Positions 1 through 64,000 of a stretch of 64,000 nt of DNA are shown in pieces (positions within the stretch are counted from its first letter, which is position 1; each line of letters starts with the position of its first letter). The notes under the pieces were generated by a model that searched no databases, was not told where the DNA came from, and saw nothing but the letters and a program-made list of their open reading frames with translations. Position numbers and translations under genes: made by a program. This stretch comes from an uncultured Paenibacillaceae bacterium (GTDB taxonomy: Bacteria; Bacillota; Bacilli; Paenibacillales; K13), in assembly GCA_913056365.1 (NCBI GenBank), contig CAJXLT010000001.1, positions 620,001 to 684,000 on the forward strand, given 5' to 3'.

Positions 1-492
1 ATCATTCGGATCTCGCTTCAGGAATAACACTACGTTATCGTTCTTGTGCACTTTGGTTTGTAACGAATAACTGTTCGGCACGCCTAGTTGTGCATAAATG
101 ATCGTGCTTTCATCTGTTGATCCATGCAGTACCTTCTTGACCTTGATCTTGACATCAGCAGTGGTGTAAGTATTAGGTTTGTCGAATTTGTCAATAAACT
201 TCTGATCCAGCGGCGTACCTGATTCGGCTAAACGTTTTGTTTTTACAGCGTCTGTTGCCACTTCACCTATGATGACTAGATCAGATAAACCCACAAGTTG
301 ATTTAATGACGACATAGGTATTACATAGAAAGGCCCAGAATGTGAACCGACTATTTTGTTGTCTAGGTTTGGATTTGTGTTATACCTGTCATTATTTTCT
401 GCCAGATACCAGGTATATAGTAAGAACGATAGTACGAGTAGTACTGTGCAAATAACAATTAAGGTCATGGCTTGGATTCGGTTCATCTTCAT
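1..492 (-). CDS. Membrane-anchored hypothetical protein (3' end outside window)
   Basis: The frame is open from the ATG at 490-492 to the window edge, giving 164 visible residues and no stop. The N-terminus has a short charged start followed by a strongly hydrophobic stretch (about residues 9-26), so it is a membrane anchor or uncleaved signal. The rest is soluble and mixed, with a lysine-rich segment around residues 95-125. The start overlaps the stop of the upstream lipoprotein gene in an ATGA arrangement, so the two are translationally coupled in one minus-strand operon. I do not recognise the family. Coding is supported by the overlap and the unbroken frame. Confidence 0.72.
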   Translation of the reverse strand, partial: MKMNRIQAMTLIVICTVLLVLSFLLYTWYLAENNDRYNTNPNLDNKIVGSHSGPFYVIPMSSLNQLVGLSDLVIIGEVATDAVKTKRLAESGTPLDQKFIDKFDKPNTYTTADVKIKVKKVLHGSTDESTIIYAQLGVPNSYSLQTKVHKNDNVVLFLKRDPND

Positions 493-1268
493 TGCATCTC
501 CACAAGCTGAATATCCGCCAGCTCGAACTCATCATTCCATAGTTCATAGGCAACTTCGACACGTCCAGGGGATACGCCGTGCCCCAGCTCTGCTGCCATG
601 GAAGCGATCACATACCCATTGTCTATCCGATGACGACGATGATTTTTCAAGACGACTTGATCGTACCACATGCGGGTGTCGCTTTCCAAATAGGTATAAG
701 TGTAAGCTTCCTCGTTCACTGTCAAGGTGAATGTACGTGTGTCTTCCTGTTGGGAAACGGAATGTGTGATCACTTGTTCTGCATCCGCCATCGGGTCCGG
801 AAGATGGATTTCTGTTAGATCCTCCCGAAGTATATGAGCTTCGCTTGCATATACACCGGTCCCGTACCCTGTAGTTAGGATAAGGATAAGTTCTTCGTGT
901 CCATCTCGGTCCAAATCAGACAAGCTTAGTCTAGGCGCATAGGTGGGATTGACTACGTTCACCCAGTCGAATGTATTAGACATTTCGCTCCATTGAACGG
1001 TAATGGGGCTATATATGCCTTGGTCTTCCTGTTCGACTCCTGTCACACGGATCGATGCATCTGGATGTTCGGCTAGCAGTACTTCTTCCTTTGCTGGTGG
1101 CTGGCCATCGTCCAATGGCATTTCGGTGAGGCTACCTTCTTCCACTTGTTCATTCGCGATATCTTCCTGTGATTGGGAGGAAGGTTGTTCAGGTGAGCCT
1201 GTTGCACAAGCTGTAAGAATGCCAAAAAATAATGCGGTTATTAAAGTAGCTTGAATCCATTGGGTCAT
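489..1268 (-). CDS. Putative lipoprotein with FG-GAP-like segment
   Basis: A 259-residue protein begins with a signal peptide ending in a lipobox (ILTAC, Cys21), so it should be lipidated and held on the outer face of the membrane. The mature N-terminus is rich in Ser, Gln and Glu, typical of a linker. Around residues 120-135 a DLDRDGHEELIL segment resembles the calcium-binding loop of FG-GAP/VCBS repeats. The ATG at 1268 is chosen over an in-frame upstream start at 1322 because AAGGAG lies just before it and the signal peptide then has normal length. It is coupled to the downstream membrane protein by an ATGA overlap. Function is unknown. Confidence 0.8.
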   Translation of the reverse strand: MTQWIQATLITALFFGILTACATGSPEQPSSQSQEDIANEQVEEGSLTEMPLDDGQPPAKEEVLLAEHPDASIRVTGVEQEDQGIYSPITVQWSEMSNTFDWVNVVNPTYAPRLSLSDLDRDGHEELILILTTGYGTGVYASEAHILREDLTEIHLPDPMADAEQVITHSVSQQEDTRTFTLTVNEEAYTYTYLESDTRMWYDQVVLKNHRRHRIDNGYVIASMAAELGHGVSPGRVEVAYELWNDEFELADIQLVEMQ

Positions 1269-1441
1269 GTGAATTCTCTCCTTCACAGAAACTTTCTGGT
1301 CAATGGAGCCTATAACATACAAGACGATCTTCCGTGAATAATAGTTTGGTAAACGTAGTATGAGATTTCTGATTTTATTAATCGATCAAATTTCGTAGGA
1401 TGGAATGACTATTATTAGTGGCAATAGCTTGGAGGTAACTA

Positions 1442-2710
1442 ATGGGTTTGATCAGAAGACTTCGACCGATCTTGTTTATCTCAATAATATTCCTATCAGC
1501 CTGTATGGGGAGAGGTGGATATGAGGAACAAGAACAAGTCAACATAAAGATTGCTTACTGGGATGAGAAATTGTTCGATGAAAACTATGGGAATTTCTTG
1601 ATGCTTGAGTTCCCGCACATTCAATATGAGATTATCCCAATTCGTTCGATTTATAGTAGTGAGGATCCTTACGAGGAACTTGCGGAAATGGTAGAACGTG
1701 AGATGCCAGATTTACTGATTCTTCAACCAGCTATGCATAACTATTTATTAAGTCAGGATAAATTTGAATCCTTAGATATACACATGAAGAATCATAATCT
1801 TCCGTTAGAAGAATTTCATCCTGGTGTATTAGCGTCTCTAAGGTCAGAATCGGATCATTTGCTCTATGGTATCGCACCAACTTTTACTCAAAATCTACTT
1901 TTCTACAATGAGGATTTATTTAGATCGACTGGCGTTCCGATACCTGAAGAACAATTGATGTGGTCTGACTTCTTCACACTTATTGGAAGATTCACGCAAG
2001 AGGAAGGCGCTCCGGGGATGGTCATGGAAGGAGGTACACTGTGGGGATTTTTGCTGCAGGCTGGTACTTTACAAGGCTTAGACTTTGTTGAAGCAGATAC
2101 AGGCAACACTATTCTGGCGACGGATCAGTGGGAAGCATTAACGGAACAAGTGACTGATTTAGTTCGTAACCAATCTCTTGTATTTACAGATGGTTCGCAA
2201 CTGCTGCAAGGTGACGCTTTCCAAAGAGGGGAAGCTGCCACAACTTTTCAGACGGATTCTTATCTTAGTGTTCTTGCAAATCAAGAGGATTTTGTATGGC
2301 GCTATAGTCTGCAACCAATCAATGCGAATGGGATATCTGCTGGTGTACAGCTGGAGCAGGTTTGGTCCATTGCGAAAGGTGCAGCACAACGTGAGGGAGC
2401 TATGGAAGTTCTTTCATTTATCCTATCTGATAATATGGAGCGGATTTTCCAACAACAAGGGAAGTTGCCAACACGCATTCCAACGGACACAACTGAAGAT
2501 AACCTGTTAGAACTTTACGAATATAACGTAGGTTCTCATGTCGGAGATTATTCGCAAATCATCGAAAACTTGCCCGATCGTTTTAAGTTAGCGTTAGCGG
2601 AAGCAGGGGAAAGAGAAATCGAAGCGATTCTCCAAGGGACTACAGAGGTGAAAGCTGCTTTACAACGAATAGAAGTAGAAAGTGAGGCTGCGTGGCCTGT
2701 TACTGAATAA
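1442..2710 (+). CDS. Extracellular solute-binding lipoprotein (family 1 type)
   Basis: The 422-residue protein has a signal peptide with a lipobox (FLSAC, Cys21) and then the layout of ABC-transporter sugar-binding proteins: an early IAYWDEKLF strand, a LLYGIAPTF segment, a YNEDLFRSTG motif and a late QVWSIAKGA motif. It should capture an oligosaccharide or similar ligand outside the membrane. A GGAGGT ribosome site sits 5 bases before the ATG. No permease or ATPase gene is adjacent, so it is an orphan binding protein that either uses a distant transporter or acts in sensing. It is transcribed divergently from the upstream lipoprotein gene and converges on serA. Confidence 0.85.
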   Translation: MGLIRRLRPILFISIIFLSACMGRGGYEEQEQVNIKIAYWDEKLFDENYGNFLMLEFPHIQYEIIPIRSIYSSEDPYEELAEMVEREMPDLLILQPAMHNYLLSQDKFESLDIHMKNHNLPLEEFHPGVLASLRSESDHLLYGIAPTFTQNLLFYNEDLFRSTGVPIPEEQLMWSDFFTLIGRFTQEEGAPGMVMEGGTLWGFLLQAGTLQGLDFVEADTGNTILATDQWEALTEQVTDLVRNQSLVFTDGSQLLQGDAFQRGEAATTFQTDSYLSVLANQEDFVWRYSLQPINANGISAGVQLEQVWSIAKGAAQREGAMEVLSFILSDNMERIFQQQGKLPTRIPTDTTEDNLLELYEYNVGSHVGDYSQIIENLPDRFKLALAEAGEREIEAILQGTTEVKAALQRIEVESEAAWPVTE

Positions 2711-2716
2711 TACAAA

Positions 2717-2760
2717 AAAGGCTGGACCTACTCCGGTGGGAGAGGGACCAGCCTTTCTCA
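2717..2760. terminator. Bidirectional terminator between the solute-binding gene and serA
   Basis: AAAGGCTGGACC pairs with GGACCAGCCTTT across a 16-base loop with one mismatch. A-rich sequence precedes it and T-rich sequence follows, so it can terminate both convergent genes. Confidence 0.8.
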
Positions 2761-2770
2761 ATATAGAATC

Positions 2771-4357
2771 TTACAGCTCGATCTTCTTGACCGATGTGAG
2801 TCCGTCTACAGCTGCGATATCATCGATGACTGCTTTGTCGGCAGGCTTGTCGATGGTAAGCACCATAATCGCGGAGCCGCCGATGACTTTACGTCCTACT
2901 TGCATGGTTGCGATGTTCACATCATTCGTACCAAGCAATGTGCCGAGACGACCGACGATACCCGGCATATCTGTATGGGAGATAAGCAGGATGTTGCCAG
3001 CTGGTGCAATGTCGACCGGATACTGATCGACTTGTACGATGCGCGCACCGTAACCGTTCAGCAGGGTGCCGGCGATGGACTTCTCTTCCTTGTCTGTCTT
3101 CAAGGTCAAGCTGATCAAGTTCGTGAAGCCCTTCGTCGTCGAAGATTTCTGACGCTCGATCTTCACGTCGCGGGATTTCGCGAGATGCATCGAGTTGACG
3201 ATGTTCACTTCCGATCCGAGATAAGGGGACAGGACACCCTTGACGATATAACGGGCAAGCGGAGAGGTATCCACTTCGGCCAACTCACCGGAGAAGTTGA
3301 TCGTGATTTCACCAATTGCGCCGTCCACCATCTGTGCCAGGAATTGCCCCATCTTGTCGCCAAGCTCGAAGTACGGCTGCAGCTTGTTCAGTACATTCGG
3401 TGCAACCGGCGGCATATTGACGGCATTCTTGAACGGCTCGTCACGCAGGATGTGCAGCATCTCCTCGGATACGTCGATAGCCACGTTCTCTTGCGCTTCG
3501 ACTGTAGATGCGCCAAGGTGCGGTGTCACGATAATCTTCGGATTGTTCAGGAACGGATGATCGGCAGCAGGCGGTTCGCTTACGAATACGTCGAAGGCCG
3601 CGCCAGCTACGATGCCTTGATCGATTGCTTCGACAAGGGCACCTTCATCGATGATGCCACCGCGCGCGCAGTTAATAATGCGGACGCCTTGCTTCATCAG
3701 TTCGAATTGCGGCTTGGACAGGATGCCGCGTGTCTCGTTGGTCAGCGGGGTATGGACAGTAATGAAGTCTGCCTGAGCGGACACTTCATCTACTGTTCCC
3801 AGCTTGATACCCAGCTTCTCGGCACGATCTTCGGTAAGGAACGGATCGTAGCCGACGACGTCCATGCCGAAGGCTTTGGCACGCTTGGCTACTTCGCTGC
3901 CGATGCGGCCCATGCCGATGACACCGAGTACCTTGTTGCGCAATTCTACACCGACGAACGCCTTGCGGTCCCATTCGCCGCCTACTGTCTTCTTATAGGA
4001 TTGCGGAATGTTGCGGGCAACAGCCATCATCATGGCGAAGGTATGCTCACAGGTGGAGATCGTGTTGCCGTCTGGTGCGTTGATGACGACGATGCCTCGC
4101 TCTGTTGCGGCGTTCAGGTCGATATTGTCGACACCGACACCGGCACGACCGATTGCCTTCAGATTCTTGGCTGCTTCCATAATGCGCGGCGTCACCTTCG
4201 TCTGGCTGCGGACGAGCATTGCATCGTAGTCTCCAATGATGGCTACTAGCTCATCCTCGCTTAATCCTGTCTTCTTCTCAACGGTTACGTCGTCTGCGTC
4301 GTAGAGCTTCTGAATACCCATGTCGCTGATTGGATCCGAAATCAGTACTTTGAACAT
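2771..4357 (-). CDS. serA: D-3-phosphoglycerate dehydrogenase
   Basis: This enzyme oxidises 3-phosphoglycerate to 3-phosphohydroxypyruvate with NAD, the first step of serine synthesis in the cytoplasm. The 528-residue length fits the long SerA form. It shows an N-terminal substrate domain, a Rossmann motif (GMGRIG, 148-153), the catalytic region with NCARGGIIDE and TPHLGAST, an intervening ASB-type domain, and a C-terminal ACT domain (about 455-528) beginning ILLISHTDMPGIVG. GGGAGG precedes the ATG. It is a single gene with a T-box leader upstream on the same strand. An unusually long open frame lies antisense to it and reflects codon bias. Confidence 0.97.
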   Translation of the reverse strand: MFKVLISDPISDMGIQKLYDADDVTVEKKTGLSEDELVAIIGDYDAMLVRSQTKVTPRIMEAAKNLKAIGRAGVGVDNIDLNAATERGIVVINAPDGNTISTCEHTFAMMMAVARNIPQSYKKTVGGEWDRKAFVGVELRNKVLGVIGMGRIGSEVAKRAKAFGMDVVGYDPFLTEDRAEKLGIKLGTVDEVSAQADFITVHTPLTNETRGILSKPQFELMKQGVRIINCARGGIIDEGALVEAIDQGIVAGAAFDVFVSEPPAADHPFLNNPKIIVTPHLGASTVEAQENVAIDVSEEMLHILRDEPFKNAVNMPPVAPNVLNKLQPYFELGDKMGQFLAQMVDGAIGEITINFSGELAEVDTSPLARYIVKGVLSPYLGSEVNIVNSMHLAKSRDVKIERQKSSTTKGFTNLISLTLKTDKEEKSIAGTLLNGYGARIVQVDQYPVDIAPAGNILLISHTDMPGIVGRLGTLLGTNDVNIATMQVGRKVIGGSAIMVLTIDKPADKAVIDDIAAVDGLTSVKKIEL

Positions 4358-4393
4358 GTGGTTTCCTCCCTTGTCTGTATGTTTTTACTCATG

Positions 4394-4443
4394 AAAAAAC
4401 CCCCAATCCCCACACGGCTTGCGTATGTATAAGGGACGAGAGT
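4394..4443 (-). terminator. T-box terminator hairpin of the serA leader
   Basis: CTCTCGTCCC pairs with GGGGATTGGGGG (one bulge, some G-U pairs) and is followed by a T run. It is mutually exclusive with the antiterminator formed by the T-box sequence just upstream. Confidence 0.75.
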
Positions 4444-4869
4444 CTTACATTCGTGGTGCCACCCTTGTTCGCTGTCCGCCCAAGCGGTCAGCCTCAGTCC
4501 GTCGCAGGATACCCTGTTAGCGTGAGATCGTACACAGTCTTATGCTCCTCATGAGCAAGAACGGTTCCTGGACCGGGTCAAGGTAACGGATTATACCGGC
4601 TGCGTCTACTGCTTGTCCGCCAAGGTTCAACGCAGCTGCTCAGGAGTGCTCCGCAAGGTATTCTCCACCGGTTCGCAGCGACCACCGGCTCTCTGGAGGA
4701 GTTAGCGCTTGCTTCTTTCCTTCACAGCATTTTATAGCTATTCGTGTTGTCGATGAGTCCATAATTACTGACTCCGAATGCAAGATTTTATTAACTTTAT
4801 CACGGTGCGGGATAACCGTCAATAGCTTGCTCTCCGCAAGTGATAGGTTTCACAATAGAAAGACTATGC
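4394..4869 (-). promoter_or_regulatory. T-box riboswitch, probable serine specifier, upstream of serA
   Basis: On the minus strand the leader carries the AGAGAGCCGG stem I distal motif near 4685-4695 and the invariant T-box sequence AGGGTGGCACCACG at 4454-4467. It ends in a GC-rich terminator hairpin followed by six T residues at 4394-4399. The stem I 3' side reads CACTCCTGAGC, so the specifier is probably UCC (plus-strand 4643-4645), a serine codon. That agrees with serA downstream. Uncharged tRNA-Ser would stabilise the antiterminator and allow serA transcription. T-box identity is certain from the motifs; the specifier assignment is my reading of the stem I layout. Confidence 0.92.
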
Positions 4870-4875
4870 TTTATT

Positions 4876-4904
4876 ATTGTATCGAATGCCGATGCGTATT
4901 GCAA
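4876..4904 (-). promoter_or_regulatory. SigA-type promoter of the serA T-box transcript
   Basis: The minus strand reads TTGCAA (4899-4904), a 17-base spacer, then TACAAT (4876-4881). Transcription should start near 4869, at the beginning of the T-box leader. Confidence 0.8.
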
Positions 4905-4983
4905 TGACGAATTGCCATATTTCCAGAAGGTTTGCTATGCTTCACTCGTAGGTGTTTCGTGCGATGTTCGAGAAGTATTAAAG

Positions 4984-4998
4984 TTGACCGGCGGTCAA
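4984..4998. promoter_or_regulatory. Perfect 15-bp palindrome, operator-like
   Basis: TTGACCG and CGGTCAA flank a single G. Perfect dyads of this kind are typical of TetR-family operators, but no regulator or target gene is adjacent. Between here and 5340 the only other structure I see is the repeat array. Confidence 0.4.
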
Positions 4999-5058
4999 AA
5001 ACAATGAGCGTAACTCAACCGACACGGTGTGCCTATGCAGAATGGAAGCGGGATAATC

Positions 5059-5252
5059 AATTAGTGATCAAATCTGATACTTAAATTCAGCGAATGTGGG
5101 GGAATTGAAGGTTTAGTGACCAAACCTGATCACTAATTTGCCGAAAATGCAAGCAATCGGAGCAAATGGTCGAATTAGTGACCACGAATGATCACTAATC
5201 ATCGTAACAAGGGCAAGTATCATAAATTAGTGATCAGAAATGAGCGCTAAAT
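5059..5252. repeat. Four tandem copies of a dyad repeat in a gene-free stretch
   Basis: Copies lie at about 5059-5087, 5112-5138, 5173-5199 and 5224-5252. Each has the plan TTAGTGAYCA, a 4-6 base centre, then TGATCACTAA, with one or two changes per copy. The units are 51-61 bases apart and the intervening sequences do not match each other. The gene-free stretch 4910-5340 otherwise holds only the 15-bp palindrome at 4984 and the terminator at 5309. Confidence 0.75.
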
Positions 5253-5308
5253 TGTTCGTGCTTGCGTGTCGAGAGGGAAGAACGAGTAATCAGACGGGTT
5301 CGGGTGTA

Positions 5309-5342
5309 AAAAAAAGAGCGGACCATTCGTCCACTCCTTCTA
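5309..5342 (-). terminator. Terminator of the minus-strand gene at 5348
   Basis: On the minus strand GAGTGGAC, loop GAATG, then GTCCGCTC (one G-U pair) followed by eight T residues. Confidence 0.85.
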
Positions 5343-5347
5343 ACCAG

Positions 5348-6265
5348 CTACTTGATCGCAGAGAAGAATGGAAGCTGCGGCAGCACTTCCTCTGCGTATA
5401 GTGAATCTTGGTTGGAGCTGAAGTCATTCTCGCGAATCGCTTCTGTATCAGAGAGCAGCTGCACGAATTCACGTACGTTCGCCACGCCAAGCTTGTCAGC
5501 CTGGTCAGTTTCCAGCAGGCGATCGATGCGTGCGGCAGCATCCTGCGGATAGAACGGTTCGAACAACCGGTTCTCGTAGAGCTGACGTGAGGCAGTGTAG
5601 TTTTTGGCTATCAGATTCATCGTCTGCCATTGCTCAATAGTCGGATTCGCTGCGGCAAACAGCTGATCGGCATTCACGTTAACGTCGAAGCCTTCATTCC
5701 ATTTCACCATGGATGCGTAGTAATCCCGCTGCCCTTGCAGGGCGAATGCTCTGGCTTCTGCCAGATAATTGTCTTGATTCATCAGTTCGAGCAGTTCGTC
5801 CGCATTGCGTGAATCCAAATCAATGTTCTGGAAGCCTTCGGCGAATAGCTTCAAGCTGCGAAGGTAGTTCGTCTGCGCATCTTGTAAGAGCGGTGACGAA
5901 TTCGGCATAGATACTTGCGTCAGCTTGGCGTGCTGATTCTCAGCAAGCTTGGCCAGCTCACGCGCCACGGCTCTCGGATCTGCAGTGGAAGTGCCGGTCT
6001 GCAGCGAATGGCTGTATGCAAACCACTTGTTCTGAAATTCCCGATACGGCGTAAGTACGGTATGATAGAAGGAAACGAGGTATTGCTGATCATAGGCTGT
6101 ATATATGGGCTCGTCAGCGAGCGCTTCCTCTGCGATAGCATACTTCTCTTCTGTTCGATCCATACCCATTTGATAACCGAAGAAAAAGGCGCCCATGATA
6201 CAAATGAGCACTAAGATAAATCCTAGTGTGAGAAAATAGTCGACCCTGCCAAGTTTTTTGTTCAT
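5348..6265 (-). CDS. Membrane-anchored hypothetical protein
   Basis: The 305-residue protein has a short cytoplasmic start (MNKKLGRVDYF), one transmembrane helix (about residues 12-32) and a long, largely helical outer domain rich in Gln, Glu and Ala without cysteines or obvious enzymatic motifs. It is probably tethered to the outer membrane face. AGGAG lies upstream of the ATG and a terminator follows the stop, so it is a single-gene unit divergent from the CPBP protease gene. I do not recognise the family. Confidence 0.78.
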   Translation of the reverse strand: MNKKLGRVDYFLTLGFILVLICIMGAFFFGYQMGMDRTEEKYAIAEEALADEPIYTAYDQQYLVSFYHTVLTPYREFQNKWFAYSHSLQTGTSTADPRAVARELAKLAENQHAKLTQVSMPNSSPLLQDAQTNYLRSLKLFAEGFQNIDLDSRNADELLELMNQDNYLAEARAFALQGQRDYYASMVKWNEGFDVNVNADQLFAAANPTIEQWQTMNLIAKNYTASRQLYENRLFEPFYPQDAAARIDRLLETDQADKLGVANVREFVQLLSDTEAIRENDFSSNQDSLYAEEVLPQLPFFSAIK

Positions 6266-6385
6266 CGATTCGCTCCTATGATTGGGAAAAATTCAATTAT
6301 TGCAAGCATCTCTGGTAAATATTCATAACAAGTATAAGGGAATTTGTCGAAAAAAGAAATATATCTTAAGGAACGGAATGGGATC

Positions 6386-6982
6386 ATGAAAAAATTCAAC
6401 TGGAAAAATATAAAGATCCGTAAAGTAAGTATCCATGATATCGATGACCGCCTGCTGCTGATTAATTTGTATGTGACCCAAGCCGTTACTTTGTTTATCG
6501 GCATCATCCTCATCGTTTTTCAGAGCAGAAACCCATTTTTATTATTTGCGCCATTCCAGAATGGGTCGCCGCTGTTGTGGGGGGCGGCTTTCGCCGCGCT
6601 TGTGCTAGTCGTAGATTTGACAGTATCCAAGTTCGTCCCCGATGATCTGGTGGATGACGGCGGTGTGAATGAACGTATCTTCCGCAGCCGCCCGCTGTGG
6701 CACATTGCTGTATTGTCAGCTGTCGTGGCCATATGTGAGGAGTTGCTCTTCCGTGGTGCGATCCAGCATGCGATTGGTCCGTATTGGACGAGTATTCTAT
6801 TCGCGGCCATTCATGTCCGCTACTTGCAGCATTGGCTAATGACGGGAATGGTGTTCAGTATTAGCTATGGTCTCGGTTGGATCTATGATCAGACGGGAAC
6901 GCTGTGGACTGTCATTATTGCGCATTTTCTCATCGATTTTATTATGGGCTGTATAATTCGATACAGGAGGGAAGAGCGATGA
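6386..6982 (+). CDS. CPBP-family intramembrane metalloprotease
   Basis: A 198-residue polytopic membrane protein of the CAAX protease/bacteriocin-processing (Abi) family. The diagnostic motifs are present: EELLFRG (E118, E119, R123), a second-helix His (H143) and a C-terminal HFLID His (H180). These would bind zinc and cleave within the membrane; the substrate is unknown. I chose the ATG at 6386; a TTG start at 6344 is possible but its ribosome site is too close. The stop overlaps the next ATG (ATGA), pairing it with a small membrane protein. Confidence 0.85.
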   Translation: MKKFNWKNIKIRKVSIHDIDDRLLLINLYVTQAVTLFIGIILIVFQSRNPFLLFAPFQNGSPLLWGAAFAALVLVVDLTVSKFVPDDLVDDGGVNERIFRSRPLWHIAVLSAVVAICEELLFRGAIQHAIGPYWTSILFAAIHVRYLQHWLMTGMVFSISYGLGWIYDQTGTLWTVIIAHFLIDFIMGCIIRYRREER

Positions 6983-7242
6983 AGCGAGATAAGCTTCGTG
7001 ATTGGGATAGTAGCGCTTCGCTGCCGCCCCGCTCTAGCGCACACGCTAAGAAGCAGGAGGAGGAAGCTTTGCAACAGGAACTGGAAGAGGCTGAGGAGGA
7101 GCAATCTTTGCCGCCGAGAGGAACGGCGCATCCGTCAGAAAAAAGAAAATGGAACACGCTCTACTACCGCGTGCTCCTTCTCTTGTTCATTGGTTTGACT
7201 GCCAGCTTGCTGTACTGGGGATTCCGCTCCTTACCCAGTTAA
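6979..7242 (+). CDS. Small C-tail-anchored protein with duplicated LPPR motif
   Basis: An 87-residue protein starts at an ATG overlapping the CPBP stop, with AGGAGG six bases upstream. Two copies of an S-LPPR-x3-AH motif (about residues 12-20 and 41-49) bracket a Glu/Gln-rich helical segment, and the C-terminus is a single transmembrane helix (about 61-80). The overlap suggests it works with, or is cleaved by, the upstream protease. That is inference. I do not recognise the family. Confidence 0.75.
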   Translation: MKRDKLRDWDSSASLPPRSSAHAKKQEEEALQQELEEAEEEQSLPPRGTAHPSEKRKWNTLYYRVLLLLFIGLTASLLYWGFRSLPS

Positions 7243-7270
7243 CGGAATAGTGGCTAGGAAATTGCCAGTA

Positions 7271-8185
7271 CTATGGCTCCGGCTCGTAGTTGATGTCAAT
7301 CGCCCGCGGGTCCAGAAAGGTATAGCCTTCGTCAGTCAAGCGAGTAAGCAACGTATCAAGCGCTTCGGCTGTCCACTCTAACTCGTGCATTAAGATGTTG
7401 GCACCAGGGTGTAGCTGCTCCATGACGTTGTTCACAACTGCCTCTGGTGTCTGATTGTTGCGGTCCCAATCGAGCGAGCCGTTGGACCAGGTCATGAAGA
7501 GCATGCCTTCTTCCTTCGCCTTCTGCCTCACATGGTCATTCGATGAGGCGAACGGTGGGCGGAAGAACTTCGGTGAACTGCCGATCGTTTCTTCCACGAT
7601 GGTCTGCACATCTTCCAGCTGCTGATCAATTTCGTCTGCGGTTGCTTTGCCTAATTCGATGTGGTCCCATGAATGATTGCCGATGATCTGTCCAGCCTCA
7701 TGCAGCTGTACGAGCAGCTCTGGCTGCTTCTCGACACGGAAGCCGTTCACGAAGAAGATTGCCTTCGCATCATGCTTGGCCAACGTTGCGATCATCGAAT
7801 CGAGCATGGCTTGCTCCTTAGGTCCGTCATCGAAGGTGAGCAGCACGACCTTATCATCTACGCCTTCTTCCTTCGGAACGATCCGGTATACGCTGTTCAT
7901 GTAATAGTCTTCGGGAGGCGCTTCGTCCTCATCTACAGCAGGCACTTCTTCTGCAGCAGGCGGTTCAGAGATATCTTCATCCGACTGTCCAGACTGCCCC
8001 CCATGGTCGGCGTCTGTATGTTCAACCGCGCCTTCTTCATCTTGCGGTACGGCTTCACCTGGAGCGGTCACCTGTCCGTCAGACGGAGCTTGTTGTTCTG
8101 GGTTGTCAGTACTCTGCGTCGTACTGCATGCGGTTAAGGCACCGGCAACTAGCCCTATCATCATTAGCCTCCCCAAGCGGTTCAT
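7271..8185 (-). CDS. Polysaccharide deacetylase (NodB-type) lipoprotein
   Basis: The 304-residue protein starts with a signal peptide and lipobox (LTAC, Cys20), then a low-complexity acidic linker (about 21-95). The NodB domain that follows shows TFDDGP (117-122), HSWDH (His171, His175) for metal binding, and RPPFASS (209-215), where many relatives have RPPYG. It should remove acetyl groups from peptidoglycan or another wall glycan outside the cell. The ATG follows GGGAGAG. The gene is alone on the minus strand and converges with the small tail-anchored protein. The acidic linker probably spaces the enzyme from the membrane. Confidence 0.9.
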   Translation of the reverse strand: MNRLGRLMMIGLVAGALTACSTTQSTDNPEQQAPSDGQVTAPGEAVPQDEEGAVEHTDADHGGQSGQSDEDISEPPAAEEVPAVDEDEAPPEDYYMNSVYRIVPKEEGVDDKVVLLTFDDGPKEQAMLDSMIATLAKHDAKAIFFVNGFRVEKQPELLVQLHEAGQIIGNHSWDHIELGKATADEIDQQLEDVQTIVEETIGSSPKFFRPPFASSNDHVRQKAKEEGMLFMTWSNGSLDWDRNNQTPEAVVNNVMEQLHPGANILMHELEWTAEALDTLLTRLTDEGYTFLDPRAIDINYEPEP

Positions 8186-8327
8186 CTCATTCTCTCCCTT
8201 ATGTTGTAGTAGATGCGTGCTGCGTGATTACATTGTACCGCGGTTTCCTGAATTTATAAAGAATGACTTGCTGGCAAAGCGACCATGCTAGAGGTGTGAG
8301 CTCAGTCAGAAATGGAGGGATGTCCGA

Positions 8328-8672
8328 ATGCGCATGGGTACTTTTCTATTTGGCGGTATTGTCGGTGCTGCGGCTGCTGTATACATGATCAAAGGCGGAC
8401 GCATGCCAATGCTAATCGGCGGATTCAACCAGAGCAGCAAAGGATTCGAGGGCACGGCAGGCGCAATGATGAATATGGCGAAGGATGGCATGCAGGCTAT
8501 GACGGGTCAAGACCATTCGTCACAGCACGGTGATCAGAAGAAGCAAACCGGCAGCGACAACGGATTGTCGCAGGTGAAGCAATTTGTAGAACAGGATGCT
8601 GAAGTGAAGCGAGCGGTCCAAGAGATTATGAAGGATAATGCTGCGAACGCACCGTCACAACCAACACATTGA
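8328..8672 (+). CDS. Small hypothetical protein with N-terminal hydrophobic helix
   Basis: A 114-residue protein has a Gly/Ala-rich hydrophobic N-terminus (about residues 4-20), as in YtxH-like small proteins. A Met-rich amphipathic middle and a hydrophilic helical C-terminus with many Lys and Asp follow. GGAGGG lies 8 bases upstream of the ATG and a strong terminator follows, so it is a monocistronic unit. Function unknown. Confidence 0.72.
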   Translation: MRMGTFLFGGIVGAAAAVYMIKGGRMPMLIGGFNQSSKGFEGTAGAMMNMAKDGMQAMTGQDHSSQHGDQKKQTGSDNGLSQVKQFVEQDAEVKRAVQEIMKDNAANAPSQPTH

Positions 8673-8680
8673 ATGCAGAG

Positions 8681-8721
8681 CTGAAGGAGCTGTTCCCTTG
8701 CCGGGAATCGGCTCCTTTTGG
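8681..8721 (+). terminator. Terminator after the small protein at 8328
   Basis: AAGGAGC-TG-TTCCC pairs with GGGAA-TCG-GCTCCTT and is followed by TTTT. Confidence 0.75.
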
Positions 8722-8877
8722 TGTTGGATATTTTTTTGATGCAAATACATACAATTTTACGTGCAAACCGAAGCAAGAAATGATATTCTATTGAATAGGA
8801 CCCAAGCTATCCTATCACGCCAGAGAACGGACACACATATTTTATTAAAAGTACGGTTGTGCAAGGAGGATCCCGCT

Positions 8878-9474
8878 ATGAAAATTGAGCGATTGAGCCA
8901 GGATAAAATTAGGATTTTCCTTACATTTGACGATCTGACGGAGCGGGGTATCCACAAGGACGACATGTGGCGGGAAATTCCCAAAGTCCACGAGTTGTTT
9001 AGTGAAATGATGGATCAGGCCTACACAGAGCTAGGCTTCGATGCATCAGGACCGCTTGCTGTGGAGGTGTTCTCCTTACCGGCTCAAGGTATGGTTGTCA
9101 TTGTGACGAAGGGAAGATCTCATAGCTCGTTAGGCGACGACGAGGATGAGCTTGATGACGATATTTACGAAATGGAAGTAACGCTGGAACAAAGCGATGT
9201 TATCTCTTACCAGTTCGATGAGTTGGAGCATGTCATTCAAGCCGCCAAGATGATCAACCGCTTGCTCTTGGAAGGCGGGACGTTGTTCCAATACAGCAAT
9301 CGCTGGGTATTGCAAATTGATCCGATGGAGATGGAAGACGCTAGATATCAATCAGTCATTGCGCTGCTGTCCGAATACGGTGAAGCCAGCTCTGTTACGA
9401 AAGCGGTGCTAGAGGAATACGGCAAGATCATTATTGAAGATGACGCCGTGAAGGTGCTGTGTCGGTACTTTTAA
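8878..9474 (+). CDS. mecA: Adaptor protein MecA
   Basis: MecA delivers substrates such as ComK to the ClpC-ClpP protease and assembles ClpC hexamers. The 198-residue protein shows the family layout: an N-terminal substrate-binding domain beginning MKIERLSQDKIRIF, an acidic linker (GDDEDELDDD, about 84-93), and a C-terminal ClpC-binding domain. The ATG at 8878 sits behind GGAGGA and gives the family start; the frame extends further upstream without a ribosome site. It is followed by its own terminator. A dedicated competence target is not seen in this window. Confidence 0.93.
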   Translation: MKIERLSQDKIRIFLTFDDLTERGIHKDDMWREIPKVHELFSEMMDQAYTELGFDASGPLAVEVFSLPAQGMVVIVTKGRSHSSLGDDEDELDDDIYEMEVTLEQSDVISYQFDELEHVIQAAKMINRLLLEGGTLFQYSNRWVLQIDPMEMEDARYQSVIALLSEYGEASSVTKAVLEEYGKIIIEDDAVKVLCRYF

Positions 9475-9505
9475 GGCTCAGGATATACGGGTAATCCAAG
9501 AGTGT

Positions 9506-9540
9506 CCCGCAAGAGATCAATCTTCTTTTGCGGGTTTTCT
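9506..9540 (+). terminator. mecA terminator
   Basis: CCCGCAA and TTGCGGG form the stem with an inner AGA/TCT pair, followed by TTTTCT. Confidence 0.75.
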
Positions 9541-9573
9541 CATTGGAAGGCAGACAGATAGGAGGTAACCGGT

Positions 9574-10269
9574 GTGACCCTCTTGTCAATCGTGATGGGC
9601 GCGGTCGCGCCGGGGATTTCATTATTGACGTATATATACTTGAAGGATCGTTACAGCCCCGAGCCGATTCGACTAGTTGCACGGATGTTTCTCGTTGGCA
9701 TGTTGGTCGTGTTCCCGCTTATGGTTGTTCAACGCGGTCTGGTGTTGGGGCTCGGAACGAATGAGCTGTTGTTCGCCTTCGGAATATCTGCAACACTCGA
9801 AGAATATGTCAAGTGGCTGCTCGTCTATCATATGATCTTTCGCGCGAAGGAATTTGACGAGCCTTACGATGGGATCGTCTATGCGGTTGCTGCATCGCTT
9901 GGATTTGCTACGATGGAGAATATCCTATACGTAGCGACAGTATCGACATCCTTCAGTGAAATGCTAATGCGTGCGCTCTTGCCTGTATCCGGACATGCGC
10001 TGTTCGGCGTAGTAATGGGGTATTACTTAGGGCATGCGAAGTTTGGAGACAGGCCGAAGCGGATGCTTGGTCTGTCCTTGTTGCTTCCATTAATGTGGCA
10101 CGGCACGTATGACTATATTATTCTGGCTGCGGAGCAGGATTGGATTTGGTTCATAGTCCCGTTCATGGCTCTGCTGTGGATTCGCAGTCTGCGTAAGATG
10201 AATCGGGCTAACAACCGTTCACCGCTGCGCCCGCTTATCCTTGAGGAAAAGCGCAAATACGAGGGCTAA
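9574..10269 (+). CDS. prsW: PrsW-type glutamic intramembrane protease
   Basis: The 231-residue, multi-helix membrane protein has the PrsW signature: EEYVKW (Glu76, Glu77), a second ENILY segment, HALFGVVMGYY and HGTYDY. In Bacillus subtilis PrsW makes the first cut in the anti-sigma factor RsiW and so activates SigW. A GTG start at 9574 follows AGGAGGT. It lies immediately upstream of the ypeB region as in B. subtilis. The ECF pair at 45813 encodes a candidate anti-sigma substrate, but a link is inference. Confidence 0.9.
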   Translation: MTLLSIVMGAVAPGISLLTYIYLKDRYSPEPIRLVARMFLVGMLVVFPLMVVQRGLVLGLGTNELLFAFGISATLEEYVKWLLVYHMIFRAKEFDEPYDGIVYAVAASLGFATMENILYVATVSTSFSEMLMRALLPVSGHALFGVVMGYYLGHAKFGDRPKRMLGLSLLLPLMWHGTYDYIILAAEQDWIWFIVPFMALLWIRSLRKMNRANNRSPLRPLILEEKRKYEG

Positions 10270-10331
10270 TTCGCTGCGAAAACGGTTATACTGCTAGCAG
10301 TAAATGATTGGATACAGGGAGTTGAGTAACC

Positions 10332-10487
10332 GTGACGGGTACAAGAGCGAGAATAGTGATTCGCTGCCGTCGCTGCGGCGAGCGGTTTTTGCTGAGAGGC
10401 AAACGTGAGAATGGCAAATGGCATACTGGCTTTCGTCAGTGTATCTGTGACAACGAGACGGATTTCGATATCGATGTTAATCCATAA
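10332..10487 (+). CDS. Zinc-ribbon microprotein
   Basis: A GTG-started 51-residue frame encodes CRRCG (Cys12, Cys15) and CIC (Cys37, Cys39), a four-cysteine zinc-binding pattern, between basic segments. GGGAG precedes the start by 11 bases. It occupies the position where sleB stands in B. subtilis. Coding is supported by the paired Cys motifs, but I do not recognise a family. Confidence 0.6.
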   Translation: MTGTRARIVIRCRRCGERFLLRGKRENGKWHTGFRQCICDNETDFDIDVNP

Positions 10488-10506
10488 TAGCTAGTCATGC
10501 ATAAAG

Positions 10507-10566
10507 CTTGCTCCTATAACGGAAACTAGGCGAAAACCTAGATTGCGAAAGGAGCAAGTTTTTCTT
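10507..10566 (+). terminator. Terminator-like hairpin containing the ypeB ribosome site
   Basis: CTTGCTCCT (10507-10515) pairs perfectly with AGGAGCAAG (10550-10558) and is followed by TTTTTCTT. The loop holds a second hairpin (CTAGG/CCTAG). The 3' arm is also the Shine-Dalgarno sequence of ypeB, so termination and translation control overlap. Confidence 0.7.
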
Positions 10567-11928
10567 ATGTATAAGAGACTGAGCGGAGTACTGTTCCCGA
10601 TTCTGGTCATTGCTTTAATCGGTACGGCGGTATGGGGGTATCAGGAGCACCAAGAGAAGAACGCTGTACTCATTAAGGCAGAGAATCAATATCAGCGAGC
10701 CTTTCATAATTTGTCCTACAACTTGGATCAAGTACATAATGAACTGGGGAAAGCGCTGGCATTAAGCGCCGATTCGCATCAGTTTCAACGGAAGAGCTTG
10801 ATCAGTGTATGGAGAATGACTAACTTGGCACAGAGTGATGTGAATCAACTGCCATTGACATTAATGCCGTTTAATCGTACGGAAGATTTCCTTTCGAAGA
10901 TGGCAGATTTCGCATACCGCACTTCCATTCGTGACTTGGTGAAGGAACCGCTGACGAAGGATGAGATGCAAACACTCAATGAGCTGTATGCTTACTCTAA
11001 GAAAACTGCGAGCGAAGTGCGCTCTATGCAGGCTAAGGTGCTGCAGGATAACTTGAGGTGGATGGATGTAGAGGTTGCACTCGCGAGTGAGGAAGAAGTG
11101 AAGGACAATACGATCGTGGATGGATTCAGAACGGTGGATGACCAGGTCAATGCGTATGAGGATATTAATTGGGGACCTTCCACGACGGCTATTTTCGAAC
11201 AGCGGAGCTTCAAGGCATTGGCAGGCAAGCCTGTCAGTGAAGAGGAGATTAAGCGGAAGGCAAGACAGTTCTTCAAGCTTGCTGCCGATACAGAGCTCAC
11301 TGTTACGGAGAATGGGAAGGGAACGGAATACGCATCGTACTCCGTCGTCGCAGGCGGAGACGAGAGCCACTTGAGTGCGGATTACACGAAGAAGGGCGGC
11401 AGTCTCATTTGGTTCATGAATACACGTCCAGTTGAGAGCAAGCAGCTGTCTGTAGAGCAGGCGAGGGATAAGGCGCAAGCGTTCCTGCGAGAGCACGGAT
11501 TTGGCGAAATGCAGGCTGTAGCATACGATACGTATAACCATTCGGCTAGCTTGACGATGGTTGCCGTACGTGACGGTGTGCTCATCTATCCGGAGAAGCT
11601 AACGGTGCGGGTGGCCTTGGATACTGGTGAAGTCGTCGGCCTGCACGCAGCAGATTACATGTACAGTCAGAAGGAAGACAGGAAGATAGATAAGCCGAAG
11701 CTAAGCGAAGCAGAAGCGAGGAAGTCGTTGAATCCAAGCTTCGAGCTGCAGACTTCTAATGTGGCCCTGATCGAGAATGAAGTAAAGCAAGAAGTATTGT
11801 GCTATGAATTTACCGGGAGAATTAATGGGAATCGGTATCGCATTTACTTGAATGCGGAGAACGGTATGGAGGAGATGATGGAAATCATACGGGAAGCTGA
11901 TGCAGAAGTGGGGGAGAACGTCAGCTGA
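10567..11928 (+). CDS. ypeB: Germination protein YpeB
   Basis: YpeB is an inner-spore-membrane protein that stabilises and controls the cortex-lytic enzyme SleB. The 453-residue protein has an N-terminal transmembrane anchor (about residues 9-27), a helical domain with repeated Leu/Gln patterns, and C-terminal PepSY-type regions. One of these, DYTKKGGSLIWFMN, is characteristic. ATG 10567 is chosen; the site AGGAG lies 12 bases upstream inside a hairpin stem. sleB is not found in the window although it normally precedes ypeB. SigG control is expected from the family, but I see no convincing SigG promoter. Confidence 0.9.
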   Translation: MYKRLSGVLFPILVIALIGTAVWGYQEHQEKNAVLIKAENQYQRAFHNLSYNLDQVHNELGKALALSADSHQFQRKSLISVWRMTNLAQSDVNQLPLTLMPFNRTEDFLSKMADFAYRTSIRDLVKEPLTKDEMQTLNELYAYSKKTASEVRSMQAKVLQDNLRWMDVEVALASEEEVKDNTIVDGFRTVDDQVNAYEDINWGPSTTAIFEQRSFKALAGKPVSEEEIKRKARQFFKLAADTELTVTENGKGTEYASYSVVAGGDESHLSADYTKKGGSLIWFMNTRPVESKQLSVEQARDKAQAFLREHGFGEMQAVAYDTYNHSASLTMVAVRDGVLIYPEKLTVRVALDTGEVVGLHAADYMYSQKEDRKIDKPKLSEAEARKSLNPSFELQTSNVALIENEVKQEVLCYEFTGRINGNRYRIYLNAENGMEEMMEIIREADAEVGENVS

Positions 11929-11954
11929 AGGTAATGTATACGGTAATGTCCGAG

Positions 11955-11997
11955 CCGAGAAGCCAAGGATGAAAAAAGCTTCTCGGTCATTTGTCAT
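11955..11997 (+). terminator. ypeB terminator
   Basis: CCGAGAAGC (11955-11963) pairs perfectly with GCTTCTCGG (11978-11986); a T-rich tail follows. Confidence 0.8.
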
Positions 11998-12084
11998 TTT
12001 TCCTCACCCATTGCTGATTTCATGCTATAATGTAATCGTAAGCAGCCTAGTACTATCGATACATAGAAATCAGAGGTGTGAGCC

Positions 12085-12738
12085 TTGCTACCTAAATTAA
12101 ACCAAGACTTGTTCATCCAAGTCGCTAATGTAGACAACGATGAAGAGAATCAACTGTATAAAACAAGGATTGCAGACCTGGACGATGATTATATCTATAT
12201 GGAACAGCCAATCCATACGATGAAAGGTGGATTTATGACTCTGTTCCAAGGGGACAGCTTGTCCATCTACTTCTTGTCTACTGGCGGAACGAAGAATTAC
12301 TTCTATTCCGAGGTAGTCGGATTTCAGGAAGACAACATTCGACTCGTTACCATTACGAAGCCGGAGCAGAGCGCTATCTCTCAAGTGCAGCGCCGTAATC
12401 ATCTACGAGTAGCTGCCGAGCTTGAGATCGCCATACGTATTTCTGATAATTTGCAGTTTCTCGCTGTTACCAAAGATTTAAGCGGGGGCGGAACTGCGTT
12501 CGAATGCGAGAGTCATTATGCGATCCAACCTAATACGCAATTTGACGGATGGCTACTCCTTCCTTATAAGAACGGCTCTATCGAACATGCTTCCTTCAAG
12601 GGTGAGATTGTCCGAATTAAAGAACTGGAAGGCGGGCTGAAGATAGGGATGGTCACATTCACGAACATATCGGATGTTGATCGGCAGCGTGTCATTCGAT
12701 ATTGCTTCGAGAAGCAACTGGAATATCGCAAGAAGTAG
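12085..12738 (+). CDS. ypfA: PilZ-domain flagellar brake protein (YcgR type)
   Basis: The 217-residue protein has an N-terminal YcgR-N-like beta domain and a C-terminal PilZ domain. The c-di-GMP signature is intact: QRRNHLR (Arg103, Arg104, Arg108) and DLSGGG (131-136). It should bind c-di-GMP and slow the flagellar motor. The TTG start at 12085 follows AGAGGTG. It stands upstream of a DUF5359-like gene and cmk, exactly the ypfA-ypfB-cmk order of B. subtilis, which supports the assignment. Confidence 0.9.
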   Translation: MLPKLNQDLFIQVANVDNDEENQLYKTRIADLDDDYIYMEQPIHTMKGGFMTLFQGDSLSIYFLSTGGTKNYFYSEVVGFQEDNIRLVTITKPEQSAISQVQRRNHLRVAAELEIAIRISDNLQFLAVTKDLSGGGTAFECESHYAIQPNTQFDGWLLLPYKNGSIEHASFKGEIVRIKELEGGLKIGMVTFTNISDVDRQRVIRYCFEKQLEYRKK

Positions 12739-12809
12739 TCCGCAGCACTCGGATTAGTTGCACACCCCCTTGGGAATACTTGTCGGTAAACACATAGGGT
12801 GGTGGCAAT

Positions 12810-13022
12810 ATGAGGAAGCCTTCAGCGAGACAACGATATATCAGACTGCTGTTGCATTGGATGGATCGCATGGAATCGATACTGATCAGAGGGCTATTGA
12901 TTGCAGCGATACTTATGCTGACTGCGCAATTGTTACTGCGAATTCCTATTGTCAGGGAGACGTGGAGCGGCACAGATCGATTGGAAGGCGACCCCGTGCG
13001 GAGCAACGAAACTTCGCCTTAA
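12810..13022 (+). CDS. Small membrane protein, YpfB/DUF5359-like
   Basis: A 70-residue protein with a basic N-terminus, one hydrophobic helix (about residues 26-44) and a polar tail. Size, single helix and position between the PilZ gene and cmk match YpfB of B. subtilis; sequence identity cannot be checked here. GGTGG lies upstream of the ATG. Confidence 0.65.
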   Translation: MRKPSARQRYIRLLLHWMDRMESILIRGLLIAAILMLTAQLLLRIPIVRETWSGTDRLEGDPVRSNETSP

Positions 13023-13037
13023 CCCCCTCATCTTGTT

Positions 13038-13066
13038 TTGCACACGACAATCAATTGTGGTATAAT
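13038..13066 (+). promoter_or_regulatory. SigA-type promoter for cmk
   Basis: TTGCAC, 17-base spacer, TATAAT. Start would lie near 13073, leaving a leader of about 140 bases with no structure I can name. Confidence 0.75.
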
Positions 13067-13213
13067 TTGAATCGTTCGCAGGCCGTGCCTGCTTTTTTAC
13101 ATCATAGTAGGTTCTAGCTATGATTTTCATTCAGGACGCCGTGATAGTGGAGAACTAGCAGGCTGTTGCGGGATCGAATCAGGGTTGTTACAGCAATGGG
13201 AGGCAGTATAGCT

Positions 13214-13912
13214 TTGAAACAGACGGACGACCACATTAACGTGGCCATTGACGGTCCGGCAGGAGCAGGGAAGAGCACAGTAGCCAAGCTGGTTGCCGAA
13301 CGTTTGGGCTATATTTATATCGACACGGGCGCGATGTATCGTGTCGTTGCCTACAAGGCGCTAGCGAGCGGAATCAGTCCTGATGATACGGCAGAAGCTG
13401 TTCGAACTGCGGAAAGTATTAGGATCGAATTGAGACCGGGTATGCAGCGGCAGCAAGTATGGGCTGATGGGAAGGATGTTACGGACGTTATTCGTTCTGC
13501 TTCTGTCACCTCTAATGTTTCGGCATTTGCTGCGAATCCAGGTGTTCGCGAAATACTGGCTCGTAAGCAGCAGGAGATGGCAAGGAAGAAAGGCGTGGTC
13601 ATGGACGGCCGCGATATTGGCACACATGTGTTGCCGGATGCTGAGGTGAAGGTTTATCTCACAGCCACTGTCGAGAAGCGGGCAGAACGGCGATTCAATG
13701 AGTTGCCGGACGGCACTATGTCCATGGAGGAGCTGCGTGAAGACATTGCCCGGCGTGACGACATGGATCGTAATCGTGAACATTCTCCACTCGTTCAAGC
13801 AGAGGATGCCATACGTATCGACAGTACGTATATGACGATTGAAGAAGTTACGGAGAGCATTCTTGATATATGCTCGAATGTAATGAATCAGGGAGTCGAA
13901 CAGAATGAGTAA
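13214..13912 (+). CDS. cmk: Cytidylate kinase
   Basis: Cmk phosphorylates CMP and dCMP with ATP. The 232-residue protein carries the P-loop GPAGAGKST near its N-terminus, then YIDTGAMYR for nucleotide binding, and DGRDIGTHV and RRDDMDRNRE in the CMP-binding and lid regions. The TTG at 13214 is chosen because GGGAGG lies 10 bases upstream and the length matches the family. An ATG at 13196 and a TTG at 13166 are in frame but lack a ribosome site. The 3' end overlaps plsC by 8 bases. Confidence 0.93.
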   Translation: MKQTDDHINVAIDGPAGAGKSTVAKLVAERLGYIYIDTGAMYRVVAYKALASGISPDDTAEAVRTAESIRIELRPGMQRQQVWADGKDVTDVIRSASVTSNVSAFAANPGVREILARKQQEMARKKGVVMDGRDIGTHVLPDAEVKVYLTATVEKRAERRFNELPDGTMSMEELREDIARRDDMDRNREHSPLVQAEDAIRIDSTYMTIEEVTESILDICSNVMNQGVEQNE

Positions 13913-14498
13913 CTTTACATATGGTCTTGGCAAACTTCTATGTCGAATCATTTATTACGGATCATTCCGATTGCGCGTTCATGGAAGAGATCATATTCCG
14001 GAGCAAGGACCGATTATTCTGTGTTCCAATCACATTAGCAACATGGATCCGCCGTTGGTGGGATTGCCATTATCCAGACGTGTACACTTCATGGCGAAGG
14101 CAGAATTGTTTAAGGTTCCGGTTCTTGGTTATCTCATTAAATCGGTCGGTGCATTCCCAGTTAAGCGCGGCGGTGTAAGCAAGGAATCGATTAAGATTGC
14201 GTTGACATTATTGAGACAAGGCAATATGCTAGGCATCTTCCCGGAAGGGACGCGCCGCAATCAGGACGGTGCGGCGAAGCGCGGGGCCGCGGCATTAGCA
14301 TTGCGCTCTAATGCGAAGGTTGTGCCTGTTGCCATTATCGGCCGTTATAAGCTGTTCGCCAAGCTAGCCATCCATTATGGAGAGCCGTTAGATTTATCAG
14401 ATTGCAAGGATGATGAGGGCAATCCATCGCCGGATCTGGCAACAGAGAAGATTATGAGTGCTATTCAGAAGTTGCTGGATACGCATGGCAAAGCATAA
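13905..14498 (+). CDS. plsC: 1-acyl-sn-glycerol-3-phosphate acyltransferase
   Basis: PlsC adds the second acyl chain to make phosphatidic acid at the membrane. The 197-residue protein has the catalytic NHxxxxD motif (His43, Asp48 in SNHISNMDPP) and the FPEGTRR glycerophosphate-binding motif (about residue 111-117). It overlaps cmk and is likely co-translated. plsY, the preceding step, lies at 18088 in the same region, so both acyltransfer steps of phospholipid synthesis are near each other. Confidence 0.93.
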   Translation: MSNFTYGLGKLLCRIIYYGSFRLRVHGRDHIPEQGPIILCSNHISNMDPPLVGLPLSRRVHFMAKAELFKVPVLGYLIKSVGAFPVKRGGVSKESIKIALTLLRQGNMLGIFPEGTRRNQDGAAKRGAAALALRSNAKVVPVAIIGRYKLFAKLAIHYGEPLDLSDCKDDEGNPSPDLATEKIMSAIQKLLDTHGKA

Positions 14499-14649
14499 TA
14501 TTATGCTCCATGATCTGATACACTAGTCATGAGCATTGTATTAAACTCTGTGCATGTACCTAAGTGCATGGGTTTACCATATAAAAATTATAGCGAGGGT
14601 ATCTTTCGTTGCGGGTCATTACGGACGAAAGGTCGAGGAGGTTATGGAA

Positions 14650-15879
14650 ATGACGGAAGAAACCAATTTACAAGAAACAGAAGCTTCGACAGAAGCGAAC
14701 AATGAAGCAACCGTCTCCCAAGAAGAAGCAATGGCAGATGTTGCCGCTTTGAAGCGCGGGGATACTGTACAAGGGAAAGTCGTAAAAGTTGAAGACAACC
14801 AGGCTTTGGTAGATATCGGATATAAATACGACGGCATCATTCCGATTCGCGAACTGTCTTCCATTCATTTGGAGCAGGCATCCGATGCTGTTCAAGTGGG
14901 CGACGAAGTAGAATGCCAGATCTTAAGCATTGACGATGAGAAGGAAAGACTATTGCTCTCTAAGCGCGCTGTGGACAGCGAGCAAGCTTGGGAGCAGCTG
15001 GAATCTCGCTTTGAGCAAGGAGAAGTATTCGAAGCGCAAGTAGCGGACGTTGTGAAGGGCGGCCTTGTGGTTGATCTTGGCGTACGCGGATTTATTCCGG
15101 CTTCTATGGTTGAGCGTCATTTCGTTGAAGATTTCAGCGATTACAAGGGACGTACTCTTCGCTTGAAGGTAAAGGAATTGGATCGTGAGAACAACAAGGT
15201 AATCCTTTCCCAGAAGGATGTATTGGATGCAGAGTTTGAAGAGAACAAACTGCGTATTCTGAATGACCTCCAAGCAGAGCAAGTGCTTGACGGAACTGTT
15301 CAGCGATTGACACCTTTCGGTGTATTCGTAGATATCGGCGGTATCGATGGCTTGGTTCACATCTCCGAATTAGCTTGGACGCATGTTGAAGAGCCTTCAG
15401 AAGTAGTCAAAGAAGGCGACCAAGTGAAGGTAAAGGTGCTGAAGGTCGATCCAGCTAACGAGCGTATTAGCTTGAGCATGAAGGCTGTACAGCCGGGACC
15501 TTGGGATCAAGTGAATGAGCAGTTCAACATTGGTGATGAAGTGGAAGGCGTTGTGAAGCGTCTTGTAAGCTTCGGCGCATTCGTGGAAATTGCTCCTGGT
15601 GTAGAGGGGCTTGTGCACATTTCGCAAATCGCGCATCGTCACATTGCTACCCCGCATGAAGTGCTGAAGGAAGGCCAGGAAGTGAAGGCCAAGATTTTGG
15701 ACATCAATGTGGAGGATAAGCGTGTATCCTTAAGCATCAAGGAAACAGAGGAAGCTCCAGCACAGGCGCCGCGGGAAAACCGTAAGCCGAAGCAGGAAAA
15801 CTTCAATCTGCCTGAGAATCAATCGCTTAACTTGACACTGGGCGAGCGCTTTGGTGATAAGCTGAGCAAATTTAAGTAA
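14650..15879 (+). CDS. ypfD: 30S ribosomal protein S1 homolog
   Basis: A 409-residue protein with four S1 RNA-binding repeats after a short acidic N-terminus. The repeats show the usual G-x-V and GLVHISE/GLVHISQ signatures, the last two being the clearest. It belongs to the shorter Bacillales S1 homologs, whose role in translation is less central than in E. coli. The ATG at 14650 is preferred over the ATG at 14644 because GAGGAGG is 8 rather than 2 bases away. A strong terminator follows. Confidence 0.93.
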   Translation: MTEETNLQETEASTEANNEATVSQEEAMADVAALKRGDTVQGKVVKVEDNQALVDIGYKYDGIIPIRELSSIHLEQASDAVQVGDEVECQILSIDDEKERLLLSKRAVDSEQAWEQLESRFEQGEVFEAQVADVVKGGLVVDLGVRGFIPASMVERHFVEDFSDYKGRTLRLKVKELDRENNKVILSQKDVLDAEFEENKLRILNDLQAEQVLDGTVQRLTPFGVFVDIGGIDGLVHISELAWTHVEEPSEVVKEGDQVKVKVLKVDPANERISLSMKAVQPGPWDQVNEQFNIGDEVEGVVKRLVSFGAFVEIAPGVEGLVHISQIAHRHIATPHEVLKEGQEVKAKILDINVEDKRVSLSIKETEEAPAQAPRENRKPKQENFNLPENQSLNLTLGERFGDKLSKFK

Positions 15880-15926
15880 GCAACCTTACAGGTCATGATT
15901 ATGGCTTGCTAGTGAAGCTCAACATA

Positions 15927-15973
15927 TCCGTCTGAACCCGCAGAACGATCTGTGGGTCAGACGGATTTTTTGC
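15927..15973 (+). terminator. ypfD terminator
   Basis: CCGTCTGA-CCCGCAGA pairs with TCTGTGGG-TCAGACGG, followed by TTTTTT. Confidence 0.88.
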
Positions 15974-16060
15974 GTGGTGAGGGTTAAAAGCAACGAATTC
16001 ATCAAAACATAACGTACAGAGATACTGGGTCGCACACATTGGATGTTGGGGGGAACTGCT

Positions 16061-16657
16061 TTGAATCCAGGCGTGATTTCTGTACTCGTCGCGACGATGT
16101 TCGTCGTTCTGATTGCTACTGGTTGGAGACGGGAAATGGTCGGGCGTGTGCCGGCATCTGTCACATTGCTATTCGTCTTCGGTTGGTTTATCCTTCATCC
16201 CTATAGCTGGCATTGGAATGGCATCGCAGTGAACGGCAGCTACATTATGGCTCTTCTGTGCGCAATCATTGCTTGGATGTTGATCGGGGATGGGGGAGAT
16301 AGACTTCATACATTGTCTGTCGCATTTCTAATTGCGGCGATTTACGTATTCTTCGCACAGTTGTATCGCACTAGTCCCATCCTCATCCTATACAGCCAGA
16401 CTACTGATTTAGCGTTGATTGCAGCTGCAGCTGCTGTTGTCTTTTGCCGTCGACCGATGGAGCAATGGACCGTATTGACGATCGGTCTATGGCTCGGTGA
16501 CGCTTTGCTTGGACAACTGTGGGGATCGACAAGCGAACCGCAGCTCGGTCATGCTGCATTGTACGATCTTTGGTGGTTTGCATTCGCAATAGCACGATTA
16601 GTATCCGTTGTAGTGACACGAATTGTCATTCGGGTGAAAAATGAAAGTATAGATTAG
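16061..16657 (+). CDS. yphA: Polytopic membrane protein YphA-like
   Basis: The 198-residue protein has about six hydrophobic helices with short polar loops and no enzymatic motif. Size, membrane topology and position between the S1 homolog and der match YphA of B. subtilis. A TTG start at 16061 with GGGGGGA six bases upstream is preferred over the ATG at 16043, which is inside that ribosome site region. Function unknown. Confidence 0.7.
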   Translation: MNPGVISVLVATMFVVLIATGWRREMVGRVPASVTLLFVFGWFILHPYSWHWNGIAVNGSYIMALLCAIIAWMLIGDGGDRLHTLSVAFLIAAIYVFFAQLYRTSPILILYSQTTDLALIAAAAAVVFCRRPMEQWTVLTIGLWLGDALLGQLWGSTSEPQLGHAALYDLWWFAFAIARLVSVVVTRIVIRVKNESID

Positions 16658-16716
16658 CCATTCGGGCTGTTTTTTGCTATTATGGTACACATGAGTGTTT
16701 GAGGAGTGAATAACTG

Positions 16717-18036
16717 ATGGCGAAATCGACCGTAGCGATCGTAGGCCGGCCCAATGTAGGTAAATCCACTATTTTCAACCGGATTATTGGGGACCGAGTC
16801 GCAATCGTCGAAGATAAACCGGGCATTACAAGAGATCGCATATATGGGACTGGCGAATGGAACGGACGATCCTTCCATCTGATTGATACCGGCGGTATCG
16901 AAATCAGTGACGATGAAATCGTGCGTTCCATTAAGGTTCAGGCGGAATTAGCAATTGAAGAAGCGGATGTCATTATATTTATGGCAGATGCGAAGGGCGG
17001 ATTGACTCCTGCAGATCAAGAGGTAGCTGCAATATTGTTTCGCTCGAACAAGCCGATCGTGCTGGCGATCAACAAGGTAGACAATCAACAGCGAGAAGAA
17101 GACGTGTATGAGTTTTACAACTTAGGATTTGGCGAGCCTATATCTATATCAGGTGCGCACGGCTTCGGGATCGGCGATTTACTGCAGCGTGTAGTCGAGG
17201 AGCTTCCTCCGGAAGTAGAGGACGAATATGAGGATGATGTCATACGTGTGTCCTTAATTGGCCGTCCGAATGTCGGGAAGAGTTCCTTGGTCAATGCTAT
17301 ATTAGGTGAAGAACGTGTCATAGTCAGCAATCAGGCAGGAACGACACGGGATGCGATTGACACACCATTCGAGAAGGACGGACAGAAGTACGTATTGATA
17401 GACACGGCTGGTATGCGGAAGCGCGGCAAGGTATACGAGTCTACGGAGAAGTACAGCGTCATGCGGGCGATGAAAGCAATTGAACGGTCTGATGTTGTCC
17501 TTGTAGTGATCAATGCAGAGGAAGGCATCATAGAGCAGGATAAACACATCGCAGGATACGCGCATGAAGCGGGGAAGGCTGCAATCTTCATCGTCAACAA
17601 GTGGGATGCTGTAGACAAAGACGACAAATCGTTGCAAGTATTTACGCAGAACATACGAGAGCAATTTTTGTTCATGAGCTACGCTCCGATCTTGTTCGTG
17701 TCAGCGACGACCCGCCAGCGGTTGCACAAGATCTATCCGTTAGTGAACGAAGTTGCCGAGCAACACTCGATGCGTATACAGACTCACGTGCTCAATGACG
17801 TCGTTTCTGATGCAGTTGCGATCACATCTCCGCCATCCGATAAGGGACGGCGACTTAAGATCAATTATGCGACACAAGTGTCCGTTAAGCCGCCGACATT
17901 CGTGCTGTTCGTCAATGAACCTAGCTTGATGCACTTCTCCTATGAACGGTATTTAGAGAATAAGATTCGGGCTGCGTTCGGATTCGACGGCACACCGATC
18001 CGCATCTTTATGCGTCGGAAATCAGATGATGAGTAA
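16717..18036 (+). CDS. der: Ribosome assembly GTPase Der (EngA)
   Basis: Der assists maturation of the 50S subunit. The 439-residue protein has two tandem GTPase domains, each with GRPNVGKS (about residues 9-16 and 182-189), DTGG/DTAG switch motifs and NKVD/NKWD specificity motifs. A C-terminal KH-like domain includes [18 protein letters not shown]. Length and domain order are standard. A GGAG site lies upstream of the ATG. It precedes plsY and gpsA as in other Bacillales. Confidence 0.97.
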
Positions 18037-18087
18037 TCGTTAGTTTGTACACATAGATGAGCAGGAGCGACATAGGGGAGAGGATAT

Positions 18088-18687
18088 ATGGTGTGGGCGT
18101 ACATTGCGATCATTGCCAGTTATTTGCTTGGCTCGATTACGTTTAGTTTTGTGGTGGCCAAGTGGTGGAAAGGGATAGATATTCGCAAGCATGGCAGCGG
18201 TAATGCAGGTGCTACGAATACGCTGCGGGTTCTGGGTAAGGGTGCTGCGATTACTGTCTTGGCGCTAGATGTAGGCAAAGGGATTGCGGCAGTGTGGTTG
18301 GGGCGATGGCTCGGCGATACACTTGCGATTGAAATCGCATGCGGGTTAGCTGCAATCATCGGTCATAATTGGCCTGTATTTTTCGGATTTCGCGGAGGCA
18401 AGGGGATCGCTACGACAATTGGCGTGATGGTCTCCTTGCACTTTATTCCGGTATTGCTAGCTGGAATCATTGCAATCATTAGCATATTTATTTCGCGGTA
18501 TGTGTCCTTGGGTTCTTTATTGTTTACAGGTCTCACACCTCTCTCGCTGTGGCTACTTGACTATCCGAATCTATACGTATGGTCGGCACTGTTGATCTTC
18601 GCATTTGCATTGCTCCGACATCGTACCAATGTCGCTAAGTTACTGCGTGGCGAGGAGAACAAGCTGGGTGCCAAGCGGGAACAGTAA
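18088..18687 (+). CDS. plsY: Acyl-phosphate:glycerol-3-phosphate acyltransferase
   Basis: PlsY makes lysophosphatidic acid from acyl phosphate and glycerol 3-phosphate in the membrane. The 199-residue, multi-helix protein has the three PlsY motifs: GSITFSFVVAK, HGSGNAGATN (residues 36-45) and FRGGKGIATT (about 103-112). Its stop lies 33 bases before the gpsA start, so acceptor (glycerol 3-phosphate) and acyl-transfer genes are in one operon. Confidence 0.96.
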   Translation: MVWAYIAIIASYLLGSITFSFVVAKWWKGIDIRKHGSGNAGATNTLRVLGKGAAITVLALDVGKGIAAVWLGRWLGDTLAIEIACGLAAIIGHNWPVFFGFRGGKGIATTIGVMVSLHFIPVLLAGIIAIISIFISRYVSLGSLLFTGLTPLSLWLLDYPNLYVWSALLIFAFALLRHRTNVAKLLRGEENKLGAKREQ

Positions 18688-18719
18688 TGAATATAAGTGC
18701 AGAAGAGGAGGTAGCCGCA

Positions 18720-19763
18720 ATGCATACACGCCGCGCAGCCGTCTTGGTGGCTGGGAGCTGGGGAACTGCACTGGCCAATGTCTTGGCAGACAACGGATGC
18801 GAGGTTACGCTATGGACTCGAAGCCAAGAACAAGCGGATGAAATCAATACGAAGCGGCAAAATAGCCGGTATCTCCCTGATTTCACCTTGCATGAGACGA
18901 TCCGGGCGACAACATCTGTCGCTGAAGCGATTCAAGATGCGAGGCTTATCCTGTTAGCAGCTCCATCATCAGCCATGCGCGAAGTAGCACGTTCGATCCA
19001 TGATTATGCGCCGAAGCAAGCATTGTTAGTACATGCGACCAAAGGCTTCGAACCCGATACATTACAACGGATGTCCGCGGTTATCGAAGATGAGCTGCCA
19101 TCGTGGCAAGACCGCGTCGTCGTATTATCCGGACCGAGTCACGCGGAAGAAGTGAGCCACAAGTGTCCTACAACGATCGTCGTTGCGTCCCGAACTACAT
19201 CCGAAGCTGAGGAAGTGCAGGATTGGCTGATCAATCCATACTTCCGTGTATATACGAATCCAGATGTGATAGGCGTAGAAGTAGGTGGCGCCTTGAAGAA
19301 CATTATCGCATTAGGTGCCGGGCTATCGGACGGTTTGTCGTTCGGTGATAATGCGAAGGCGGCATTGCTGACACGTGGATTAGCAGAAATCGCTCGATTA
19401 GGCGTATCACTTGGGGCGAATCCGCTAACATTCGCGGGATTGGCCGGAGTTGGAGACCTGATCGTTACTTGCACAAGTCAACACAGCCGTAATTGGCGAG
19501 CCGGATATATGATTGGACAGGGTCATACGCTCAATGAAGTGCTGTCGACCATGGGGATGGTCGTAGAGGGTGTCAAGACTACTCGCGCTGCATGTCTCTT
19601 GTCACGCAAGCATGGTGTAGAAATGCCGATTGCAGAGCAGCTGTATCAGGTGTTGTTCGAGAACAAAACACCGCGTGAAGCGGTTGAAGCGCTAATGGGC
19701 CGCGGTCGTACACATGAAATGGAAGAAGTCGCGATAGAAGCGGCGGCTAATTGGCAGGAATAG
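18720..19763 (+). CDS. gpsA: NAD(P)H-dependent glycerol-3-phosphate dehydrogenase
   Basis: GpsA reduces dihydroxyacetone phosphate to glycerol 3-phosphate, the acceptor for PlsY. The 347-residue protein has the family motifs VLSGPSHAEEV, GVEVGGALKNIIALGAG (with the catalytic Lys) and TFAGLAGVGDLIVTC. The ATG at 18720 follows GAGGAGG. The Rossmann loop reads VAGSWG (10-15) where the family has GAGSWG, so the first glycine of GxGxxG is valine. The rest of the protein looks intact. Confidence 0.95.
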   Translation: MHTRRAAVLVAGSWGTALANVLADNGCEVTLWTRSQEQADEINTKRQNSRYLPDFTLHETIRATTSVAEAIQDARLILLAAPSSAMREVARSIHDYAPKQALLVHATKGFEPDTLQRMSAVIEDELPSWQDRVVVLSGPSHAEEVSHKCPTTIVVASRTTSEAEEVQDWLINPYFRVYTNPDVIGVEVGGALKNIIALGAGLSDGLSFGDNAKAALLTRGLAEIARLGVSLGANPLTFAGLAGVGDLIVTCTSQHSRNWRAGYMIGQGHTLNEVLSTMGMVVEGVKTTRAACLLSRKHGVEMPIAEQLYQVLFENKTPREAVEALMGRGRTHEMEEVAIEAAANWQE

Positions 19764-19826
19764 CCCGCACACATTGATGAGCCTTCTCATAGGATGCTAT
19801 AGATGATCCGGAGAAGGAGGGCTACG

Positions 19827-20108
19827 ATGAGTCGCAAAGATTTGTCCAAGGACGTCTTGAACGTCGTCAATTCGAAGACGGGCAAAAAAGTTTCCCCAAA
19901 ACAAATAAGCAACCTAGCAAGCGGCATCAATGCTTCAACAGTGAAGAATGAAGCGCAGCTTCGCCAGCTAATTAAACAAGTTGGAAGTATGGTGAATGTC
20001 AAAGTTCCTGAAGCAACCGTGAAGGAAATCGTTAAAGCTGTGAAACAAAGCGGGTTTAACCCGAACAATATGGAGCAGATGATCAAGATGATCATGAAAA
20101 AGAAATAA
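19827..20108 (+). CDS. spoVIF: Stage VI sporulation protein F
   Basis: The 93-residue basic, helical protein begins MSRKDLSKDVLNVVN and ends in a Met/Lys-rich helix, matching the SpoVIF family that takes part in late spore coat assembly. GGAGG lies 5 bases before the ATG at 19827. In B. subtilis this gene is elsewhere (near yjc genes); here it sits between gpsA and a DUF2768 gene. It has its own terminator. Confidence 0.8.
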   Translation: MSRKDLSKDVLNVVNSKTGKKVSPKQISNLASGINASTVKNEAQLRQLIKQVGSMVNVKVPEATVKEIVKAVKQSGFNPNNMEQMIKMIMKKK

Positions 20109-20125
20109 GAGGAATGAAATTTTTG

Positions 20126-20160
20126 GCATAGGCCGGCGTATTGCGGTTTATGCTTTTTTA
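20126..20160 (+). terminator. spoVIF terminator
   Basis: GCATAGGCCG pairs with CGGTTTATGC (two G-U pairs), loop of 8 bases, then six T residues. Confidence 0.85.
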
Positions 20161-20229
20161 CTATCTTTTTGTTATAATAGTGCTTGGTTTGCATAAACAG
20201 TATGCAGAAGAGAGAAGGGAGTCACAGGT

Positions 20230-20409
20230 ATGGATCCAATGCAAAAAATGTGGGCATCCTTAATCGCAATCGGGTTAATGGCCTTGTCTGCCCTTATGAT
20301 TACATTCGCACGCAGTAAAACTCGCGGCATCATTCGAGTTGTACTTTCTATTATTGCATTTGCAACCTTATTGTTGGCGATGTTGCTTGGCATTATTTCA
20401 ATTGTGTAG
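20230..20409 (+). CDS. yphE: DUF2768 small membrane protein (YphE-like)
   Basis: A 59-residue protein with two hydrophobic helices separated by a basic turn (RSKTRG, about 28-33), the plan of the DUF2768 family. GAAGGGAG lies upstream of the ATG. Position downstream of gpsA and upstream of yphF matches yphE in B. subtilis. Function is unknown. Confidence 0.75.
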   Translation: MDPMQKMWASLIAIGLMALSALMITFARSKTRGIIRVVLSIIAFATLLLAMLLGIISIV

Positions 20410-20424
20410 GAGGGAAGAGCGTAC

Positions 20425-20718
20425 ATGCTAACGTTAACAGGGCGTACAAAAGAAGCAATTGTTCAAGCAGAGCTGGGACATACGATTCTTGACATTGCGT
20501 TGAACAATGATATCGATTGGGGATTTTCCTGCACAAGAGGGACATGCGCGAGATGCCGCTGTTACATAGAGGAAGGCCGAGAAAGGTTGGCTGAGCCTAC
20601 CAAAGCTGAGTTGGCAAGGATGGATGAAGAAGAGCTTGAACAAGGCTATAGACTCGGATGCCAGGCCGTCATCCAGCAGGAAGGTACAGTGCGAGCAGTT
20701 CATCGCACATATTGGTAA
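20425..20718 (+). CDS. 2Fe-2S ferredoxin, first of a tandem pair
   Basis: The 97-residue protein has the plant-type ligand pattern Cys36-x4-Cys41-x2-Cys44 plus Cys79, with an extra Cys46. It should carry one [2Fe-2S] cluster and move single electrons in the cytoplasm. The start lies 15 bases after the DUF2768 stop behind AGGAGGG, so it is in the same operon. No reductase or oxidase is adjacent, so its partner is unknown. B. subtilis, as I recall it, lacks ferredoxins here. Confidence 0.9.
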   Translation: MLTLTGRTKEAIVQAELGHTILDIALNNDIDWGFSCTRGTCARCRCYIEEGRERLAEPTKAELARMDEEELEQGYRLGCQAVIQQEGTVRAVHRTYW

Positions 20719-20752
20719 TCGTGAAGCAGACGACAAGAGGGGGAGATTTGAG

Positions 20753-21100
20753 ATGCCGAACGTACGTTTCTTGCCGATAGATCGTTCTGTTCACGTCAGA
20801 CCGGGGACAAGTCTGCTGGATGCTGCGCGCAGAGCCCGCGTGAATATCCCGACTCGATGCGGAGGGCAAGCTTCATGCTTCATGTGCAAAGTACAGGTCG
20901 AGAGCGGACCTGTATCCGAACCTAATAACAAAGAGTTGAGCAAGATGGGGGAGCTTCATTTAACGGGGACACGCCTTGCTTGCCAAGCCAAGGTATCAGA
21001 ATCGGATGTTGTTATCGAACTTCCAGAGAGTCCGCTGAAGCTAGCGGTGCGCAAATTGTTGGCTGAACAACAGGAAGGGAAGGAGGGGGACAATATATGA
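20753..21100 (+). CDS. 2Fe-2S ferredoxin, second of a tandem pair
   Basis: The 115-residue protein has Cys36-x5-Cys42-x2-Cys45 and Cys77 as [2Fe-2S] ligands. It differs clearly from its neighbour in sequence, so this is not a recent duplication. The ATG at 20753 follows GGGGGAG. Its C-terminus has a short basic, Gln/Glu-rich extension. The stop overlaps the start of the yphF-like lipoprotein gene by 4 bases, tying both to one transcript. Confidence 0.9.
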   Translation: MPNVRFLPIDRSVHVRPGTSLLDAARRARVNIPTRCGGQASCFMCKVQVESGPVSEPNNKELSKMGELHLTGTRLACQAKVSESDVVIELPESPLKLAVRKLLAEQQEGKEGDNI

Positions 21101-21900
21101 AGCCATTATCTCGAAACATCAGCGTGCTAGTATGGATTGTACTGTGCACTGGATTATTGAGTGGGTGCATGTATCCCGGGTACAACTCCAGTGCAGTAGA
21201 TAATCGCGTGGCAGTACGGGAGGACGTTGTTCTTGTTCAAGCCGCGGTCGAAGAATATAGGAAGGTAACAGGTGTGTTACCTATACACAATAGTGATATG
21301 AGCACACCTAAGTATGAAAAATTTAAGATCGATTTCTCCAGACTGACGAACGGCCCGTTTCTAAGCAAAATTCCCGATAGTGCCTTTGAAAGTGGTGGGA
21401 AACATAACTATCTAATAATAGAAGATGGCGGTCAATTTCTCGTTCGCCTAATGGATATTCAAGTGTTCCAACAGGTCACCGATCTAGAAACGGTCGTTCG
21501 ACAATATAGACAAGCTAATAACGGTGATGTGCCGGGCAAAACAGAAATATCACCAGGATGGTATTCCATCGATTACGAGAAGCTGGACGTGGATCGATTG
21601 CAAGTGACGAGCATGTTCACTGGTAGTTTATTGCCCATACTCATCAGCCAAGAAGGAGAATTGGCAGTTGACTATGCTCCAGATATTATGAAGATTATTC
21701 GTGAACAGAAGGTTTCTTCAGAAGAAGGAGCACCTGCTGCTAACAGTTCAACTGCAGCGGTAAGCGGTTCTGAGCTTGCCAAGATGGATGATCTGCGCAG
21801 CTTATTAGTGGCATCTCATCAGTATGTACCCGTCAAATCCCAACCATATATTTGGGTAGACGACCAACCCATCCTAGCAACTGATAAGATGGACCAGTAG
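21097..21900 (+). CDS. yphF: YphF-like lipoprotein
   Basis: A 267-residue protein with a signal peptide and lipobox (LLSGC, Cys24), followed by an outer domain with repeated FxxxVxxLxxxVxxYR-type segments. Position immediately upstream of the spoIVA region corresponds to yphF of B. subtilis, also a lipoprotein. Two related segments (AAVEEYRKVTGVLP and ETVVRQYRQANNGDVP) suggest an internal duplication. A perfect terminator follows. Confidence 0.75.
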   Translation: MKPLSRNISVLVWIVLCTGLLSGCMYPGYNSSAVDNRVAVREDVVLVQAAVEEYRKVTGVLPIHNSDMSTPKYEKFKIDFSRLTNGPFLSKIPDSAFESGGKHNYLIIEDGGQFLVRLMDIQVFQQVTDLETVVRQYRQANNGDVPGKTEISPGWYSIDYEKLDVDRLQVTSMFTGSLLPILISQEGELAVDYAPDIMKIIREQKVSSEEGAPAANSSTAAVSGSELAKMDDLRSLLVASHQYVPVKSQPYIWVDDQPILATDKMDQ

Positions 21901-21952
21901 GACTCACTATTCACACAACTCGTGACAGTTGCTTGAGGTAATAATCCGAGGA

Positions 21953-21996
21953 AAGAAAGCGTCCATTGTCTGATTAGCACAATGGACGCTTTCTTG
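21953..21996 (+). terminator. Strong terminator after yphF
   Basis: AAGAAAGCGTCCATTGT pairs perfectly with ACAATGGACGCTTTCTT, a 17-bp stem with a 9-base loop. The upstream A-rich arm could also terminate minus-strand transcription from the island. Confidence 0.85.
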
Positions 21997-22054
21997 GTGT
22001 GGTGGTCGGCTTAGTAGTTGCTGTGGGTAGTATAGGTTCGTTCCCAACCCTTTT

Positions 22055-22150
22055 CGTCAATATCCCCTTCCCTCAGAAGTGCAACCCCAATATTGATATC
22101 CCTTTCCTCAAATCTGGAGATCACATATTGATATCCCCTTCCCTCAGAAA
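22055..22150 (-). repeat. Left repeat array of the island (three copies, minus orientation)
   Basis: Three degenerate copies of CTGAGGGAAGGGGATATC (minus strand) lie at about 22055-22080, 22092-22112 and 22126-22150. Two are followed by CAATAT. They match the unit on the far side of the transposase-like gene but in the opposite direction. The rest of the gap 21997-22359 shows no gene. Confidence 0.7.
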
Positions 22151-22359
22151 TGTAAGCAAGAAGCTGAAATCCGACAACTCTCATTTTCTCATCTGAATGT
22201 CATCAACATGAACAATTACATGAACGATTCTGTCTGCTGAATGCCTATATGCTAGCAAACTGTTTGTATGAGAACGTCCAAGCATCTAGATACCCGCTGA
22301 TTTAATTTATACTCACCACATGTATACAACGAATCAATATGAAGGCATGACGGGCATGA

Positions 22360-23229
22360 TTAGGAGGAAACGTGAGCATTCAAAATAAAATAGCTTATAT
22401 TTTTCATACAGATGCTGGTTAATATGTGGATAAGAGGTGTATCGGAATGCATATAGTTCAATCTGAAGCAATATTCGTCCCAATAATGTTGCTGATATGT
22501 CCTGCCGATTCCTTTGAATGTATCGTTGATCCAGTTTTTAGCTTCACAATAAATCGGGTGAAGAAATGGATCGCGACGAAACTCAACTCGATTTAAGGTT
22601 GATCCTAACGCGTGTGACTCAAGGTGTTCCTCAAATAGTTTTTTCTCGCCGCTATAAGTTAATTTTTGACCGTCCAGATCTTTATCTGTTAAGCACTTAA
22701 TCTTAACGTATAATCCGCAATTATCCTCGAATGAATGATCACGTCTCACTTGACGTTCCTGTGCACAGCTAACCCATAGAGGGTGCTCACGCTTAGTTCG
22801 GAAATAGACATACGGTGGGCGTCCGTAAAAAACTACTCCTCCAGTTACATATCCAGCCATTCGCCGTTCGTTGTCCAGATCACTAATAGCATGTCTGATT
22901 TTATTCAGTATTTTCCATGATGTTTTATAGGTAACATGAATCAGTGCGGCAAGTTGAACTGCGTTGACGCTGGCTTTGGTGGAAACAAGCTCGATTGCTT
23001 TACGCCATTTGAATAGAGAGGTGCGACTACCCTCCAATATGGTGCCCGCTGTAAGTGTAGTTTGGTGACGACATAATTTGCATTGATATAGGGGTAAGGA
23101 CCGAACGCGCGAGTGAATGGTGTAAGCCTGTCGGTGGCCGCAGCTAGGGCATAAGAACCCGTCCGGCCATTTCTGACGGTAAAAAAACTGGTAAGCCACA
23201 TCATCATGTATCGAATGATTCGGTTTCAC
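22360..23229 (-). CDS. IS1595-like transposase-derived protein, probably domesticated
   Basis: The 289-residue protein starts at a GTG behind GGGGG. Its N-terminus is the zinc-ribbon of IS1595-type transposases: W-P-D-G-F-x-CPSC and CKLC (Cys27, Cys30, Cys50, Cys53). A helix-turn-helix region follows (about 75-120). The C-terminus keeps the IS1595-like RTYQQHYWDEYCFRLNY signature. The expected first catalytic Asp region reads GYVTGGVVFYGRP and has no acidic residue, and I cannot find the remaining DDE-type residues. No terminal inverted repeats are seen. Two LexA-type boxes control its promoter. I read it as a DNA-binding relic under SOS control, not a mobile IS. Confidence 0.75.
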   Translation of the reverse strand: MKPNHSIHDDVAYQFFYRQKWPDGFLCPSCGHRQAYTIHSRVRSLPLYQCKLCRHQTTLTAGTILEGSRTSLFKWRKAIELVSTKASVNAVQLAALIHVTYKTSWKILNKIRHAISDLDNERRMAGYVTGGVVFYGRPPYVYFRTKREHPLWVSCAQERQVRRDHSFEDNCGLYVKIKCLTDKDLDGQKLTYSGEKKLFEEHLESHALGSTLNRVEFRRDPFLHPIYCEAKNWINDTFKGIGRTYQQHYWDEYCFRLNYMHSDTPLIHILTSICMKNISYFILNAHVSS

Positions 23230-23279
23230 GAGTATCCCCCTTTTTAATATAAGAAAAATGGATTACAGACGACATAACA

Positions 23280-23291
23280 GAACAAACGTTC
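23280..23291. promoter_or_regulatory. LexA-type box 1
   Basis: GAAC-AAAC-GTTC, a perfect match to the Bacillales LexA (DinR) core GAAC-N4-GTTC. It lies just downstream of the predicted start of the transposase-like transcript. Confidence 0.8.
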
Positions 23292-23301
23292 CCTATAAAT
23301 A

Positions 23302-23330
23302 ATAATACAAGAACAAGTGTTCTGTGTCAA
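23302..23330 (-). promoter_or_regulatory. SigA-type promoter of the transposase-like gene
   Basis: On the minus strand TTGACA (23325-23330), exactly 17 bases, then TATTAT (23302-23307). Start is near 23295. The leader to the GTG is about 65 bases. Confidence 0.85.
23311..23322. promoter_or_regulatory. LexA-type box 2
   Basis: GAAC-AAGT-GTTC, a second perfect LexA core, placed inside the spacer between -35 and -10. Together with box 1 it would block polymerase binding and escape. Confidence 0.82.
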
Positions 23331-23381
23331 TAATTGAATTCAGGTCTTGTGATAGCTGAAGTGAATCAAGCATTGGGTGTC

Positions 23382-23620
23382 TCTCTGAGTAAAGGGGATA
23401 TCGAAGGAAGGGACGCATTATGAATTCTCTGAGTGAAGGGGATATCGAAGGAAGGGACGCAATTCTCTGAGTAGAGGGGATAACGTTGTAAAGGCGTGGA
23501 TACAAAACTACTGAGGGGGGTGGCAACTGATTTTATCGTCAGGCAAATGAGGGGATTGAGGATTAAACGATTGCATAAGGTGAATGTGCTGAGTGAAGGG
23601 GATAACGACGTAAAGGCGCA
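23382..23620 (+). repeat. Right repeat array of the island (four copies, plus orientation)
   Basis: Copies of CTGAGTGAAGGGGATAWCG lie at about 23382-23415, 23422-23460, 23461-23495 and 23588-23620. The first two share a tail GAAGGAAGGGACGCA; the last two share a tail GTAAAGGCG. The stretch 23620-23816 shows nothing I can name. Confidence 0.75.
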
Positions 23621-23816
23621 GGGATGGACCTAAGCTGAAGTGAAGCGGGAATTGTCTGGGGAAAGGTGTTCATAGCAAGTCAATTCCTGCATTCTATTCG
23701 TTCACAAGGCGTATATTACGGCACCGACGATCATATGTTGTATATGAATGATCTTAGGATGCACGGATGCACCGGCCGGCAATCGCATCCCGTCACGGCA
23801 TAATTCATGCTAGGCT

Positions 23817-23845
23817 GTCATATTCATCGTATCGCTACATATATT
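23817..23845 (+). promoter_or_regulatory. SigE-type promoter of spoIVA
   Basis: GTCATATT (23817-23824), 13-base spacer, CATATATT (23838-23845). This fits the mother-cell SigE consensus well and agrees with SigE control of spoIVA in B. subtilis. The leader to the start codon is about 35 bases. Confidence 0.8.
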
Positions 23846-23887
23846 TGTTACTAGTCCAAATGAATGTACGAGTTAGGAGGGTTCTCA

Positions 23888-25366
23888 TTGGAGAAAGTGG
23901 ATATTTTCAAGGATATTGCAGAACGTACCGGTGGTGATATTTACCTTGGCGTGGTCGGTGCTGTACGGACTGGCAAGTCGACGTTTATTAAGCGCTTCAT
24001 GGAAACGGTTGTGCTGCCGAATATTATTAGTGAGTCTGACAGATTGAGGGCCAAGGATGAATTGCCGCAGAGTGCCGCAGGTAAGACGATTATGACGACG
24101 GAGCCGAAATTTGTCCCGAACAATGCTGTGAAGATTAGTGTGGCGGAAGGGTTGGAGGTTAATGTTCGGATGGTGGATTGCGTCGGGTATGCGGTGGAAG
24201 GGGCGAAGGGGTACGAGGATGAGAATGGACCGCGAATGATTAATACGCCATGGTTCGAGGAGCCGATCCCCTTCCATGAGGCAGCAGAGATCGGGACGCG
24301 CAAGGTGATTCAGGAGCATTCCACGCTTGGCGTTGTGGTCACTACCGACGGGTCGATTGCAGACATTGAGCGTCGTTCGTATGTGGAATCTGAGGAACGC
24401 GTCATTGCAGAGCTGAAGGAGGTTGGCAAACCGTTCACGCTAATTATTAATTCGACGCAGCCTAATGGTCCAGAGGCATTAGCGCTTCGCACTGAATTGG
24501 CGGAAAAGTATGATATTCCGGTAATGACGATGAGTGTTGCCGAAATGACTGAACGGGATATGCTGTCTGTTCTGCGAGAGGTGTTATACGAATTCCCTGT
24601 ACATGAAGTGAATGTCAATTTGCCGAGCTGGGTTATGGTGTTGGAGGATCGCCATTGGCTTCGTTCGCACTTTGAGGAATCTGTTAGGGAAACGGTGAAG
24701 GATATTCGTCGTCTGCGCGATGTGGATCGTGTCGTCTATCATTTCGAAGAGTATGAATTTATTGACAGAGCCGGGTTGGCAGGCATGAATATGGGGCAGG
24801 GTGTGGCAGAGATTGATCTGTATGCTCCAGATGAGCTGTATGATCGGATCTTAATGGAAATCGTCGGTGTAGAAATTCGGGGCAAGGATCATCTGTTGCA
24901 GATGATGCAAGAATTCAGCATCGCCAAGCGTGAGTATGATCGCTTCTCAGATGCGCTCGATATGGTGAAGTCAACGGGATATGGCATTGCTGCACCGCCA
25001 CTGGAGGATATGTCACTGGATGAGCCGGAGCTGATTCGACAAGGCTCACGCTTCGGTGTTCGATTGAAGGCAACAGCTCCTTCGATTCATATGATTCGTG
25101 TTGATGTGGAGAGTGAATTCGCCCCAATTATCGGCACTGAGAAGCAGAGTGAAGAGCTTGTACGATATTTGATGCAGGACTTCGAAGAAAACCCGACGAA
25201 GATTTGGGAATCGGACATATTCGGAAGGTCCTTGCATTCGATTGTGAGGGAAGGAATTCAGGCGAAGATTGCACTGATGCCTGATAATGCTCGGTATAAG
25301 CTGCAAGAAACCTTGGGTCGCATTATCAATGAGGGATCGGGCGGCTTAATCGCGATCATTCTCTAG
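23888..25366 (+). CDS. spoIVA: Stage IV sporulation protein A (coat morphogenetic ATPase)
   Basis: SpoIVA polymerises on the forespore surface using ATP and anchors the spore coat. The protein from the TTG at 23888 is 492 residues, the usual length, with the Walker A motif GAVRTGKST (24-32, Lys30) and a C-terminal GSGGLIAIIL membrane-targeting end. The TTG is chosen because AGGAGG is 7 bases upstream and the length fits. Transcription should come from the SigE promoter at 23817. It borders the accessory island, which lies between yphF and spoIVA. Confidence 0.97.
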   Translation: MEKVDIFKDIAERTGGDIYLGVVGAVRTGKSTFIKRFMETVVLPNIISESDRLRAKDELPQSAAGKTIMTTEPKFVPNNAVKISVAEGLEVNVRMVDCVGYAVEGAKGYEDENGPRMINTPWFEEPIPFHEAAEIGTRKVIQEHSTLGVVVTTDGSIADIERRSYVESEERVIAELKEVGKPFTLIINSTQPNGPEALALRTELAEKYDIPVMTMSVAEMTERDMLSVLREVLYEFPVHEVNVNLPSWVMVLEDRHWLRSHFEESVRETVKDIRRLRDVDRVVYHFEEYEFIDRAGLAGMNMGQGVAEIDLYAPDELYDRILMEIVGVEIRGKDHLLQMMQEFSIAKREYDRFSDALDMVKSTGYGIAAPPLEDMSLDEPELIRQGSRFGVRLKATAPSIHMIRVDVESEFAPIIGTEKQSEELVRYLMQDFEENPTKIWESDIFGRSLHSIVREGIQAKIALMPDNARYKLQETLGRIINEGSGGLIAIIL

Positions 25367-25416
25367 CAATCGTGTAGAATCTGAAGCTTTCAAAATAGGA
25401 AATGATAGGAATATGG

Positions 25417-25458
25417 AACTGTCCCTGCATATTTTGGGGCAGTTTCTTGTTTTGCTTG
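25417..25458 (+). terminator. spoIVA terminator
   Basis: AACTGTCCC pairs with GGGGCAGTT (one G-U) and is followed by a T-rich tail. Confidence 0.75.
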
Positions 25459-25595
25459 TTGAAATTCTCCGGTCTGTGTATTACTATTAACATGCCCGAA
25501 ATTTATTGTGGCATGTATAATTTTCCGGTAAACGGTAAACACAGATGAATAAAGCGATTGGGCTATACGATTGCAATCGGGGGGAGGTGACAGGC

Positions 25596-25868
25596 ATGAA
25601 TAAATCCGAATTGATCACGAAGGTTTCGGAAACAGCTGAGCTTTCCAAGAAAGATGCTACTAGAGCAGTAGATGCTGTGTTCGATGCTATCTCAGAAGCA
25701 TTGCAGCAAGGTGATAAGGTGCAATTGGTTGGGTTTGGAAACTTTGAGGTGCGTGAGCGTTCCGCTCGTAAAGGCCGCAATCCGCAAACTGGTGAGGAAA
25801 TTGAAATTTCCGCAAGCAAGATTCCAGCTTTCAAACCGGGAAAGGCATTGAAGGAAGGCATCAACTAA
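25596..25868 (+). CDS. hbs: DNA-binding protein HU
   Basis: HU is the main nucleoid-compacting protein. The 90-residue sequence begins [12 protein letters not shown] and has the HU signature [21 protein letters not shown], whose arm inserts into the minor groove. The ATG at 25596 follows GGGGGAGGTG. It lies between spoIVA and mtrB as in other Bacillales. A weak GC hairpin (25883-25909) follows without a clean T tract. Confidence 0.97.
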
Positions 25869-25919
25869 ATGTTGTACATACATAACCGCGGGCGTGATGC
25901 TCGCGGTTATTGTCTGCTC

Positions 25920-25948
25920 TTTACAATTCTCGTAAGCGCTACTATAAT
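25920..25948 (+). promoter_or_regulatory. SigA-type promoter for tRNA-Pro (and possibly mtrB)
   Basis: TTTACA, 17-base spacer, TATAAT. Start near 25955, about 60 bases upstream of the tRNA. No terminator separates the tRNA from mtrB. Confidence 0.75.
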
Positions 25949-26013
25949 AGACGGAGCATCACGTATGGAGAGATTGATTATGACTGACGCTACGGTCTAA
26001 GAACGCACAATGA

Positions 26014-26087
26014 CGGGTGTTAGCTCAGTTTGGTAGAGCGCTACCTTGGGGTGGTAGAGGCCGCTGGTTCAAATCCAGTACATCCGA
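26014..26087 (+). tRNA. tRNA-Pro, anticodon GGG
   Basis: All four arms fold: acceptor CGGGTGT/ACATCCG, D arm GCTC/GAGC, anticodon stem CTACC/GGTAG with loop TTGGGGT (anticodon GGG), and T arm GCTGG-TTCAAAT-CCAGT. The genome does not encode CCA here; the next bases are TCA, so the CCA-adding enzyme (cca at 59478) must add the end. Confidence 0.92.
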
Positions 26088-26168
26088 TCACAAGCACCGC
26101 CTGAAAGTTAGTTGCAGCGGTGTTATTGGAGTAGATAAATCCGCCATTCTCTGAAACGGAGGGATTGA

Positions 26169-26402
26169 ATGGAAGCACCACAGTCGCAGGGTGATTTCTT
26201 TGTTGTTAAGGCGAAAGATAACGGTGTGCATGTAATTGGACTGACCCGCGGTCATGACACCAAGTTTCATCATACGGAAAAGCTGGACAAGGGCGAAGTC
26301 ATGCTGGCGCAGTTCACTGAGCATACTTCAGCGATCAAGGTGAGAGGCAAAGCCGTCATATATACGCCGTTTGGGAAGATTGATACCGAGGATGAAGAGT
26401 AA
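26169..26402 (+). CDS. mtrB: Tryptophan RNA-binding attenuation protein (TRAP)
   Basis: TRAP forms an 11-subunit ring that binds tryptophan and then (G/U)AG repeats in trp leader RNA. The 77-residue protein keeps the functional core: [33 protein letters not shown]. The lysines and arginine that contact RNA in B. subtilis TRAP are present. folE (mtrA), which precedes mtrB in B. subtilis, is missing; a tRNA-Pro is there instead. A matching target lies in the trp leader at 36578-36667. Confidence 0.97.
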
Positions 26403-26404
26403 GG

Positions 26405-26431
26405 AAAAGCAGGCATAGCCTGCTTTTTTTC
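26405..26431 (+). terminator. mtrB terminator
   Basis: AAAAGCAGGC, loop ATA, GCCTGCTTTTTTT; compact perfect stem. Confidence 0.88.
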
Positions 26432-26473
26432 ATTGTAGAATGAGATAAGGGAGAATACCAAGGAGGTACATGC

Positions 26474-27001
26474 ATGATACGTTGGACTCCGCTTATTTCA
26501 TCTTTTCTTTTTACAATTGTACTAGCAGCAGGTTTGACCTTGTTCGATATGTATCAGAATCGAAATGATGACAATGGTCAGATCTTGGAACAGGATCAAC
26601 TGGGACGCCCTACAACCTCTCTGTATCTTGATGTTAATAATGTAGTGGATGTGATGGTGAGGTCTTCGCTGAAGGGAGAATTGGCAAGAGTGCAAATTAA
26701 ACCGCAAATGTTAGCTGTCGATGTGTATGTGTCTGCGCGATCGAAGCGGGATGATATGTTTACGGATTTTGCTGTATTGGCTCAATTGTCGTTCCAACAG
26801 ACGGAAAATATTAATCAGCTGCTCGTTCGAGCGTTAGTTTCTGATCAAGAGGGAAGCGAGCATCTATTGGCTTCGTGGGAAGCTGAGCGAAGTGTATGGT
26901 TGGAGGTTGGCGATTTAGAGAATGTGACGGCTTCGCGAATTATCCCTGCAATGAACGGTTTTCACTTGACAAAAGCAGGTAAGGATTTTTTCATCCCTTA
27001 A
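26474..27001 (+). CDS. Hypothetical membrane-anchored protein upstream of hepS
   Basis: A 175-residue protein with an N-terminal hydrophobic segment (about residues 7-24) and an outer or periplasm-side-equivalent domain of mixed strands. AAGGAGG lies just before the ATG. It is followed at 55 bases by hepS. I recognise no family and no catalytic motif. Position alone does not justify linking it to menaquinone synthesis. Confidence 0.75.
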   Translation: MIRWTPLISSFLFTIVLAAGLTLFDMYQNRNDDNGQILEQDQLGRPTTSLYLDVNNVVDVMVRSSLKGELARVQIKPQMLAVDVYVSARSKRDDMFTDFAVLAQLSFQQTENINQLLVRALVSDQEGSEHLLASWEAERSVWLEVGDLENVTASRIIPAMNGFHLTKAGKDFFIP

Positions 27002-27056
27002 TTATTTATGATATAATGGCCTATGACGCTGATCAAGAAACGGAGACGGATGAAGC

Positions 27057-27839
27057 ATGGATCACAGACCGATATCAGAGATTGCCAAGCGTTATACCCA
27101 CTATGACATGATTGATCAATATACGGAAATACCCGCATTTCCGGAACAGCGGGTTAATTTGCTGTGCTATTTTCTTAGCCGCAGCCAACCGACGATTAGC
27201 CGGCATGCGGAATTGTACAGCTTGGCTGCTTCACTTGTGCAAGTAGGAATGGACATGCACGACTGGGTGGATGGCGGCGGCGGAAGCGGACCTTCCCGTG
27301 AAGTGCGCTCCAGACAGCTTCGCGTGCTGGCGGGTGATTATTTCAGCAGCCGGTTTTACCAGCTGTTGTCGCAGGCGGGTCAGATTGACCTTGTTCGCCG
27401 CTTGTCAGAAGCGATATGCGATGTGAATCGCCTGAAGTTGAATCTGTATGAACGAATGAAGCAAACGAAGCTGAGTGCTGAGGAATATTTGCATGCAACG
27501 GTAGAGATTCGTTCGCGCTTGTTTCTTACCTTTTCCAGCTTGATGGATGGACAATATCGTTCGAGCTGGTCGGAATTGTTGCGGCATCTTACAACGTGTG
27601 AGGTGCTGTCAGAAGAGATGAACAGGGAAGACATCTCTAATCCTCACTGTTGGTTGTATTGGCATCTCCGCGAAAGCAGCGGGACGGCTGTTACGGCGGC
27701 CAGACAGTTTATGGGGACGATGCTGGACCAGCACTGGAAGCATACGGTGCAGCGCATGAAGCAATTGGAGCCAGACAAGTGGCTGCAGGATGTTCTGCAT
27801 TTCAGAATGCCTGGTATGAAGCTGGCAGAAAGGACATGA
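27057..27839 (+). CDS. hepS: Heptaprenyl diphosphate synthase component I
   Basis: HepS is the small, non-catalytic subunit that sets chain length with HepT in making the C35 tail of menaquinone-7. The 260-residue helical protein contains [20 protein letters not shown] and [19 protein letters not shown], typical of the family. Its stop lies next to the GTG start of menG. In B. subtilis the order is hepS-menH(menG)-hepT; here three more menaquinone genes stand between menG and hepT. Confidence 0.92.
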
Positions 27840-27840
27840 G

Positions 27841-28572
27841 GTGACTCCAGGCATGCGAACAGAAAAAGAACGCTACGTTCATAACGTATTCGAGAGTATT
27901 GCGCCCAAATACGATATGATGAATGACTTGTTAAGCTTTCGCCGCCATAAGGCTTGGCGAAGGTTCACGATGAAGAAGATGGACGTCCAGCGAGGTCAAT
28001 CCGCATTGGACTTATGTTGCGGAACCTGTGACTGGACATTGCAATTGGCGGAAGCAAGCGGGACCGGGAACGTGACTGGTCTTGATTTCAGTCAGCACAT
28101 GCTGGAATTCGGTAAGCGTAAGGTACAAGCTGCGGGACGGGATAAGCAAATTCAGCTCGTTCAAGGCAATGCGATGGATCTTCCTTTCGAGGATAATCAA
28201 TTTGATTATGTAACGATCGGCTTCGGATTGCGCAATACGCCGGACTATGATCAAGTGTTGTGCGAAATGCACAGGGTGGTCAAGCCTGGCGGTAAAGTAG
28301 TGTGCTTGGAGCTTTCGAAGCCGATTCGAGAGCCTTTTAAGAGTGTGTATTACTTTTACTTTCAGCGTATTTTGCCGCTTGTCGGCAAGGTGGTGGCTAA
28401 GCGGTATGAGCAATATAGCTGGCTTCCGGAATCACTCGCGCAATTTCCCGATCACGAACAGCTTGCGGGTATGTTCCGCCATGCAGGCTTGACGCAAGTG
28501 GAGGTATATCCGTTATTCATGGGAGTAGCAGCGCTTCATATCGGCACAAAGGAGAAGCAGCATGTGGAATAA
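27841..28572 (+). CDS. menG: Demethylmenaquinone methyltransferase
   Basis: MenG/UbiE uses SAM to methylate demethylmenaquinone, the last step of menaquinone synthesis in both known routes. The 243-residue protein has the UbiE signatures [10 protein letters not shown], a SAM loop [11 protein letters not shown] and [11 protein letters not shown]. The SAM loop has Cys in a position usually filled by Gly or Ala. The GTG start is next to the hepS stop, and its end overlaps the prenyltransferase gene by 11 bases. Confidence 0.94.
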
Positions 28573-29428
28573 AATCAAAGTATTTCTTGAGATGATTAAA
28601 TTTGAACATACGTTATTTGCATTGCCGTTCGCTTATATGGGTGCTGTGCTCGGATCGGTTGTTGTACGCGACATGCTCCCTACGTGGGCGGAAATCGGCT
28701 GGGTGACACTTGCGATGGTTGGCGCAAGAAGTGCGGCAATGGGCTTGAATCGTGTCATCGACCGAATGATCGATAAGAAAAATCCGCGTACTGCCGGGAG
28801 AGCCATTCCTGCCGGGCTATTGTCTGCTAAGGAAGTATGGCTGTTCATTACGGCATCATTCATTCTCTTGTTCGTCGCTGCATCTCAGCTAAGTGTATTG
28901 GCTATGCAACTGCTGCCGATTGCGGTATTCATGCTTGTCTTCTACTCTTATACGAAACGATTCACCTGGTTATGTCATATTGTATTAGGCTTGACGATTG
29001 CTCTGGCGCCGCTTGGCGGTTGGGTGGCAGTCACGGGTCAAGTTGATGCAGTAGCGATGCTCTTCTACTTCAGTGTGGCATTGTGGACAGCCGGATTTGA
29101 TGTAATCTATGCTTGTCAGGATATGGAGTATGACAGACGTACGGGGCTGTACTCCATTCCGTCTCGCTTCGGGCTGGCGAAGGCGCTCTTGATTGCGAAG
29201 TGCTTGCATACATTGACTGCACTTGGATTGATCAGCTTGATCTGGTTCACACAGCTCGGCTGGTGGTACTTGGCGGGCATGATGATTGCTTCAGCGATCT
29301 TATTCTATGAGCATCGGTTGATTTCTCCAGACGATATGTCGAAGCTGAATACCGCATTTTTCACGATGAATGGTGTGCTGAGTGTTGTGGTCTTCACTTT
29401 TACTATCTTGGATTTGGCGGTGTTCTAA
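28562..29428 (+). CDS. mqnP: UbiA-family prenyltransferase (MqnP type)
   Basis: The 288-residue protein is a UbiA-type membrane prenyltransferase with about eight helices. The first Asp-rich motif is [15 protein letters not shown] (about 62-76) and the second is [13 protein letters not shown]. In the futalosine pathway MqnP attaches the prenyl tail to 6-carboxy-1,4-naphthoquinol, in place of MenA. Neighbours ubiX and mqnA support this role over 4-hydroxybenzoate prenylation. Confidence 0.9.
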
Positions 29429-29429
29429 T

Positions 29430-30056
29430 ATGGGTGAATGGGATGAATCACAAGCTCGCGAACGCCCGTGGGTAGTAGGAATCACCGGGGCTAGCGGAGC
29501 AGCTTACGGTGTTCGATTGTGTGAAGAGATGCTGAGCCGCGGATATCACTTGCACTTGGTCATTACGGATTCCGGCTGGCGTGTGCTGCAGGAGGAGCTC
29601 GGGTGGAAGGCAACTCATCGGAAGGAAGCCTTGGATCAGGCTTTCGGTGGCTTCACAGGGAAGTTCACGTATTATCCGATTCAAGATATCGGCGCGACGA
29701 TAGCGAGCGGTTCCTTCCGTACTTCGGGCATGGTCATTGTGCCGTGCTCGATGGGTACATTAGCAGCAATTGCGCATGGGCAGTCAGATAATTTGCTCGA
29801 GCGGGCAGCGGATGTTATGCTGAAGGAAGGCCGTCCGCTCATTCTGATGCCCAGAGAAACGCCGTTGCATGCGATTCATCTGGAGAATATGCTGACGTTG
29901 GCCAAATTGGGTGTTCGCGTAGCACCAGCGATGCCAGGCTTCTACCATAATCCGCAATCGTTGGATGAGATGATTGGTTTTATGGTTGGCAAAGTGTTGG
30001 ATATGATGCAGATAGACCATGAGATATATAGAAGATGGAGCGGAACACATGAATAG
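29430..30056 (+). CDS. ubiX: Flavin prenyltransferase UbiX
   Basis: UbiX makes prenylated FMN for UbiD-type decarboxylases. The 208-residue protein has GITGASGAAYGVRL near the N-terminus and a later PCSMGTLAAIAHGQSDNLLERAADVMLKE and RETPLHAIHLENM, which are family hallmarks. Next to mqnA/mqnP it most likely supplies cofactor for the decarboxylase of the futalosine pathway (MqnL type), which is not in this window. ATG 29430 starts one base after the upstream stop. Confidence 0.93.
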   Translation: MGEWDESQARERPWVVGITGASGAAYGVRLCEEMLSRGYHLHLVITDSGWRVLQEELGWKATHRKEALDQAFGGFTGKFTYYPIQDIGATIASGSFRTSGMVIVPCSMGTLAAIAHGQSDNLLERAADVMLKEGRPLILMPRETPLHAIHLENMLTLAKLGVRVAPAMPGFYHNPQSLDEMIGFMVGKVLDMMQIDHEIYRRWSGTHE

Positions 30057-30930
30057 AACAGGACAAACACCTATACGCATCGGAAGAATTGACTATACGA
30101 ATGTTTGGCCGGTTTTTCATTACTTTCCTGAGACCAGGTGGGGGGAACGCGTCCAGATTGAACGGCAGGTGCCGTCAGAACTAAATCGGGCGATGGCGGA
30201 AGGCCGCATCGACCTCGGCGCGATCTCGTCCTATAGCTATGCAGAGCATGCTGATCAGTATTGGCTGCTGCCGAATCTGAGTGTGTGCGCGTATGGACGA
30301 GTCAATTCGATTTATCTGTTCCACCGGGGACCGCTGGAGGAGCTGCGGCATGGTCTTGTCGCTACAGCATCGACATCTGCAAGCTCTGTTAACTTGTTCC
30401 GGATCATGATGCGGCGTTATCTGGATTGCTCGCCTCAAGAAGTCTCGATGAAGCCGGATCTGAACACGATGATGAATGCTGCGGATGCTGCTCTGCTCAT
30501 CGGGGATGACGCGATTAAGGCTACTTGGATGAATGAACGGGAGGGCTTGTATCAGCAGACCGATCTTGGCGAGCTGTGGAGGCTGCATACAGGGCATTGG
30601 ATGGTATTCGCTGTATGGGCGCTGCGCAAGGAAGCGGCCGCTGCGAAGCCGGAGCTGATTGAAGATATCTATGAAGCGCTTCTCACAAGCAAGCATCAAT
30701 CTCTCTCCCATATAGCTCCGCTGGTGGACAAGGCTATGCAGCGCATTGGCGGTACGGAGGCGTTCTGGCATGCTTATTTCCAAGGCTTGCAGTACGGGTT
30801 CGGGGAGCCGCAGCAAGCCGGGCTGCTTACCTATTACCAATACGCTTGGGAGGAAGGTTTGCTGGAGCGGCAGACAACTTTGAATTTTTGGCGGCCGGGG
30901 GTTCCGTCGCAGACCGAAGGTGAACGATGA
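30049..30930 (+). CDS. mqnA: Chorismate dehydratase MqnA
   Basis: MqnA removes water from chorismate to give 3-enolpyruvylbenzoate, the first step of the futalosine menaquinone route. The 293-residue protein begins IRIGRIDYTNVWPVFH and has the periplasmic-binding-like fold with FHRGPLEEL and ALLIGDDAIKA. The ATG at 30049 overlaps the ubiX stop and follows GGAGCGG. Its end overlaps hepT (ATGA). MqnB, C and D are not in the window. Confidence 0.93.
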   Translation: MNRTGQTPIRIGRIDYTNVWPVFHYFPETRWGERVQIERQVPSELNRAMAEGRIDLGAISSYSYAEHADQYWLLPNLSVCAYGRVNSIYLFHRGPLEELRHGLVATASTSASSVNLFRIMMRRYLDCSPQEVSMKPDLNTMMNAADAALLIGDDAIKATWMNEREGLYQQTDLGELWRLHTGHWMVFAVWALRKEAAAAKPELIEDIYEALLTSKHQSLSHIAPLVDKAMQRIGGTEAFWHAYFQGLQYGFGEPQQAGLLTYYQYAWEEGLLERQTTLNFWRPGVPSQTEGER

Positions 30931-31901
30931 AACTATTAGAAATATACGCACGGAAAAAACAAGACATGGCCAAAATCGAAGCAGAGCTGGAAAGAAGCAT
31001 TCGGTCCGATCATACGCTGTTGAACGAAGCGTCCCTTCATCTGCTGAAAGCAGGAGGGAAGCGGATTCGTCCTGTTTTCACGTTGCTGTCCGGTGAGTTC
31101 GGCAGCTACGACATCGATACGCTGAAGCTAGTGGCTGTTCCGCTCGAGCTTATTCATATGGCTTCTCTAGTGCATGATGATGTCATTGATGATGCGACGA
31201 TGCGGCGAGGTCAGCTGACAGTGAAGTCGAAGTGGGATAATCGTATTGCGATGTATACAGGTGATTATATTTTCGCCAAGGCATTGCGAGTAGCTGCAGA
31301 GCTTGGCAATCCAGAGCTGCATCAAATTTTGTCCAAAGCGATTGTGCAGATGAGCATTGGGGAGATGGAACAGATCCGCCTCTTCTTCGATACGGAGCAA
31401 AGTGTGCGGGATTATATGCTGCGCATTCGTCGCAAAACGGCCTTGCTAATTGCAATCAGCTGCCAATTGGGTGCCATCGCGGCAAATGCCGATCCTTATG
31501 TTTGCAATCGACTGTACAATTACGGATACAACGTCGGCATGGCGTTCCAAATTCGGGACGATGTGCTTGATCTAATTGGCAGTGAGAAGGTAACCGGCAA
31601 ACCAGCAGGCAATGATATTCGGCAAGGGAACATTACGCTGCCTGTGCTCTTTGCACTGCAAGATCAAGTCCGGCAGAATGAAGTGCTTAGCGAGATTTCA
31701 CGTATCCAAGCTGAGGAGGGGGATGGAGATGTCAGTCATTTCTTAGCCCTCATACGGAATAGTGAAGGGATTGACCGTGCGGAAGCGCTTGCTTCCCGTT
31801 ACATAGATAAAGCCGTCCAAGCGCTGGACACGCTTCCAGATATGAAGGCCAAAAAAAGCTTGCAAGATATTGCATACTTCGTAGGAAATCGATCACACTG
31901 A
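30927..31901 (+). CDS. hepT: Heptaprenyl diphosphate synthase component II
   Basis: The catalytic subunit of the long-chain prenyl synthase. The 324-residue protein has the first Asp-rich motif DDVIDD (84-89) with GGKRIRP upstream, and the second motif DDVLD (about 212-216). With HepS it makes heptaprenyl diphosphate for MqnP. The start overlaps mqnA by four bases, so tail and head-group genes are translated together. ndk follows after a 19-base gap. Confidence 0.95.
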
Positions 31902-31920
31902 TGACAAAGGAGGAAGCAAC

Positions 31921-32367
31921 ATGGCACAACAAACTTTTCTAATGGTCAAACCAGATGCCGTACAACGCGGCTTAATTGGAGAAATTGTACATCGATTTGA
32001 ACGCAAGGGATTTCGACTCGTCGCAGGTAAGCTGGCCAACATGTCAGTAGAGCAGGCAGAGTTTCATTATGCAGAGCATAAGGGCAAGGATTTTTTCGGA
32101 GATTTGGTACAGTTTATTACTTCAGGTCCTGTGTTCGCAATGGTATGGGAAGGCGATGAGATCATCTCCTTGTCACGTACATTGATTGGCAAGACGAGTG
32201 TAGCTGATGCGGCGCCAGGCACGATCCGCGGGGACTTTGCGTTACATACGAACCGGAATTTGATTCACGGCTCTGATTCTCCTGAAAGCGCTGCAAGGGA
32301 AATCGGAAATATGTTTCAGCCTGAAGAGCTCGTCCAGTATGAACGGCCAATCGAGCAGTGGATGTAA
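31921..32367 (+). CDS. ndk: Nucleoside diphosphate kinase
   Basis: Ndk equalises nucleoside triphosphate pools through a phosphohistidine. The 148-residue protein has [24 protein letters not shown] and the active-site motif [10 protein letters not shown] (His about 117). AAGGAGG precedes the ATG. It ends the menaquinone operon and has its own terminator. Confidence 0.97.
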
Positions 32368-32401
32368 GGTTCGCAGTAAGTTGCGCGTCTTGAATGGACA
32401 G

Positions 32402-32438
32402 GCATTGTTCGCTTTGACAGGAACGATGCTTTTTTTTG
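32402..32438 (+). terminator. ndk terminator
   Basis: GCATTGTTC pairs with GAACGATGC (one G-U), then eight T residues. Confidence 0.85.
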
Positions 32439-32567
32439 TATCAGATCCATCCCGATCAGAAGGAATTCGCTATCGCTGCAGGGAATGTAATACTAGCATG
32501 AAAGTAGAAAATGTCGAGTACAGTCGCTTCCTTGCAGGTGAGACGATACAGAGAGAGGGTAGCATTC

Positions 32568-33371
32568 ATGGAACCATTGCAGACGAGCAGCGAAACAGAT
32601 AATGATTTTGCACTTTTTGTCAAGAAAGTCAAGGACTTGACCGCAATCGATTTGGCACAGTACAAAGAGGCGCAGATGAAGCGGCGGCTCGCTACATTGC
32701 GTGATAAGAAAGGCTTTGCATCGTTCGCTCATTACTTCAAAGCGATTCAAGCGGACAAAGCGATGATGGCGGAATTTCTGGATCGAATGACGATCAATGT
32801 GTCCGAATTTTGGCGTAATCCGAATCGTTGGTCTGTTCTGGAGAGCAAATTTATCCCTGAATTGGCTTCTCGAACGAATCGTCTGAAGTGCTGGAGCGCA
32901 GCATGCTCTACTGGTGAAGAACCGTATACGCTGGCGATGATTCTGGATAATCTGCATTTGCTTGGCAAGTCACAGATCATCGCATCGGACTTGGACAACA
33001 ATGCGCTCGCCCGCGCGCAGGAAGGCTTATATCCGGATCGCTCCATTAAGGATGTGCCGCCTGCTTATTTCAAGAAGTACTTCACCCCTGATGAGACGTT
33101 GTTTCGGGTTTCTCCAGTATTGAAGCGGGGGATAAAGTTCGAGCGGAAAAACCTGCTTCACGATCCGTATGAAGAAGGGTTTGACCTCATTATATGCCGT
33201 AATGTGATGATCTACTTCACAGAAGAAGCGAAGCGCGACATGTATCATCGTTTTGCACAAGCGTTAAAGCCGAACGGTATTTTGTTCGTGGGCAGTACGG
33301 AGCAAATTTTCTCACCAAGTCAATACGGGCTGGAATCTGCAGATACGTTCTTCTATCAACGGAAAGCTTAG
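32568..33371 (+). CDS. cheR: Chemotaxis protein methyltransferase CheR
   Basis: CheR methylates glutamates of chemoreceptors with SAM. The 267-residue protein has an N-terminal helical CheR domain and a C-terminal SAM domain with CWSAACSTGEEPYTLAM, DLDNNALARA and FDLIICRNVMIYF. The ATG at 32568 follows GAGAGGG. It stands between ndk and the aro genes as in B. subtilis, far from the main flagellar operon. It implies a motile organism. Confidence 0.95.
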   Translation: MEPLQTSSETDNDFALFVKKVKDLTAIDLAQYKEAQMKRRLATLRDKKGFASFAHYFKAIQADKAMMAEFLDRMTINVSEFWRNPNRWSVLESKFIPELASRTNRLKCWSAACSTGEEPYTLAMILDNLHLLGKSQIIASDLDNNALARAQEGLYPDRSIKDVPPAYFKKYFTPDETLFRVSPVLKRGIKFERKNLLHDPYEEGFDLIICRNVMIYFTEEAKRDMYHRFAQALKPNGILFVGSTEQIFSPSQYGLESADTFFYQRKA

Positions 33372-33431
33372 GTATAATCTTTTCCATCGCTTCCCATACT
33401 AGAGGCAGGCATTCTAATATGGAGGGACGTC

Positions 33432-33611
33432 ATGGATAAGCGCAAAGTGATTCATGCCTATATGCGCGGGAATATCTCGATGCAGGAATGTGCGCAAATA
33501 TTAGGTATCGAATCGCAGCAGATTATCGGGATTATGAATGACAACGGTTGGCATGATGCAGCTAGACCGGCGCAGCAGCTACCGGCCAAGGGTTCATTCA
33601 GCGCTGGTTAA
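33432..33611 (+). CDS. Small helix-turn-helix-like protein
   Basis: A 59-residue frame begins MDKRKVIHAYMRGNIS behind GGAGGGA. Residues about 12-35 (NISMQECAQILGIESQQI) match the spacing of a helix-turn-helix such as those of sigma-region or transposase N-termini. The C-terminus is short and Pro/Ala/Gln-rich. It may be a small DNA-binding protein. I do not recognise the family. Confidence 0.65.
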   Translation: MDKRKVIHAYMRGNISMQECAQILGIESQQIIGIMNDNGWHDAARPAQQLPAKGSFSAG

Positions 33612-33673
33612 TTATAGTGGATCGCGAAGCCAAGCCATATGGTAAGTTATGATTCTAAGCCTGTCGTAATTCT

Positions 33674-33702
33674 CGAACTGAGCAGCATCGGTTCGAGAGA
33701 CT
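33674..33702. other. Perfect hairpin between the small HTH gene and aroC
   Basis: TCTCGAAC and GTTCGAGA form an 8-bp stem with a 12-base loop. There is no T tract, so it is not a clear terminator. Confidence 0.4.
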
Positions 33703-33739
33703 GCAGGCTATTCGACGTAGGTACAGTGTGTGACTATCC

Positions 33740-33768
33740 TTGTCAAACCATACCCGCTGTACTATAAT
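33740..33768 (+). promoter_or_regulatory. SigA-type promoter for the aroC operon
   Basis: TTGTCA, 17-base spacer, TATAAT. Start near 33775, about 62 bases before the aroC ATG. Confidence 0.82.
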
Positions 33769-33836
33769 TAGCTGTATCTATCGTACTGAAAAGCGCTAAA
33801 GCGCAAAAAAGAGGATACCGGTTGAGGAGGAACATT

Positions 33837-35003
33837 ATGTTGCGTTATTTGACAGCAGGCGAAACACACGGACCGCAATTAACGGCAATCATTGAAGGGA
33901 TGCCGAGCAATTTAGCTTTGAATTTCGAGGAATTGAACTTCCAGCTAGTTCGGAGACAGAAGGGCTACGGCCGCGGACGGCGTATGCAAATAGAGAAAGA
34001 TGCAGCTGCAATAGTCGGAGGTGTTAGGCATGGCAAGACGACGGGCGCGCCTATCGCACTCGTTGTGGAGAATAATGACTGGAAGCATTGGACGAAGATT
34101 ATGAATATCGAGCCGATCGAAGGTACGGACGAGGATCGCAGACGTGTGCATCGTCCGCGTCCGGGTCATGCTGACTTGAACGGCGGGTTGAAATACAATC
34201 ACCGGGACTTGCGCAATGTATTGGAGCGTTCCAGCGCGCGTGAGACGGCAGCGAGAGTAGCAGTTGGAGCTGTAGCGCGTCAATTCCTCGCGCACTTCGG
34301 AATTAAGGTAGCAGGACAGGTGTTGCGCATTGGCGAAGTGGAGGCCAAGCGGCAGGAGCTTCCGATTGATGAGCTGATTCACGTTACTGAGGAATCGCCG
34401 GTACGTGTAGCGGACAAGGATGCGGAAGCGAAGATGATTGCCCATATCGATCAGGTCAAGCAGGAAGGGGATTCGATCGGTGGCATTGTCGAATGCATCG
34501 TCGAAGGAATTCCGGTCGGACTAGGCAGTCACGTGCAATATGATCGCAAGCTGGATGGACGTATTGCTCAGGCTGTCGTTTCTATTAATGCATTCAAGGG
34601 CTGTGAAATTGGTATCGGCTTCGAGGCTGCCTCCCTGCGTGGCTCTCAAGTTCATGATGAAATCTTGTATAGTGAAGACGGCGGCTTCAGTCGGGCGACG
34701 AATCGTCTGGGCGGGTTCGAAGGCGGCATGACGACGGGTGCGCCTATTGTCGTGCGCGGCGTGATGAAGCCGATACCGACATTGTACAAGCCATTACGCA
34801 GTGTGGATATTGATACAAAAGAGGAATTCACAGCACAGGTGGAGCGTTCAGACAGCTGCGCTGTGCCAGCGGCAAGTGTAGTGATGGAGCATGTCGTCGC
34901 TTGGGAAGTGGCTAAGGCATTCCTGGAGAAGTTCGGCGGCGACTCGATCGAAGAAATCGAAGCGAATTATCGCAGCTACTTGGAACAAGTGGAGCGGTAT
35001 TAA
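33837..35003 (+). CDS. aroC: Chorismate synthase
   Basis: AroC makes chorismate from EPSP using reduced FMN. The 388-residue protein has [11 protein letters not shown] at the start, [20 protein letters not shown] and the [15 protein letters not shown] motif. ATG 33837 follows GAGGAGG. It opens the aromatic supra-operon; aroB begins 1 base after its stop. Its product feeds aroH/tyrA, trpE and mqnA in this window. Confidence 0.97.
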
Positions 35004-35004
35004 G

Positions 35005-36105
35005 ATGAAGCTGCTGAATGTAGATTTGGGTGAACGCTCCTATGCGATCCATATTGGCGGAGGTTTGTTGCAGGAAGCGGGCCGCTTATTCACTGAGAAG
35101 GGCATACCGCACCGTTCGCCGCTTATGATTGTCACGGATCAGCATGTGGCGAAGCATCATCTGACGCCGTTGCGCCAATCGTTGGAGTCGGCAGGATACA
35201 AGGTGTGCGAAGCGATCGTAGAGCCAGGGGAGAAGACCAAATCGCTAGAGAAGCTAAATAGCCTCGTAGCGATGGCATTGGAGAATGGGCTCGACCGCCA
35301 TTCCACGATTGTCGCACTTGGCGGCGGCGTTGTCGGCGACTTGGCCGGTTTCCTAGCGGCCAGCTACATGCGTGGCATCACATTCGTGCAGGTGCCGACT
35401 ACGATACTGGCACATGATAGCAGTGTAGGCGGCAAGGTAGCTGTCAATCATGCGCTTGCCAAGAACATTATCGGCGCCTTCCATCAGCCGCAGCTGGTGC
35501 TCTACGACACGAGCACTTTGTCCACGCTTCCGCCGCGGGATGTTCGTGCAGGACTTGCCGAGGTGCTGAAGGAAGGACTAATATGGGATCGCGCCTTCGT
35601 CGATTGGTTTGACGAGCATGTGGAGGCGCTGCTTGCTCTGGAGCAGGAGTCCTTGCAGGAAGCCCTATATCAAGGTTGCAAGGTCAAGGCGCATGTCGTT
35701 TCACAAGACGAACGGGAAGGCGGATTGCGTGCTATCCTGAATTTGGGACATACGATTGGTCATGCGCTTGAAGCGGTAGCGGGCTATAATGAACTGCTTC
35801 ACGGTGAAGCCATAGCGATCGGTATGGTGGGGGCTGCCAAGCTCTCGATCCGGCTCGGATATCCTAATGCGAATCACGTATATCAGGAAACGAAGCGTAT
35901 GATGAAGAAGCTCGGTCTATCCGTAAGCATTCCGAACGACTACGATACGGATGCGATCATGTCTGCTATGATGCATGACAAGAAGTTCAAGGAAGGCAAG
36001 ATGGTGTTTGTCGTATCGCCAGAGATCGGACGCGTTGAGATTCGCAGTGACATTCAATCAGAATGGGTAAGGGATATTGTAAATGAACTGAAACAGGAGG
36101 ATTGA
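35005..36105 (+). CDS. aroB: 3-dehydroquinate synthase
   Basis: AroB converts DAHP to 3-dehydroquinate, step two of the shikimate pathway, using NAD and a divalent metal. The 366-residue protein has GGGVVGDLAGFLAASYMRG, the PTTILAHDSSVGGKVAVNH substrate loop and the metal-binding LNLGHTIGHALE and LLHGEAIAIGM segments. The ATG at 35005 is one base after aroC. aroH follows after three bases. Confidence 0.96.
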   Translation: MKLLNVDLGERSYAIHIGGGLLQEAGRLFTEKGIPHRSPLMIVTDQHVAKHHLTPLRQSLESAGYKVCEAIVEPGEKTKSLEKLNSLVAMALENGLDRHSTIVALGGGVVGDLAGFLAASYMRGITFVQVPTTILAHDSSVGGKVAVNHALAKNIIGAFHQPQLVLYDTSTLSTLPPRDVRAGLAEVLKEGLIWDRAFVDWFDEHVEALLALEQESLQEALYQGCKVKAHVVSQDEREGGLRAILNLGHTIGHALEAVAGYNELLHGEAIAIGMVGAAKLSIRLGYPNANHVYQETKRMMKKLGLSVSIPNDYDTDAIMSAMMHDKKFKEGKMVFVVSPEIGRVEIRSDIQSEWVRDIVNELKQED

Positions 36106-36108
36106 TCC

Positions 36109-36477
36109 ATGGTAGTGAGAGGTATCCGCGGAGCAACAACGGTCGAGCGCAACGAAGAGCAAGAGATCCTCGAGGAAAGCATACGTCTGCTGAATGCGAT
36201 CGTAGAAGAGAACGGCATTACGCCTGAACATATCGCCAGTGTATTCGTGACAGTAACGCATGATCTAGATGCGACATTCCCGGCTCGCGCCATCCGTCAG
36301 ATGGAAGGCTGGGAGCTTGTGCCGCTTATGTGTTCATTGGAAATTCCAGTGAAGGGCAGCCTGCCGCACTGTATCCGCTTAATGGTTATGGTCAATACAG
36401 AGAAGAAGCAGAACGAAATTGTACATGTGTACTTCAACGAAGCGAAGAAGCTGCGTCCTGACTTGGCGGGCGCTTAA
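36109..36477 (+). CDS. aroH: Chorismate mutase AroH
   Basis: AroH rearranges chorismate to prephenate. The 122-residue protein is the trimeric B. subtilis type, starting VRGIRGATTVERN (Arg7 in the active site), with TATFPARAIR-like and HCIRLMVMVNT segments. AGGAGG precedes the ATG. Together with tyrA downstream it directs flow to tyrosine. The trp promoter starts just after its stop. Confidence 0.95.
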   Translation: MVVRGIRGATTVERNEEQEILEESIRLLNAIVEENGITPEHIASVFVTVTHDLDATFPARAIRQMEGWELVPLMCSLEIPVKGSLPHCIRLMVMVNTEKKQNEIVHVYFNEAKKLRPDLAGA

Positions 36478-36544
36478 TCCTAAGAGAATACGGGGACTGC
36501 CCTCCGCAGTTGCGGGAGCATGATGCGGGCGGGCGGTTCTATCG

Positions 36545-36573
36545 TTGACGGACTGCCATGCATGAGGTATGAT
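36545..36573 (+). promoter_or_regulatory. SigA-type promoter of the trp operon
   Basis: TTGACG (36545-36550), 17-base spacer, TATGAT (36568-36573). Start near 36580, leaving a leader of about 390 bases before trpE. Confidence 0.8.
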
Positions 36574-36577
36574 GGAA

Positions 36578-36667
36578 TAGCCGATGGAGCATCGGCGGTG
36601 TAGTCTGATGGAGATTAGACTTACGCAAGCAGAGGAAGCAGAGCAGAGGAAGAAGAGTTGAGCAGAG
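36578..36667 (+). promoter_or_regulatory. TRAP-binding site: eleven (G/U)AG triplets
   Basis: Triplets begin at 36578, 36587, 36601, 36611, 36616, 36632, 36641, 36646, 36655, 36660 and 36665. The last six are spaced 5 or 9 bases, the rest more widely. Two small hairpins (CCGATG/CATCGG and AGTCT/AGACT) hold some of the early ones. The total of eleven equals the number of TRAP subunits, and mtrB is in the same window. Confidence 0.75.
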
Positions 36668-36685
36668 TGCCGGAACAGATTCTGT

Positions 36686-36832
36686 GTGCATAGCTTGGTC
36701 TATGCGCTGGACTTGCCGTTCATGTGGCTGGCGGAGGAGATCCGTCAGATGAACTCAACGGAACGAGCTTGCAAGACGCAGTGCATATACAGCGAGTATG
36801 ACTGTCAATCCGACTACACTTGTGAAGTGTGA
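36686..36832 (+). CDS. Possible leader ORF in the trp leader (48 residues, Cys-rich)
   Basis: A GTG-started frame encodes 48 residues with four cysteines (29, 33, 40, 46) and one Trp. It lies wholly within the leader between the TRAP site and the terminator. There is no clear ribosome site, so coding is doubtful. It could be a leader peptide or chance. Confidence 0.25.
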   Translation: MHSLVYALDLPFMWLAEEIRQMNSTERACKTQCIYSEYDCQSDYTCEV

Positions 36833-36901
36833 CGGATGAACATGGCGTGATTCGCACATGCAGGAAGCAGCTATCTGTAGGCTTGAATATCAACCTTTAC
36901 C

Positions 36902-36930
36902 CCTCTACTGCGCGTAGAGTTTTTTTATTT
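36902..36930 (+). terminator. trp leader attenuator
   Basis: CTCTAC, loop TGCGC, GTAGAG, then seven T residues. Its 5' arm (CCTCTACTGC) could pair with GCAGAGG in the TRAP site, which would make an antiterminator. The pairing is long range and not verified. Confidence 0.72.
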
Positions 36931-36967
36931 GTACGGAATATGATTGAAGATCAAGGAGGAATGTCAC

Positions 36968-38533
36968 ATGTACAGTCCGCTACTGTCAGAAGCGAAGACA
37001 TTGGCCGCACAAGGCTACAATCTGATTCCGGTATCTAGGCGAGTGCTTGCAGATACGGAAACCCCAATTCGTATGTTCCACCATCTATATCAGGAGAAAT
37101 TCGCGTTCCTGCTGGAAAGTGTTGAGGGCGGGGCCAAATGGGGGCGGTATTCGTTCATCGGCACCGATCCGTTCCTCTCCTTCCGGGGGAAGAACGGCAA
37201 GCTCGTGCTCGAGCAAGACGGCAAGGAGCGCGTGCTGGAAGGAAAGCCGCTAGTGGCGTTGAAGGAAACACTCGCCGCTTATCACAGTCCCGACCTTCCG
37301 GGATTTCCGCGCTTCACCGGCGGCGCTGTCGGATTTTTCGGTTATGACTTGCTAGGGTACTACGAGGATCTGCCTGCTCATCAAGTGGATGACCTTCAGA
37401 TGGATGACATCCGATTCATGTTCTGTGACCAGGTAATTGTCTTCGATCACTTCAAGCAGCAGCTGATGGTTATCGCCAATGCGCATATTCCGCAAGGCGC
37501 GGATGAAGCGGCGATTGCAGCAAGCTACGAGGCTGCTTGCGAGCGGGTGGAAGAGCTGCTGGTGCGGCTGCAAAAGCCGGTGTCCGTGCCGCAATCTGAG
37601 CAAGGTTCTGTACCTGTACAGCCGGATATCGGCGACATCCGCTCCAATATGAGTAAGCAAGCGTATATGGACAATGTCGAGCAGGCCAAGGAGTACATTC
37701 GAGCGGGTGACATCTTCCAGATTGTGCTGTCGCAACGGTTCGAGACAGACACCTTCGTATCCCCCTTGCAAGTGTATCGCGTGTTGCGCACGATGAATCC
37801 ATCTCCGTACATGTATGTGCTGAAGATGGATGAAGAGGTGATCGTCGGCACTTCGCCAGAGCTGCTCGTACGGGTGGAAGGCGAACAGGTAGAGACGCGT
37901 CCGATTGCAGGCACTCGACCGCGTGGACAAGACGAGCAGCAGGATCTGATGCTAGAGAAGGAGCTGCTCGCTGACGACAAGGAGCGAGCGGAGCATCTCA
38001 TGCTCGTCGACCTCGGACGCAACGACATTGGCCGTGTGGCGAAGTTCGGCAGTGTACATTGCGACACGTTCATGGAAGTCGAACGCTACTCGCATGTTAT
38101 GCATATTGTGTCCAATGTGACAGGCCGGTTGCGTGAGGACAAGGATTTCTTCGATGCATTCCTCTCCTGTCTGCCAGCGGGCACGGTGTCCGGCGCACCG
38201 AAGCTGCGGGCAATGGAAATTATCGCTGAGATGGAGCGGGAAGCGCGCGGCATCTATGCCGGAGCGATCGGGTACTTGGGCTTCTCCGGTAATCTCGATA
38301 CGTGCATTACGATTCGCACCATTCTGTTCAAGAATGGTAAAGCTTATGTGCAGTCCGGTGCAGGCATTGTGTATGACTCAGTGCCAGAGAAGGAATACGA
38401 GGAAACACAGAACAAGGCGAAGGCGCTCTTGACTGCTATCCGCACAGCGGAATTGATGTTTCCGAAGGACCCGGCGCGCGAGTCCTCGACGATCAATCAG
38501 GATTATTACGCATCGCCTGCCAGCACGAAGTAA
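36968..38533 (+). CDS. trpE: Anthranilate synthase component I
   Basis: TrpE makes anthranilate from chorismate with ammonia supplied by a glutaminase partner. The 521-residue protein has the tryptophan-feedback LLESVEG motif near residue 40 and the catalytic C-domain motifs IVGTSPELLVR, RPIAGTRPRG, DLGRNDIGRV and GTVSGAPKLRAMEII. The ATG at 36968 follows AAGGAGG. trpG is absent from the operon, as in B. subtilis, where the glutaminase lies in the folate operon. Confidence 0.97.
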   Translation: MYSPLLSEAKTLAAQGYNLIPVSRRVLADTETPIRMFHHLYQEKFAFLLESVEGGAKWGRYSFIGTDPFLSFRGKNGKLVLEQDGKERVLEGKPLVALKETLAAYHSPDLPGFPRFTGGAVGFFGYDLLGYYEDLPAHQVDDLQMDDIRFMFCDQVIVFDHFKQQLMVIANAHIPQGADEAAIAASYEAACERVEELLVRLQKPVSVPQSEQGSVPVQPDIGDIRSNMSKQAYMDNVEQAKEYIRAGDIFQIVLSQRFETDTFVSPLQVYRVLRTMNPSPYMYVLKMDEEVIVGTSPELLVRVEGEQVETRPIAGTRPRGQDEQQDLMLEKELLADDKERAEHLMLVDLGRNDIGRVAKFGSVHCDTFMEVERYSHVMHIVSNVTGRLREDKDFFDAFLSCLPAGTVSGAPKLRAMEIIAEMEREARGIYAGAIGYLGFSGNLDTCITIRTILFKNGKAYVQSGAGIVYDSVPEKEYEETQNKAKALLTAIRTAELMFPKDPARESSTINQDYYASPASTK

Positions 38534-38578
38534 CGGGCGGTCCTAGACACATAGAGCATATAAAGGAGGAAAATGGAT

Positions 38579-39616
38579 ATGTCAGCAGATCTTATGAAGG
38601 AAGCATTGGCCAAGCTCATTCAAGGAAACAGTCTGAGCCGTGATGATGCTCGCAATGTAATGAGCTGTATTATGGACGGTGAGGCAACGCCAGCTCAGAT
38701 CGCATCGCTAGTTACGATCTTAAGAATGAAGGGCGAGAGTATTGATGAGATTGCCGGCTTTGCAGAAGTGATGCGCGGCAAGGCGAGCCGCGTCGTTACG
38801 GAGCGTCGCAGCTTGCTGGATACGTGCGGTACAGGCGGCGACGGCTTGAACACCTTCAACATCTCGACAGCGGCGGCGCTGATTGCAGCAGCTGGCGGTG
38901 TCCGCGTTGCCAAGCATGGCAATCGGGCAGCTTCGAGCAAGAGTGGCAGCGCGGATGTATTGGAGGCGCTCGGTGTGCAGATTACGCTCGATCATGAGCA
39001 AGCCGGCCGTTGTCTTGATGAGGTCGGAATTTGCTTCATGTTCGCACAAGTGTTCCACCAGTCGATGCGGCATGCAGCAGCGCCGCGCAAGGAGATCGGC
39101 TTCCGCACGATCTTCAATATGCTCGGCCCGCTAACGAATCCTGCTGGCGCGGACCGTCAGCTTATGGGGGTGTTCGAGCGCCGGAGAACCGAGGTGCTTG
39201 CCTTGGTGCTGCGGGAGCTTGGCTTGTATCGGGCGCTTGTCGTATGCAGCCATGATGGATTAGACGAAATCAGCATCTCTGCACCTACACAAGTGACAGA
39301 GCTGCGCAATGACGCGATCCGCACATTCGATATTACGCCAGAGGAGCTTGGCTTGAAGCGATATGACATGCAAGACGTGGTCGGCGGGGATGCTCAGGAC
39401 AATGCGAAAGTAATTCGCGAAGTATTCGCAGGCAAGCAAGGAGCCGCGCGTGATATCGTACTGGCCAATGCAGGCGCTTGCTTCTACTTGAATGAGCAGG
39501 CCGACAGCTTGCGTGAGGGCGTGGAGCTTGCCAGTCAGGTTGTAGACAGCGGCCAAGCGCTGGACAAATTAGATCACCTCGCAAGGGTGACAAAGGAGCT
39601 TACTCATGTTTCTTGA
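38579..39616 (+). CDS. trpD: Anthranilate phosphoribosyltransferase
   Basis: TrpD joins anthranilate to PRPP. The 345-residue protein shows the PRPP-binding motif DTCGTGGDGLNTFNIST, KHGNRAASSKSGSADVLEALG and FRTIFNMLGPLTNPA. The ATG at 38579 lies 9 bases after GGAGG and is preferred over the ATG at 38573, which is 3 bases from it. The 3' end overlaps trpC. Confidence 0.96.
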   Translation: MSADLMKEALAKLIQGNSLSRDDARNVMSCIMDGEATPAQIASLVTILRMKGESIDEIAGFAEVMRGKASRVVTERRSLLDTCGTGGDGLNTFNISTAAALIAAAGGVRVAKHGNRAASSKSGSADVLEALGVQITLDHEQAGRCLDEVGICFMFAQVFHQSMRHAAAPRKEIGFRTIFNMLGPLTNPAGADRQLMGVFERRRTEVLALVLRELGLYRALVVCSHDGLDEISISAPTQVTELRNDAIRTFDITPEELGLKRYDMQDVVGGDAQDNAKVIREVFAGKQGAARDIVLANAGACFYLNEQADSLREGVELASQVVDSGQALDKLDHLARVTKELTHVS

Positions 39617-40397
39617 TCGGATCGTAGCAACCAAACAACAGGAAGTCGAGCAACTGAAAGCCCGTATGCCTAGGCTGACTGATTGGGAACAGAGCCTGCG
39701 TGATGTGCGGCCGTGCCGCGGCTTCGAGCATGCACTGACGAAGGGACGCAAGCGTAATATCGGCTTGATTGCCGAAGTGAAGAAGGCATCTCCGTCCAAA
39801 GGGCTGATTCGTGAAGATTTCGAGCCCGTCGCGCTTGCCCGTACATACGAGCAAGCACAGGCGGACTGTATATCGGTATTGACGGATCGCCAATACTTCC
39901 AAGGCGCGAACGAATATCTGACAGCTGTATCCGAAGCGGTTGCTGTTCCGTTGCTACGCAAGGACTTCATTATTGATACGGCGCAAATCTATGAAGCGCG
40001 TGCGATCGGAGCAGATGCTATCTTGCTGATCGCAGCGATCTTGACGAAGCAGCAGATGGCCGACTATTTGCGCGAGGCTCGCGCATTAGGAATGGATGTG
40101 CTCGTCGAGGTGCACGACAGTGCGGAGCTAGAGCAGGTGCTGGAGCTGGATACTACCTTGATCGGCATCAACAATCGTGACCTGCGCACGTTCCATACGG
40201 ACTTACGAACGACCGAGCAGTTGATCGGCCAAATCCGCAAGCAAGTGACCGTTGTGAGCGAGAGCGGTATATCTGAACCGAAAGATATACAATACGTGCA
40301 AGAGGTCGGTGCCCAAGCTGTCCTGATTGGCGAGCATTTCATGCGCCAGCCGGAAGTTGGGCAAGCCGTTCGTCAATTGATGGAGGCGCAGACATGA
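39606..40397 (+). CDS. trpC: Indole-3-glycerol-phosphate synthase
   Basis: TrpC closes the indole ring. The 263-residue TIM barrel has IAEVKKASPSKGLI, LLRKDFIID, GINNRDLRTF and VVSESGI, matching family active-site segments. It overlaps trpD by 11 bases and trpF by four bases (ATGA). Confidence 0.97.
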   Translation: MFLDRIVATKQQEVEQLKARMPRLTDWEQSLRDVRPCRGFEHALTKGRKRNIGLIAEVKKASPSKGLIREDFEPVALARTYEQAQADCISVLTDRQYFQGANEYLTAVSEAVAVPLLRKDFIIDTAQIYEARAIGADAILLIAAILTKQQMADYLREARALGMDVLVEVHDSAELEQVLELDTTLIGINNRDLRTFHTDLRTTEQLIGQIRKQVTVVSESGISEPKDIQYVQEVGAQAVLIGEHFMRQPEVGQAVRQLMEAQT

Positions 40398-41071
40398 CGC
40401 TGACGAGGGTGAAAATCTGTGGACTGCGATCAGGCGAAATGGTAGAATCAGTAGGACATTTGCCTATAGATTACATTGGATTTGTGTTTGCCAAGAGTAA
40501 GCGTCAAGTGCCGCCGCAGGATACAGGCGTATGGCTTCAGAAGCTGCGAGAGCATGGTGATAAACCACTGGCTGCTGGTGTATTCGTCAATCCGACGATA
40601 GAGGAACTGCGGGCTGTCATGACAGCAGCGCCGCTCGACATGATCCAGCTGCATGGAGCCGAATCTCCTGCGTTATGCAAGATGGTGAAGGAAGCATGGC
40701 CGACAGCGGAAGTGTATAAGGTCATGTCGATTCCTAATGATAGTCAAGCACTTTCAGAGGAGACTGTTGCCAAGCAATGCAGCCCTTATCTTGGCTGTAT
40801 AGACGGCATCTTATTAGATACGTATGATCCACATGTTGGCGGGGGAAGCGGCAAGACGTTCCAATGGTCGGTCATTCCTCATTATCAGTCCTGGGCGCGT
40901 GCCAATCAGTTGCCGTTGTTCGTGGCGGGCGGCTTGCATGCCGGCAACGTGCAGGAGCTGATTGAGCAGTATGCACCGGATGGTGTAGATGTGTCGAGCG
41001 GTGTGGAGACGGACGGAGTTAAGGATATCGATAAAATTCGAAGCTTTCTCGAAAGGATGGAAAGGACATGA
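40394..41071 (+). CDS. trpF: Phosphoribosylanthranilate isomerase
   Basis: TrpF performs the Amadori rearrangement before ring closure. The 225-residue barrel begins [10 protein letters not shown] (with the catalytic Cys) and has the [17 protein letters not shown] and [11 protein letters not shown] phosphate-binding segments and [15 protein letters not shown]. It overlaps trpC and trpB by four bases each. Confidence 0.96.
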
Positions 41072-42273
41072 AGCAGTGGCCGGACGAGCAAGGCAGATTT
41101 GGCCCATTCGGAGGACGTTATGTACCGGAAACCTTAATGAATGCGCTTATGGAGCTGGAGGATGCCTATCGCCGCTACTCAGCGGAGGAACAATTTCAAG
41201 AGGAGATCCGCTACTTGCTGCGGGAATATTCCGGGCGGCAGACTCCGCTCTACTATGCGAATCGCTTGACGGAGGAGCTAGGCGGAGCGAAGATCTATCT
41301 GAAGCGGGAAGATTTGAACCATACAGGCGCACACAAAATCAATAATGCAATTGGTCAAGCTGTGCTAGCCAAGCGCATGGGGAAGACGAAGGTGATTGCA
41401 GAGACAGGCGCTGGACAGCACGGGGTCGCTTCAGCGACGGTGGCCGCCCTGCTCGGACTGGAATGTAAGGTATTCATGGGTGAAGAGGATATGCGGCGCC
41501 AGAAGCTGAATGTGTTCCGCATGCGCTTGCTCGGCGCAGAGGTTGTGCCGGTTACATCGGGTACGAGAACGTTGAAGGACGCTTGCAACGAAACACTGCG
41601 CTACTGGGTTAGCCATGTGCAGGATACGTATTATATTCTCGGGTCCGCGACAGGGCCGCATCCGTATCCGATGATCGTACGTGATTTCCAGCGCATTATA
41701 GGCGATGAGACAAGAGCGCAAATTCAACAGCTGGAAGGCCGTCTGCCAGACGCCATCGTTGCCTGTGTCGGGGGAGGCAGCAATGCGATAGGCATGTTCT
41801 ATCCGTTCGTCGAGGATAAGACTGTGCGCTTGATTGGCGTAGAAGCAGCAGGTCTCGGTGTCGATACCGAGCAGCATGCAGCTACGATGACGAAGGGTAC
41901 ACAAGGCGTATTCCAGGGCTCATTCAGCTATCTGCTTCAGGATGCGCATGGCCAAGTGCTTCCTGCACATTCCATATCTGCTGGGTTGGATTACCCCGGA
42001 ATTGGCCCTGAGCACTCTTACTTGAAGGACGCTGCGCGTGCAGAATACGTACCTGCTACTGATAAGGAAGCATTGGAGGGCGTCCAGCTGCTCAGCCGCA
42101 CGGAAGGCATAATTCCTGCGTTGGAGAGCGCCCATGCGATCGCATATGCGGCCAAGCTTGCCCCGCAATTGAGTAACGATCAGCTGCTCGTCGTCAATTT
42201 GTCCGGTCGCGGGGATAAGGATGTCGAGGCGATTATGGAACATTTGGGAGGTAGTGCAGATGGAGTCCATTAA
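41068..42273 (+). CDS. trpB: Tryptophan synthase beta chain
   Basis: TrpB condenses indole with serine on pyridoxal phosphate. The 401-residue protein has the PLP lysine motif [13 protein letters not shown] (Lys about 91), the [10 protein letters not shown] active-site loop, and the [10 protein letters not shown] phosphate-binding motif. It forms a complex with TrpA, whose gene overlaps its 3' end. Confidence 0.97.
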
Positions 42274-43087
42274 GGTGAACAATGCCATCGACAAGGCGTT
42301 CGAGAACAGCAAGCAGCGGGGTGAAGCGCTGTTTATGCCGTTTCTTACGGTAGGCGATCCTTCACCAAGCGCGACCGTCGAGATTCTGAAGGCGCTAGAG
42401 GAAAGCGGGGCAGGCTTGGTTGAGCTTGGTGTCCCCTATTCGGACCCGTTAGCCGATGGACCAGTCATACAGCGCGCTTCGGAAAGAGCGCTGCGACATC
42501 AGATCACAATCCGCCAATGCATCGCCATTGCCAAGGAAGCAAGAGCAGCCGGCGTCTCGATTCCCTTCGTTCTGTTCAGCTATTATAATCCGGTGCTGCA
42601 GACAGGGATAGAGCTTGTCATGCAAGAAGCGGCAGATGCAGGCATCAGCGGCTTGATTATTCCGGACCTTCCGCATGAGGAAGACAGCCAGACCCGTGAA
42701 GTTGCGGCCAAGCACGGCTTGCATCTCATTCCGCTTGTCGCGCCGACCTCGGAGCAGCGAATTCAACGCATCGTCTCCAAGGCATCAGGGTTCGTCTATT
42801 GCGTCTCATCGCTAGGCGTGACTGGGATGCGCGCACAGTTCCACGATGGGATCGACCAGTTTCTAAGTACAGTCAAGAACGCTACATTATTACCAATCGC
42901 AATCGGCTTCGGGATTTCCAATTCCGAGCAATTCAAGCGCTTCTCCGAAACTTGTGACGGGATTGTAGTCGGCAGTGCGGTTGTCAATCAGATCGAGCAA
43001 GCTGCGTCTCTGTTGGAATCTGTGGCGGAGCGGGAGCAGGGGTTACAGAAGATACGGGAGTTTGTTGTTCAGTTGAAAGGTTCTTAA
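42260..43087 (+). CDS. trpA: Tryptophan synthase alpha chain
   Basis: TrpA cleaves indole-3-glycerol phosphate and passes indole to TrpB. The 275-residue barrel contains [24 protein letters not shown] (catalytic Glu and Asp), [11 protein letters not shown] and [10 protein letters not shown]. The ATG at 42260 follows GGGAGGT and overlaps trpB by 14 bases. hisC follows 40 bases later without a terminator, so the aromatic operon continues. Confidence 0.96.
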
Positions 43088-43127
43088 TGCAGTACTTATC
43101 CATGACCATGAAGAGGGGTTTGTGAAG

Positions 43128-44222
43128 ATGAAACCGAAATCACGAATTGTACATCTGCCTGTATACCAGCCGGGCAAGCCAATGGAGGAAGTAAAGCGAG
43201 AGCTTGGGTTAGACAAGGTGACGAAGCTGGCATCCAATGAAAATCCATTCGGCTGCTCGCCGAAAGCACGGGAAGCAATCATGGCTGAGCTGGACGCTAC
43301 TCATATTTATCCCGATGGCGGCGCAGTTGCATTGACGACAGCATTGAGCGAGCGCTTGGGCGTTCAGCCGAACCAAATTATATTCGGCGCCGGGTCTGAC
43401 GAAGTTATCTTAATGCTGACTCGCGCGTACTTGCTGCCAGGCGATGAGACGGTTATGGCATCGCATACGTTCCCGCAATACAAGCACAACGCGGAGGTAG
43501 AAGGAGCCACCGTTATCGAAGTGCCGCTGAAGGATGGGAAGCATGATCTGGAGGCAATGCTCGCGGCATGTACAGACAAGACGAAGATCGTCTGGATCTG
43601 TAATCCGAACAATCCAACAGGCACGATAGTGACACATAAGGAAGTGGAACAATTTCTGAACAGCTGTTCGCCAGATACGATGGTCGTATTGGACGAGGCT
43701 TATGTTGAATACATCGATACACCGGAGTTCCCAGACGGATTGGCGCTTTTGAAGCAATATCCGAATGTGGTGTTGTTGCGCACGTTCTCCAAGATCTATG
43801 GGCTTGCTTCATTGCGCATCGGCTACGGCATTGGACATCCAGATGTTATCCATGCCGTTAATCAAGTAAGAGAACCATTCAATACGACGAGATACGGTCA
43901 GGTTGCTGCATTAGCATCCCTAGCGGATGATTCCTTCGTAGCCGAATGTCGGGAACGGAATGTGGAAGGGATTAAGCTGATTCAAGACCGACTCGATGCG
44001 TTAGGACTGTCCTATTTCCCTGCTTATGGAAACTTCATCATGATTCATACAGGACGGCCGGCACAGGCTGTATTCGATGCGCTGCTTCGTCAGGGCTTCA
44101 TCGTGCGTGGCGGGCATAGCCTAGGGTATCCGGAGTCGATTCGCGTAACGATCGGCAGCCGTGAGGAGAATGAAGCTTTCTTGACCGCACTGGAGGAAGT
44201 GCTGAAAACGGTAAGCGTGTAG
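43128..44222 (+). CDS. hisC: Histidinol-phosphate aminotransferase
   Basis: HisC transfers the amino group to imidazole acetol phosphate and in Bacillales also serves tyrosine/phenylalanine transamination. The 364-residue PLP enzyme shows LASNENPFGCSP, CNPNNPTGT, LDEAYVEY and the PLP lysine in FSKIYGLASLRIGYG. ATG 43128 lies 9 bases after GAGGGG; a GTG at 43122 is too close. Its place between trpA and tyrA fits the aromatic role. Confidence 0.95.
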   Translation: MKPKSRIVHLPVYQPGKPMEEVKRELGLDKVTKLASNENPFGCSPKAREAIMAELDATHIYPDGGAVALTTALSERLGVQPNQIIFGAGSDEVILMLTRAYLLPGDETVMASHTFPQYKHNAEVEGATVIEVPLKDGKHDLEAMLAACTDKTKIVWICNPNNPTGTIVTHKEVEQFLNSCSPDTMVVLDEAYVEYIDTPEFPDGLALLKQYPNVVLLRTFSKIYGLASLRIGYGIGHPDVIHAVNQVREPFNTTRYGQVAALASLADDSFVAECRERNVEGIKLIQDRLDALGLSYFPAYGNFIMIHTGRPAQAVFDALLRQGFIVRGGHSLGYPESIRVTIGSREENEAFLTALEEVLKTVSV

Positions 44223-44233
44223 GAGGGGATAAG

Positions 44234-45325
44234 GTGACAACAGTAGCCATATTTGGCGTCGGTCTTATAGGCGGCTCGCTTGCTCTTTGTTGGAAGGGCA
44301 AGCCTGGGCTGCATGTGATTGGACATTCGAACAATCCGGCATCCGTGGACAAGTACTTGAAGCGGAACGTAGTAGATGCAGCCACGACTTCGATGGAGGA
44401 AGCTGCGCGTGATGCTGATTTCATCTTTTTGTGCGTGCCTGTCGGCTGCTTGGAAGATTATTTGTCCAAGCTGAACGCCATGCGTCTGAAGCCGGGCTGT
44501 ATCATTAGCGATGTAGGCAGTACGAAGCGAACAGTGATGGATGCAGCAAGCGCTATGCAATGGGATCAAGTGTATTTCATCGGCGGGCATCCAATGGCTG
44601 GCAAGGAGCAATCCGGTGTAGAGGCGGCGAGCTCGCATTTGTTCGAGAATGCGTTCTATGTGCTTACATCAGACGACTCAACGCCCGTTCAGGAAGTCGA
44701 GCGGCTAGAGCAACTGCTAACCCATACGCGCGCTCACATTGTGAAGATGGCACCTTCTCAGCATGATGATATTGTCGGGGCAGTCAGTCACTTGCCGCAT
44801 GTCATTGCGGTAGCACTTGTCAATCAAATAGCTGAATACAATACGGATAACGACCATTATGAACGCCTGGCAGCAGGCGGATTCAGGGACATTACGCGGA
44901 TTGCTTCCAGCGATCCGATTATATGGCGCGATATATTGCTGAACAATCGTTCGGTCGTGCTGCGCTTGCTTCAAGACTGGAAGAAAAGGACAGACCAATT
45001 CATCGACTTGCTGACAAAGGAGGACGGCGATGGAATCGAAGCTGAATTTGTGAACGCAGGGAGCTTTCGGGATGCGTTGCCGGAGCGGCGCAAGGGAGTC
45101 ATTCATTCGACCTATGATGTGTATGTGGATGTGCCTGATCATCCTGGTGTAGTCGGGGAGATAGCAGGTCAGCTCGGAAGCCGCCAGATTAATTTGAGCA
45201 ATATTCACATTATGGAAAGTCGATTGGACGTTCCGGGTGTGATGCGCTTGTCCTTCCGCGAAGAAGAACAGCTTGATCGAGCGGTGGAAGTGCTCAAGGA
45301 ACTCGGTTATTCCGTGCATTTTTAA
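44234..45325 (+). CDS. tyrA: Prephenate dehydrogenase with ACT domain
   Basis: TyrA oxidises prephenate to 4-hydroxyphenylpyruvate with NAD. The 363-residue protein has the Rossmann motif FGVGLIGGSLA, the SDVGSTKRTVMDA and GGHPMAGKEQSGVEAA motifs, and a C-terminal ACT domain (about 290-363) for amino-acid feedback. A GTG start follows AGGAGGGG. aroA (EPSP synthase), which follows tyrA in B. subtilis, is not here. Confidence 0.95.
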   Translation: MTTVAIFGVGLIGGSLALCWKGKPGLHVIGHSNNPASVDKYLKRNVVDAATTSMEEAARDADFIFLCVPVGCLEDYLSKLNAMRLKPGCIISDVGSTKRTVMDAASAMQWDQVYFIGGHPMAGKEQSGVEAASSHLFENAFYVLTSDDSTPVQEVERLEQLLTHTRAHIVKMAPSQHDDIVGAVSHLPHVIAVALVNQIAEYNTDNDHYERLAAGGFRDITRIASSDPIIWRDILLNNRSVVLRLLQDWKKRTDQFIDLLTKEDGDGIEAEFVNAGSFRDALPERRKGVIHSTYDVYVDVPDHPGVVGEIAGQLGSRQINLSNIHIMESRLDVPGVMRLSFREEEQLDRAVEVLKELGYSVHF

Positions 45326-45450
45326 GAAAAATTCAAAAAGAATTAACATTTTTGCTTGATAGGGTTGACAAAATGAAAACGGATACATATAATAAAAGTA
45401 CAGTATGGTTTCTCTCCACTCCTATCCGAAATCATTAGCACTATGTGCAG

Positions 45451-45484
45451 CCACCTTATATTCGATAAGGTGGATTTTTTTTGT
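45451..45484 (+). terminator. Terminator ending the aromatic supra-operon
   Basis: CCACCTTAT pairs with ATAAGGTGG, followed by a run of eight T residues. Confidence 0.88.
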
Positions 45485-45486
45485 TT

Positions 45487-45500
45487 TGTAAGCGTTCACT
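45487..45500. promoter_or_regulatory. cre-like site
   Basis: TGTAAGCGTTCACT agrees with the Bacillus cre consensus at 13 of 14 positions. It lies 313 bases upstream of the sigma-factor gene in a 330-base gap where I see no gene. Confidence 0.4.
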
Positions 45501-45812
45501 TTTTGAATTGCTGCATACTTCCACCTTCATTTTTATTCGATATTATTTTTCAACTTTTTTCGAGTTTCTTACGTCTAATTGAAAGAAAAGGGTAGCAAAA
45601 ACGGCGGGATCATGGTAATATTTTGAATTGTGGGTGAAATTCGCTAGCTTCTTGTCCTGTCGGTATAAGCAGGATTTTGTCCATTTATCAAGAATACATA
45701 CTGAATGATTGATTTTTTTCGGTTCGCCGCAACTTTCTAGTGCATAACGGGTACAATGTTGTAGAGTTTCCCGATATGGAGAGGGCGGCGTTGCAAGGGA
45801 GGATAGCTTGTA

Positions 45813-46406
45813 ATGACCGATTCCCAACTCATACGTGAGATCAAAGATGGCCAAGTGCAGTCCTATGCTAAGCTTATCGATCGTTACGAGCGCAAGATCC
45901 TCGCTTTTATTTTCCACATGCTGAAGAGCGCAGGTATGGAAATGGTAGCAGAAGACTTGTGCCAGGAGACATTCTACAAGGCTTATCGAAGCTTGGAATC
46001 TTTCCGCGAAGCGGAAGCATCGTTCTCCACATGGCTGTATACGATTGCGAGAAATACCGTGTTAAGCGAGCTGCGCAAGCAGAAGAGTTATAAAGTCTCT
46101 CTAGAAGACAGCGGCTATACGCCGTTAGCTCCGGCGGATACATTGCCGGAAGCGTCAGCACTCCGCAACGAGAAGGTCGTCATGGTGCGTAAGGCGATCA
46201 ACAACTTGCCTGAGAAGCAGCGTTCAGCGCTGATTCTGCGTGAATATGAGCAATTGGACTACCAAGAGATTGCGAATATACTTGGTCAGACTGTCAGTTC
46301 AGTGAAGTCTCTGTTATTCCGTGCTCGAGCCAGTGTGAAGACGCAACTAGAGCCTTACTTGCTAGAACCGATATTCGGTGAAGTCGAGGGGATGAATCAA
46401 CGATGA
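45813..46406 (+). CDS. ECF-type RNA polymerase sigma factor
   Basis: The 197-residue protein has sigma region 2 (DLCQETFYKAYRSLESFR, with an AEASFSTWLYTIARN core) and region 4 (LPEKQRSALILREYEQLDYQEIANILG with the helix-turn-helix after it). It lacks regions 1 and 3, so it is an extracytoplasmic-function type. AGGGAGG precedes the ATG. The stop overlaps the anti-sigma gene (ATGA). A GCAACTT element near 45729 could be an ECF-like -35, but the matching -10 is uncertain. Confidence 0.92.
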   Translation: MTDSQLIREIKDGQVQSYAKLIDRYERKILAFIFHMLKSAGMEMVAEDLCQETFYKAYRSLESFREAEASFSTWLYTIARNTVLSELRKQKSYKVSLEDSGYTPLAPADTLPEASALRNEKVVMVRKAINNLPEKQRSALILREYEQLDYQEIANILGQTVSSVKSLLFRARASVKTQLEPYLLEPIFGEVEGMNQR

Positions 46407-47029
46407 AGTGCTTGGAAGCGCAACAATCACTCGGAACTTATTGGGATCTTCCCGAACATGATCCGCTCCGGATGCAGATTGAGCAGCATTTGGCAGCGTG
46501 TGATTTGTGCAGTGCAGAATTTGCTGTTTGGAAGGAAAGCCGTGATTTGGTCCGGATTGCTTCCCGTGAAGAGCATGCTCCGATGTCGCAACAGAAGAAG
46601 GAAACACCCGTATCCATGTCCGTAATGGATCGGATCTATCAGGACGAGTCTTGGCGTATGCCAGTGAACGAACGATCCTATCGTTGGTCAGCAAGGATGC
46701 GTCGGAATTTGAGCGGCATTATCGCGTTCTGTTTGGCCTTATTCATCGTCAGCTTCTTCGCCTCGATCTTTGAAACAGGGCCTTCTGAGGAAGTCGTGAT
46801 GTATGGGCTGAAGGCACCTGCTACTGCGATTGCTGAAACCGATGACGGGGCATTGTCGGAGGATGGTGAACCAGATGCATTGAAGCTACTAGTTGCTAGC
46901 ATAAGTGAGCCGACAGCGATTCGGGTGGAAGCCGTGCCGAAGGACCCGAATTACTACGTTGCTTTTTCTCTGCTTGGCTTAATTACTGCGCTGCTTATTA
47001 TGAACTGGCTCTCGCGAGTACGAATTTAA
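46403..47029 (+). CDS. Membrane anti-sigma factor with ZAS-type zinc finger
   Basis: The 208-residue protein starts with an anti-sigma zinc-binding motif (His29-x3-Cys33-x2-Cys36, with Cys3). A linker follows, then one transmembrane helix (about 98-120), an outer segment and a second helix near the C-terminus (about 183-203). It should hold the coupled sigma factor inactive at the membrane. Release by proteolysis is typical for the family. PrsW (9574) is a candidate first protease, by inference only. Confidence 0.88.
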   Translation: MKCLEAQQSLGTYWDLPEHDPLRMQIEQHLAACDLCSAEFAVWKESRDLVRIASREEHAPMSQQKKETPVSMSVMDRIYQDESWRMPVNERSYRWSARMRRNLSGIIAFCLALFIVSFFASIFETGPSEEVVMYGLKAPATAIAETDDGALSEDGEPDALKLLVASISEPTAIRVEAVPKDPNYYVAFSLLGLITALLIMNWLSRVRI

Positions 47030-47055
47030 CCATGCAAGCTTGATGATACAGTATA

Positions 47056-47101
47056 AGACGTTCCTGCATGCGAAGGCATTCGCATAGGGAGCGTTTTTTT
47101 G
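47056..47101 (+). terminator. Terminator after the sigma/anti-sigma pair
   Basis: ATGCGAA pairs with TTCGCAT, extended by TCC-type pairs, and followed by seven T residues. Confidence 0.8.
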
Positions 47102-47219
47102 TGTTGTCTTATACGTGTGCACAACATGAAATCTTGCAAAATGGGCATTGCAGGAATAATTGACCGGTCTATGGCCGATAATGGGGCTAAGCATAGCGAA
47201 ACGAATCGGAGGTAACCGT

Positions 47220-48425
47220 ATGAATTTAGCAGATATGCTCAGTTACACCGACGTAAAGCAGCTTAGTGCGATAGCCGCACACTATGACTGCCCCTGTGAT
47301 CTCCATTCTAAGCGGGATATGATTCAAGCTATTCTGAATACATTGAACCATCCGGATGTATTCGAACGAATGATCAGTGAGCTCGGGCTTGATGACATGC
47401 GATTCATTCATGCGCTTCTGTTCGACCAGCGTGAAGCTTACAGCTTGGAGGAATTGTCCGCGAAAGCGAGACAGGCTAGATTCGATCATGAGGAAGATCA
47501 GACATGGTCGCCTCGGCAAACGATTGTCCGCTTTAAGCAAAAGGGCTGGTTGTTCAACGGTCATTCGCATCATACGAAGTATTTGTTTCAAGTTCCACGT
47601 GATTTGAAGCGGAAGATGATCGAATTGTTCGCCGAGCGGATGCGACATAATGTCAACACCGCAACAGAACCGGAAGTATATCGGGAGGAGCAGCAGTTGC
47701 TTGCTGAGGATGTGCTCCGATTACTCCGCTTCGTTCATCAAGAGGATGTGACGTTGACGCAGGATGGTGTCATCTACAAGCGCTGCTTGCTGTCCTTGCA
47801 AGAAGCCTTAGCCGTACATGAAGAACCGGTGTCCAAAGGAGGCTGGCGGTTTGGTTATGGCCGACGGTTCCGCGACTATCCGAATCGGTTCTCCTTTCTC
47901 TATGATTACTGTATCTATCATCAATACATAGAGGAACGTGATAACCGGCTTTGCTTGCGAGAGCATGGGGAAAGAAGATTGGCAGAAGGTACGAAGGAAA
48001 GTCCGCTCTCGATGTACAAGTTTTGGCTGAAGCTGTATCAGGTGCCGATTCGCAATTTGCGTGCGCATGTGCAGTGGATTCGCAAGCTTGCAGGACAATG
48101 GGTTACTGTCCAATCACTTACGGATGTGCTGGGACCGTATATGTATCCGTTCTACTATGATACGGTCGATACTATTCTGGAGCAGCGAATCTTGCATATG
48201 CTGATGCACTTAGGCCTAGTGCGCATAGGTGAGCATGCTGATGCGGGTGTCGTGGTGCAGACGACTGCTCTTGGCGATCGATTGATCGGCGGTACATTCG
48301 TCGCGGATGAGGAAGCGATTCTCATTCATGACGGAATTCCAGCCGCTTCCGAAAGAGATGCTGTCATGAGTGAGCGGATGCGAAGAGGGCTGGCTGTCGG
48401 CATTGACAAGCCTCCTGGCGGTTGA
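47220..48425 (+). CDS. Uncharacterised helical protein, possibly helicase-associated
   Basis: A 401-residue soluble protein begins at ATG 47220 behind GGAGGT. It is helix-rich, with several winged-helix-like segments (an AIAAHYDCPCDLHSKRDMI part near the N-terminus and repeated L-x2-L patterns). The C-terminal half resembles the helicase XPB/Ssl2 N-terminal-like proteins of Paenibacillus, but no helicase motor motif is present. I cannot assign a function. It stands alone between two terminators or promoters. Confidence 0.75.
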   Translation: MNLADMLSYTDVKQLSAIAAHYDCPCDLHSKRDMIQAILNTLNHPDVFERMISELGLDDMRFIHALLFDQREAYSLEELSAKARQARFDHEEDQTWSPRQTIVRFKQKGWLFNGHSHHTKYLFQVPRDLKRKMIELFAERMRHNVNTATEPEVYREEQQLLAEDVLRLLRFVHQEDVTLTQDGVIYKRCLLSLQEALAVHEEPVSKGGWRFGYGRRFRDYPNRFSFLYDYCIYHQYIEERDNRLCLREHGERRLAEGTKESPLSMYKFWLKLYQVPIRNLRAHVQWIRKLAGQWVTVQSLTDVLGPYMYPFYYDTVDTILEQRILHMLMHLGLVRIGEHADAGVVVQTTALGDRLIGGTFVADEEAILIHDGIPAASERDAVMSERMRRGLAVGIDKPPGG

Positions 48426-48462
48426 TACAATCTCTGCAAATTCATGAGGGAGAGGATCGACA

Positions 48463-48969
48463 GTGCACATAGCATACGATGGAAGAGTGCCGCAGCTTGG
48501 CAAGGATGTGTATGTAGCAGAAGGGGTTCGGCTAATCGGTGACCTGAAGGTCGGGGAACAGGCTTCGATCTGGTTCAACACTGTACTTCGAGCTGACTTG
48601 GCGCCGATCCGGATCGGTGCGAGAACGAATATTCAGGATGGCTGTGTTGGTCATGTGAACACGAACGAACCGTTGCTAGTGGAAGAGGAAGTGTCTGTCG
48701 GTCATGGTGCGATTATACACGGCTGTACGATAGGTAAAGGCACATTAATCGGCATGGGGGCCATCGTCCTTAACGGTGCAGACATCGGAGAATATGCTTT
48801 AGTAGGGGCTGGTTCGCTAGTCACGGAGAATGGCAAGATTCCGCCCTATACGCTCGCTCTTGGCACCCCGGCAAAGGCGGTTAGGGAACTGAATGAAGAA
48901 GATCTGCTCCGCATGCGTCGGACAATGGAAAGTTACGTGCAGAAAGGGAGAGAGTATTCGCTTTTCTGA
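48463..48969 (+). CDS. Gamma-type carbonic anhydrase family protein
   Basis: The 168-residue left-handed beta-helix protein has hexapeptide repeats and the metal ligands of gamma carbonic anhydrases: His64 (CVGHVNT), His81 and His86 (VGHGAIIHGCTIG). A C-terminal helix completes the trimer. Whether it hydrates CO2 or has a different role cannot be told from sequence. The GTG start follows GGGAGAGG. An IDEAL-domain gene follows after a 48-base gap. Confidence 0.88.
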   Translation: MHIAYDGRVPQLGKDVYVAEGVRLIGDLKVGEQASIWFNTVLRADLAPIRIGARTNIQDGCVGHVNTNEPLLVEEEVSVGHGAIIHGCTIGKGTLIGMGAIVLNGADIGEYALVGAGSLVTENGKIPPYTLALGTPAKAVRELNEEDLLRMRRTMESYVQKGREYSLF

Positions 48970-49017
48970 GTTGTTCGATGCGGATCACTTCGTTTTGCCA
49001 ATAGGAGGGATACGCTG

Positions 49018-49203
49018 ATGGAAAAGATGAGTATGATCTATGACGCTCTGCTGAGCCTGCATGCAGAATTAGTATTGGACCATGCGCTTCGCGAATACAG
49101 ATTGCAGCAATTGTATGAAGCGATCGACGAAGCGCTCCAATACGGAGATGAAGCCACTTTCTTGAAGCTTACAGCTGATTTGCGTGCGCTGCAGAGTCAG
49201 TAA
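49018..49203 (+). CDS. IDEAL-domain protein (YpiB-like, short)
   Basis: A 61-residue protein consists of an IDEAL domain: LVLDHALREYRLQQLYEAIDEAL is close to the family consensus. In B. subtilis the IDEAL domain of YpiB follows a UPF0302 domain, which is lacking here. AGGAGGG precedes the ATG. The position next to ypiF and qcrA corresponds to ypiB. Confidence 0.82.
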   Translation: MEKMSMIYDALLSLHAELVLDHALREYRLQQLYEAIDEALQYGDEATFLKLTADLRALQSQ

Positions 49204-49255
49204 GATGAGCCACTCAACAAACTAATTAATCGGAATACCGCCCCTGGTGCGAGTG

Positions 49256-49285
49256 AAGCTGCCGAACTTGATTCGGCAGCTTTTC
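49256..49285 (+). terminator. Terminator after the IDEAL gene
   Basis: AAGCTGCCGAA pairs perfectly with TTCGGCAGCTT, then T residues. Confidence 0.85.
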
Positions 49286-49374
49286 ATATTCTTCCTAACA
49301 TGCTACGCTCTTCATAAGGTCAAGCAAGCTGCTAGCAGCTTGCTGTACGGATATTGCAGAAGGGGAGATTGGGA

Positions 49375-49815
49375 ATGAAATTTAGCGATTTGGATGAAGC
49401 GCAATGGGAAGAGCTGAAGCCGTATTTGGACACATGTATAATTCCGGTTACAGGCTTGGATGGAGATTCAGCACCTTGGCAAGCTGTCCAAGGACTGGAG
49501 CGGTTGCGAGATATGCTGGACCTGGTAGAGCAGCCGTTCAGAGGGCGAGTAGTCACGTACCCCGCCTTGCATTATACAGCAGGAGATTGGCCGCATATTG
49601 CTGCCACAGTAGACAAGCTAAGCCGCCAGCTTAAGCAAGCACACTTTCCTTATGTTATCGTCGTTTCGGCATTGCCATGGCCGAAGCATGTAAGTTGTTC
49701 AGTGGCGGATTTGCTGATTGACGAGAATATGGTCGAATCCTTCGAACAATTGTCGCATGCTGTGCAGGAGAAGGTTAGGCAAATGTGGAATAAAAAACTA
49801 ACGGAGGTCGAATGA
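49375..49815 (+). CDS. ypiF: DUF2487 protein YpiF
   Basis: The 146-residue protein begins MKFSDLDEAQWEELKPYLDTC and matches DUF2487 in size and style, with a conserved CIIPVTG segment. It stands directly before the qcr genes, the place of ypiF in B. subtilis. AGGGGAG precedes the ATG at 49375. Function is unknown. Confidence 0.8.
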   Translation: MKFSDLDEAQWEELKPYLDTCIIPVTGLDGDSAPWQAVQGLERLRDMLDLVEQPFRGRVVTYPALHYTAGDWPHIAATVDKLSRQLKQAHFPYVIVVSALPWPKHVSCSVADLLIDENMVESFEQLSHAVQEKVRQMWNKKLTEVE

Positions 49816-49852
49816 TAAGTTCACCGGAGCAGAATGGTCGGCAGTGACTAGA

Positions 49853-49871
49853 GTTGTGACAAATTCGCAAC
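49853..49871. promoter_or_regulatory. Imperfect dyad upstream of the qcr promoter
   Basis: GTTGTGA, five bases, TCGCAAC; one mismatch in 7+7. It resembles a Rex or Fnr half-site arrangement but the spacing is one short for Rex. It lies about 50 bases upstream of the -35. Confidence 0.3.
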
Positions 49872-49919
49872 ATTTTATCAAGAGATGGCTGGTAACCGTT
49901 AATTCGCGCCGCGGTATTC

Positions 49920-49948
49920 TTGACGCTCCCCATGTCCTAAGCTATTAT
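49920..49948 (+). promoter_or_regulatory. SigA-type promoter of qcrABC
   Basis: TTGACG, 17-base spacer, TATTAT. Start near 49955, about 40 bases before qcrA. Confidence 0.82.
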
Positions 49949-49993
49949 ATGTATGTTAATGACCACGGTTCGTAAAGGGGGTACAACACGCAA

Positions 49994-50542
49994 ATGAGAG
50001 AAGAACACAACCAAGAGGCGCAGGAGTCGGGACAGCTTCCTAAGAAATCCCGTCGCGAAATGTCCCGCCGGCAATTTCTTTCTTATACCCTCGGAGGTAC
50101 CGGGGCATTCATGGTCGGTGTGCCGTTGATATTCAATCTGCGCTTCGCGGTAGACCCGCTATTGCAGAAGAAACAAGGGACAGATTATGTGAAAGTAGCG
50201 AAGGTGGAAGAAATTTCGGAAGTGCCGCAAGCTTTCAAATTTACGGTTCACCAAGTGGACGGTTGGTATGAGAGTGAGCCGACGATGGAGGCATGGATTT
50301 CGAGTGACCAAGAAGGCAATATCTTCGCCTTGTCACCGGTTTGCAAGCACTTGGGCTGTACGGTGAACTGGAACGGCAGCGGGGACTATCCGGAACAGTA
50401 CTTTTGTCCATGTCACGGCGCTCATTATACGAAGGACGGCGAAGCTCTTGCTATCGCACCGGCGCCGTTGGATCAATATGAAGTGAAGGTGGAGAACGGC
50501 TGGGTATACCTGGGCGCCATTCACGCGAACGAACGAGTGTAA
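49994..50542 (+). CDS. qcrA: Menaquinol-cytochrome c reductase Rieske subunit
   Basis: The Rieske [2Fe-2S] protein takes electrons from menaquinol in the bc complex. The 182-residue protein has a twin-arginine motif SRRQFLSY (24-31) before its transmembrane helix, and the cluster ligands Cys117, His119, Cys138, His141 with disulfide cysteines 122 and 140. AGGGGG lies upstream. The qcrABC order is that of B. subtilis. Confidence 0.96.
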   Translation: MREEHNQEAQESGQLPKKSRREMSRRQFLSYTLGGTGAFMVGVPLIFNLRFAVDPLLQKKQGTDYVKVAKVEEISEVPQAFKFTVHQVDGWYESEPTMEAWISSDQEGNIFALSPVCKHLGCTVNWNGSGDYPEQYFCPCHGAHYTKDGEALAIAPAPLDQYEVKVENGWVYLGAIHANERV

Positions 50543-50564
50543 CAGGAGGAGGCGTTAGTTACAG

Positions 50565-51236
50565 ATGCTGAAAAGTGTGTACAACTGGATCGATGAACGT
50601 CTGGACATTACGCCGATGTGGAGAGATGTGGCGGATCATGAAGTGCCTGAGCACGTCAACCCGGCTCATCATTTTTCCGCGTTCGTGTACTGCTTCGGCG
50701 GCCTGACGTTTTTCATCACAGTCATTCAAATTTTGTCGGGGATGTTCCTGACTATGTATTTCGTTCCCGACATTATTAATGCGTACAAGAGTGTGGACTA
50801 TTTGCAGCACAAGGTTGCATTCGGTGTTATCGTACGCGGCATGCACCACTGGGGTGCAAGCTTAGTTATCGTCATGATGTTCCTGCATACACTTCGTGTA
50901 TTCTTCACAGGTTCATATAAGGCTCCGCGTGAGATGAACTGGATTGTCGGCATGCTCATATTCTTCGTCATGCTCGGTCTTGGCTTCACCGGATACTTGC
51001 TGCCATGGGATAACAAAGCATATTATGCAACGAAGGTCGGCATTCAGATTGCCGCATCCGTGCCTTATGCAGGGGAGTACATAGCGATCTTCCTGCAAGG
51101 CGGCGATATTGTAGGCGCACAGACGCTCACCCGTTTCTTTGCGCTCCATGTCTTTTTCTTACCCGGAGCATTGCTGGCGTTGCTTGGCGCACACTTTTTC
51201 ATGATTCGCAAGCAGGGCATTTCCGGACCGCTGTAA
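50565..51236 (+). CDS. qcrB: Menaquinol-cytochrome c reductase cytochrome b subunit
   Basis: The 223-residue membrane protein corresponds to the N-terminal half of cytochrome b, with four helices carrying the heme histidines (RGMHHWGASLVIVMMFLHTLR, positions about 86-106, and later HVFFLPGALLALLGAH). It binds two b hemes and the quinone sites. It begins 22 bases after qcrA. Confidence 0.95.
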   Translation: MLKSVYNWIDERLDITPMWRDVADHEVPEHVNPAHHFSAFVYCFGGLTFFITVIQILSGMFLTMYFVPDIINAYKSVDYLQHKVAFGVIVRGMHHWGASLVIVMMFLHTLRVFFTGSYKAPREMNWIVGMLIFFVMLGLGFTGYLLPWDNKAYYATKVGIQIAASVPYAGEYIAIFLQGGDIVGAQTLTRFFALHVFFLPGALLALLGAHFFMIRKQGISGPL

Positions 51237-51272
51237 AAAGACGAATTTGCACAATGAAAGGAGGAGCAAAGC

Positions 51273-52184
51273 TTGGCTCACCAACCGCATGATCCGAATG
51301 AAAAAGTCGTCTATGTTGGCGATTCACGCGTACGCAAGTATGAGAAAAACAATATCCCCCGCGACTACTCTGCTTATCCGGGGAAATCGGAAGCTTTCGT
51401 TCCGAACTTTCTACTGAAGGAATGGATGGTTGGCGCAGTCGTCATGGTCGGCTATATGATGCTCGTTATTGCGCATCCATCACCGCTCGGCTATCCGGCT
51501 GATCCGACGAATACGTCATTTATTCCGATGCCGGACTGGTATTTCTTGTTCTTGTATCAGCTATTGAAGTATCCATATGCAGCAGATTCGTATATATTGC
51601 TTGGTACGCTTGTTGTTCCAGGCTTGGCATTCGGCGGACTCCTATTAGCCCCATTCCTCGATACAGGGAAGGAACGGCGCTTCTATCGTCGTCCGATTGC
51701 GTCTTCGCTCATGCTGCTCTCGCTCATTGCTGTAGGATACTTGACGATTGTATCCTGGCAGCATTATGAGCATGAGCTGGAAGTGAACGGTATTATTCCG
51801 GAGCATATTCAGCGTGAGGAGGAGCTGCTTGCTGCCATTGAAGCCGGTAAGCCAGTTCCGGAACCAGGTGGAGAGGAACCAGCACCGGTCGCGATCGTGG
51901 ACAAGGATGATGAAGGATTCCAGATCTATCAGAAGGCTACTTGCACTACCTGTCATGGGGATGAGCTCAAGGGCATGCCGCCGCAACTGCCGGCTCTGGC
52001 AGGCATAGGTGACAAGTATTCGAAGGAAGAAATATTAGGCATTATTGAGAACGGAATCGGGGGCATGCAAGCCCAGTATCAAGCGAATCTCGATAGTGGC
52101 TTGACGGAAGCGGACATCGATCTGCTTGCAGATTGGCTCGCACGGCAGAAGAGCGACGCTGGTGAAGAAGTCGAAGAAGGCTGA
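51273..52184 (+). CDS. qcrC: Menaquinol-cytochrome c reductase cytochrome b/c subunit
   Basis: A 303-residue fusion of the subunit IV part of cytochrome b (three helices, the FIPMPDWYFLFLYQLLKYP motif) with a C-terminal cytochrome c domain containing CTTCH and a later Met-rich GGMQAQY segment. The Ala/Pro-rich linker lies between them. This is the fused form characteristic of Bacillales. AGGAG precedes the start. Confidence 0.95.
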   Translation: MAHQPHDPNEKVVYVGDSRVRKYEKNNIPRDYSAYPGKSEAFVPNFLLKEWMVGAVVMVGYMMLVIAHPSPLGYPADPTNTSFIPMPDWYFLFLYQLLKYPYAADSYILLGTLVVPGLAFGGLLLAPFLDTGKERRFYRRPIASSLMLLSLIAVGYLTIVSWQHYEHELEVNGIIPEHIQREEELLAAIEAGKPVPEPGGEEPAPVAIVDKDDEGFQIYQKATCTTCHGDELKGMPPQLPALAGIGDKYSKEEILGIIENGIGGMQAQYQANLDSGLTEADIDLLADWLARQKSDAGEEVEEG

Positions 52185-52205
52185 CGGTGAAGCTCAGATT
52201 GCATC

Positions 52206-52242
52206 AAAAAAACCTGATCGGTTTCGATCAGGTTTTTTTTGC
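52206..52242 (+). terminator. qcrABC terminator
   Basis: AAAACCTGATCG, short loop, CGATCAGGTTTT, then T residues. Confidence 0.88.
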
Positions 52243-52256
52243 GAAATGACGACAGC

Positions 52257-52356
52257 ACACATCGCAGGCTTAACTTCACTTTCATGGGTTTAATCTCTCG
52301 GGCCCCACGAAAGTAATCGGAATACACATCGCAGGCAAAGCTTCACTTTCGTGGGT
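52257..52356. repeat. Two 33-bp direct repeats in the ypjA leader
   Basis: Copies at 52257-52289 and 52324-52356 share ACACATCGCAGGC...CTTCACTTTCRTGGGT. Between them CCCACGAAAG is the reverse complement of the end of the second copy (CTTTCGTGGG), so a hairpin can form there. Confidence 0.7.
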
Positions 52357-52379
52357 ATTCTATTATGGGAGGAATATAT

Positions 52380-53033
52380 ATGCTTCCACACTGGATGCGC
52401 ATTTGGACGAAGGAATGGTTGCTGCACCCGCGGAATTTACTGCTGCTCATCGTTGTGAATGGCGGCGGGACGATTTACGGCTACATGTGGTACAGCAATC
52501 AGTTGAATCAAGTTGCTGCGGACAAGCCAGCCTGGTACTTGCCATTCGTGCCGGACAGTCCGACAGCCAGCTTATTCCTAACCGTAGCCTTAATCGGCTT
52601 GCTGTGGCTCCCTCCAGCTGGGCGCAAGCCTGTGAGCAGCGCAATATGGGCGTTGATCGAAGCATTCGCAGTCGTTACGTTGTTCAAGTACGGGATATGG
52701 GCCGTCACGATGATCGTAGCTGGTGGTTTGCAGGGTGACAGCTTGAATTGGCAGCACTATATGCTGATCGTATCCCATCTCGGGATGGCGGTTGAAGCGT
52801 TGCTGTATGCAAAGTTTTTTACATATCGGTGGTCTTCGTTGCTGGTCGTGACGATCTGGTCGCTCTGGAACGATGGCATGGATTATATGACGGGAATTTT
52901 TCCTTACTTGCCAACAGTGCTGCATGATAACCTGAATGAAATTGCTTGGTTCACAGTACTATTGGGCTTAATCGGTGTCGCTTTGGCAGCTTGGTTAAGG
53001 AAAGGTAATAAGCAGCTAGAGGCAAGAAGTTAA
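52380..53033 (+). CDS. ypjA: DUF1405 membrane protein YpjA
   Basis: The 217-residue protein has about six transmembrane helices and an N-terminal WTKEWLLHPRNLLLL segment. Family DUF1405 and the position after qcrABC correspond to ypjA. The ATG at 52380 follows GGGAGGA. A long gap (53034-53362) without a gene follows. Function unknown. Confidence 0.85.
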   Translation: MLPHWMRIWTKEWLLHPRNLLLLIVVNGGGTIYGYMWYSNQLNQVAADKPAWYLPFVPDSPTASLFLTVALIGLLWLPPAGRKPVSSAIWALIEAFAVVTLFKYGIWAVTMIVAGGLQGDSLNWQHYMLIVSHLGMAVEALLYAKFFTYRWSSLLVVTIWSLWNDGMDYMTGIFPYLPTVLHDNLNEIAWFTVLLGLIGVALAAWLRKGNKQLEARS

Positions 53034-53133
53034 GATAATCGTTCCTACTTAGCCCAAGCTTGTTGCTTGGTTACTGCCGATCGAGCTTGCCGCTGATCAG
53101 GCATCTATCGAGTGATTCGATTGGAAGAAATAC

Positions 53134-53155
53134 CTTTAACGGACACCGGTGACCG
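53134..53155. repeat. Near-perfect 22-bp palindrome
   Basis: TAACGGACACC and GGTGACCGTTA mirror each other with one mismatched pair. It lies in the gene-free stretch 53034-53362, in which I otherwise see only the terminator-like hairpin at its end. Confidence 0.45.
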
Positions 53156-53302
53156 TTACAGTTTCTACTGGCTGCCTAGGCATTGTTTCCGCTCATCAAC
53201 GATACTTTTGCCGCGCCGGAAACTAACTTGCTCGCGTTCATTGCATCATGCGCCAAGTAGTAGATTTCGAGCAGCTAAGTAGTAACAGATATTCGGTCTA
53301 AA

Positions 53303-53362
53303 AGTGGACATCCCCCCATAGGATAGGGATAAGTACATGCCCTGGGGAGGTGTCTTTTTTAT
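53303..53362 (+). terminator. Terminator-like hairpin containing the ypjB ribosome site
   Basis: GACATCCCC (about 53307-53315) can pair with GGGGAGGTGTC (53344-53354) with small bulges, then six T residues. The 3' arm contains the GGAGG of ypjB, 12 bases before its ATG. Confidence 0.55.
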
Positions 53363-54259
53363 ATGCAAAAGCAACTAACAATACTTAGGAAATGGTCTCA
53401 ACGCTGGCTGTTCCCCGTAACGGCATGTTTCGTCATCGTTACGCTGTTAGGGGGATGCTTCGCACAAGAAGCTGCACCGTCGTCATCTGTACAGGATTTG
53501 TCTGTGGAGACAAGGAAAGCACTAGAGCAGCTGAGCGCATCATCGGAAAAGCTGTATCAAGCGATGAAAGCAGATGATCCCGTTCAAGCTCGCACGCAAT
53601 TGGAAAGCATCGCACGGCAATTCCCATCTGTCTCGCTCGAAGGGATGGTATCAGCAGAAGGGATGGAAGCCGTCTATGTGGCATTAGGGGAAGCGCGGAA
53701 AACATTCAATGCTGTTCAGTTCGACCCGCGAAGCGGAATAAGAGAAGCGGCAAAGATTCGCCTGCTCTTCGATACACTGTCCCAGCCGAAGCACCCGATG
53801 TGGAAAGCGTATTACAAGCCGATGGCGGACAATGTGAACCAGATTCAGCAGGCGGCGCAAGAACAACAAGCGGAGGAGCTGCTTACAGCATACAGGGAGC
53901 TGTCTGGACGCTATGCTATGATTAAGCCTAGCCTTGCCGTTACTCATCCGGCACAGCAGTTAGTAAAAGCTGACTCGATGTTCGTCTTCCTGCAATCTCA
54001 TATTGAACGAGACACGCCTGCCTTCACACACATTGAGGCCGTCCATAACGATCTTACCCAGTTGCTGCGCGAGCTGTTCGGACGTGACGCTGCTTCAGCA
54101 GATGTTGCCGCATATTCGCCTTCTTTGCCTATTCATCCTGTGTTGTATTGGGGAGCAGCAATCGGCTCGTTCATCTTAACGATACTGGCCTTCGTCGGCT
54201 ATCGCCGTTACCGTTATGAAAGAGACCGACCGCCGTCAATTCGGCAGAAGCATGATTGA
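53363..54259 (+). CDS. ypjB: Sporulation protein YpjB
   Basis: The 298-residue protein has a signal peptide with a lipobox (LLGGC, Cys32), a helical middle and a C-terminal transmembrane helix (about 260-280). It belongs to the YpjB sporulation family by order (after ypjA, before a YitT gene) and by layout. Its ribosome site lies in a hairpin stem. It converges on the YitT gene through a strong shared terminator. Confidence 0.8.
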   Translation: MQKQLTILRKWSQRWLFPVTACFVIVTLLGGCFAQEAAPSSSVQDLSVETRKALEQLSASSEKLYQAMKADDPVQARTQLESIARQFPSVSLEGMVSAEGMEAVYVALGEARKTFNAVQFDPRSGIREAAKIRLLFDTLSQPKHPMWKAYYKPMADNVNQIQQAAQEQQAEELLTAYRELSGRYAMIKPSLAVTHPAQQLVKADSMFVFLQSHIERDTPAFTHIEAVHNDLTQLLRELFGRDAASADVAAYSPSLPIHPVLYWGAAIGSFILTILAFVGYRRYRYERDRPPSIRQKHD

Positions 54260-54268
54260 GAAGGGTGA

Positions 54269-54303
54269 ATGAAGCAGGGTGCCGCAGACGGCCCCTGCTT
54301 CAT
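54269..54303. terminator. Bidirectional terminator between ypjB and the YitT gene
   Basis: GAAGCAGGG pairs perfectly with CCCTGCTTC, with an inner GCCG/CGGC stem and A/T tails. Confidence 0.85.
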
Positions 54304-55169
54304 TCCGTCTGGAATCCTTCGCCCATCACATCCTGCACGTCATGTACAATCATGAAAGCATGGGGATCGATCCCACGTACAAGTGCGCGCATACGTCGCA
54401 CTTCGTTGCGATAGACTACGCAATACACGACCTCCTTCGGCAGCTTGGTATAGCTTCCTCTAGCGTTGAAGAACGTAACGCCCCGATCCAGCTCCAGGAC
54501 GATTCGGCTGCTGATTGCATCTGCATGGTCACTTATGATCGTACAAGCCTTCGCCGCATAAGCGCCTTCTTGAATGAAGTCGATCATCCGTGAAGCAATA
54601 AACACCATCACCAGCGTATATAAGATCATTTCCCCCTTGATATAAAAATACGAGGAACCGATCACGATAACATCCAGTATGAGGATAATCTGGCCCATAC
54701 TTAGACCGCGTTGCTTGTTGATGATGCGTGCAATGATATCGACACCGCCTGTAGTCCCGCCAAATCGAAACACTAGACCTAGGCCGGTACCGATCGTAAC
54801 ACCTGCATACAAGGTAGTGAGAAAGTAATCTTGTTCGGTATGGAATGGCACGATCCAGCCTAACTGAATCCATATTTCCATCAGCCACAAAAAGACGGAG
54901 AGCGCAACCGTACAGACGACGGTATAGAGCATTGTCGGACCGCCGAAAGCACGCCAACCAATATAGAACAAGGGAATATTGAGAAGAAGCGTTGTGATGG
55001 AAGGAGGAATAGCAAGTGTATAGTGCAACAGCAATGCGATTCCTGTAAGACCTCCTTCCATGAACTGATTAGGGATCAAGAAGAAGTGAATACCGAATGC
55101 ATAAATAGCAGTACCTATTAGCATTGGCAACCATACGCGTAAGCTTCGGACAACGGTCAAGCGGTTCAT
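54300..55169 (-). CDS. YitT-family membrane protein (YpjC type)
   Basis: The 289-residue protein has six transmembrane helices (DUF161) and a C-terminal DUF2179 domain with VTFFNARGSYTK and CVVYRNEVRRMRALV. YitT members are thought to be transport-related but ligands are unknown. The ATG at 55169 lies 9 bases after GGGAG; a TTG at 55178 touches it. The strand is opposite to its neighbours, as for ypjC. Confidence 0.88.
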   Translation of the reverse strand: MNRLTVVRSLRVWLPMLIGTAIYAFGIHFFLIPNQFMEGGLTGIALLLHYTLAIPPSITTLLLNIPLFYIGWRAFGGPTMLYTVVCTVALSVFLWLMEIWIQLGWIVPFHTEQDYFLTTLYAGVTIGTGLGLVFRFGGTTGGVDIIARIINKQRGLSMGQIILILDVIVIGSSYFYIKGEMILYTLVMVFIASRMIDFIQEGAYAAKACTIISDHADAISSRIVLELDRGVTFFNARGSYTKLPKEVVYCVVYRNEVRRMRALVRGIDPHAFMIVHDVQDVMGEGFQTE

Positions 55170-55408
55170 AGGCGGCAACTCCCTTCCTACTCCTCATTTT
55201 TCGATTTCTGTTGCTATCCTATACACATCCGCTTTCCCGACAATATTCAGGTACAGACTGACGAACGAAAGCGGGTTGTCTGCTAACCTGCAAAAAGCAT
55301 TTGTTTTCCAACCTGCTTTCGTATAACATGGAGAATAGGTATGCTGTAGACAGACTATGGTCTGCTTCAGGCGCTGTCCTCCATGAATCGAAGAAGGAGG
55401 TCGTGCAG

Positions 55409-55744
55409 TTGGCGGAGAAATCATTGCAAGAGATGCAGAGGGAAGTGGATGCGTATATCTCTCAATTCAAGGAAGGCTACTTCAGCCCGCTCGCTCTTGT
55501 AGCGCGTATGGCAGAGGAAGTAGGCGAGCTTGCCAGAGAGATCAACCACCATCATGGCGAAAAACCGAAGAAAGCTTCTGAAGAAGAAGGCTCTATTGAG
55601 CTTGAGCTTGGCGATATTCTGTTCATCACAATTTGCTTTGCTAATTCATTAGGCTTGGATCTAACGGAAGCGCACGACAAAGTTATGGAGAAATTTCAAA
55701 CCCGTGATGCGAACAGGTGGACGAAAGTGAACACCGATAACTGA
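55409..55744 (+). CDS. ypjD: MazG-type nucleotide pyrophosphohydrolase
   Basis: A 111-residue protein with the MazG fold: AEEVGELAREINHHHG (metal-binding Glu residues) and LELGDILFITICFAN. It would hydrolyse a nucleoside triphosphate to the monophosphate, a house-cleaning reaction. TTG 55409, 8 bases after GGAGG, gives the length of B. subtilis YpjD. It opens the run to panD. Confidence 0.9.
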   Translation: MAEKSLQEMQREVDAYISQFKEGYFSPLALVARMAEEVGELAREINHHHGEKPKKASEEEGSIELELGDILFITICFANSLGLDLTEAHDKVMEKFQTRDANRWTKVNTDN

Positions 55745-55802
55745 TGCGGTTCATATGCTGTACTATCACCTTTGGTTAGTTCATGGAGGGGAGGAGCAGC
55801 GT

Positions 55803-56330
55803 ATGGAACGCAATCGCAATATACAAAGAGCGTATGAATCCATCCTTCATCATGACTTCGAGCAAGCGATCGCATTCTTCGAAGAAGCGATTCGCCAGGA
55901 GCCGATGAATGCAGAATATTATCACAAGCTTTCCATTACGTTCGCACGTAGCGGCAAGCTGAATGCAGCGTTGCAGGCAGCTCGCAAAGCGCATTGGTTG
56001 GATCATACGCAGACAACGTACAAATATCATCTGGACCATCTCGAATCACTGGATTGCATCCGGCAAGCGGAAGCATGCTTGGCTAGAGGCAAAGCTCAGA
56101 CCTATACGGCTATCGGCTATCTGAAGCAGGCTGTTCAGCTCGATCCGCTCGCGTCAGAGGCTTATATGCTAATGGGCATGGCCTATGCTGAGCTGGACGA
56201 ATTCGAGCATGCGCTCATCAGCATGAAGGAAGCCTTGAAGTTAAATCCACATCTGGACAGCGCCAAGGAGCTATGCGCCAAGTATGCAAAGGAATTACAC
56301 CGTAAATTGAACGAACAAGGAAATGCATAA
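55803..56330 (+). CDS. TPR-repeat protein
   Basis: The 175-residue protein contains about four tetratricopeptide repeats (for example AFFEEAIRQEPMNAEYYHKLSITFARSGKLNAAL and ALISMKEALKLNPHLDSAKE). It should be a cytoplasmic protein-binding scaffold. ATG 55803 follows GGAGGGGAGG. It lies between mazG and dapB; partner unknown. Confidence 0.85.
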   Translation: MERNRNIQRAYESILHHDFEQAIAFFEEAIRQEPMNAEYYHKLSITFARSGKLNAALQAARKAHWLDHTQTTYKYHLDHLESLDCIRQAEACLARGKAQTYTAIGYLKQAVQLDPLASEAYMLMGMAYAELDEFEHALISMKEALKLNPHLDSAKELCAKYAKELHRKLNEQGNA

Positions 56331-56343
56331 CAGGAGGATATCA

Positions 56344-57147
56344 ATGGACAACAATCGGATAAAGGTCGCGGTATCAGGAGCAGGCGGCCGCATGGGCAAG
56401 GAAGTTGTGAAGATGGTACTCGCAGATGCTGAGCTGCAGCTGGTTGCGGCGATCGATGCGAGAGAAGCGGAGGATGCCGGTGTGCTCGCCGGGACGGAGC
56501 CTTGCGGTGTTAAGGTACAGTCAGACTTGCAGCTGGCGCTGATTGAATCCGGTGCGCACGTGTTGGTTGATTTCACGACACCGCAAGCGGTCATGAACAA
56601 TATTCAGACAGCCATTCAAGCAGGCGTAAGGCCGGTAGTAGGCACGACCGGATTTGCGCCTGAGGACATTGAGGCGTTGGACAAGCTCTGTCGGGAGAAG
56701 GGAATTGGCGGTATTATTGCGCCGAATTTCTCGATTGGCGCAATCCTCATGATGAAATTTGCGGCAATGGCATCCAAGTATATGCCGGATGTTGAGATTA
56801 TTGAATATCACGGGGATCAGAAGCTGGATGCTCCTTCAGGCACATCTGTCAAAACTGCTGAGCTCATATCGGAAGTGCGCAAGGAGCATAAGCAGGGAAA
56901 TCCGAATGAGCACGAGACGATCGAAGGCTCACGAGGCGGTTATTATGACGGATTTCGCATTCACAGTGTGCGGCTGCCAGGCGTATTCGCCCAGCAGGAA
57001 GTTATCTTTGGCGGTCATGGCCAGACGTTGAAGATTCGTCATGATTCCTACGAGCGCGCCGGTTACATGCCAGGCGTCAATGTAGCCGTTAAGAAGGTAC
57101 TGGACTTGACGGGTGTTGTGTACGGCTTCGAGCATTTTATCGACTGA
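56344..57147 (+). CDS. dapB: 4-hydroxy-tetrahydrodipicolinate reductase
   Basis: DapB reduces the product of DapA in the lysine and diaminopimelate pathway, which also feeds dipicolinate and peptidoglycan. The 267-residue protein has VSGAGGRMGKEV, VGTTGFAPED, the substrate motif EYHGDQKLDAPSGT and the HSVRLPG segment. AGGAGG precedes the ATG at 56344. Confidence 0.96.
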   Translation: MDNNRIKVAVSGAGGRMGKEVVKMVLADAELQLVAAIDAREAEDAGVLAGTEPCGVKVQSDLQLALIESGAHVLVDFTTPQAVMNNIQTAIQAGVRPVVGTTGFAPEDIEALDKLCREKGIGGIIAPNFSIGAILMMKFAAMASKYMPDVEIIEYHGDQKLDAPSGTSVKTAELISEVRKEHKQGNPNEHETIEGSRGGYYDGFRIHSVRLPGVFAQQEVIFGGHGQTLKIRHDSYERAGYMPGVNVAVKKVLDLTGVVYGFEHFID

Positions 57148-57183
57148 ACATCAGCCGGTCCAAGCGGGAGAGGAGAGGATCGC

Positions 57184-57603
57184 ATGTTGAATATTGCATT
57201 AATCGCACATGATCGCAAGAAGGAAGAGATGGTGAATTTTGCGATTGCGTATGAACATGTTTTCACCAAGCATCAGCTGTTTGCAACAGGGACTACAGGA
57301 CAGCGCATTATGGAACAGACGAAGCTGGACATCACCCGTTTCATGTCTGGACCGCTAGGCGGCGATCAGCAAATCGGTGCGTTGGTCGCGACGAATGAAA
57401 TGGATCTGATCGTGTTCTTGCGCGATCCGTTAATGGCACAGCCGCATGAACCTGACATTATAGCCTTATTGCGATTAGCTGATGTGCAGGGCATTCCAGT
57501 AGCGACCAATATAGCAACAGGGGAATTGCTTGTGAAGGCAATCGAACGCGGTGATTTCGGATGGCGCGAATTGGTACATAAGTACAAGCCGGGGGCCGTA
57601 TAA
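57184..57603 (+). CDS. mgsA: Methylglyoxal synthase
   Basis: MgsA converts dihydroxyacetone phosphate to methylglyoxal, a bypass of lower glycolysis. The 139-residue protein has [21 protein letters not shown] and [12 protein letters not shown]. It is followed by bshB1 with a one-base overlap; bacillithiol is the thiol that helps detoxify methylglyoxal, so the grouping is meaningful. Confidence 0.95.
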
Positions 57604-58301
57604 TGTCACAACAATTAGATGTACTCATATTCGGCGCGCATCCCGATGATGCCGAGATCGGAATGGGCGCAACAATCCGCAAGCTGGTTGATCAGGGCAA
57701 GCAAGTCGGTATTATCGACCTGACTCTGGCTGAGATGTCTTCGAATGGCACGGTAGACAGCAGACAGCAGGAAGCAGCCGCTGCTTCTGCTATACTCGGG
57801 CTGACGGTGCGTGGCAATCTGCAGCTGCCTGATCGCGGACTGACGGGCAACGCAGATCAAGTGAATAAGCTGGTGCATGCGATTCGAACATATAAGCCGA
57901 ATACTGTGCTTGCACCTTATTGGGAAGATCGTCATCCCGACCATGTGCAGGCTAGTAAGCTGACACAGGAAGCTGTATTCAATGCTAAGCTTCGCCGATA
58001 TATGCCCGAGCAGGCTGCTTGGACTGTGAAGGCTATGTATTATTACTTCATCAACGATGTAGCCAAGCCAGATTTCCTCGTAGATGTGTCCGAGGTTTAT
58101 GCGTCGAAGATTAAGGCGCTGGAAGCTTATCGCAGTCAGTTTACTTCACCGTCACAGCATGCGGATTATGTAGATACACCATTGAACCGAGGCTATGTAG
58201 AGCGAGTAGAAGCCCGGGACAAAGCTCTGGGGCAATCGCATTCCATCGCGTATGTGGAAGGATTCGTAACGCGACTTCCGCTAGTAGTAGACACCATGTA
58301 A
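57603..58301 (+). CDS. bshB1: Bacillithiol biosynthesis deacetylase BshB1
   Basis: BshB1 removes acetyl from GlcNAc-malate. The 232-residue LmbE-type protein has GAHPDDAEIG (zinc ligands His, Asp, Asp) and YWEDRHPDHVQAS. It overlaps mgsA and precedes bshA by 19 bases. Confidence 0.94.
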   Translation: MSQQLDVLIFGAHPDDAEIGMGATIRKLVDQGKQVGIIDLTLAEMSSNGTVDSRQQEAAAASAILGLTVRGNLQLPDRGLTGNADQVNKLVHAIRTYKPNTVLAPYWEDRHPDHVQASKLTQEAVFNAKLRRYMPEQAAWTVKAMYYYFINDVAKPDFLVDVSEVYASKIKALEAYRSQFTSPSQHADYVDTPLNRGYVERVEARDKALGQSHSIAYVEGFVTRLPLVVDTM

Positions 58302-58320
58302 TTGAACAGGAGGGAGCAGC

Positions 58321-59481
58321 ATGGGGGATCGGTTGAAGATTGGCATTACGTGTTATCCGACCCTAGGTGGTTCGGGCGTAGTGGCAACCGAGCTTGGCAA
58401 AATATTAGCTGAACGGGGCCATCAAGTACATTTTATTACGCACAGCATGCCGTTCCGCCTTGGAAAATATCAGAAGAATATTTTTTACCATGAAGTGGAA
58501 GTTAGCGACTATTATGTATTTAAGTATCCGCCGTATGACTTGTCGTTAGCAAGCAAGCTGGCTCAGGTTGCCAAGATGCAGGATCTGGATTTGCTGCATG
58601 TGCATTATGCGCTGCCTCATGCGGTGTGCGCATTGTTGGCCAAAGAGATGGTAGGAGATCAGCTGAAGGTCGTTACGACGTTGCACGGCACAGATATTAC
58701 GATTCTCGCTCAGGAGGAGTCGCTGAACGACTTGATTCGGATGGCGATTAACAAGAGTGATGCAGTCACGGCAGTGTCTGAAGATTTGATTAAGGAGACG
58801 CGCACGGCTCTGAATATTGAACGCCCGATTGATCTGGCATACAATTTCGTAGATAAGCGGGTGTATTATCCGCGTGATTGCTCGATGTATCGATCAGAAT
58901 TTGCTTCTGCAGGCGAGAAGATTCTCATGCATATATCGAACTTTCGTCCGGTCAAGCGTGTCCTCGATGTAGTCGACATATTCCATAGGGTGCAAGCGAG
59001 CGTTCCGTCGAAGCTGTTGTTCGTCGGGGAAGGTCCAGAGCTGCCTAAGGTGCAGTGCAAGGTAAAGGAGTTAGGCATCGCTGATCGTGTCATCTTCCTT
59101 GGCAAGCAGAACGATGTTGCACAGGTAATCTCTATGGCTGACTTGCTGCTGCTTCCATCGGAGAAGGAAAGCTTCGGATTGGTGGCACTTGAGGCGATGG
59201 CTTGCGGCGTTCCGACGATAGGGAGCAATGCTGGCGGTATTCCAGAGCTTGTGCAACACGGCGAAACCGGTTATTTAGCCCCAATGGGACAGACGGAGAC
59301 GATGGCTGGATATGCTGTGAAATTACTGTCTGACCCTGCATTGTACCATTCGTTCAAAGAAGCGTGCCTGCAGCGGGCACGAACACAGTTTTGCAACGAT
59401 CGAATTACAGAAGATTATGAGAAAATTTATTACAGGGTGTTGAACCGAAAGTGGCACCCGATCGAGGTGACACAGGCTTGA
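58321..59481 (+). CDS. bshA: Bacillithiol glycosyltransferase BshA
   Basis: BshA joins UDP-GlcNAc and malate in the first step of bacillithiol synthesis. The 386-residue GT-B protein has a GSGVVATELG N-terminal loop and the C-terminal LPSEKESFGLVALEAMACGVPTIGSNAGGIPE nucleotide-sugar signature. GGAGGG precedes the ATG. bshC is not in the window. Confidence 0.95.
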   Translation: MGDRLKIGITCYPTLGGSGVVATELGKILAERGHQVHFITHSMPFRLGKYQKNIFYHEVEVSDYYVFKYPPYDLSLASKLAQVAKMQDLDLLHVHYALPHAVCALLAKEMVGDQLKVVTTLHGTDITILAQEESLNDLIRMAINKSDAVTAVSEDLIKETRTALNIERPIDLAYNFVDKRVYYPRDCSMYRSEFASAGEKILMHISNFRPVKRVLDVVDIFHRVQASVPSKLLFVGEGPELPKVQCKVKELGIADRVIFLGKQNDVAQVISMADLLLLPSEKESFGLVALEAMACGVPTIGSNAGGIPELVQHGETGYLAPMGQTETMAGYAVKLLSDPALYHSFKEACLQRARTQFCNDRITEDYEKIYYRVLNRKWHPIEVTQA

Positions 59482-60776
59482 ATGATATGGAGCGGGAAGC
59501 GGTCATAGTGGTGACCACGTTGCGAGAGCGCGGCTTCCCCGCTTTTTTTGTGGGCGGGTACGTGCGCGATAAGTGGCTTGGCAGGCCAGTGAAGGACATG
59601 GACATTGCGACCGCAGCAATGCCGGAGGTCGTGATGGACAGCTTCAAGAAGACGATTCCAACTGGATTGCAGCATGGCACTGTTACCGTATTAAGCGGCG
59701 GCTATCCCTTCGAGGTTACGACATTCCGCAAGGAAACTGGATATAGCGATTATCGCAGACCAGATGAGGTGCAATTCGTGGATGCGCTGGAAGAAGACTT
59801 GCAACGCCGCGATTTCACGATGAATGCGATGGCGATGGGACCTGACGGGGAATGGATCGACCCGTTCGGCGGTCAGGAAGATCTGAAGCACGGCATTCTG
59901 AGATGTGTTGGCGTTCCAGCTGATCGCTTCCAAGAGGATGCCCTGCGGATGATGCGTTGTGTTCGATTCGCAGCAGAGTATGAGCTGCAGATTGAGAGCA
60001 GCACATGGCAGGCGCTGCTCGCGCATCGCCATCTGCTTGCACACATTGCGATGGAACGGGTAGGGGTAGAGCTGTCGCGGATTATGGAAGGTACGGATCC
60101 CTACAGAGGTCTCTGTCTCTTGTACGAGAGCGAGCTGCCGGCGCATTGGGCGAACGCTGTGCCGATCAGTCTCCATGATTGGGGGAATGCGCTGTCAGAG
60201 TTGCAATCGTCGGATTTCCAGCAGTTGACTGACAGCAGCCAGCGAACGGTACTGTGGCTCATCGCTGTTGGTCTTGATGCTGATGCGACTTCAAACTGGT
60301 CACGCTCGCTTCGATATAGCAATGCTGTACATCGACAATTGCGGGATACACTGCTCATTCACAGGCGCTTAATACGTGCAGAAGCTTCTCGCTTGCAATG
60401 GATTCGCGCTGTGCTGGATCATGGTCGTGAGGCCGCTGAGCGTTGGCTTGCCCTCGTATACGCGTTCAAGAACATAGCCCGCGTGCAGCAGGTAATCGGC
60501 ATAAGCGCAGAGCATAGCGAAGTGTACGCGAATGAAGCAGAGACTTGGCTAGCGCAGAGCGGAGCTCTGCATGTATCGGAGCTGAAGATGGACGGCAGCG
60601 AGATTGTGGCGATAGGTAGTGCGGTTGGGTGCAAGCCAGGACCATGGATTAGCCGGTTGCAGGAGCATATGTTGCTACGATGTGCGACAGGTGAGTTGCA
60701 CAACAAGCCGGATGACTTGCGCGAAGCAGCGCAGCAATACTTACACGAATGGATGGACAAGGAGGCAGAGCGATGA
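59478..60776 (+). CDS. cca: CCA tRNA nucleotidyltransferase
   Basis: The enzyme adds CCA to tRNA 3' ends. The 432-residue class II protein has GGYVRDKWLGRPVKDMDIAT (DxD metal motif), the RRDFTMNAMAM motif and LRMMRCVRFAAEY. TTG 59478 lies 7 bases after GAGGTGA. It overlaps the end of bshA. The tRNA-Pro at 26014 lacks encoded CCA and depends on this enzyme. Confidence 0.94.
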   Translation: MNDMEREAVIVVTTLRERGFPAFFVGGYVRDKWLGRPVKDMDIATAAMPEVVMDSFKKTIPTGLQHGTVTVLSGGYPFEVTTFRKETGYSDYRRPDEVQFVDALEEDLQRRDFTMNAMAMGPDGEWIDPFGGQEDLKHGILRCVGVPADRFQEDALRMMRCVRFAAEYELQIESSTWQALLAHRHLLAHIAMERVGVELSRIMEGTDPYRGLCLLYESELPAHWANAVPISLHDWGNALSELQSSDFQQLTDSSQRTVLWLIAVGLDADATSNWSRSLRYSNAVHRQLRDTLLIHRRLIRAEASRLQWIRAVLDHGREAAERWLALVYAFKNIARVQQVIGISAEHSEVYANEAETWLAQSGALHVSELKMDGSEIVAIGSAVGCKPGPWISRLQEHMLLRCATGELHNKPDDLREAAQQYLHEWMDKEAER

Positions 60777-61738
60777 ATCGATTGCTGGAACTGTTCGCAA
60801 GCCGACCAGACCAATATTTGTCTGGAGAAGAGATTAGCCGCACATTAGGTGTAAGCCGTTCGGCTGTGTGGAAGCAGATTAACCGTCTGCGTCAGGAAGG
60901 CTATATATTCGATGCGGTGTCTCGTGTCGGCTACAAGCTTGCCAGCAAGCCGGACAAGCTGCAAGCTGCATCGATTCTTGCCAAGCTGAAGACGAATAAG
61001 CTTGGTCGCGAACTCTATCTCAATGAGCAACTGGATTCTACACAAGCTGAAGCACAGAGGCTGCTGTCTGCTGGTGCGGAGGAAGGCTGCGTCATTGTAG
61101 CGGAGGAACAAACAGCAGGCAGAGGAAGGTTAGGCCGCAGCTGGCATTCCCCGCCCGGCAAGGGACTATGGATGAGCATCATCTTGAAGCCGGACATCCC
61201 GTTCGCATCAGCGCCACACCTCACATTGCTGACTGCGGTAGCGCTGTGCAGGTGCATACGCCGAATGACGAAAGTAGAAGCGTTGATTAAGTGGCCGAAT
61301 GACTTGCTCGTTGAAGGGAAGAAGATTAGCGGTATATTGATGGAGACTCAGCTGGAGGAAGAACGGCTTGTTTCGGTGGCGGCTGGCATCGGGATTTGTG
61401 TCAATCTGGAACAGCAAGACTTCCCTGCTGATTTGCAACCGAAGGCAACTTCATTGATGCAAGCAAGCGGTGGGCTCGTAGATCGCGAGTCGCTCCTTGT
61501 TGCTTTTCTGGAAGAATTAGAACATTGGTATGAATTATACATGCGCGAAGGATTCGCAACGATCCGCAACGTATGGGAAGCGTTAAGCACAACATTACAG
61601 CGGCATGTGAAGGCAGGCGATGTCGAAGGCGTGGCGGTTGGTTTGAATGAACAAGGAGCGCTGCTCATTCGTCAGCAAGACGGCAGTACAGTGCCGGTAT
61701 TCTCGAGTGATGTTGCGGAATCGTCAGCTGTAGGATGA
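60773..61738 (+). CDS. birA: Bifunctional biotin ligase/repressor BirA
   Basis: BirA attaches biotin to carboxylases and represses biotin genes. The 321-residue protein has an N-terminal winged helix (SGEEISRTLGVSRSAVWKQINRLR), the ligase core GRGRLGRSWHSPPGKGLWMS, KWPNDLLVEGKKISGIL, and a C-terminal SH3-like domain. It overlaps cca (ATGA). Confidence 0.95.
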   Translation: MNRLLELFASRPDQYLSGEEISRTLGVSRSAVWKQINRLRQEGYIFDAVSRVGYKLASKPDKLQAASILAKLKTNKLGRELYLNEQLDSTQAEAQRLLSAGAEEGCVIVAEEQTAGRGRLGRSWHSPPGKGLWMSIILKPDIPFASAPHLTLLTAVALCRCIRRMTKVEALIKWPNDLLVEGKKISGILMETQLEEERLVSVAAGIGICVNLEQQDFPADLQPKATSLMQASGGLVDRESLLVAFLEELEHWYELYMREGFATIRNVWEALSTTLQRHVKAGDVEGVAVGLNEQGALLIRQQDGSTVPVFSSDVAESSAVG

Positions 61739-61762
61739 CAAATGATCATTATCTGCTATAAT
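61735..61762 (+). promoter_or_regulatory. Likely promoter of the panBCD operon
   Basis: ATGACA, 16-base spacer, TATAAT. It starts within the last bases of birA and would give a leader of about 260 bases before panB. Confidence 0.6.
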
Positions 61763-61918
61763 AACGATAGAGGCGATATCCACTGGAAGGAATTGCACTC
61801 TGCTTGGATGTTGGAGACTGACTATTGTTTGCTAGAATTATCTTGATGGATTCTGCTCTGAGCCGAAGGGACCGAGACAGAAGGATCAATGAACGATTAA
61901 CATGATCTTTCCTGTGGA

Positions 61919-61974
61919 GAAGGTGTCTTGCAGTCTCGGAATGTTCCGATGCTAGGATACCTTTTTTTTGATTG
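61919..61974 (+). terminator. Attenuator-like terminator in the panB leader
   Basis: AAGGTGTC-type sequence pairs with GGATACCTT around an inner TCGGAA/TTCCGA stem, then eight T residues. Upstream, ACAGAAGGATCA and TGATCTTTCCTGT can form a second hairpin. The leader may be a regulated RNA. Confidence 0.72.
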
Positions 61975-62027
61975 TCTATCAGACGCTGCAACGGGCACAA
62001 TCCGCTACATGTGAGGAGTGGAGCCTA

Positions 62028-62894
62028 ATGGAGTACCGCAAGATGCTCAATACTGGCGATATGCGGAAGATGAAGAAGGAAGGACAGCCGATTGCGATGG
62101 TGACCGCATACGACTACCCATCTGCCAAGCTGGCAGAGGAAGCGGGAGCGGATATCATCTTCGTCGGTGATTCGCTCGGCATGGTCGTGCTTGGATATGA
62201 GTCTACGATCCCAGTCACGATGGATGATATGATTCATCATACGAAAGCTGTAATGCGAGCGGTCAAGAACAGTTTTGTACTGACAGATATGCCGTTCATG
62301 AGCTACCATGGCAGTATAGACTTCACACTGCGCAATGCGGCCCGCCTGATGCAGGAAGGGATGGCGAAGGCAGTGAAGATGGAAGGCGGCGCTGAAATAT
62401 GCGATGCTGTCTCCGCCTGTGTGAGCGCAGGTATACCTGTAATGGGTCATATCGGACTAACACCGCAAGCGATAAATCAGCTTGGCGGTTATAAGGTGCA
62501 GGGAAAGAGCGCAGAACAAGCGATGAAGCTAATCGAGGATGCGAAGGCGCTTGAACAGGCCGGAGCGTTCGCTATCGTACTGGAGATGGTGCCCGAACCG
62601 CTGGCCGAATGGATTACACAACAAATTACAATTCCTACGATCGGGATAGGCGCAGGGCGGGGCTGTGACGGTCAAGTGCTCGTCTATCATGATTTGCTGC
62701 AATATGCTTCACCGGTCAACGCTCGCTTCGTCAAACCTTATGCGAATGTGCAGGATGTTGTGCGCGATGCTATCGGACAATATGTTCGGGAAGTGAAGGA
62801 GCGTGTCTTTCCCGAAGAAGCGCACGTCTTCCCTATGGATGCCAGCGTGATGGATGAAGTGAAGAGCAAGACACGGGAAGGCGGCGAAGCATGA
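62028..62894 (+). CDS. panB: 3-methyl-2-oxobutanoate hydroxymethyltransferase
   Basis: PanB makes ketopantoate, the first committed step of pantothenate synthesis. The 288-residue barrel has [32 protein letters not shown] and a [19 protein letters not shown] motif. ATG 62028 follows GAGGAG. It overlaps panC by four bases. Confidence 0.96.
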
Positions 62895-63784
62895 GACGTT
62901 GTTATACAGTGGAGGATATGCGCCAATGGCTAGCCGACAACAATGCGTACAAGTTTGGCAAGACTAAGACAGTCGGCTTCGTTCCGACGATGGGATATTT
63001 GCATGACGGCCACATGAGCTTGCTCGAACAGTCGAAGCAAGATAATGATTTAACGGTGCTAAGTATCTTCGTCAATCCATTGCAATTCGGACCGAGCGAA
63101 GACTTCGAGCGTTATCCGCGAGACGAGGAGCGGGATTTGAGACTTGCGGAACTATGCGGCGTAGATGCTGTGTTCCTGCCTTCTGTTGAAGTGATGTACC
63201 CACACAAACCGCTGACCACTGTACGTGTGTCTGCCATTGCAGATGTGCTGTGCGGTGCGTCTAGACCCGGACACTTCGACGGAGTCGCTACGGTAGTTAG
63301 CAAGCTTCTCCATATTGTGTCGCCGGACCGCGCTTATTTCGGGATGAAGGATGCGCAGCAAGTGGCGGTGCTGACACAGATGACAGCCGACTTGAACCTG
63401 GATACAGCGATTGTGCGCTGTCCGACACTTCGGGAAGAAGACGGCTTGGCATTGAGCTCCCGCAATGTGTATTTAACACCGGAGGAGAGAGATCAAGCAA
63501 CAGTTTTGTATGCTTCGTTGCAGACATTGCAGCAATCGTTGAAGGAACAGAGACTGTCCGTAGCGCAGGCAGAGCAGCTATTGGCAGCAAGCCTGCGAGA
63601 AGCGCCGCTTGCCATTATCGAATACGCGGAGGTAAGAACCTTTCCCCGATTCGGACAGCCCTCTCCGCATAGCTGCATGCAAGATATCATACAGCAGGGA
63701 ACGACGCTTCTGGCTGCACTTGCTGTCAAATTCGGCACAACGCGTCTAATCGACAATATGGTGTACGCGCCAGACCGAGAATAG
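62891..63784 (+). CDS. panC: Pantothenate synthetase
   Basis: PanC joins pantoate and beta-alanine with ATP. The 297-residue protein has [15 protein letters not shown] (ATP-binding HxGH-type), [25 protein letters not shown] and [16 protein letters not shown]. It overlaps panB and precedes panD by 16 bases. Confidence 0.96.
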
Positions 63785-63800
63785 AGGAGGTGCTTTTCGC

Positions 63801-64000
63801 ATGTTCCGTACAATGATGAAGTCCAAGCTTCACCGCGCAACTGTCACGGAGGCCAATCTGCAATATGTAGGAAGTGTTACCATCGATGAAGCTTTATTGG
63901 AAGCGGTCGACATATTGCCTAATGAAAAAGTGCAAATCGTTAATAATAACAATGGTGCGCGCTTAGAAACCTATGTCATTCCCGGACCGCGCGACTCAGG
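63801..64000 (+). CDS. panD: Aspartate 1-decarboxylase (3' end outside window)
   Basis: PanD forms beta-alanine from aspartate with a pyruvoyl group made by self-cleavage. The visible 66 residues begin [20 protein letters not shown] and include the cleavage site YVGSVTID (Gly24-Ser25) and [25 protein letters not shown] precedes the ATG. The frame is open at the window end. Confidence 0.96.

Follow-up and report, generated by a model that had tools for sequence, protein, structure and literature searches.

Transposases of the IS1595 family (NF033547; PF12760 combined with PF12762) possess a zinc ribbon, DNA-binding helices, an RNase H-like core and a C-terminal motif, and an element of this family is described as generating 8-bp target duplications (PMC12561309). 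SOS control of catalytic transposases is described for IS10, possibly Tn5, and ISCR, with a LexA site in the transposase promoter (PMC13393415). In the account of PMC8049555, REPIN-RAYT systems combine a single-copy tyrosine enzyme, the RAYT, with the REPINs that it duplicates; the transposase-derived gene is chromosomal and vertically inherited, and related repeats occur around it as well as dispersed without it. The Merlin/IS1595-like proteins of eukaryotes come from conserved ORFs that belong to the IS1595 superfamily and in part lack the DDE motif; domestication has been suggested for them, and conserved ends are reported as not found (PMC8101967). They are not known to be under SOS control. 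No account of SOS-controlled triad-less IS1595 proteins or of their arrays appeared among the papers listed in searches of the open-licence literature.

The gene P1 and its relatives combine features of these systems. They share with the IS1595 family all the protein parts named above, end repeats resembling the ends of triad-bearing relatives, and LexA-type boxes, also found at strongly scoring family members of the order. They are unlike the family in the missing triad, the lack of target duplications above chance, the presence of several repeats per side and, for P1, scores below the family cut-offs. As the triad and target-duplication tests fail, P1 is not filed as an IS1595 insertion sequence. 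The chromosomal, vertically inherited gene with related repeats around it and at gene-less sites recalls REPIN-RAYT, but the clade has a DDE-type scaffold without catalysis, predicted SOS control and often several paralogues. A LexA site in the transposase promoter is common to IS10, possibly Tn5, and ISCR, whose transposases are catalytic, whereas here LexA boxes persist through a whole triad-less radiation. The Merlin/IS1595-like proteins agree in the conserved ORF and the partial loss of the DDE motif, and differ in the points given above.

The window, i.e. the whole analysed stretch of 64,000 nucleotides, contains the following features of P1, its protein and its promoter:

22360-23229, minus strand: gene P1, 289 aa (from ORF, Pfam/NCBIfam, AlphaFold2 model and alignments)
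P1 residues 9-56: zinc ribbon (PF12760)
P1 residues 72-121 (approximate): helical DNA-binding region, putatively helix-turn-helix
P1 residues 127-238 (approximate): RNase H-like core without catalytic residues
P1, after the RNase H-like core: C-terminal helices
23236-23242, minus strand: likely ribosome-binding site AAGGGGG before the GTG start, from sequence
23280-23291, minus strand: LexA box 2, GAACGTTTGTTC, perfect GAACN4GTTC just past the -10 hexamer, near the expected transcription start
23302-23330, minus strand: SigmaA-type promoter TTGACA-17-TATTAT, from sequence
23311-23322, minus strand: LexA box 1, GAACACTTGTTC, perfect GAACN4GTTC in the promoter spacer

The GTG start codon is located at 23229, and P1 lies between a lipoprotein-like gene (ending at 21900) and spoIVA (from 23864), both named from their translations. 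The sequence-only reading had described an intact zinc ribbon and unrecognisable DDE acidic residues, and both observations are borne out. The zinc ribbon matches PF12760 with 41.5 bits (Pfam cut-off 25.4); the match to the DDE profile PF12762 is weak (16.3 bits, Pfam cut-off 27), the NF033547 score stays below the NCBIfam family cut-off (57.1 versus 75), and P1 aligns G, a gap and E with the D, D and N of IS1595. The AlphaFold2 model (pLDDT 91.9, pTM 0.89) shows the secondary structure of an RNase H-like core, in which the triad positions map to strand 1 (131), strand 4 (210) and the long helix that follows strand 4 (229). In a second look at fold matches the best were DDE enzymes, ISCth4 (Z 8.3, 170 residues, rmsd 3.8) and Hermes (Z 8.2), Z values of about 8 being middling. 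Foldseek with the model returned no PDB match under E 0.001, and the family profile gave only three irrelevant matches against PDB sequences (E 0.48-0.65). A defence system was rejected as an assignment for P1, as PADLOC gave no match. The viral library search yielded two nameless matches under 0.001, and four phage records gave partial matches. Among the 20 plasmid records listed of 284, the highest identity was 29% and no clade member was seen, though distant ones may occur on plasmids; where the listed matches name a feature, it is a transposase of IS1595 or DDE type, and others are unannotated.

The genome of the window (G000) has three full copies, P1 plus the paralogues P2 (C1:972709) and P3 (C7:92838). 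A fourth IS1595-like protein is encoded by L004 (G000:C5, 1135-2100, minus strand), with a counterpart, L020, in genome G001; much of its RNase H-like core is missing between the zinc ribbon and DNA-binding helices and the C-terminal motif. Both genes have a perfect LexA box upstream, and no flanking repeats at up to two mismatches except for one weak match.

P1 matches 132 of the 392 genomes of the order, spread over 30 of its 49 genera. A first contig search with P1 alone as query found no relative; the genus- and family-level searches covered two genomes. The 188 relatives fetched (185 without the triad, i.e. 175 distinct proteins, and 3 with it) comprise 93 loci (set 1), 15 extra copies from the genomes G002 and G090, and 80 named loci (set 2, mostly Paenibacillus and Cohnella). 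Set 1 is non-random, being search-returned and hand-picked mostly from the top of a ranked order-wide list, with four loci from a separate list. Set 2 holds the best 80 of 471 relatives, including the three triad genes (L210, L227 and L246, set apart for carrying D-D-N) and 10 loci whose protein is identical to one of set 1, which were removed for box and repeat counts.

Alignment to IS1595 members, which had been proposed as a check on the active site of P1, found the full triad in 0/185 group members and DDN in 9/9 comparison sequences (L210, L227 and L246, from the same similarity search as set 2, together with four sequences of the order and two transposases annotated as IS1595). When the 93 loci of set 1 are aligned, D or E occupies the first, second and third catalytic positions in 2%, 1% and 16%. 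Beyond these loci the alignments are looser: among the 77 other named loci, D or E occurs at the first position in 11 and at the second in 3. The alignment of all 185 rows has a gap at the second position in 175 rows and D or E at the first in 13, and D lies within three residues of both positions in 4/185. In a maximum-likelihood tree (65 rows as input, L179 and L200 dropped by the program), the 53 triad-less rows form one clade on a 100/100 branch with the triad-bearing rows on the other side, and L210, L227 and L246 fall outside the triad-less clade. We infer that catalysis was probably lost once, in a common ancestor, and that a radiation followed. In alignment A2 (the window protein plus 75 of 103 listed references, a list omitting L001, i.e. 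the window gene, and L050, L088, L111 and L123), the PF12760 zinc ribbon and the IS1595 model NF033547 each match 76/76 members and the Pfam DDE domain 47/76; unlike P1, some other group members exceed the NF033547 cut-off. The clade is not of the HUH/Y1 tyrosine type, given these NF033547 matches and the DDE transposases among the best fold matches.

On the minus strand, the promoter hexamers TTGACA (23330-23325) and TATTAT (23307-23302) are separated by a 17-bp spacer, and both perfect LexA cores were found where they had been noticed, one in this spacer and the other past the start, at a spacing of 31 bp. Four perfect boxes occur in the window versus 0.94 expected from base composition (about 0.0013 per 100 bp), two of them at P1. 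The two others (43658-43669 and 44941-44952) fall within genes that, judged from their translations, resemble hisC and prephenate dehydrogenase, and are probably due to chance. The genome has lexA above the curated cut-off, preceded by several boxes of the GAACN4GTTC type, most with one mismatch.

Conservation of the boxes in related genomes had likewise been suggested as a test, and it was found throughout the clade. With up to one mismatch allowed within 200 bp upstream, LexA boxes precede 86/93 genes of set 1 (control windows 44/551), 66/67 named non-overlapping genes of set 2 (28/399) and 15/15 extra copies from G002 and G090 (2/90); chance is rejected, the control windows being far lower. 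Start codons were script-chosen, so some absent boxes may reflect wrong starts. Perfect boxes were detected in 46/67 genes of the named set versus 0/399 control windows, and 37/44 box-to-box spacings in this set measure 26-30 bp. Promoter-like sequence at a box is present in 79/93 loci of set 1, a count that tolerates up to two mismatches in each hexamer and has no control windows beside it.

Within the order, strongly scoring IS1595 genes likewise have LexA-type boxes (9/18 versus 12/108 in control windows; perfect boxes 5/18 versus 3/108), namely L057, L058, L059, L062, L065, L070, L073, L074 and L076, which suggests SOS-controlled transposition in Paenibacillus relatives. Among the named triad-bearing genes, boxes occur at L210 and L227, and none was found at L246 (other phylum, short flank). 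Because boxes also precede these strongly scoring genes, SOS control would be older than the loss of catalysis; it probably predates triad loss and is not a mark of recruitment.

The sequence-only reading saw no terminal inverted repeats, a statement that does not survive a look outside 22360-23330, where two copies downstream and four upstream all face P1:

22061-22076, plus strand: inward-facing repeat TATCCCCTTCCCTCAG, downstream side
22132-22147, plus strand: inward-facing repeat TATCCCCTTCCCTCAG, downstream side
23385-23400, minus strand: inward-facing repeat TATCCCCTTTACTCAG, upstream side
23429-23444, minus strand: inward-facing repeat TATCCCCTTCACTCAG, upstream side
23467-23482, minus strand: inward-facing repeat TATCCCCTCTACTCAG, upstream side
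23589-23604, minus strand: inward-facing repeat TATCCCCTTCACTCAG, upstream side

The repeat motif is TATCCC-N-TT-N2-CTCAG. The consensus of 370 copies, gathered with the chosen motif at up to two mismatches and so with a core partly fixed by construction, adds CCTTwTG-N3-CAC-TATCCC outward. The 16-base version, with up to two mismatches, has 44 copies in the genome versus 9 of a control pattern. Repeats surround P1, P2 and P3, and six inward-facing arrays are gene-less (C1 at 692k, 928k, 949k and 985k, C2 at 39k, C7 at 72k). Among relatives, where 0-9 copies occur per side, inward-facing repeats are present on at least one side of the gene in 83/85 loci of set 1 and 64/64 of the named set, and on both sides in 71/85 and 54/64. 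Within 900 bp of the gene, the ratio of inward to outward repeats is 156:1 (set 1) and 124:3 (named set) upstream, and 127:0 and 89:0 downstream.

None of the 18 strongly scoring IS1595 genes, some of them with short or broken ORFs, has the motif within 700 bp; nine genes had initially been missed, of which five were recovered, while L061 and L077 yielded no gene and L068 and L078 were left out. The triad-bearing L227 has one upstream motif copy. Both ends of L163, which bears the triad, agree with the repeat at 10/13 specified bases (reached by 85 and 7 of 20000 shuffles), and the left end of L246 at 11/13 (35 of 20000 shuffles); its right end, with a short window, scored 5. We infer that the repeats may be multiplied ancestral terminal ends, and they look like recognition sites.

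Exact motif copies occur in 15/19 genomes of the order with the gene and in 0/11 without it, reaching 106 in G071 and 100 in G002. A further sample, covering 398 genomes of the class, contains the motif in 28 of them. The sample includes 38 genomes of the order: four with the gene have 34, 4, 5 and 13 copies, and of the 34 without it 28 have no copy and 6 have one each. Outside the order 18/360 genomes contain the motif, 16 of them in one or two copies. Two genomes of the same class and of other orders, G467 (17 copies) and G519 (13 copies), are motif-rich. Left and right arms of one gene are more alike than arms of paralogues (0.72 in 48 genes versus 0.65 in 126 pairs, permutation p about 0.0005); within-gene likeness is higher in 12/15 genomes and not higher in 3/15. 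In the 12, local array duplication could cause or add to the likeness.

spoIVA neighbours both P1 in G000 and its 70% identical counterpart L018 in G001, a different species, despite saturation of synonymous sites between the two genes, and other groups of members are also syntenic across species. In 14/17 pairs with measurable dS, dN/dS amounts to 0.055-0.271; the zinc ribbon, the DNA-binding helices and the RNase H-like scaffold are under purifying selection. Of three gene-less arrays compared between G000 and G001, two occupy the same place in both with different array content, and the array at C1:928k is present in G000 and absent from G001.

Target duplications of 8 bp (8/8) flank the triad-bearing L163, L164, L165 and L057; L058 lacks them when paired at 1 kb but has 8/8 when paired at 2.2 kb. 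Among 165 clade loci with both arms, tested on the presumption of equal distance from both arms, 8-bp duplications number at most one per offset, versus 1-3 in shuffled controls. G002 has at least seven copies whose DNA is 82-93% identical over 1.1-1.6 kb and whose arrays vary in number. The G002 pair L143/L144 (88% identical) has clear element ends, homology starting and stopping just outside both flanking repeats, as in an insertion sequence; the larger G002 group has no clear ends, homology stopping outside the repeats at points that vary from copy to copy. By eye, the amplified G002 copies L148-L152, L154 and L155 seem to end by terminator-like hairpins, with variable boundaries outside the repeats. 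G071 has three copies with proteins 96-98% identical, and their alignment shows no clear element ends. No match exceeds the IS1595 cut-offs in G000, and none was seen among the matches listed for G002.

On balance, we lean towards P1 being an SOS-induced protein that binds, and does not cut, the repeats descended from ancestral ends. An IS1595-derived ancestor would have lost its DDN triad a single time, keeping the zinc ribbon, the DNA-binding helices and the RNase H-like scaffold. LexA would repress P1 through the two promoter boxes until DNA damage releases this repression, judging from the sequence. The protein would then bind, most likely, TATCCC-N-TT-N2-CTCAG, i.e. the terminal repeats multiplied into inward-facing arrays around the gene and at gene-less sites. 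Probably multimeric, and with its nuclease core dead, it may bridge or coat these sites instead of cutting them. Its role during SOS, in transcription, replication or DNA folding, would in our choice be architectural or regulatory, and the cell may benefit from it. The earlier suggestion of a recruited DNA-binding protein rather than an active insertion sequence is supported by the missing triad and the conserved boxes; the idea of a single relic gives way to an order-wide clade. Against the binding-protein reading, the gene still multiplies in G071 and G002, which a domesticated gene need not do; also against it are the absence of the C1:928k array from G001, the lack of an exact motif in 4/19 gene-bearing genomes and the single motif copies in 6/34 genomes of the order without the gene. 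The 3/15 genomes in which arms of one gene are no more alike, the loose alignment at the catalytic positions and the equal-distance presumption of the target-duplication test count on the same side.

Multiplication is the main evidence for a still-mobile element, an explanation we regard as unlikely, though well worth keeping in sight. Here the dead transposase would recognise and pair the repeats, cutting would fall to a nuclease of the host or of a helper that is active during SOS, and the gene-less arrays would be non-autonomous derivatives, as REPINs are. Mobility agrees with the amplification in G002, G090 and G071, where the homology of the copies is bounded, with the L143/L144 boundaries just outside the repeats, with the wealth of exact motifs in G071 and G002 and with the array of G000 missing from G001. 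It is opposed by the 165 loci without target duplications above chance, which triad-bearing IS1595 copies do have, by the differing homology ends of the larger G002 group, by the synteny of P1 and several other members between species, and by the failure to find a match over the IS1595 cut-offs in G000 or among those listed for G002. The latter also speaks against a trans-dominant repressor, which would respond to the same SOS signal as active IS1595 and block its transposition by occupying similar ends or forming dead mixed multimers. The LexA-type boxes shared with strongly scoring IS1595 genes and the likeness of the L163 ends to the repeat fit such a repressor; the clade repeat, however, differs from IS1595 ends at the CCC/CAA core, and arrays without a gene are left unaccounted for, so that we consider it improbable.

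An active nuclease with relocated catalytic residues appears quite improbable, although the fold is retained in the model and the fold matches and amplification occurs in some genomes. A new active site is hinted at only by E66 (86% acidic) and E148 (80% acidic), which are conserved in the clade and mostly or wholly absent in four aligned triad-bearing relatives. E66, however, is close to the zinc ribbon and not part of the core, which leaves E148 as one new acid where a triad needs three; D119, D251 and E252 are not new because triad-bearing relatives share them in all or some rows. Triad loss and scores below family cut-offs would also be expected of a decaying remnant with chance boxes and ordinary intergenic repeats. 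This explanation is largely refuted by the comparative data, i.e. purifying selection, synteny, and LexA boxes and repeat orientation that far exceed the controls across the order, and we regard it as very improbable.

A rather speculative suggestion is a new kind of SOS-inducible repeat system, built on transposases without catalytic residues: a clade that would maintain and multiply itself together with its end-repeat arrays, recruiting host repair or replication enzymes during damage and organising chromosome sites across Paenibacillus relatives. Family models label the genes of the clade as IS1595 transposases or score them below cut-off, though these genes make up a long-standing clade that is under selection and has LexA boxes, a bacterial DDE-type counterpart of REPIN-RAYT. 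What a cell gains from a non-cutting transposase produced only after DNA damage thereby becomes a testable question.
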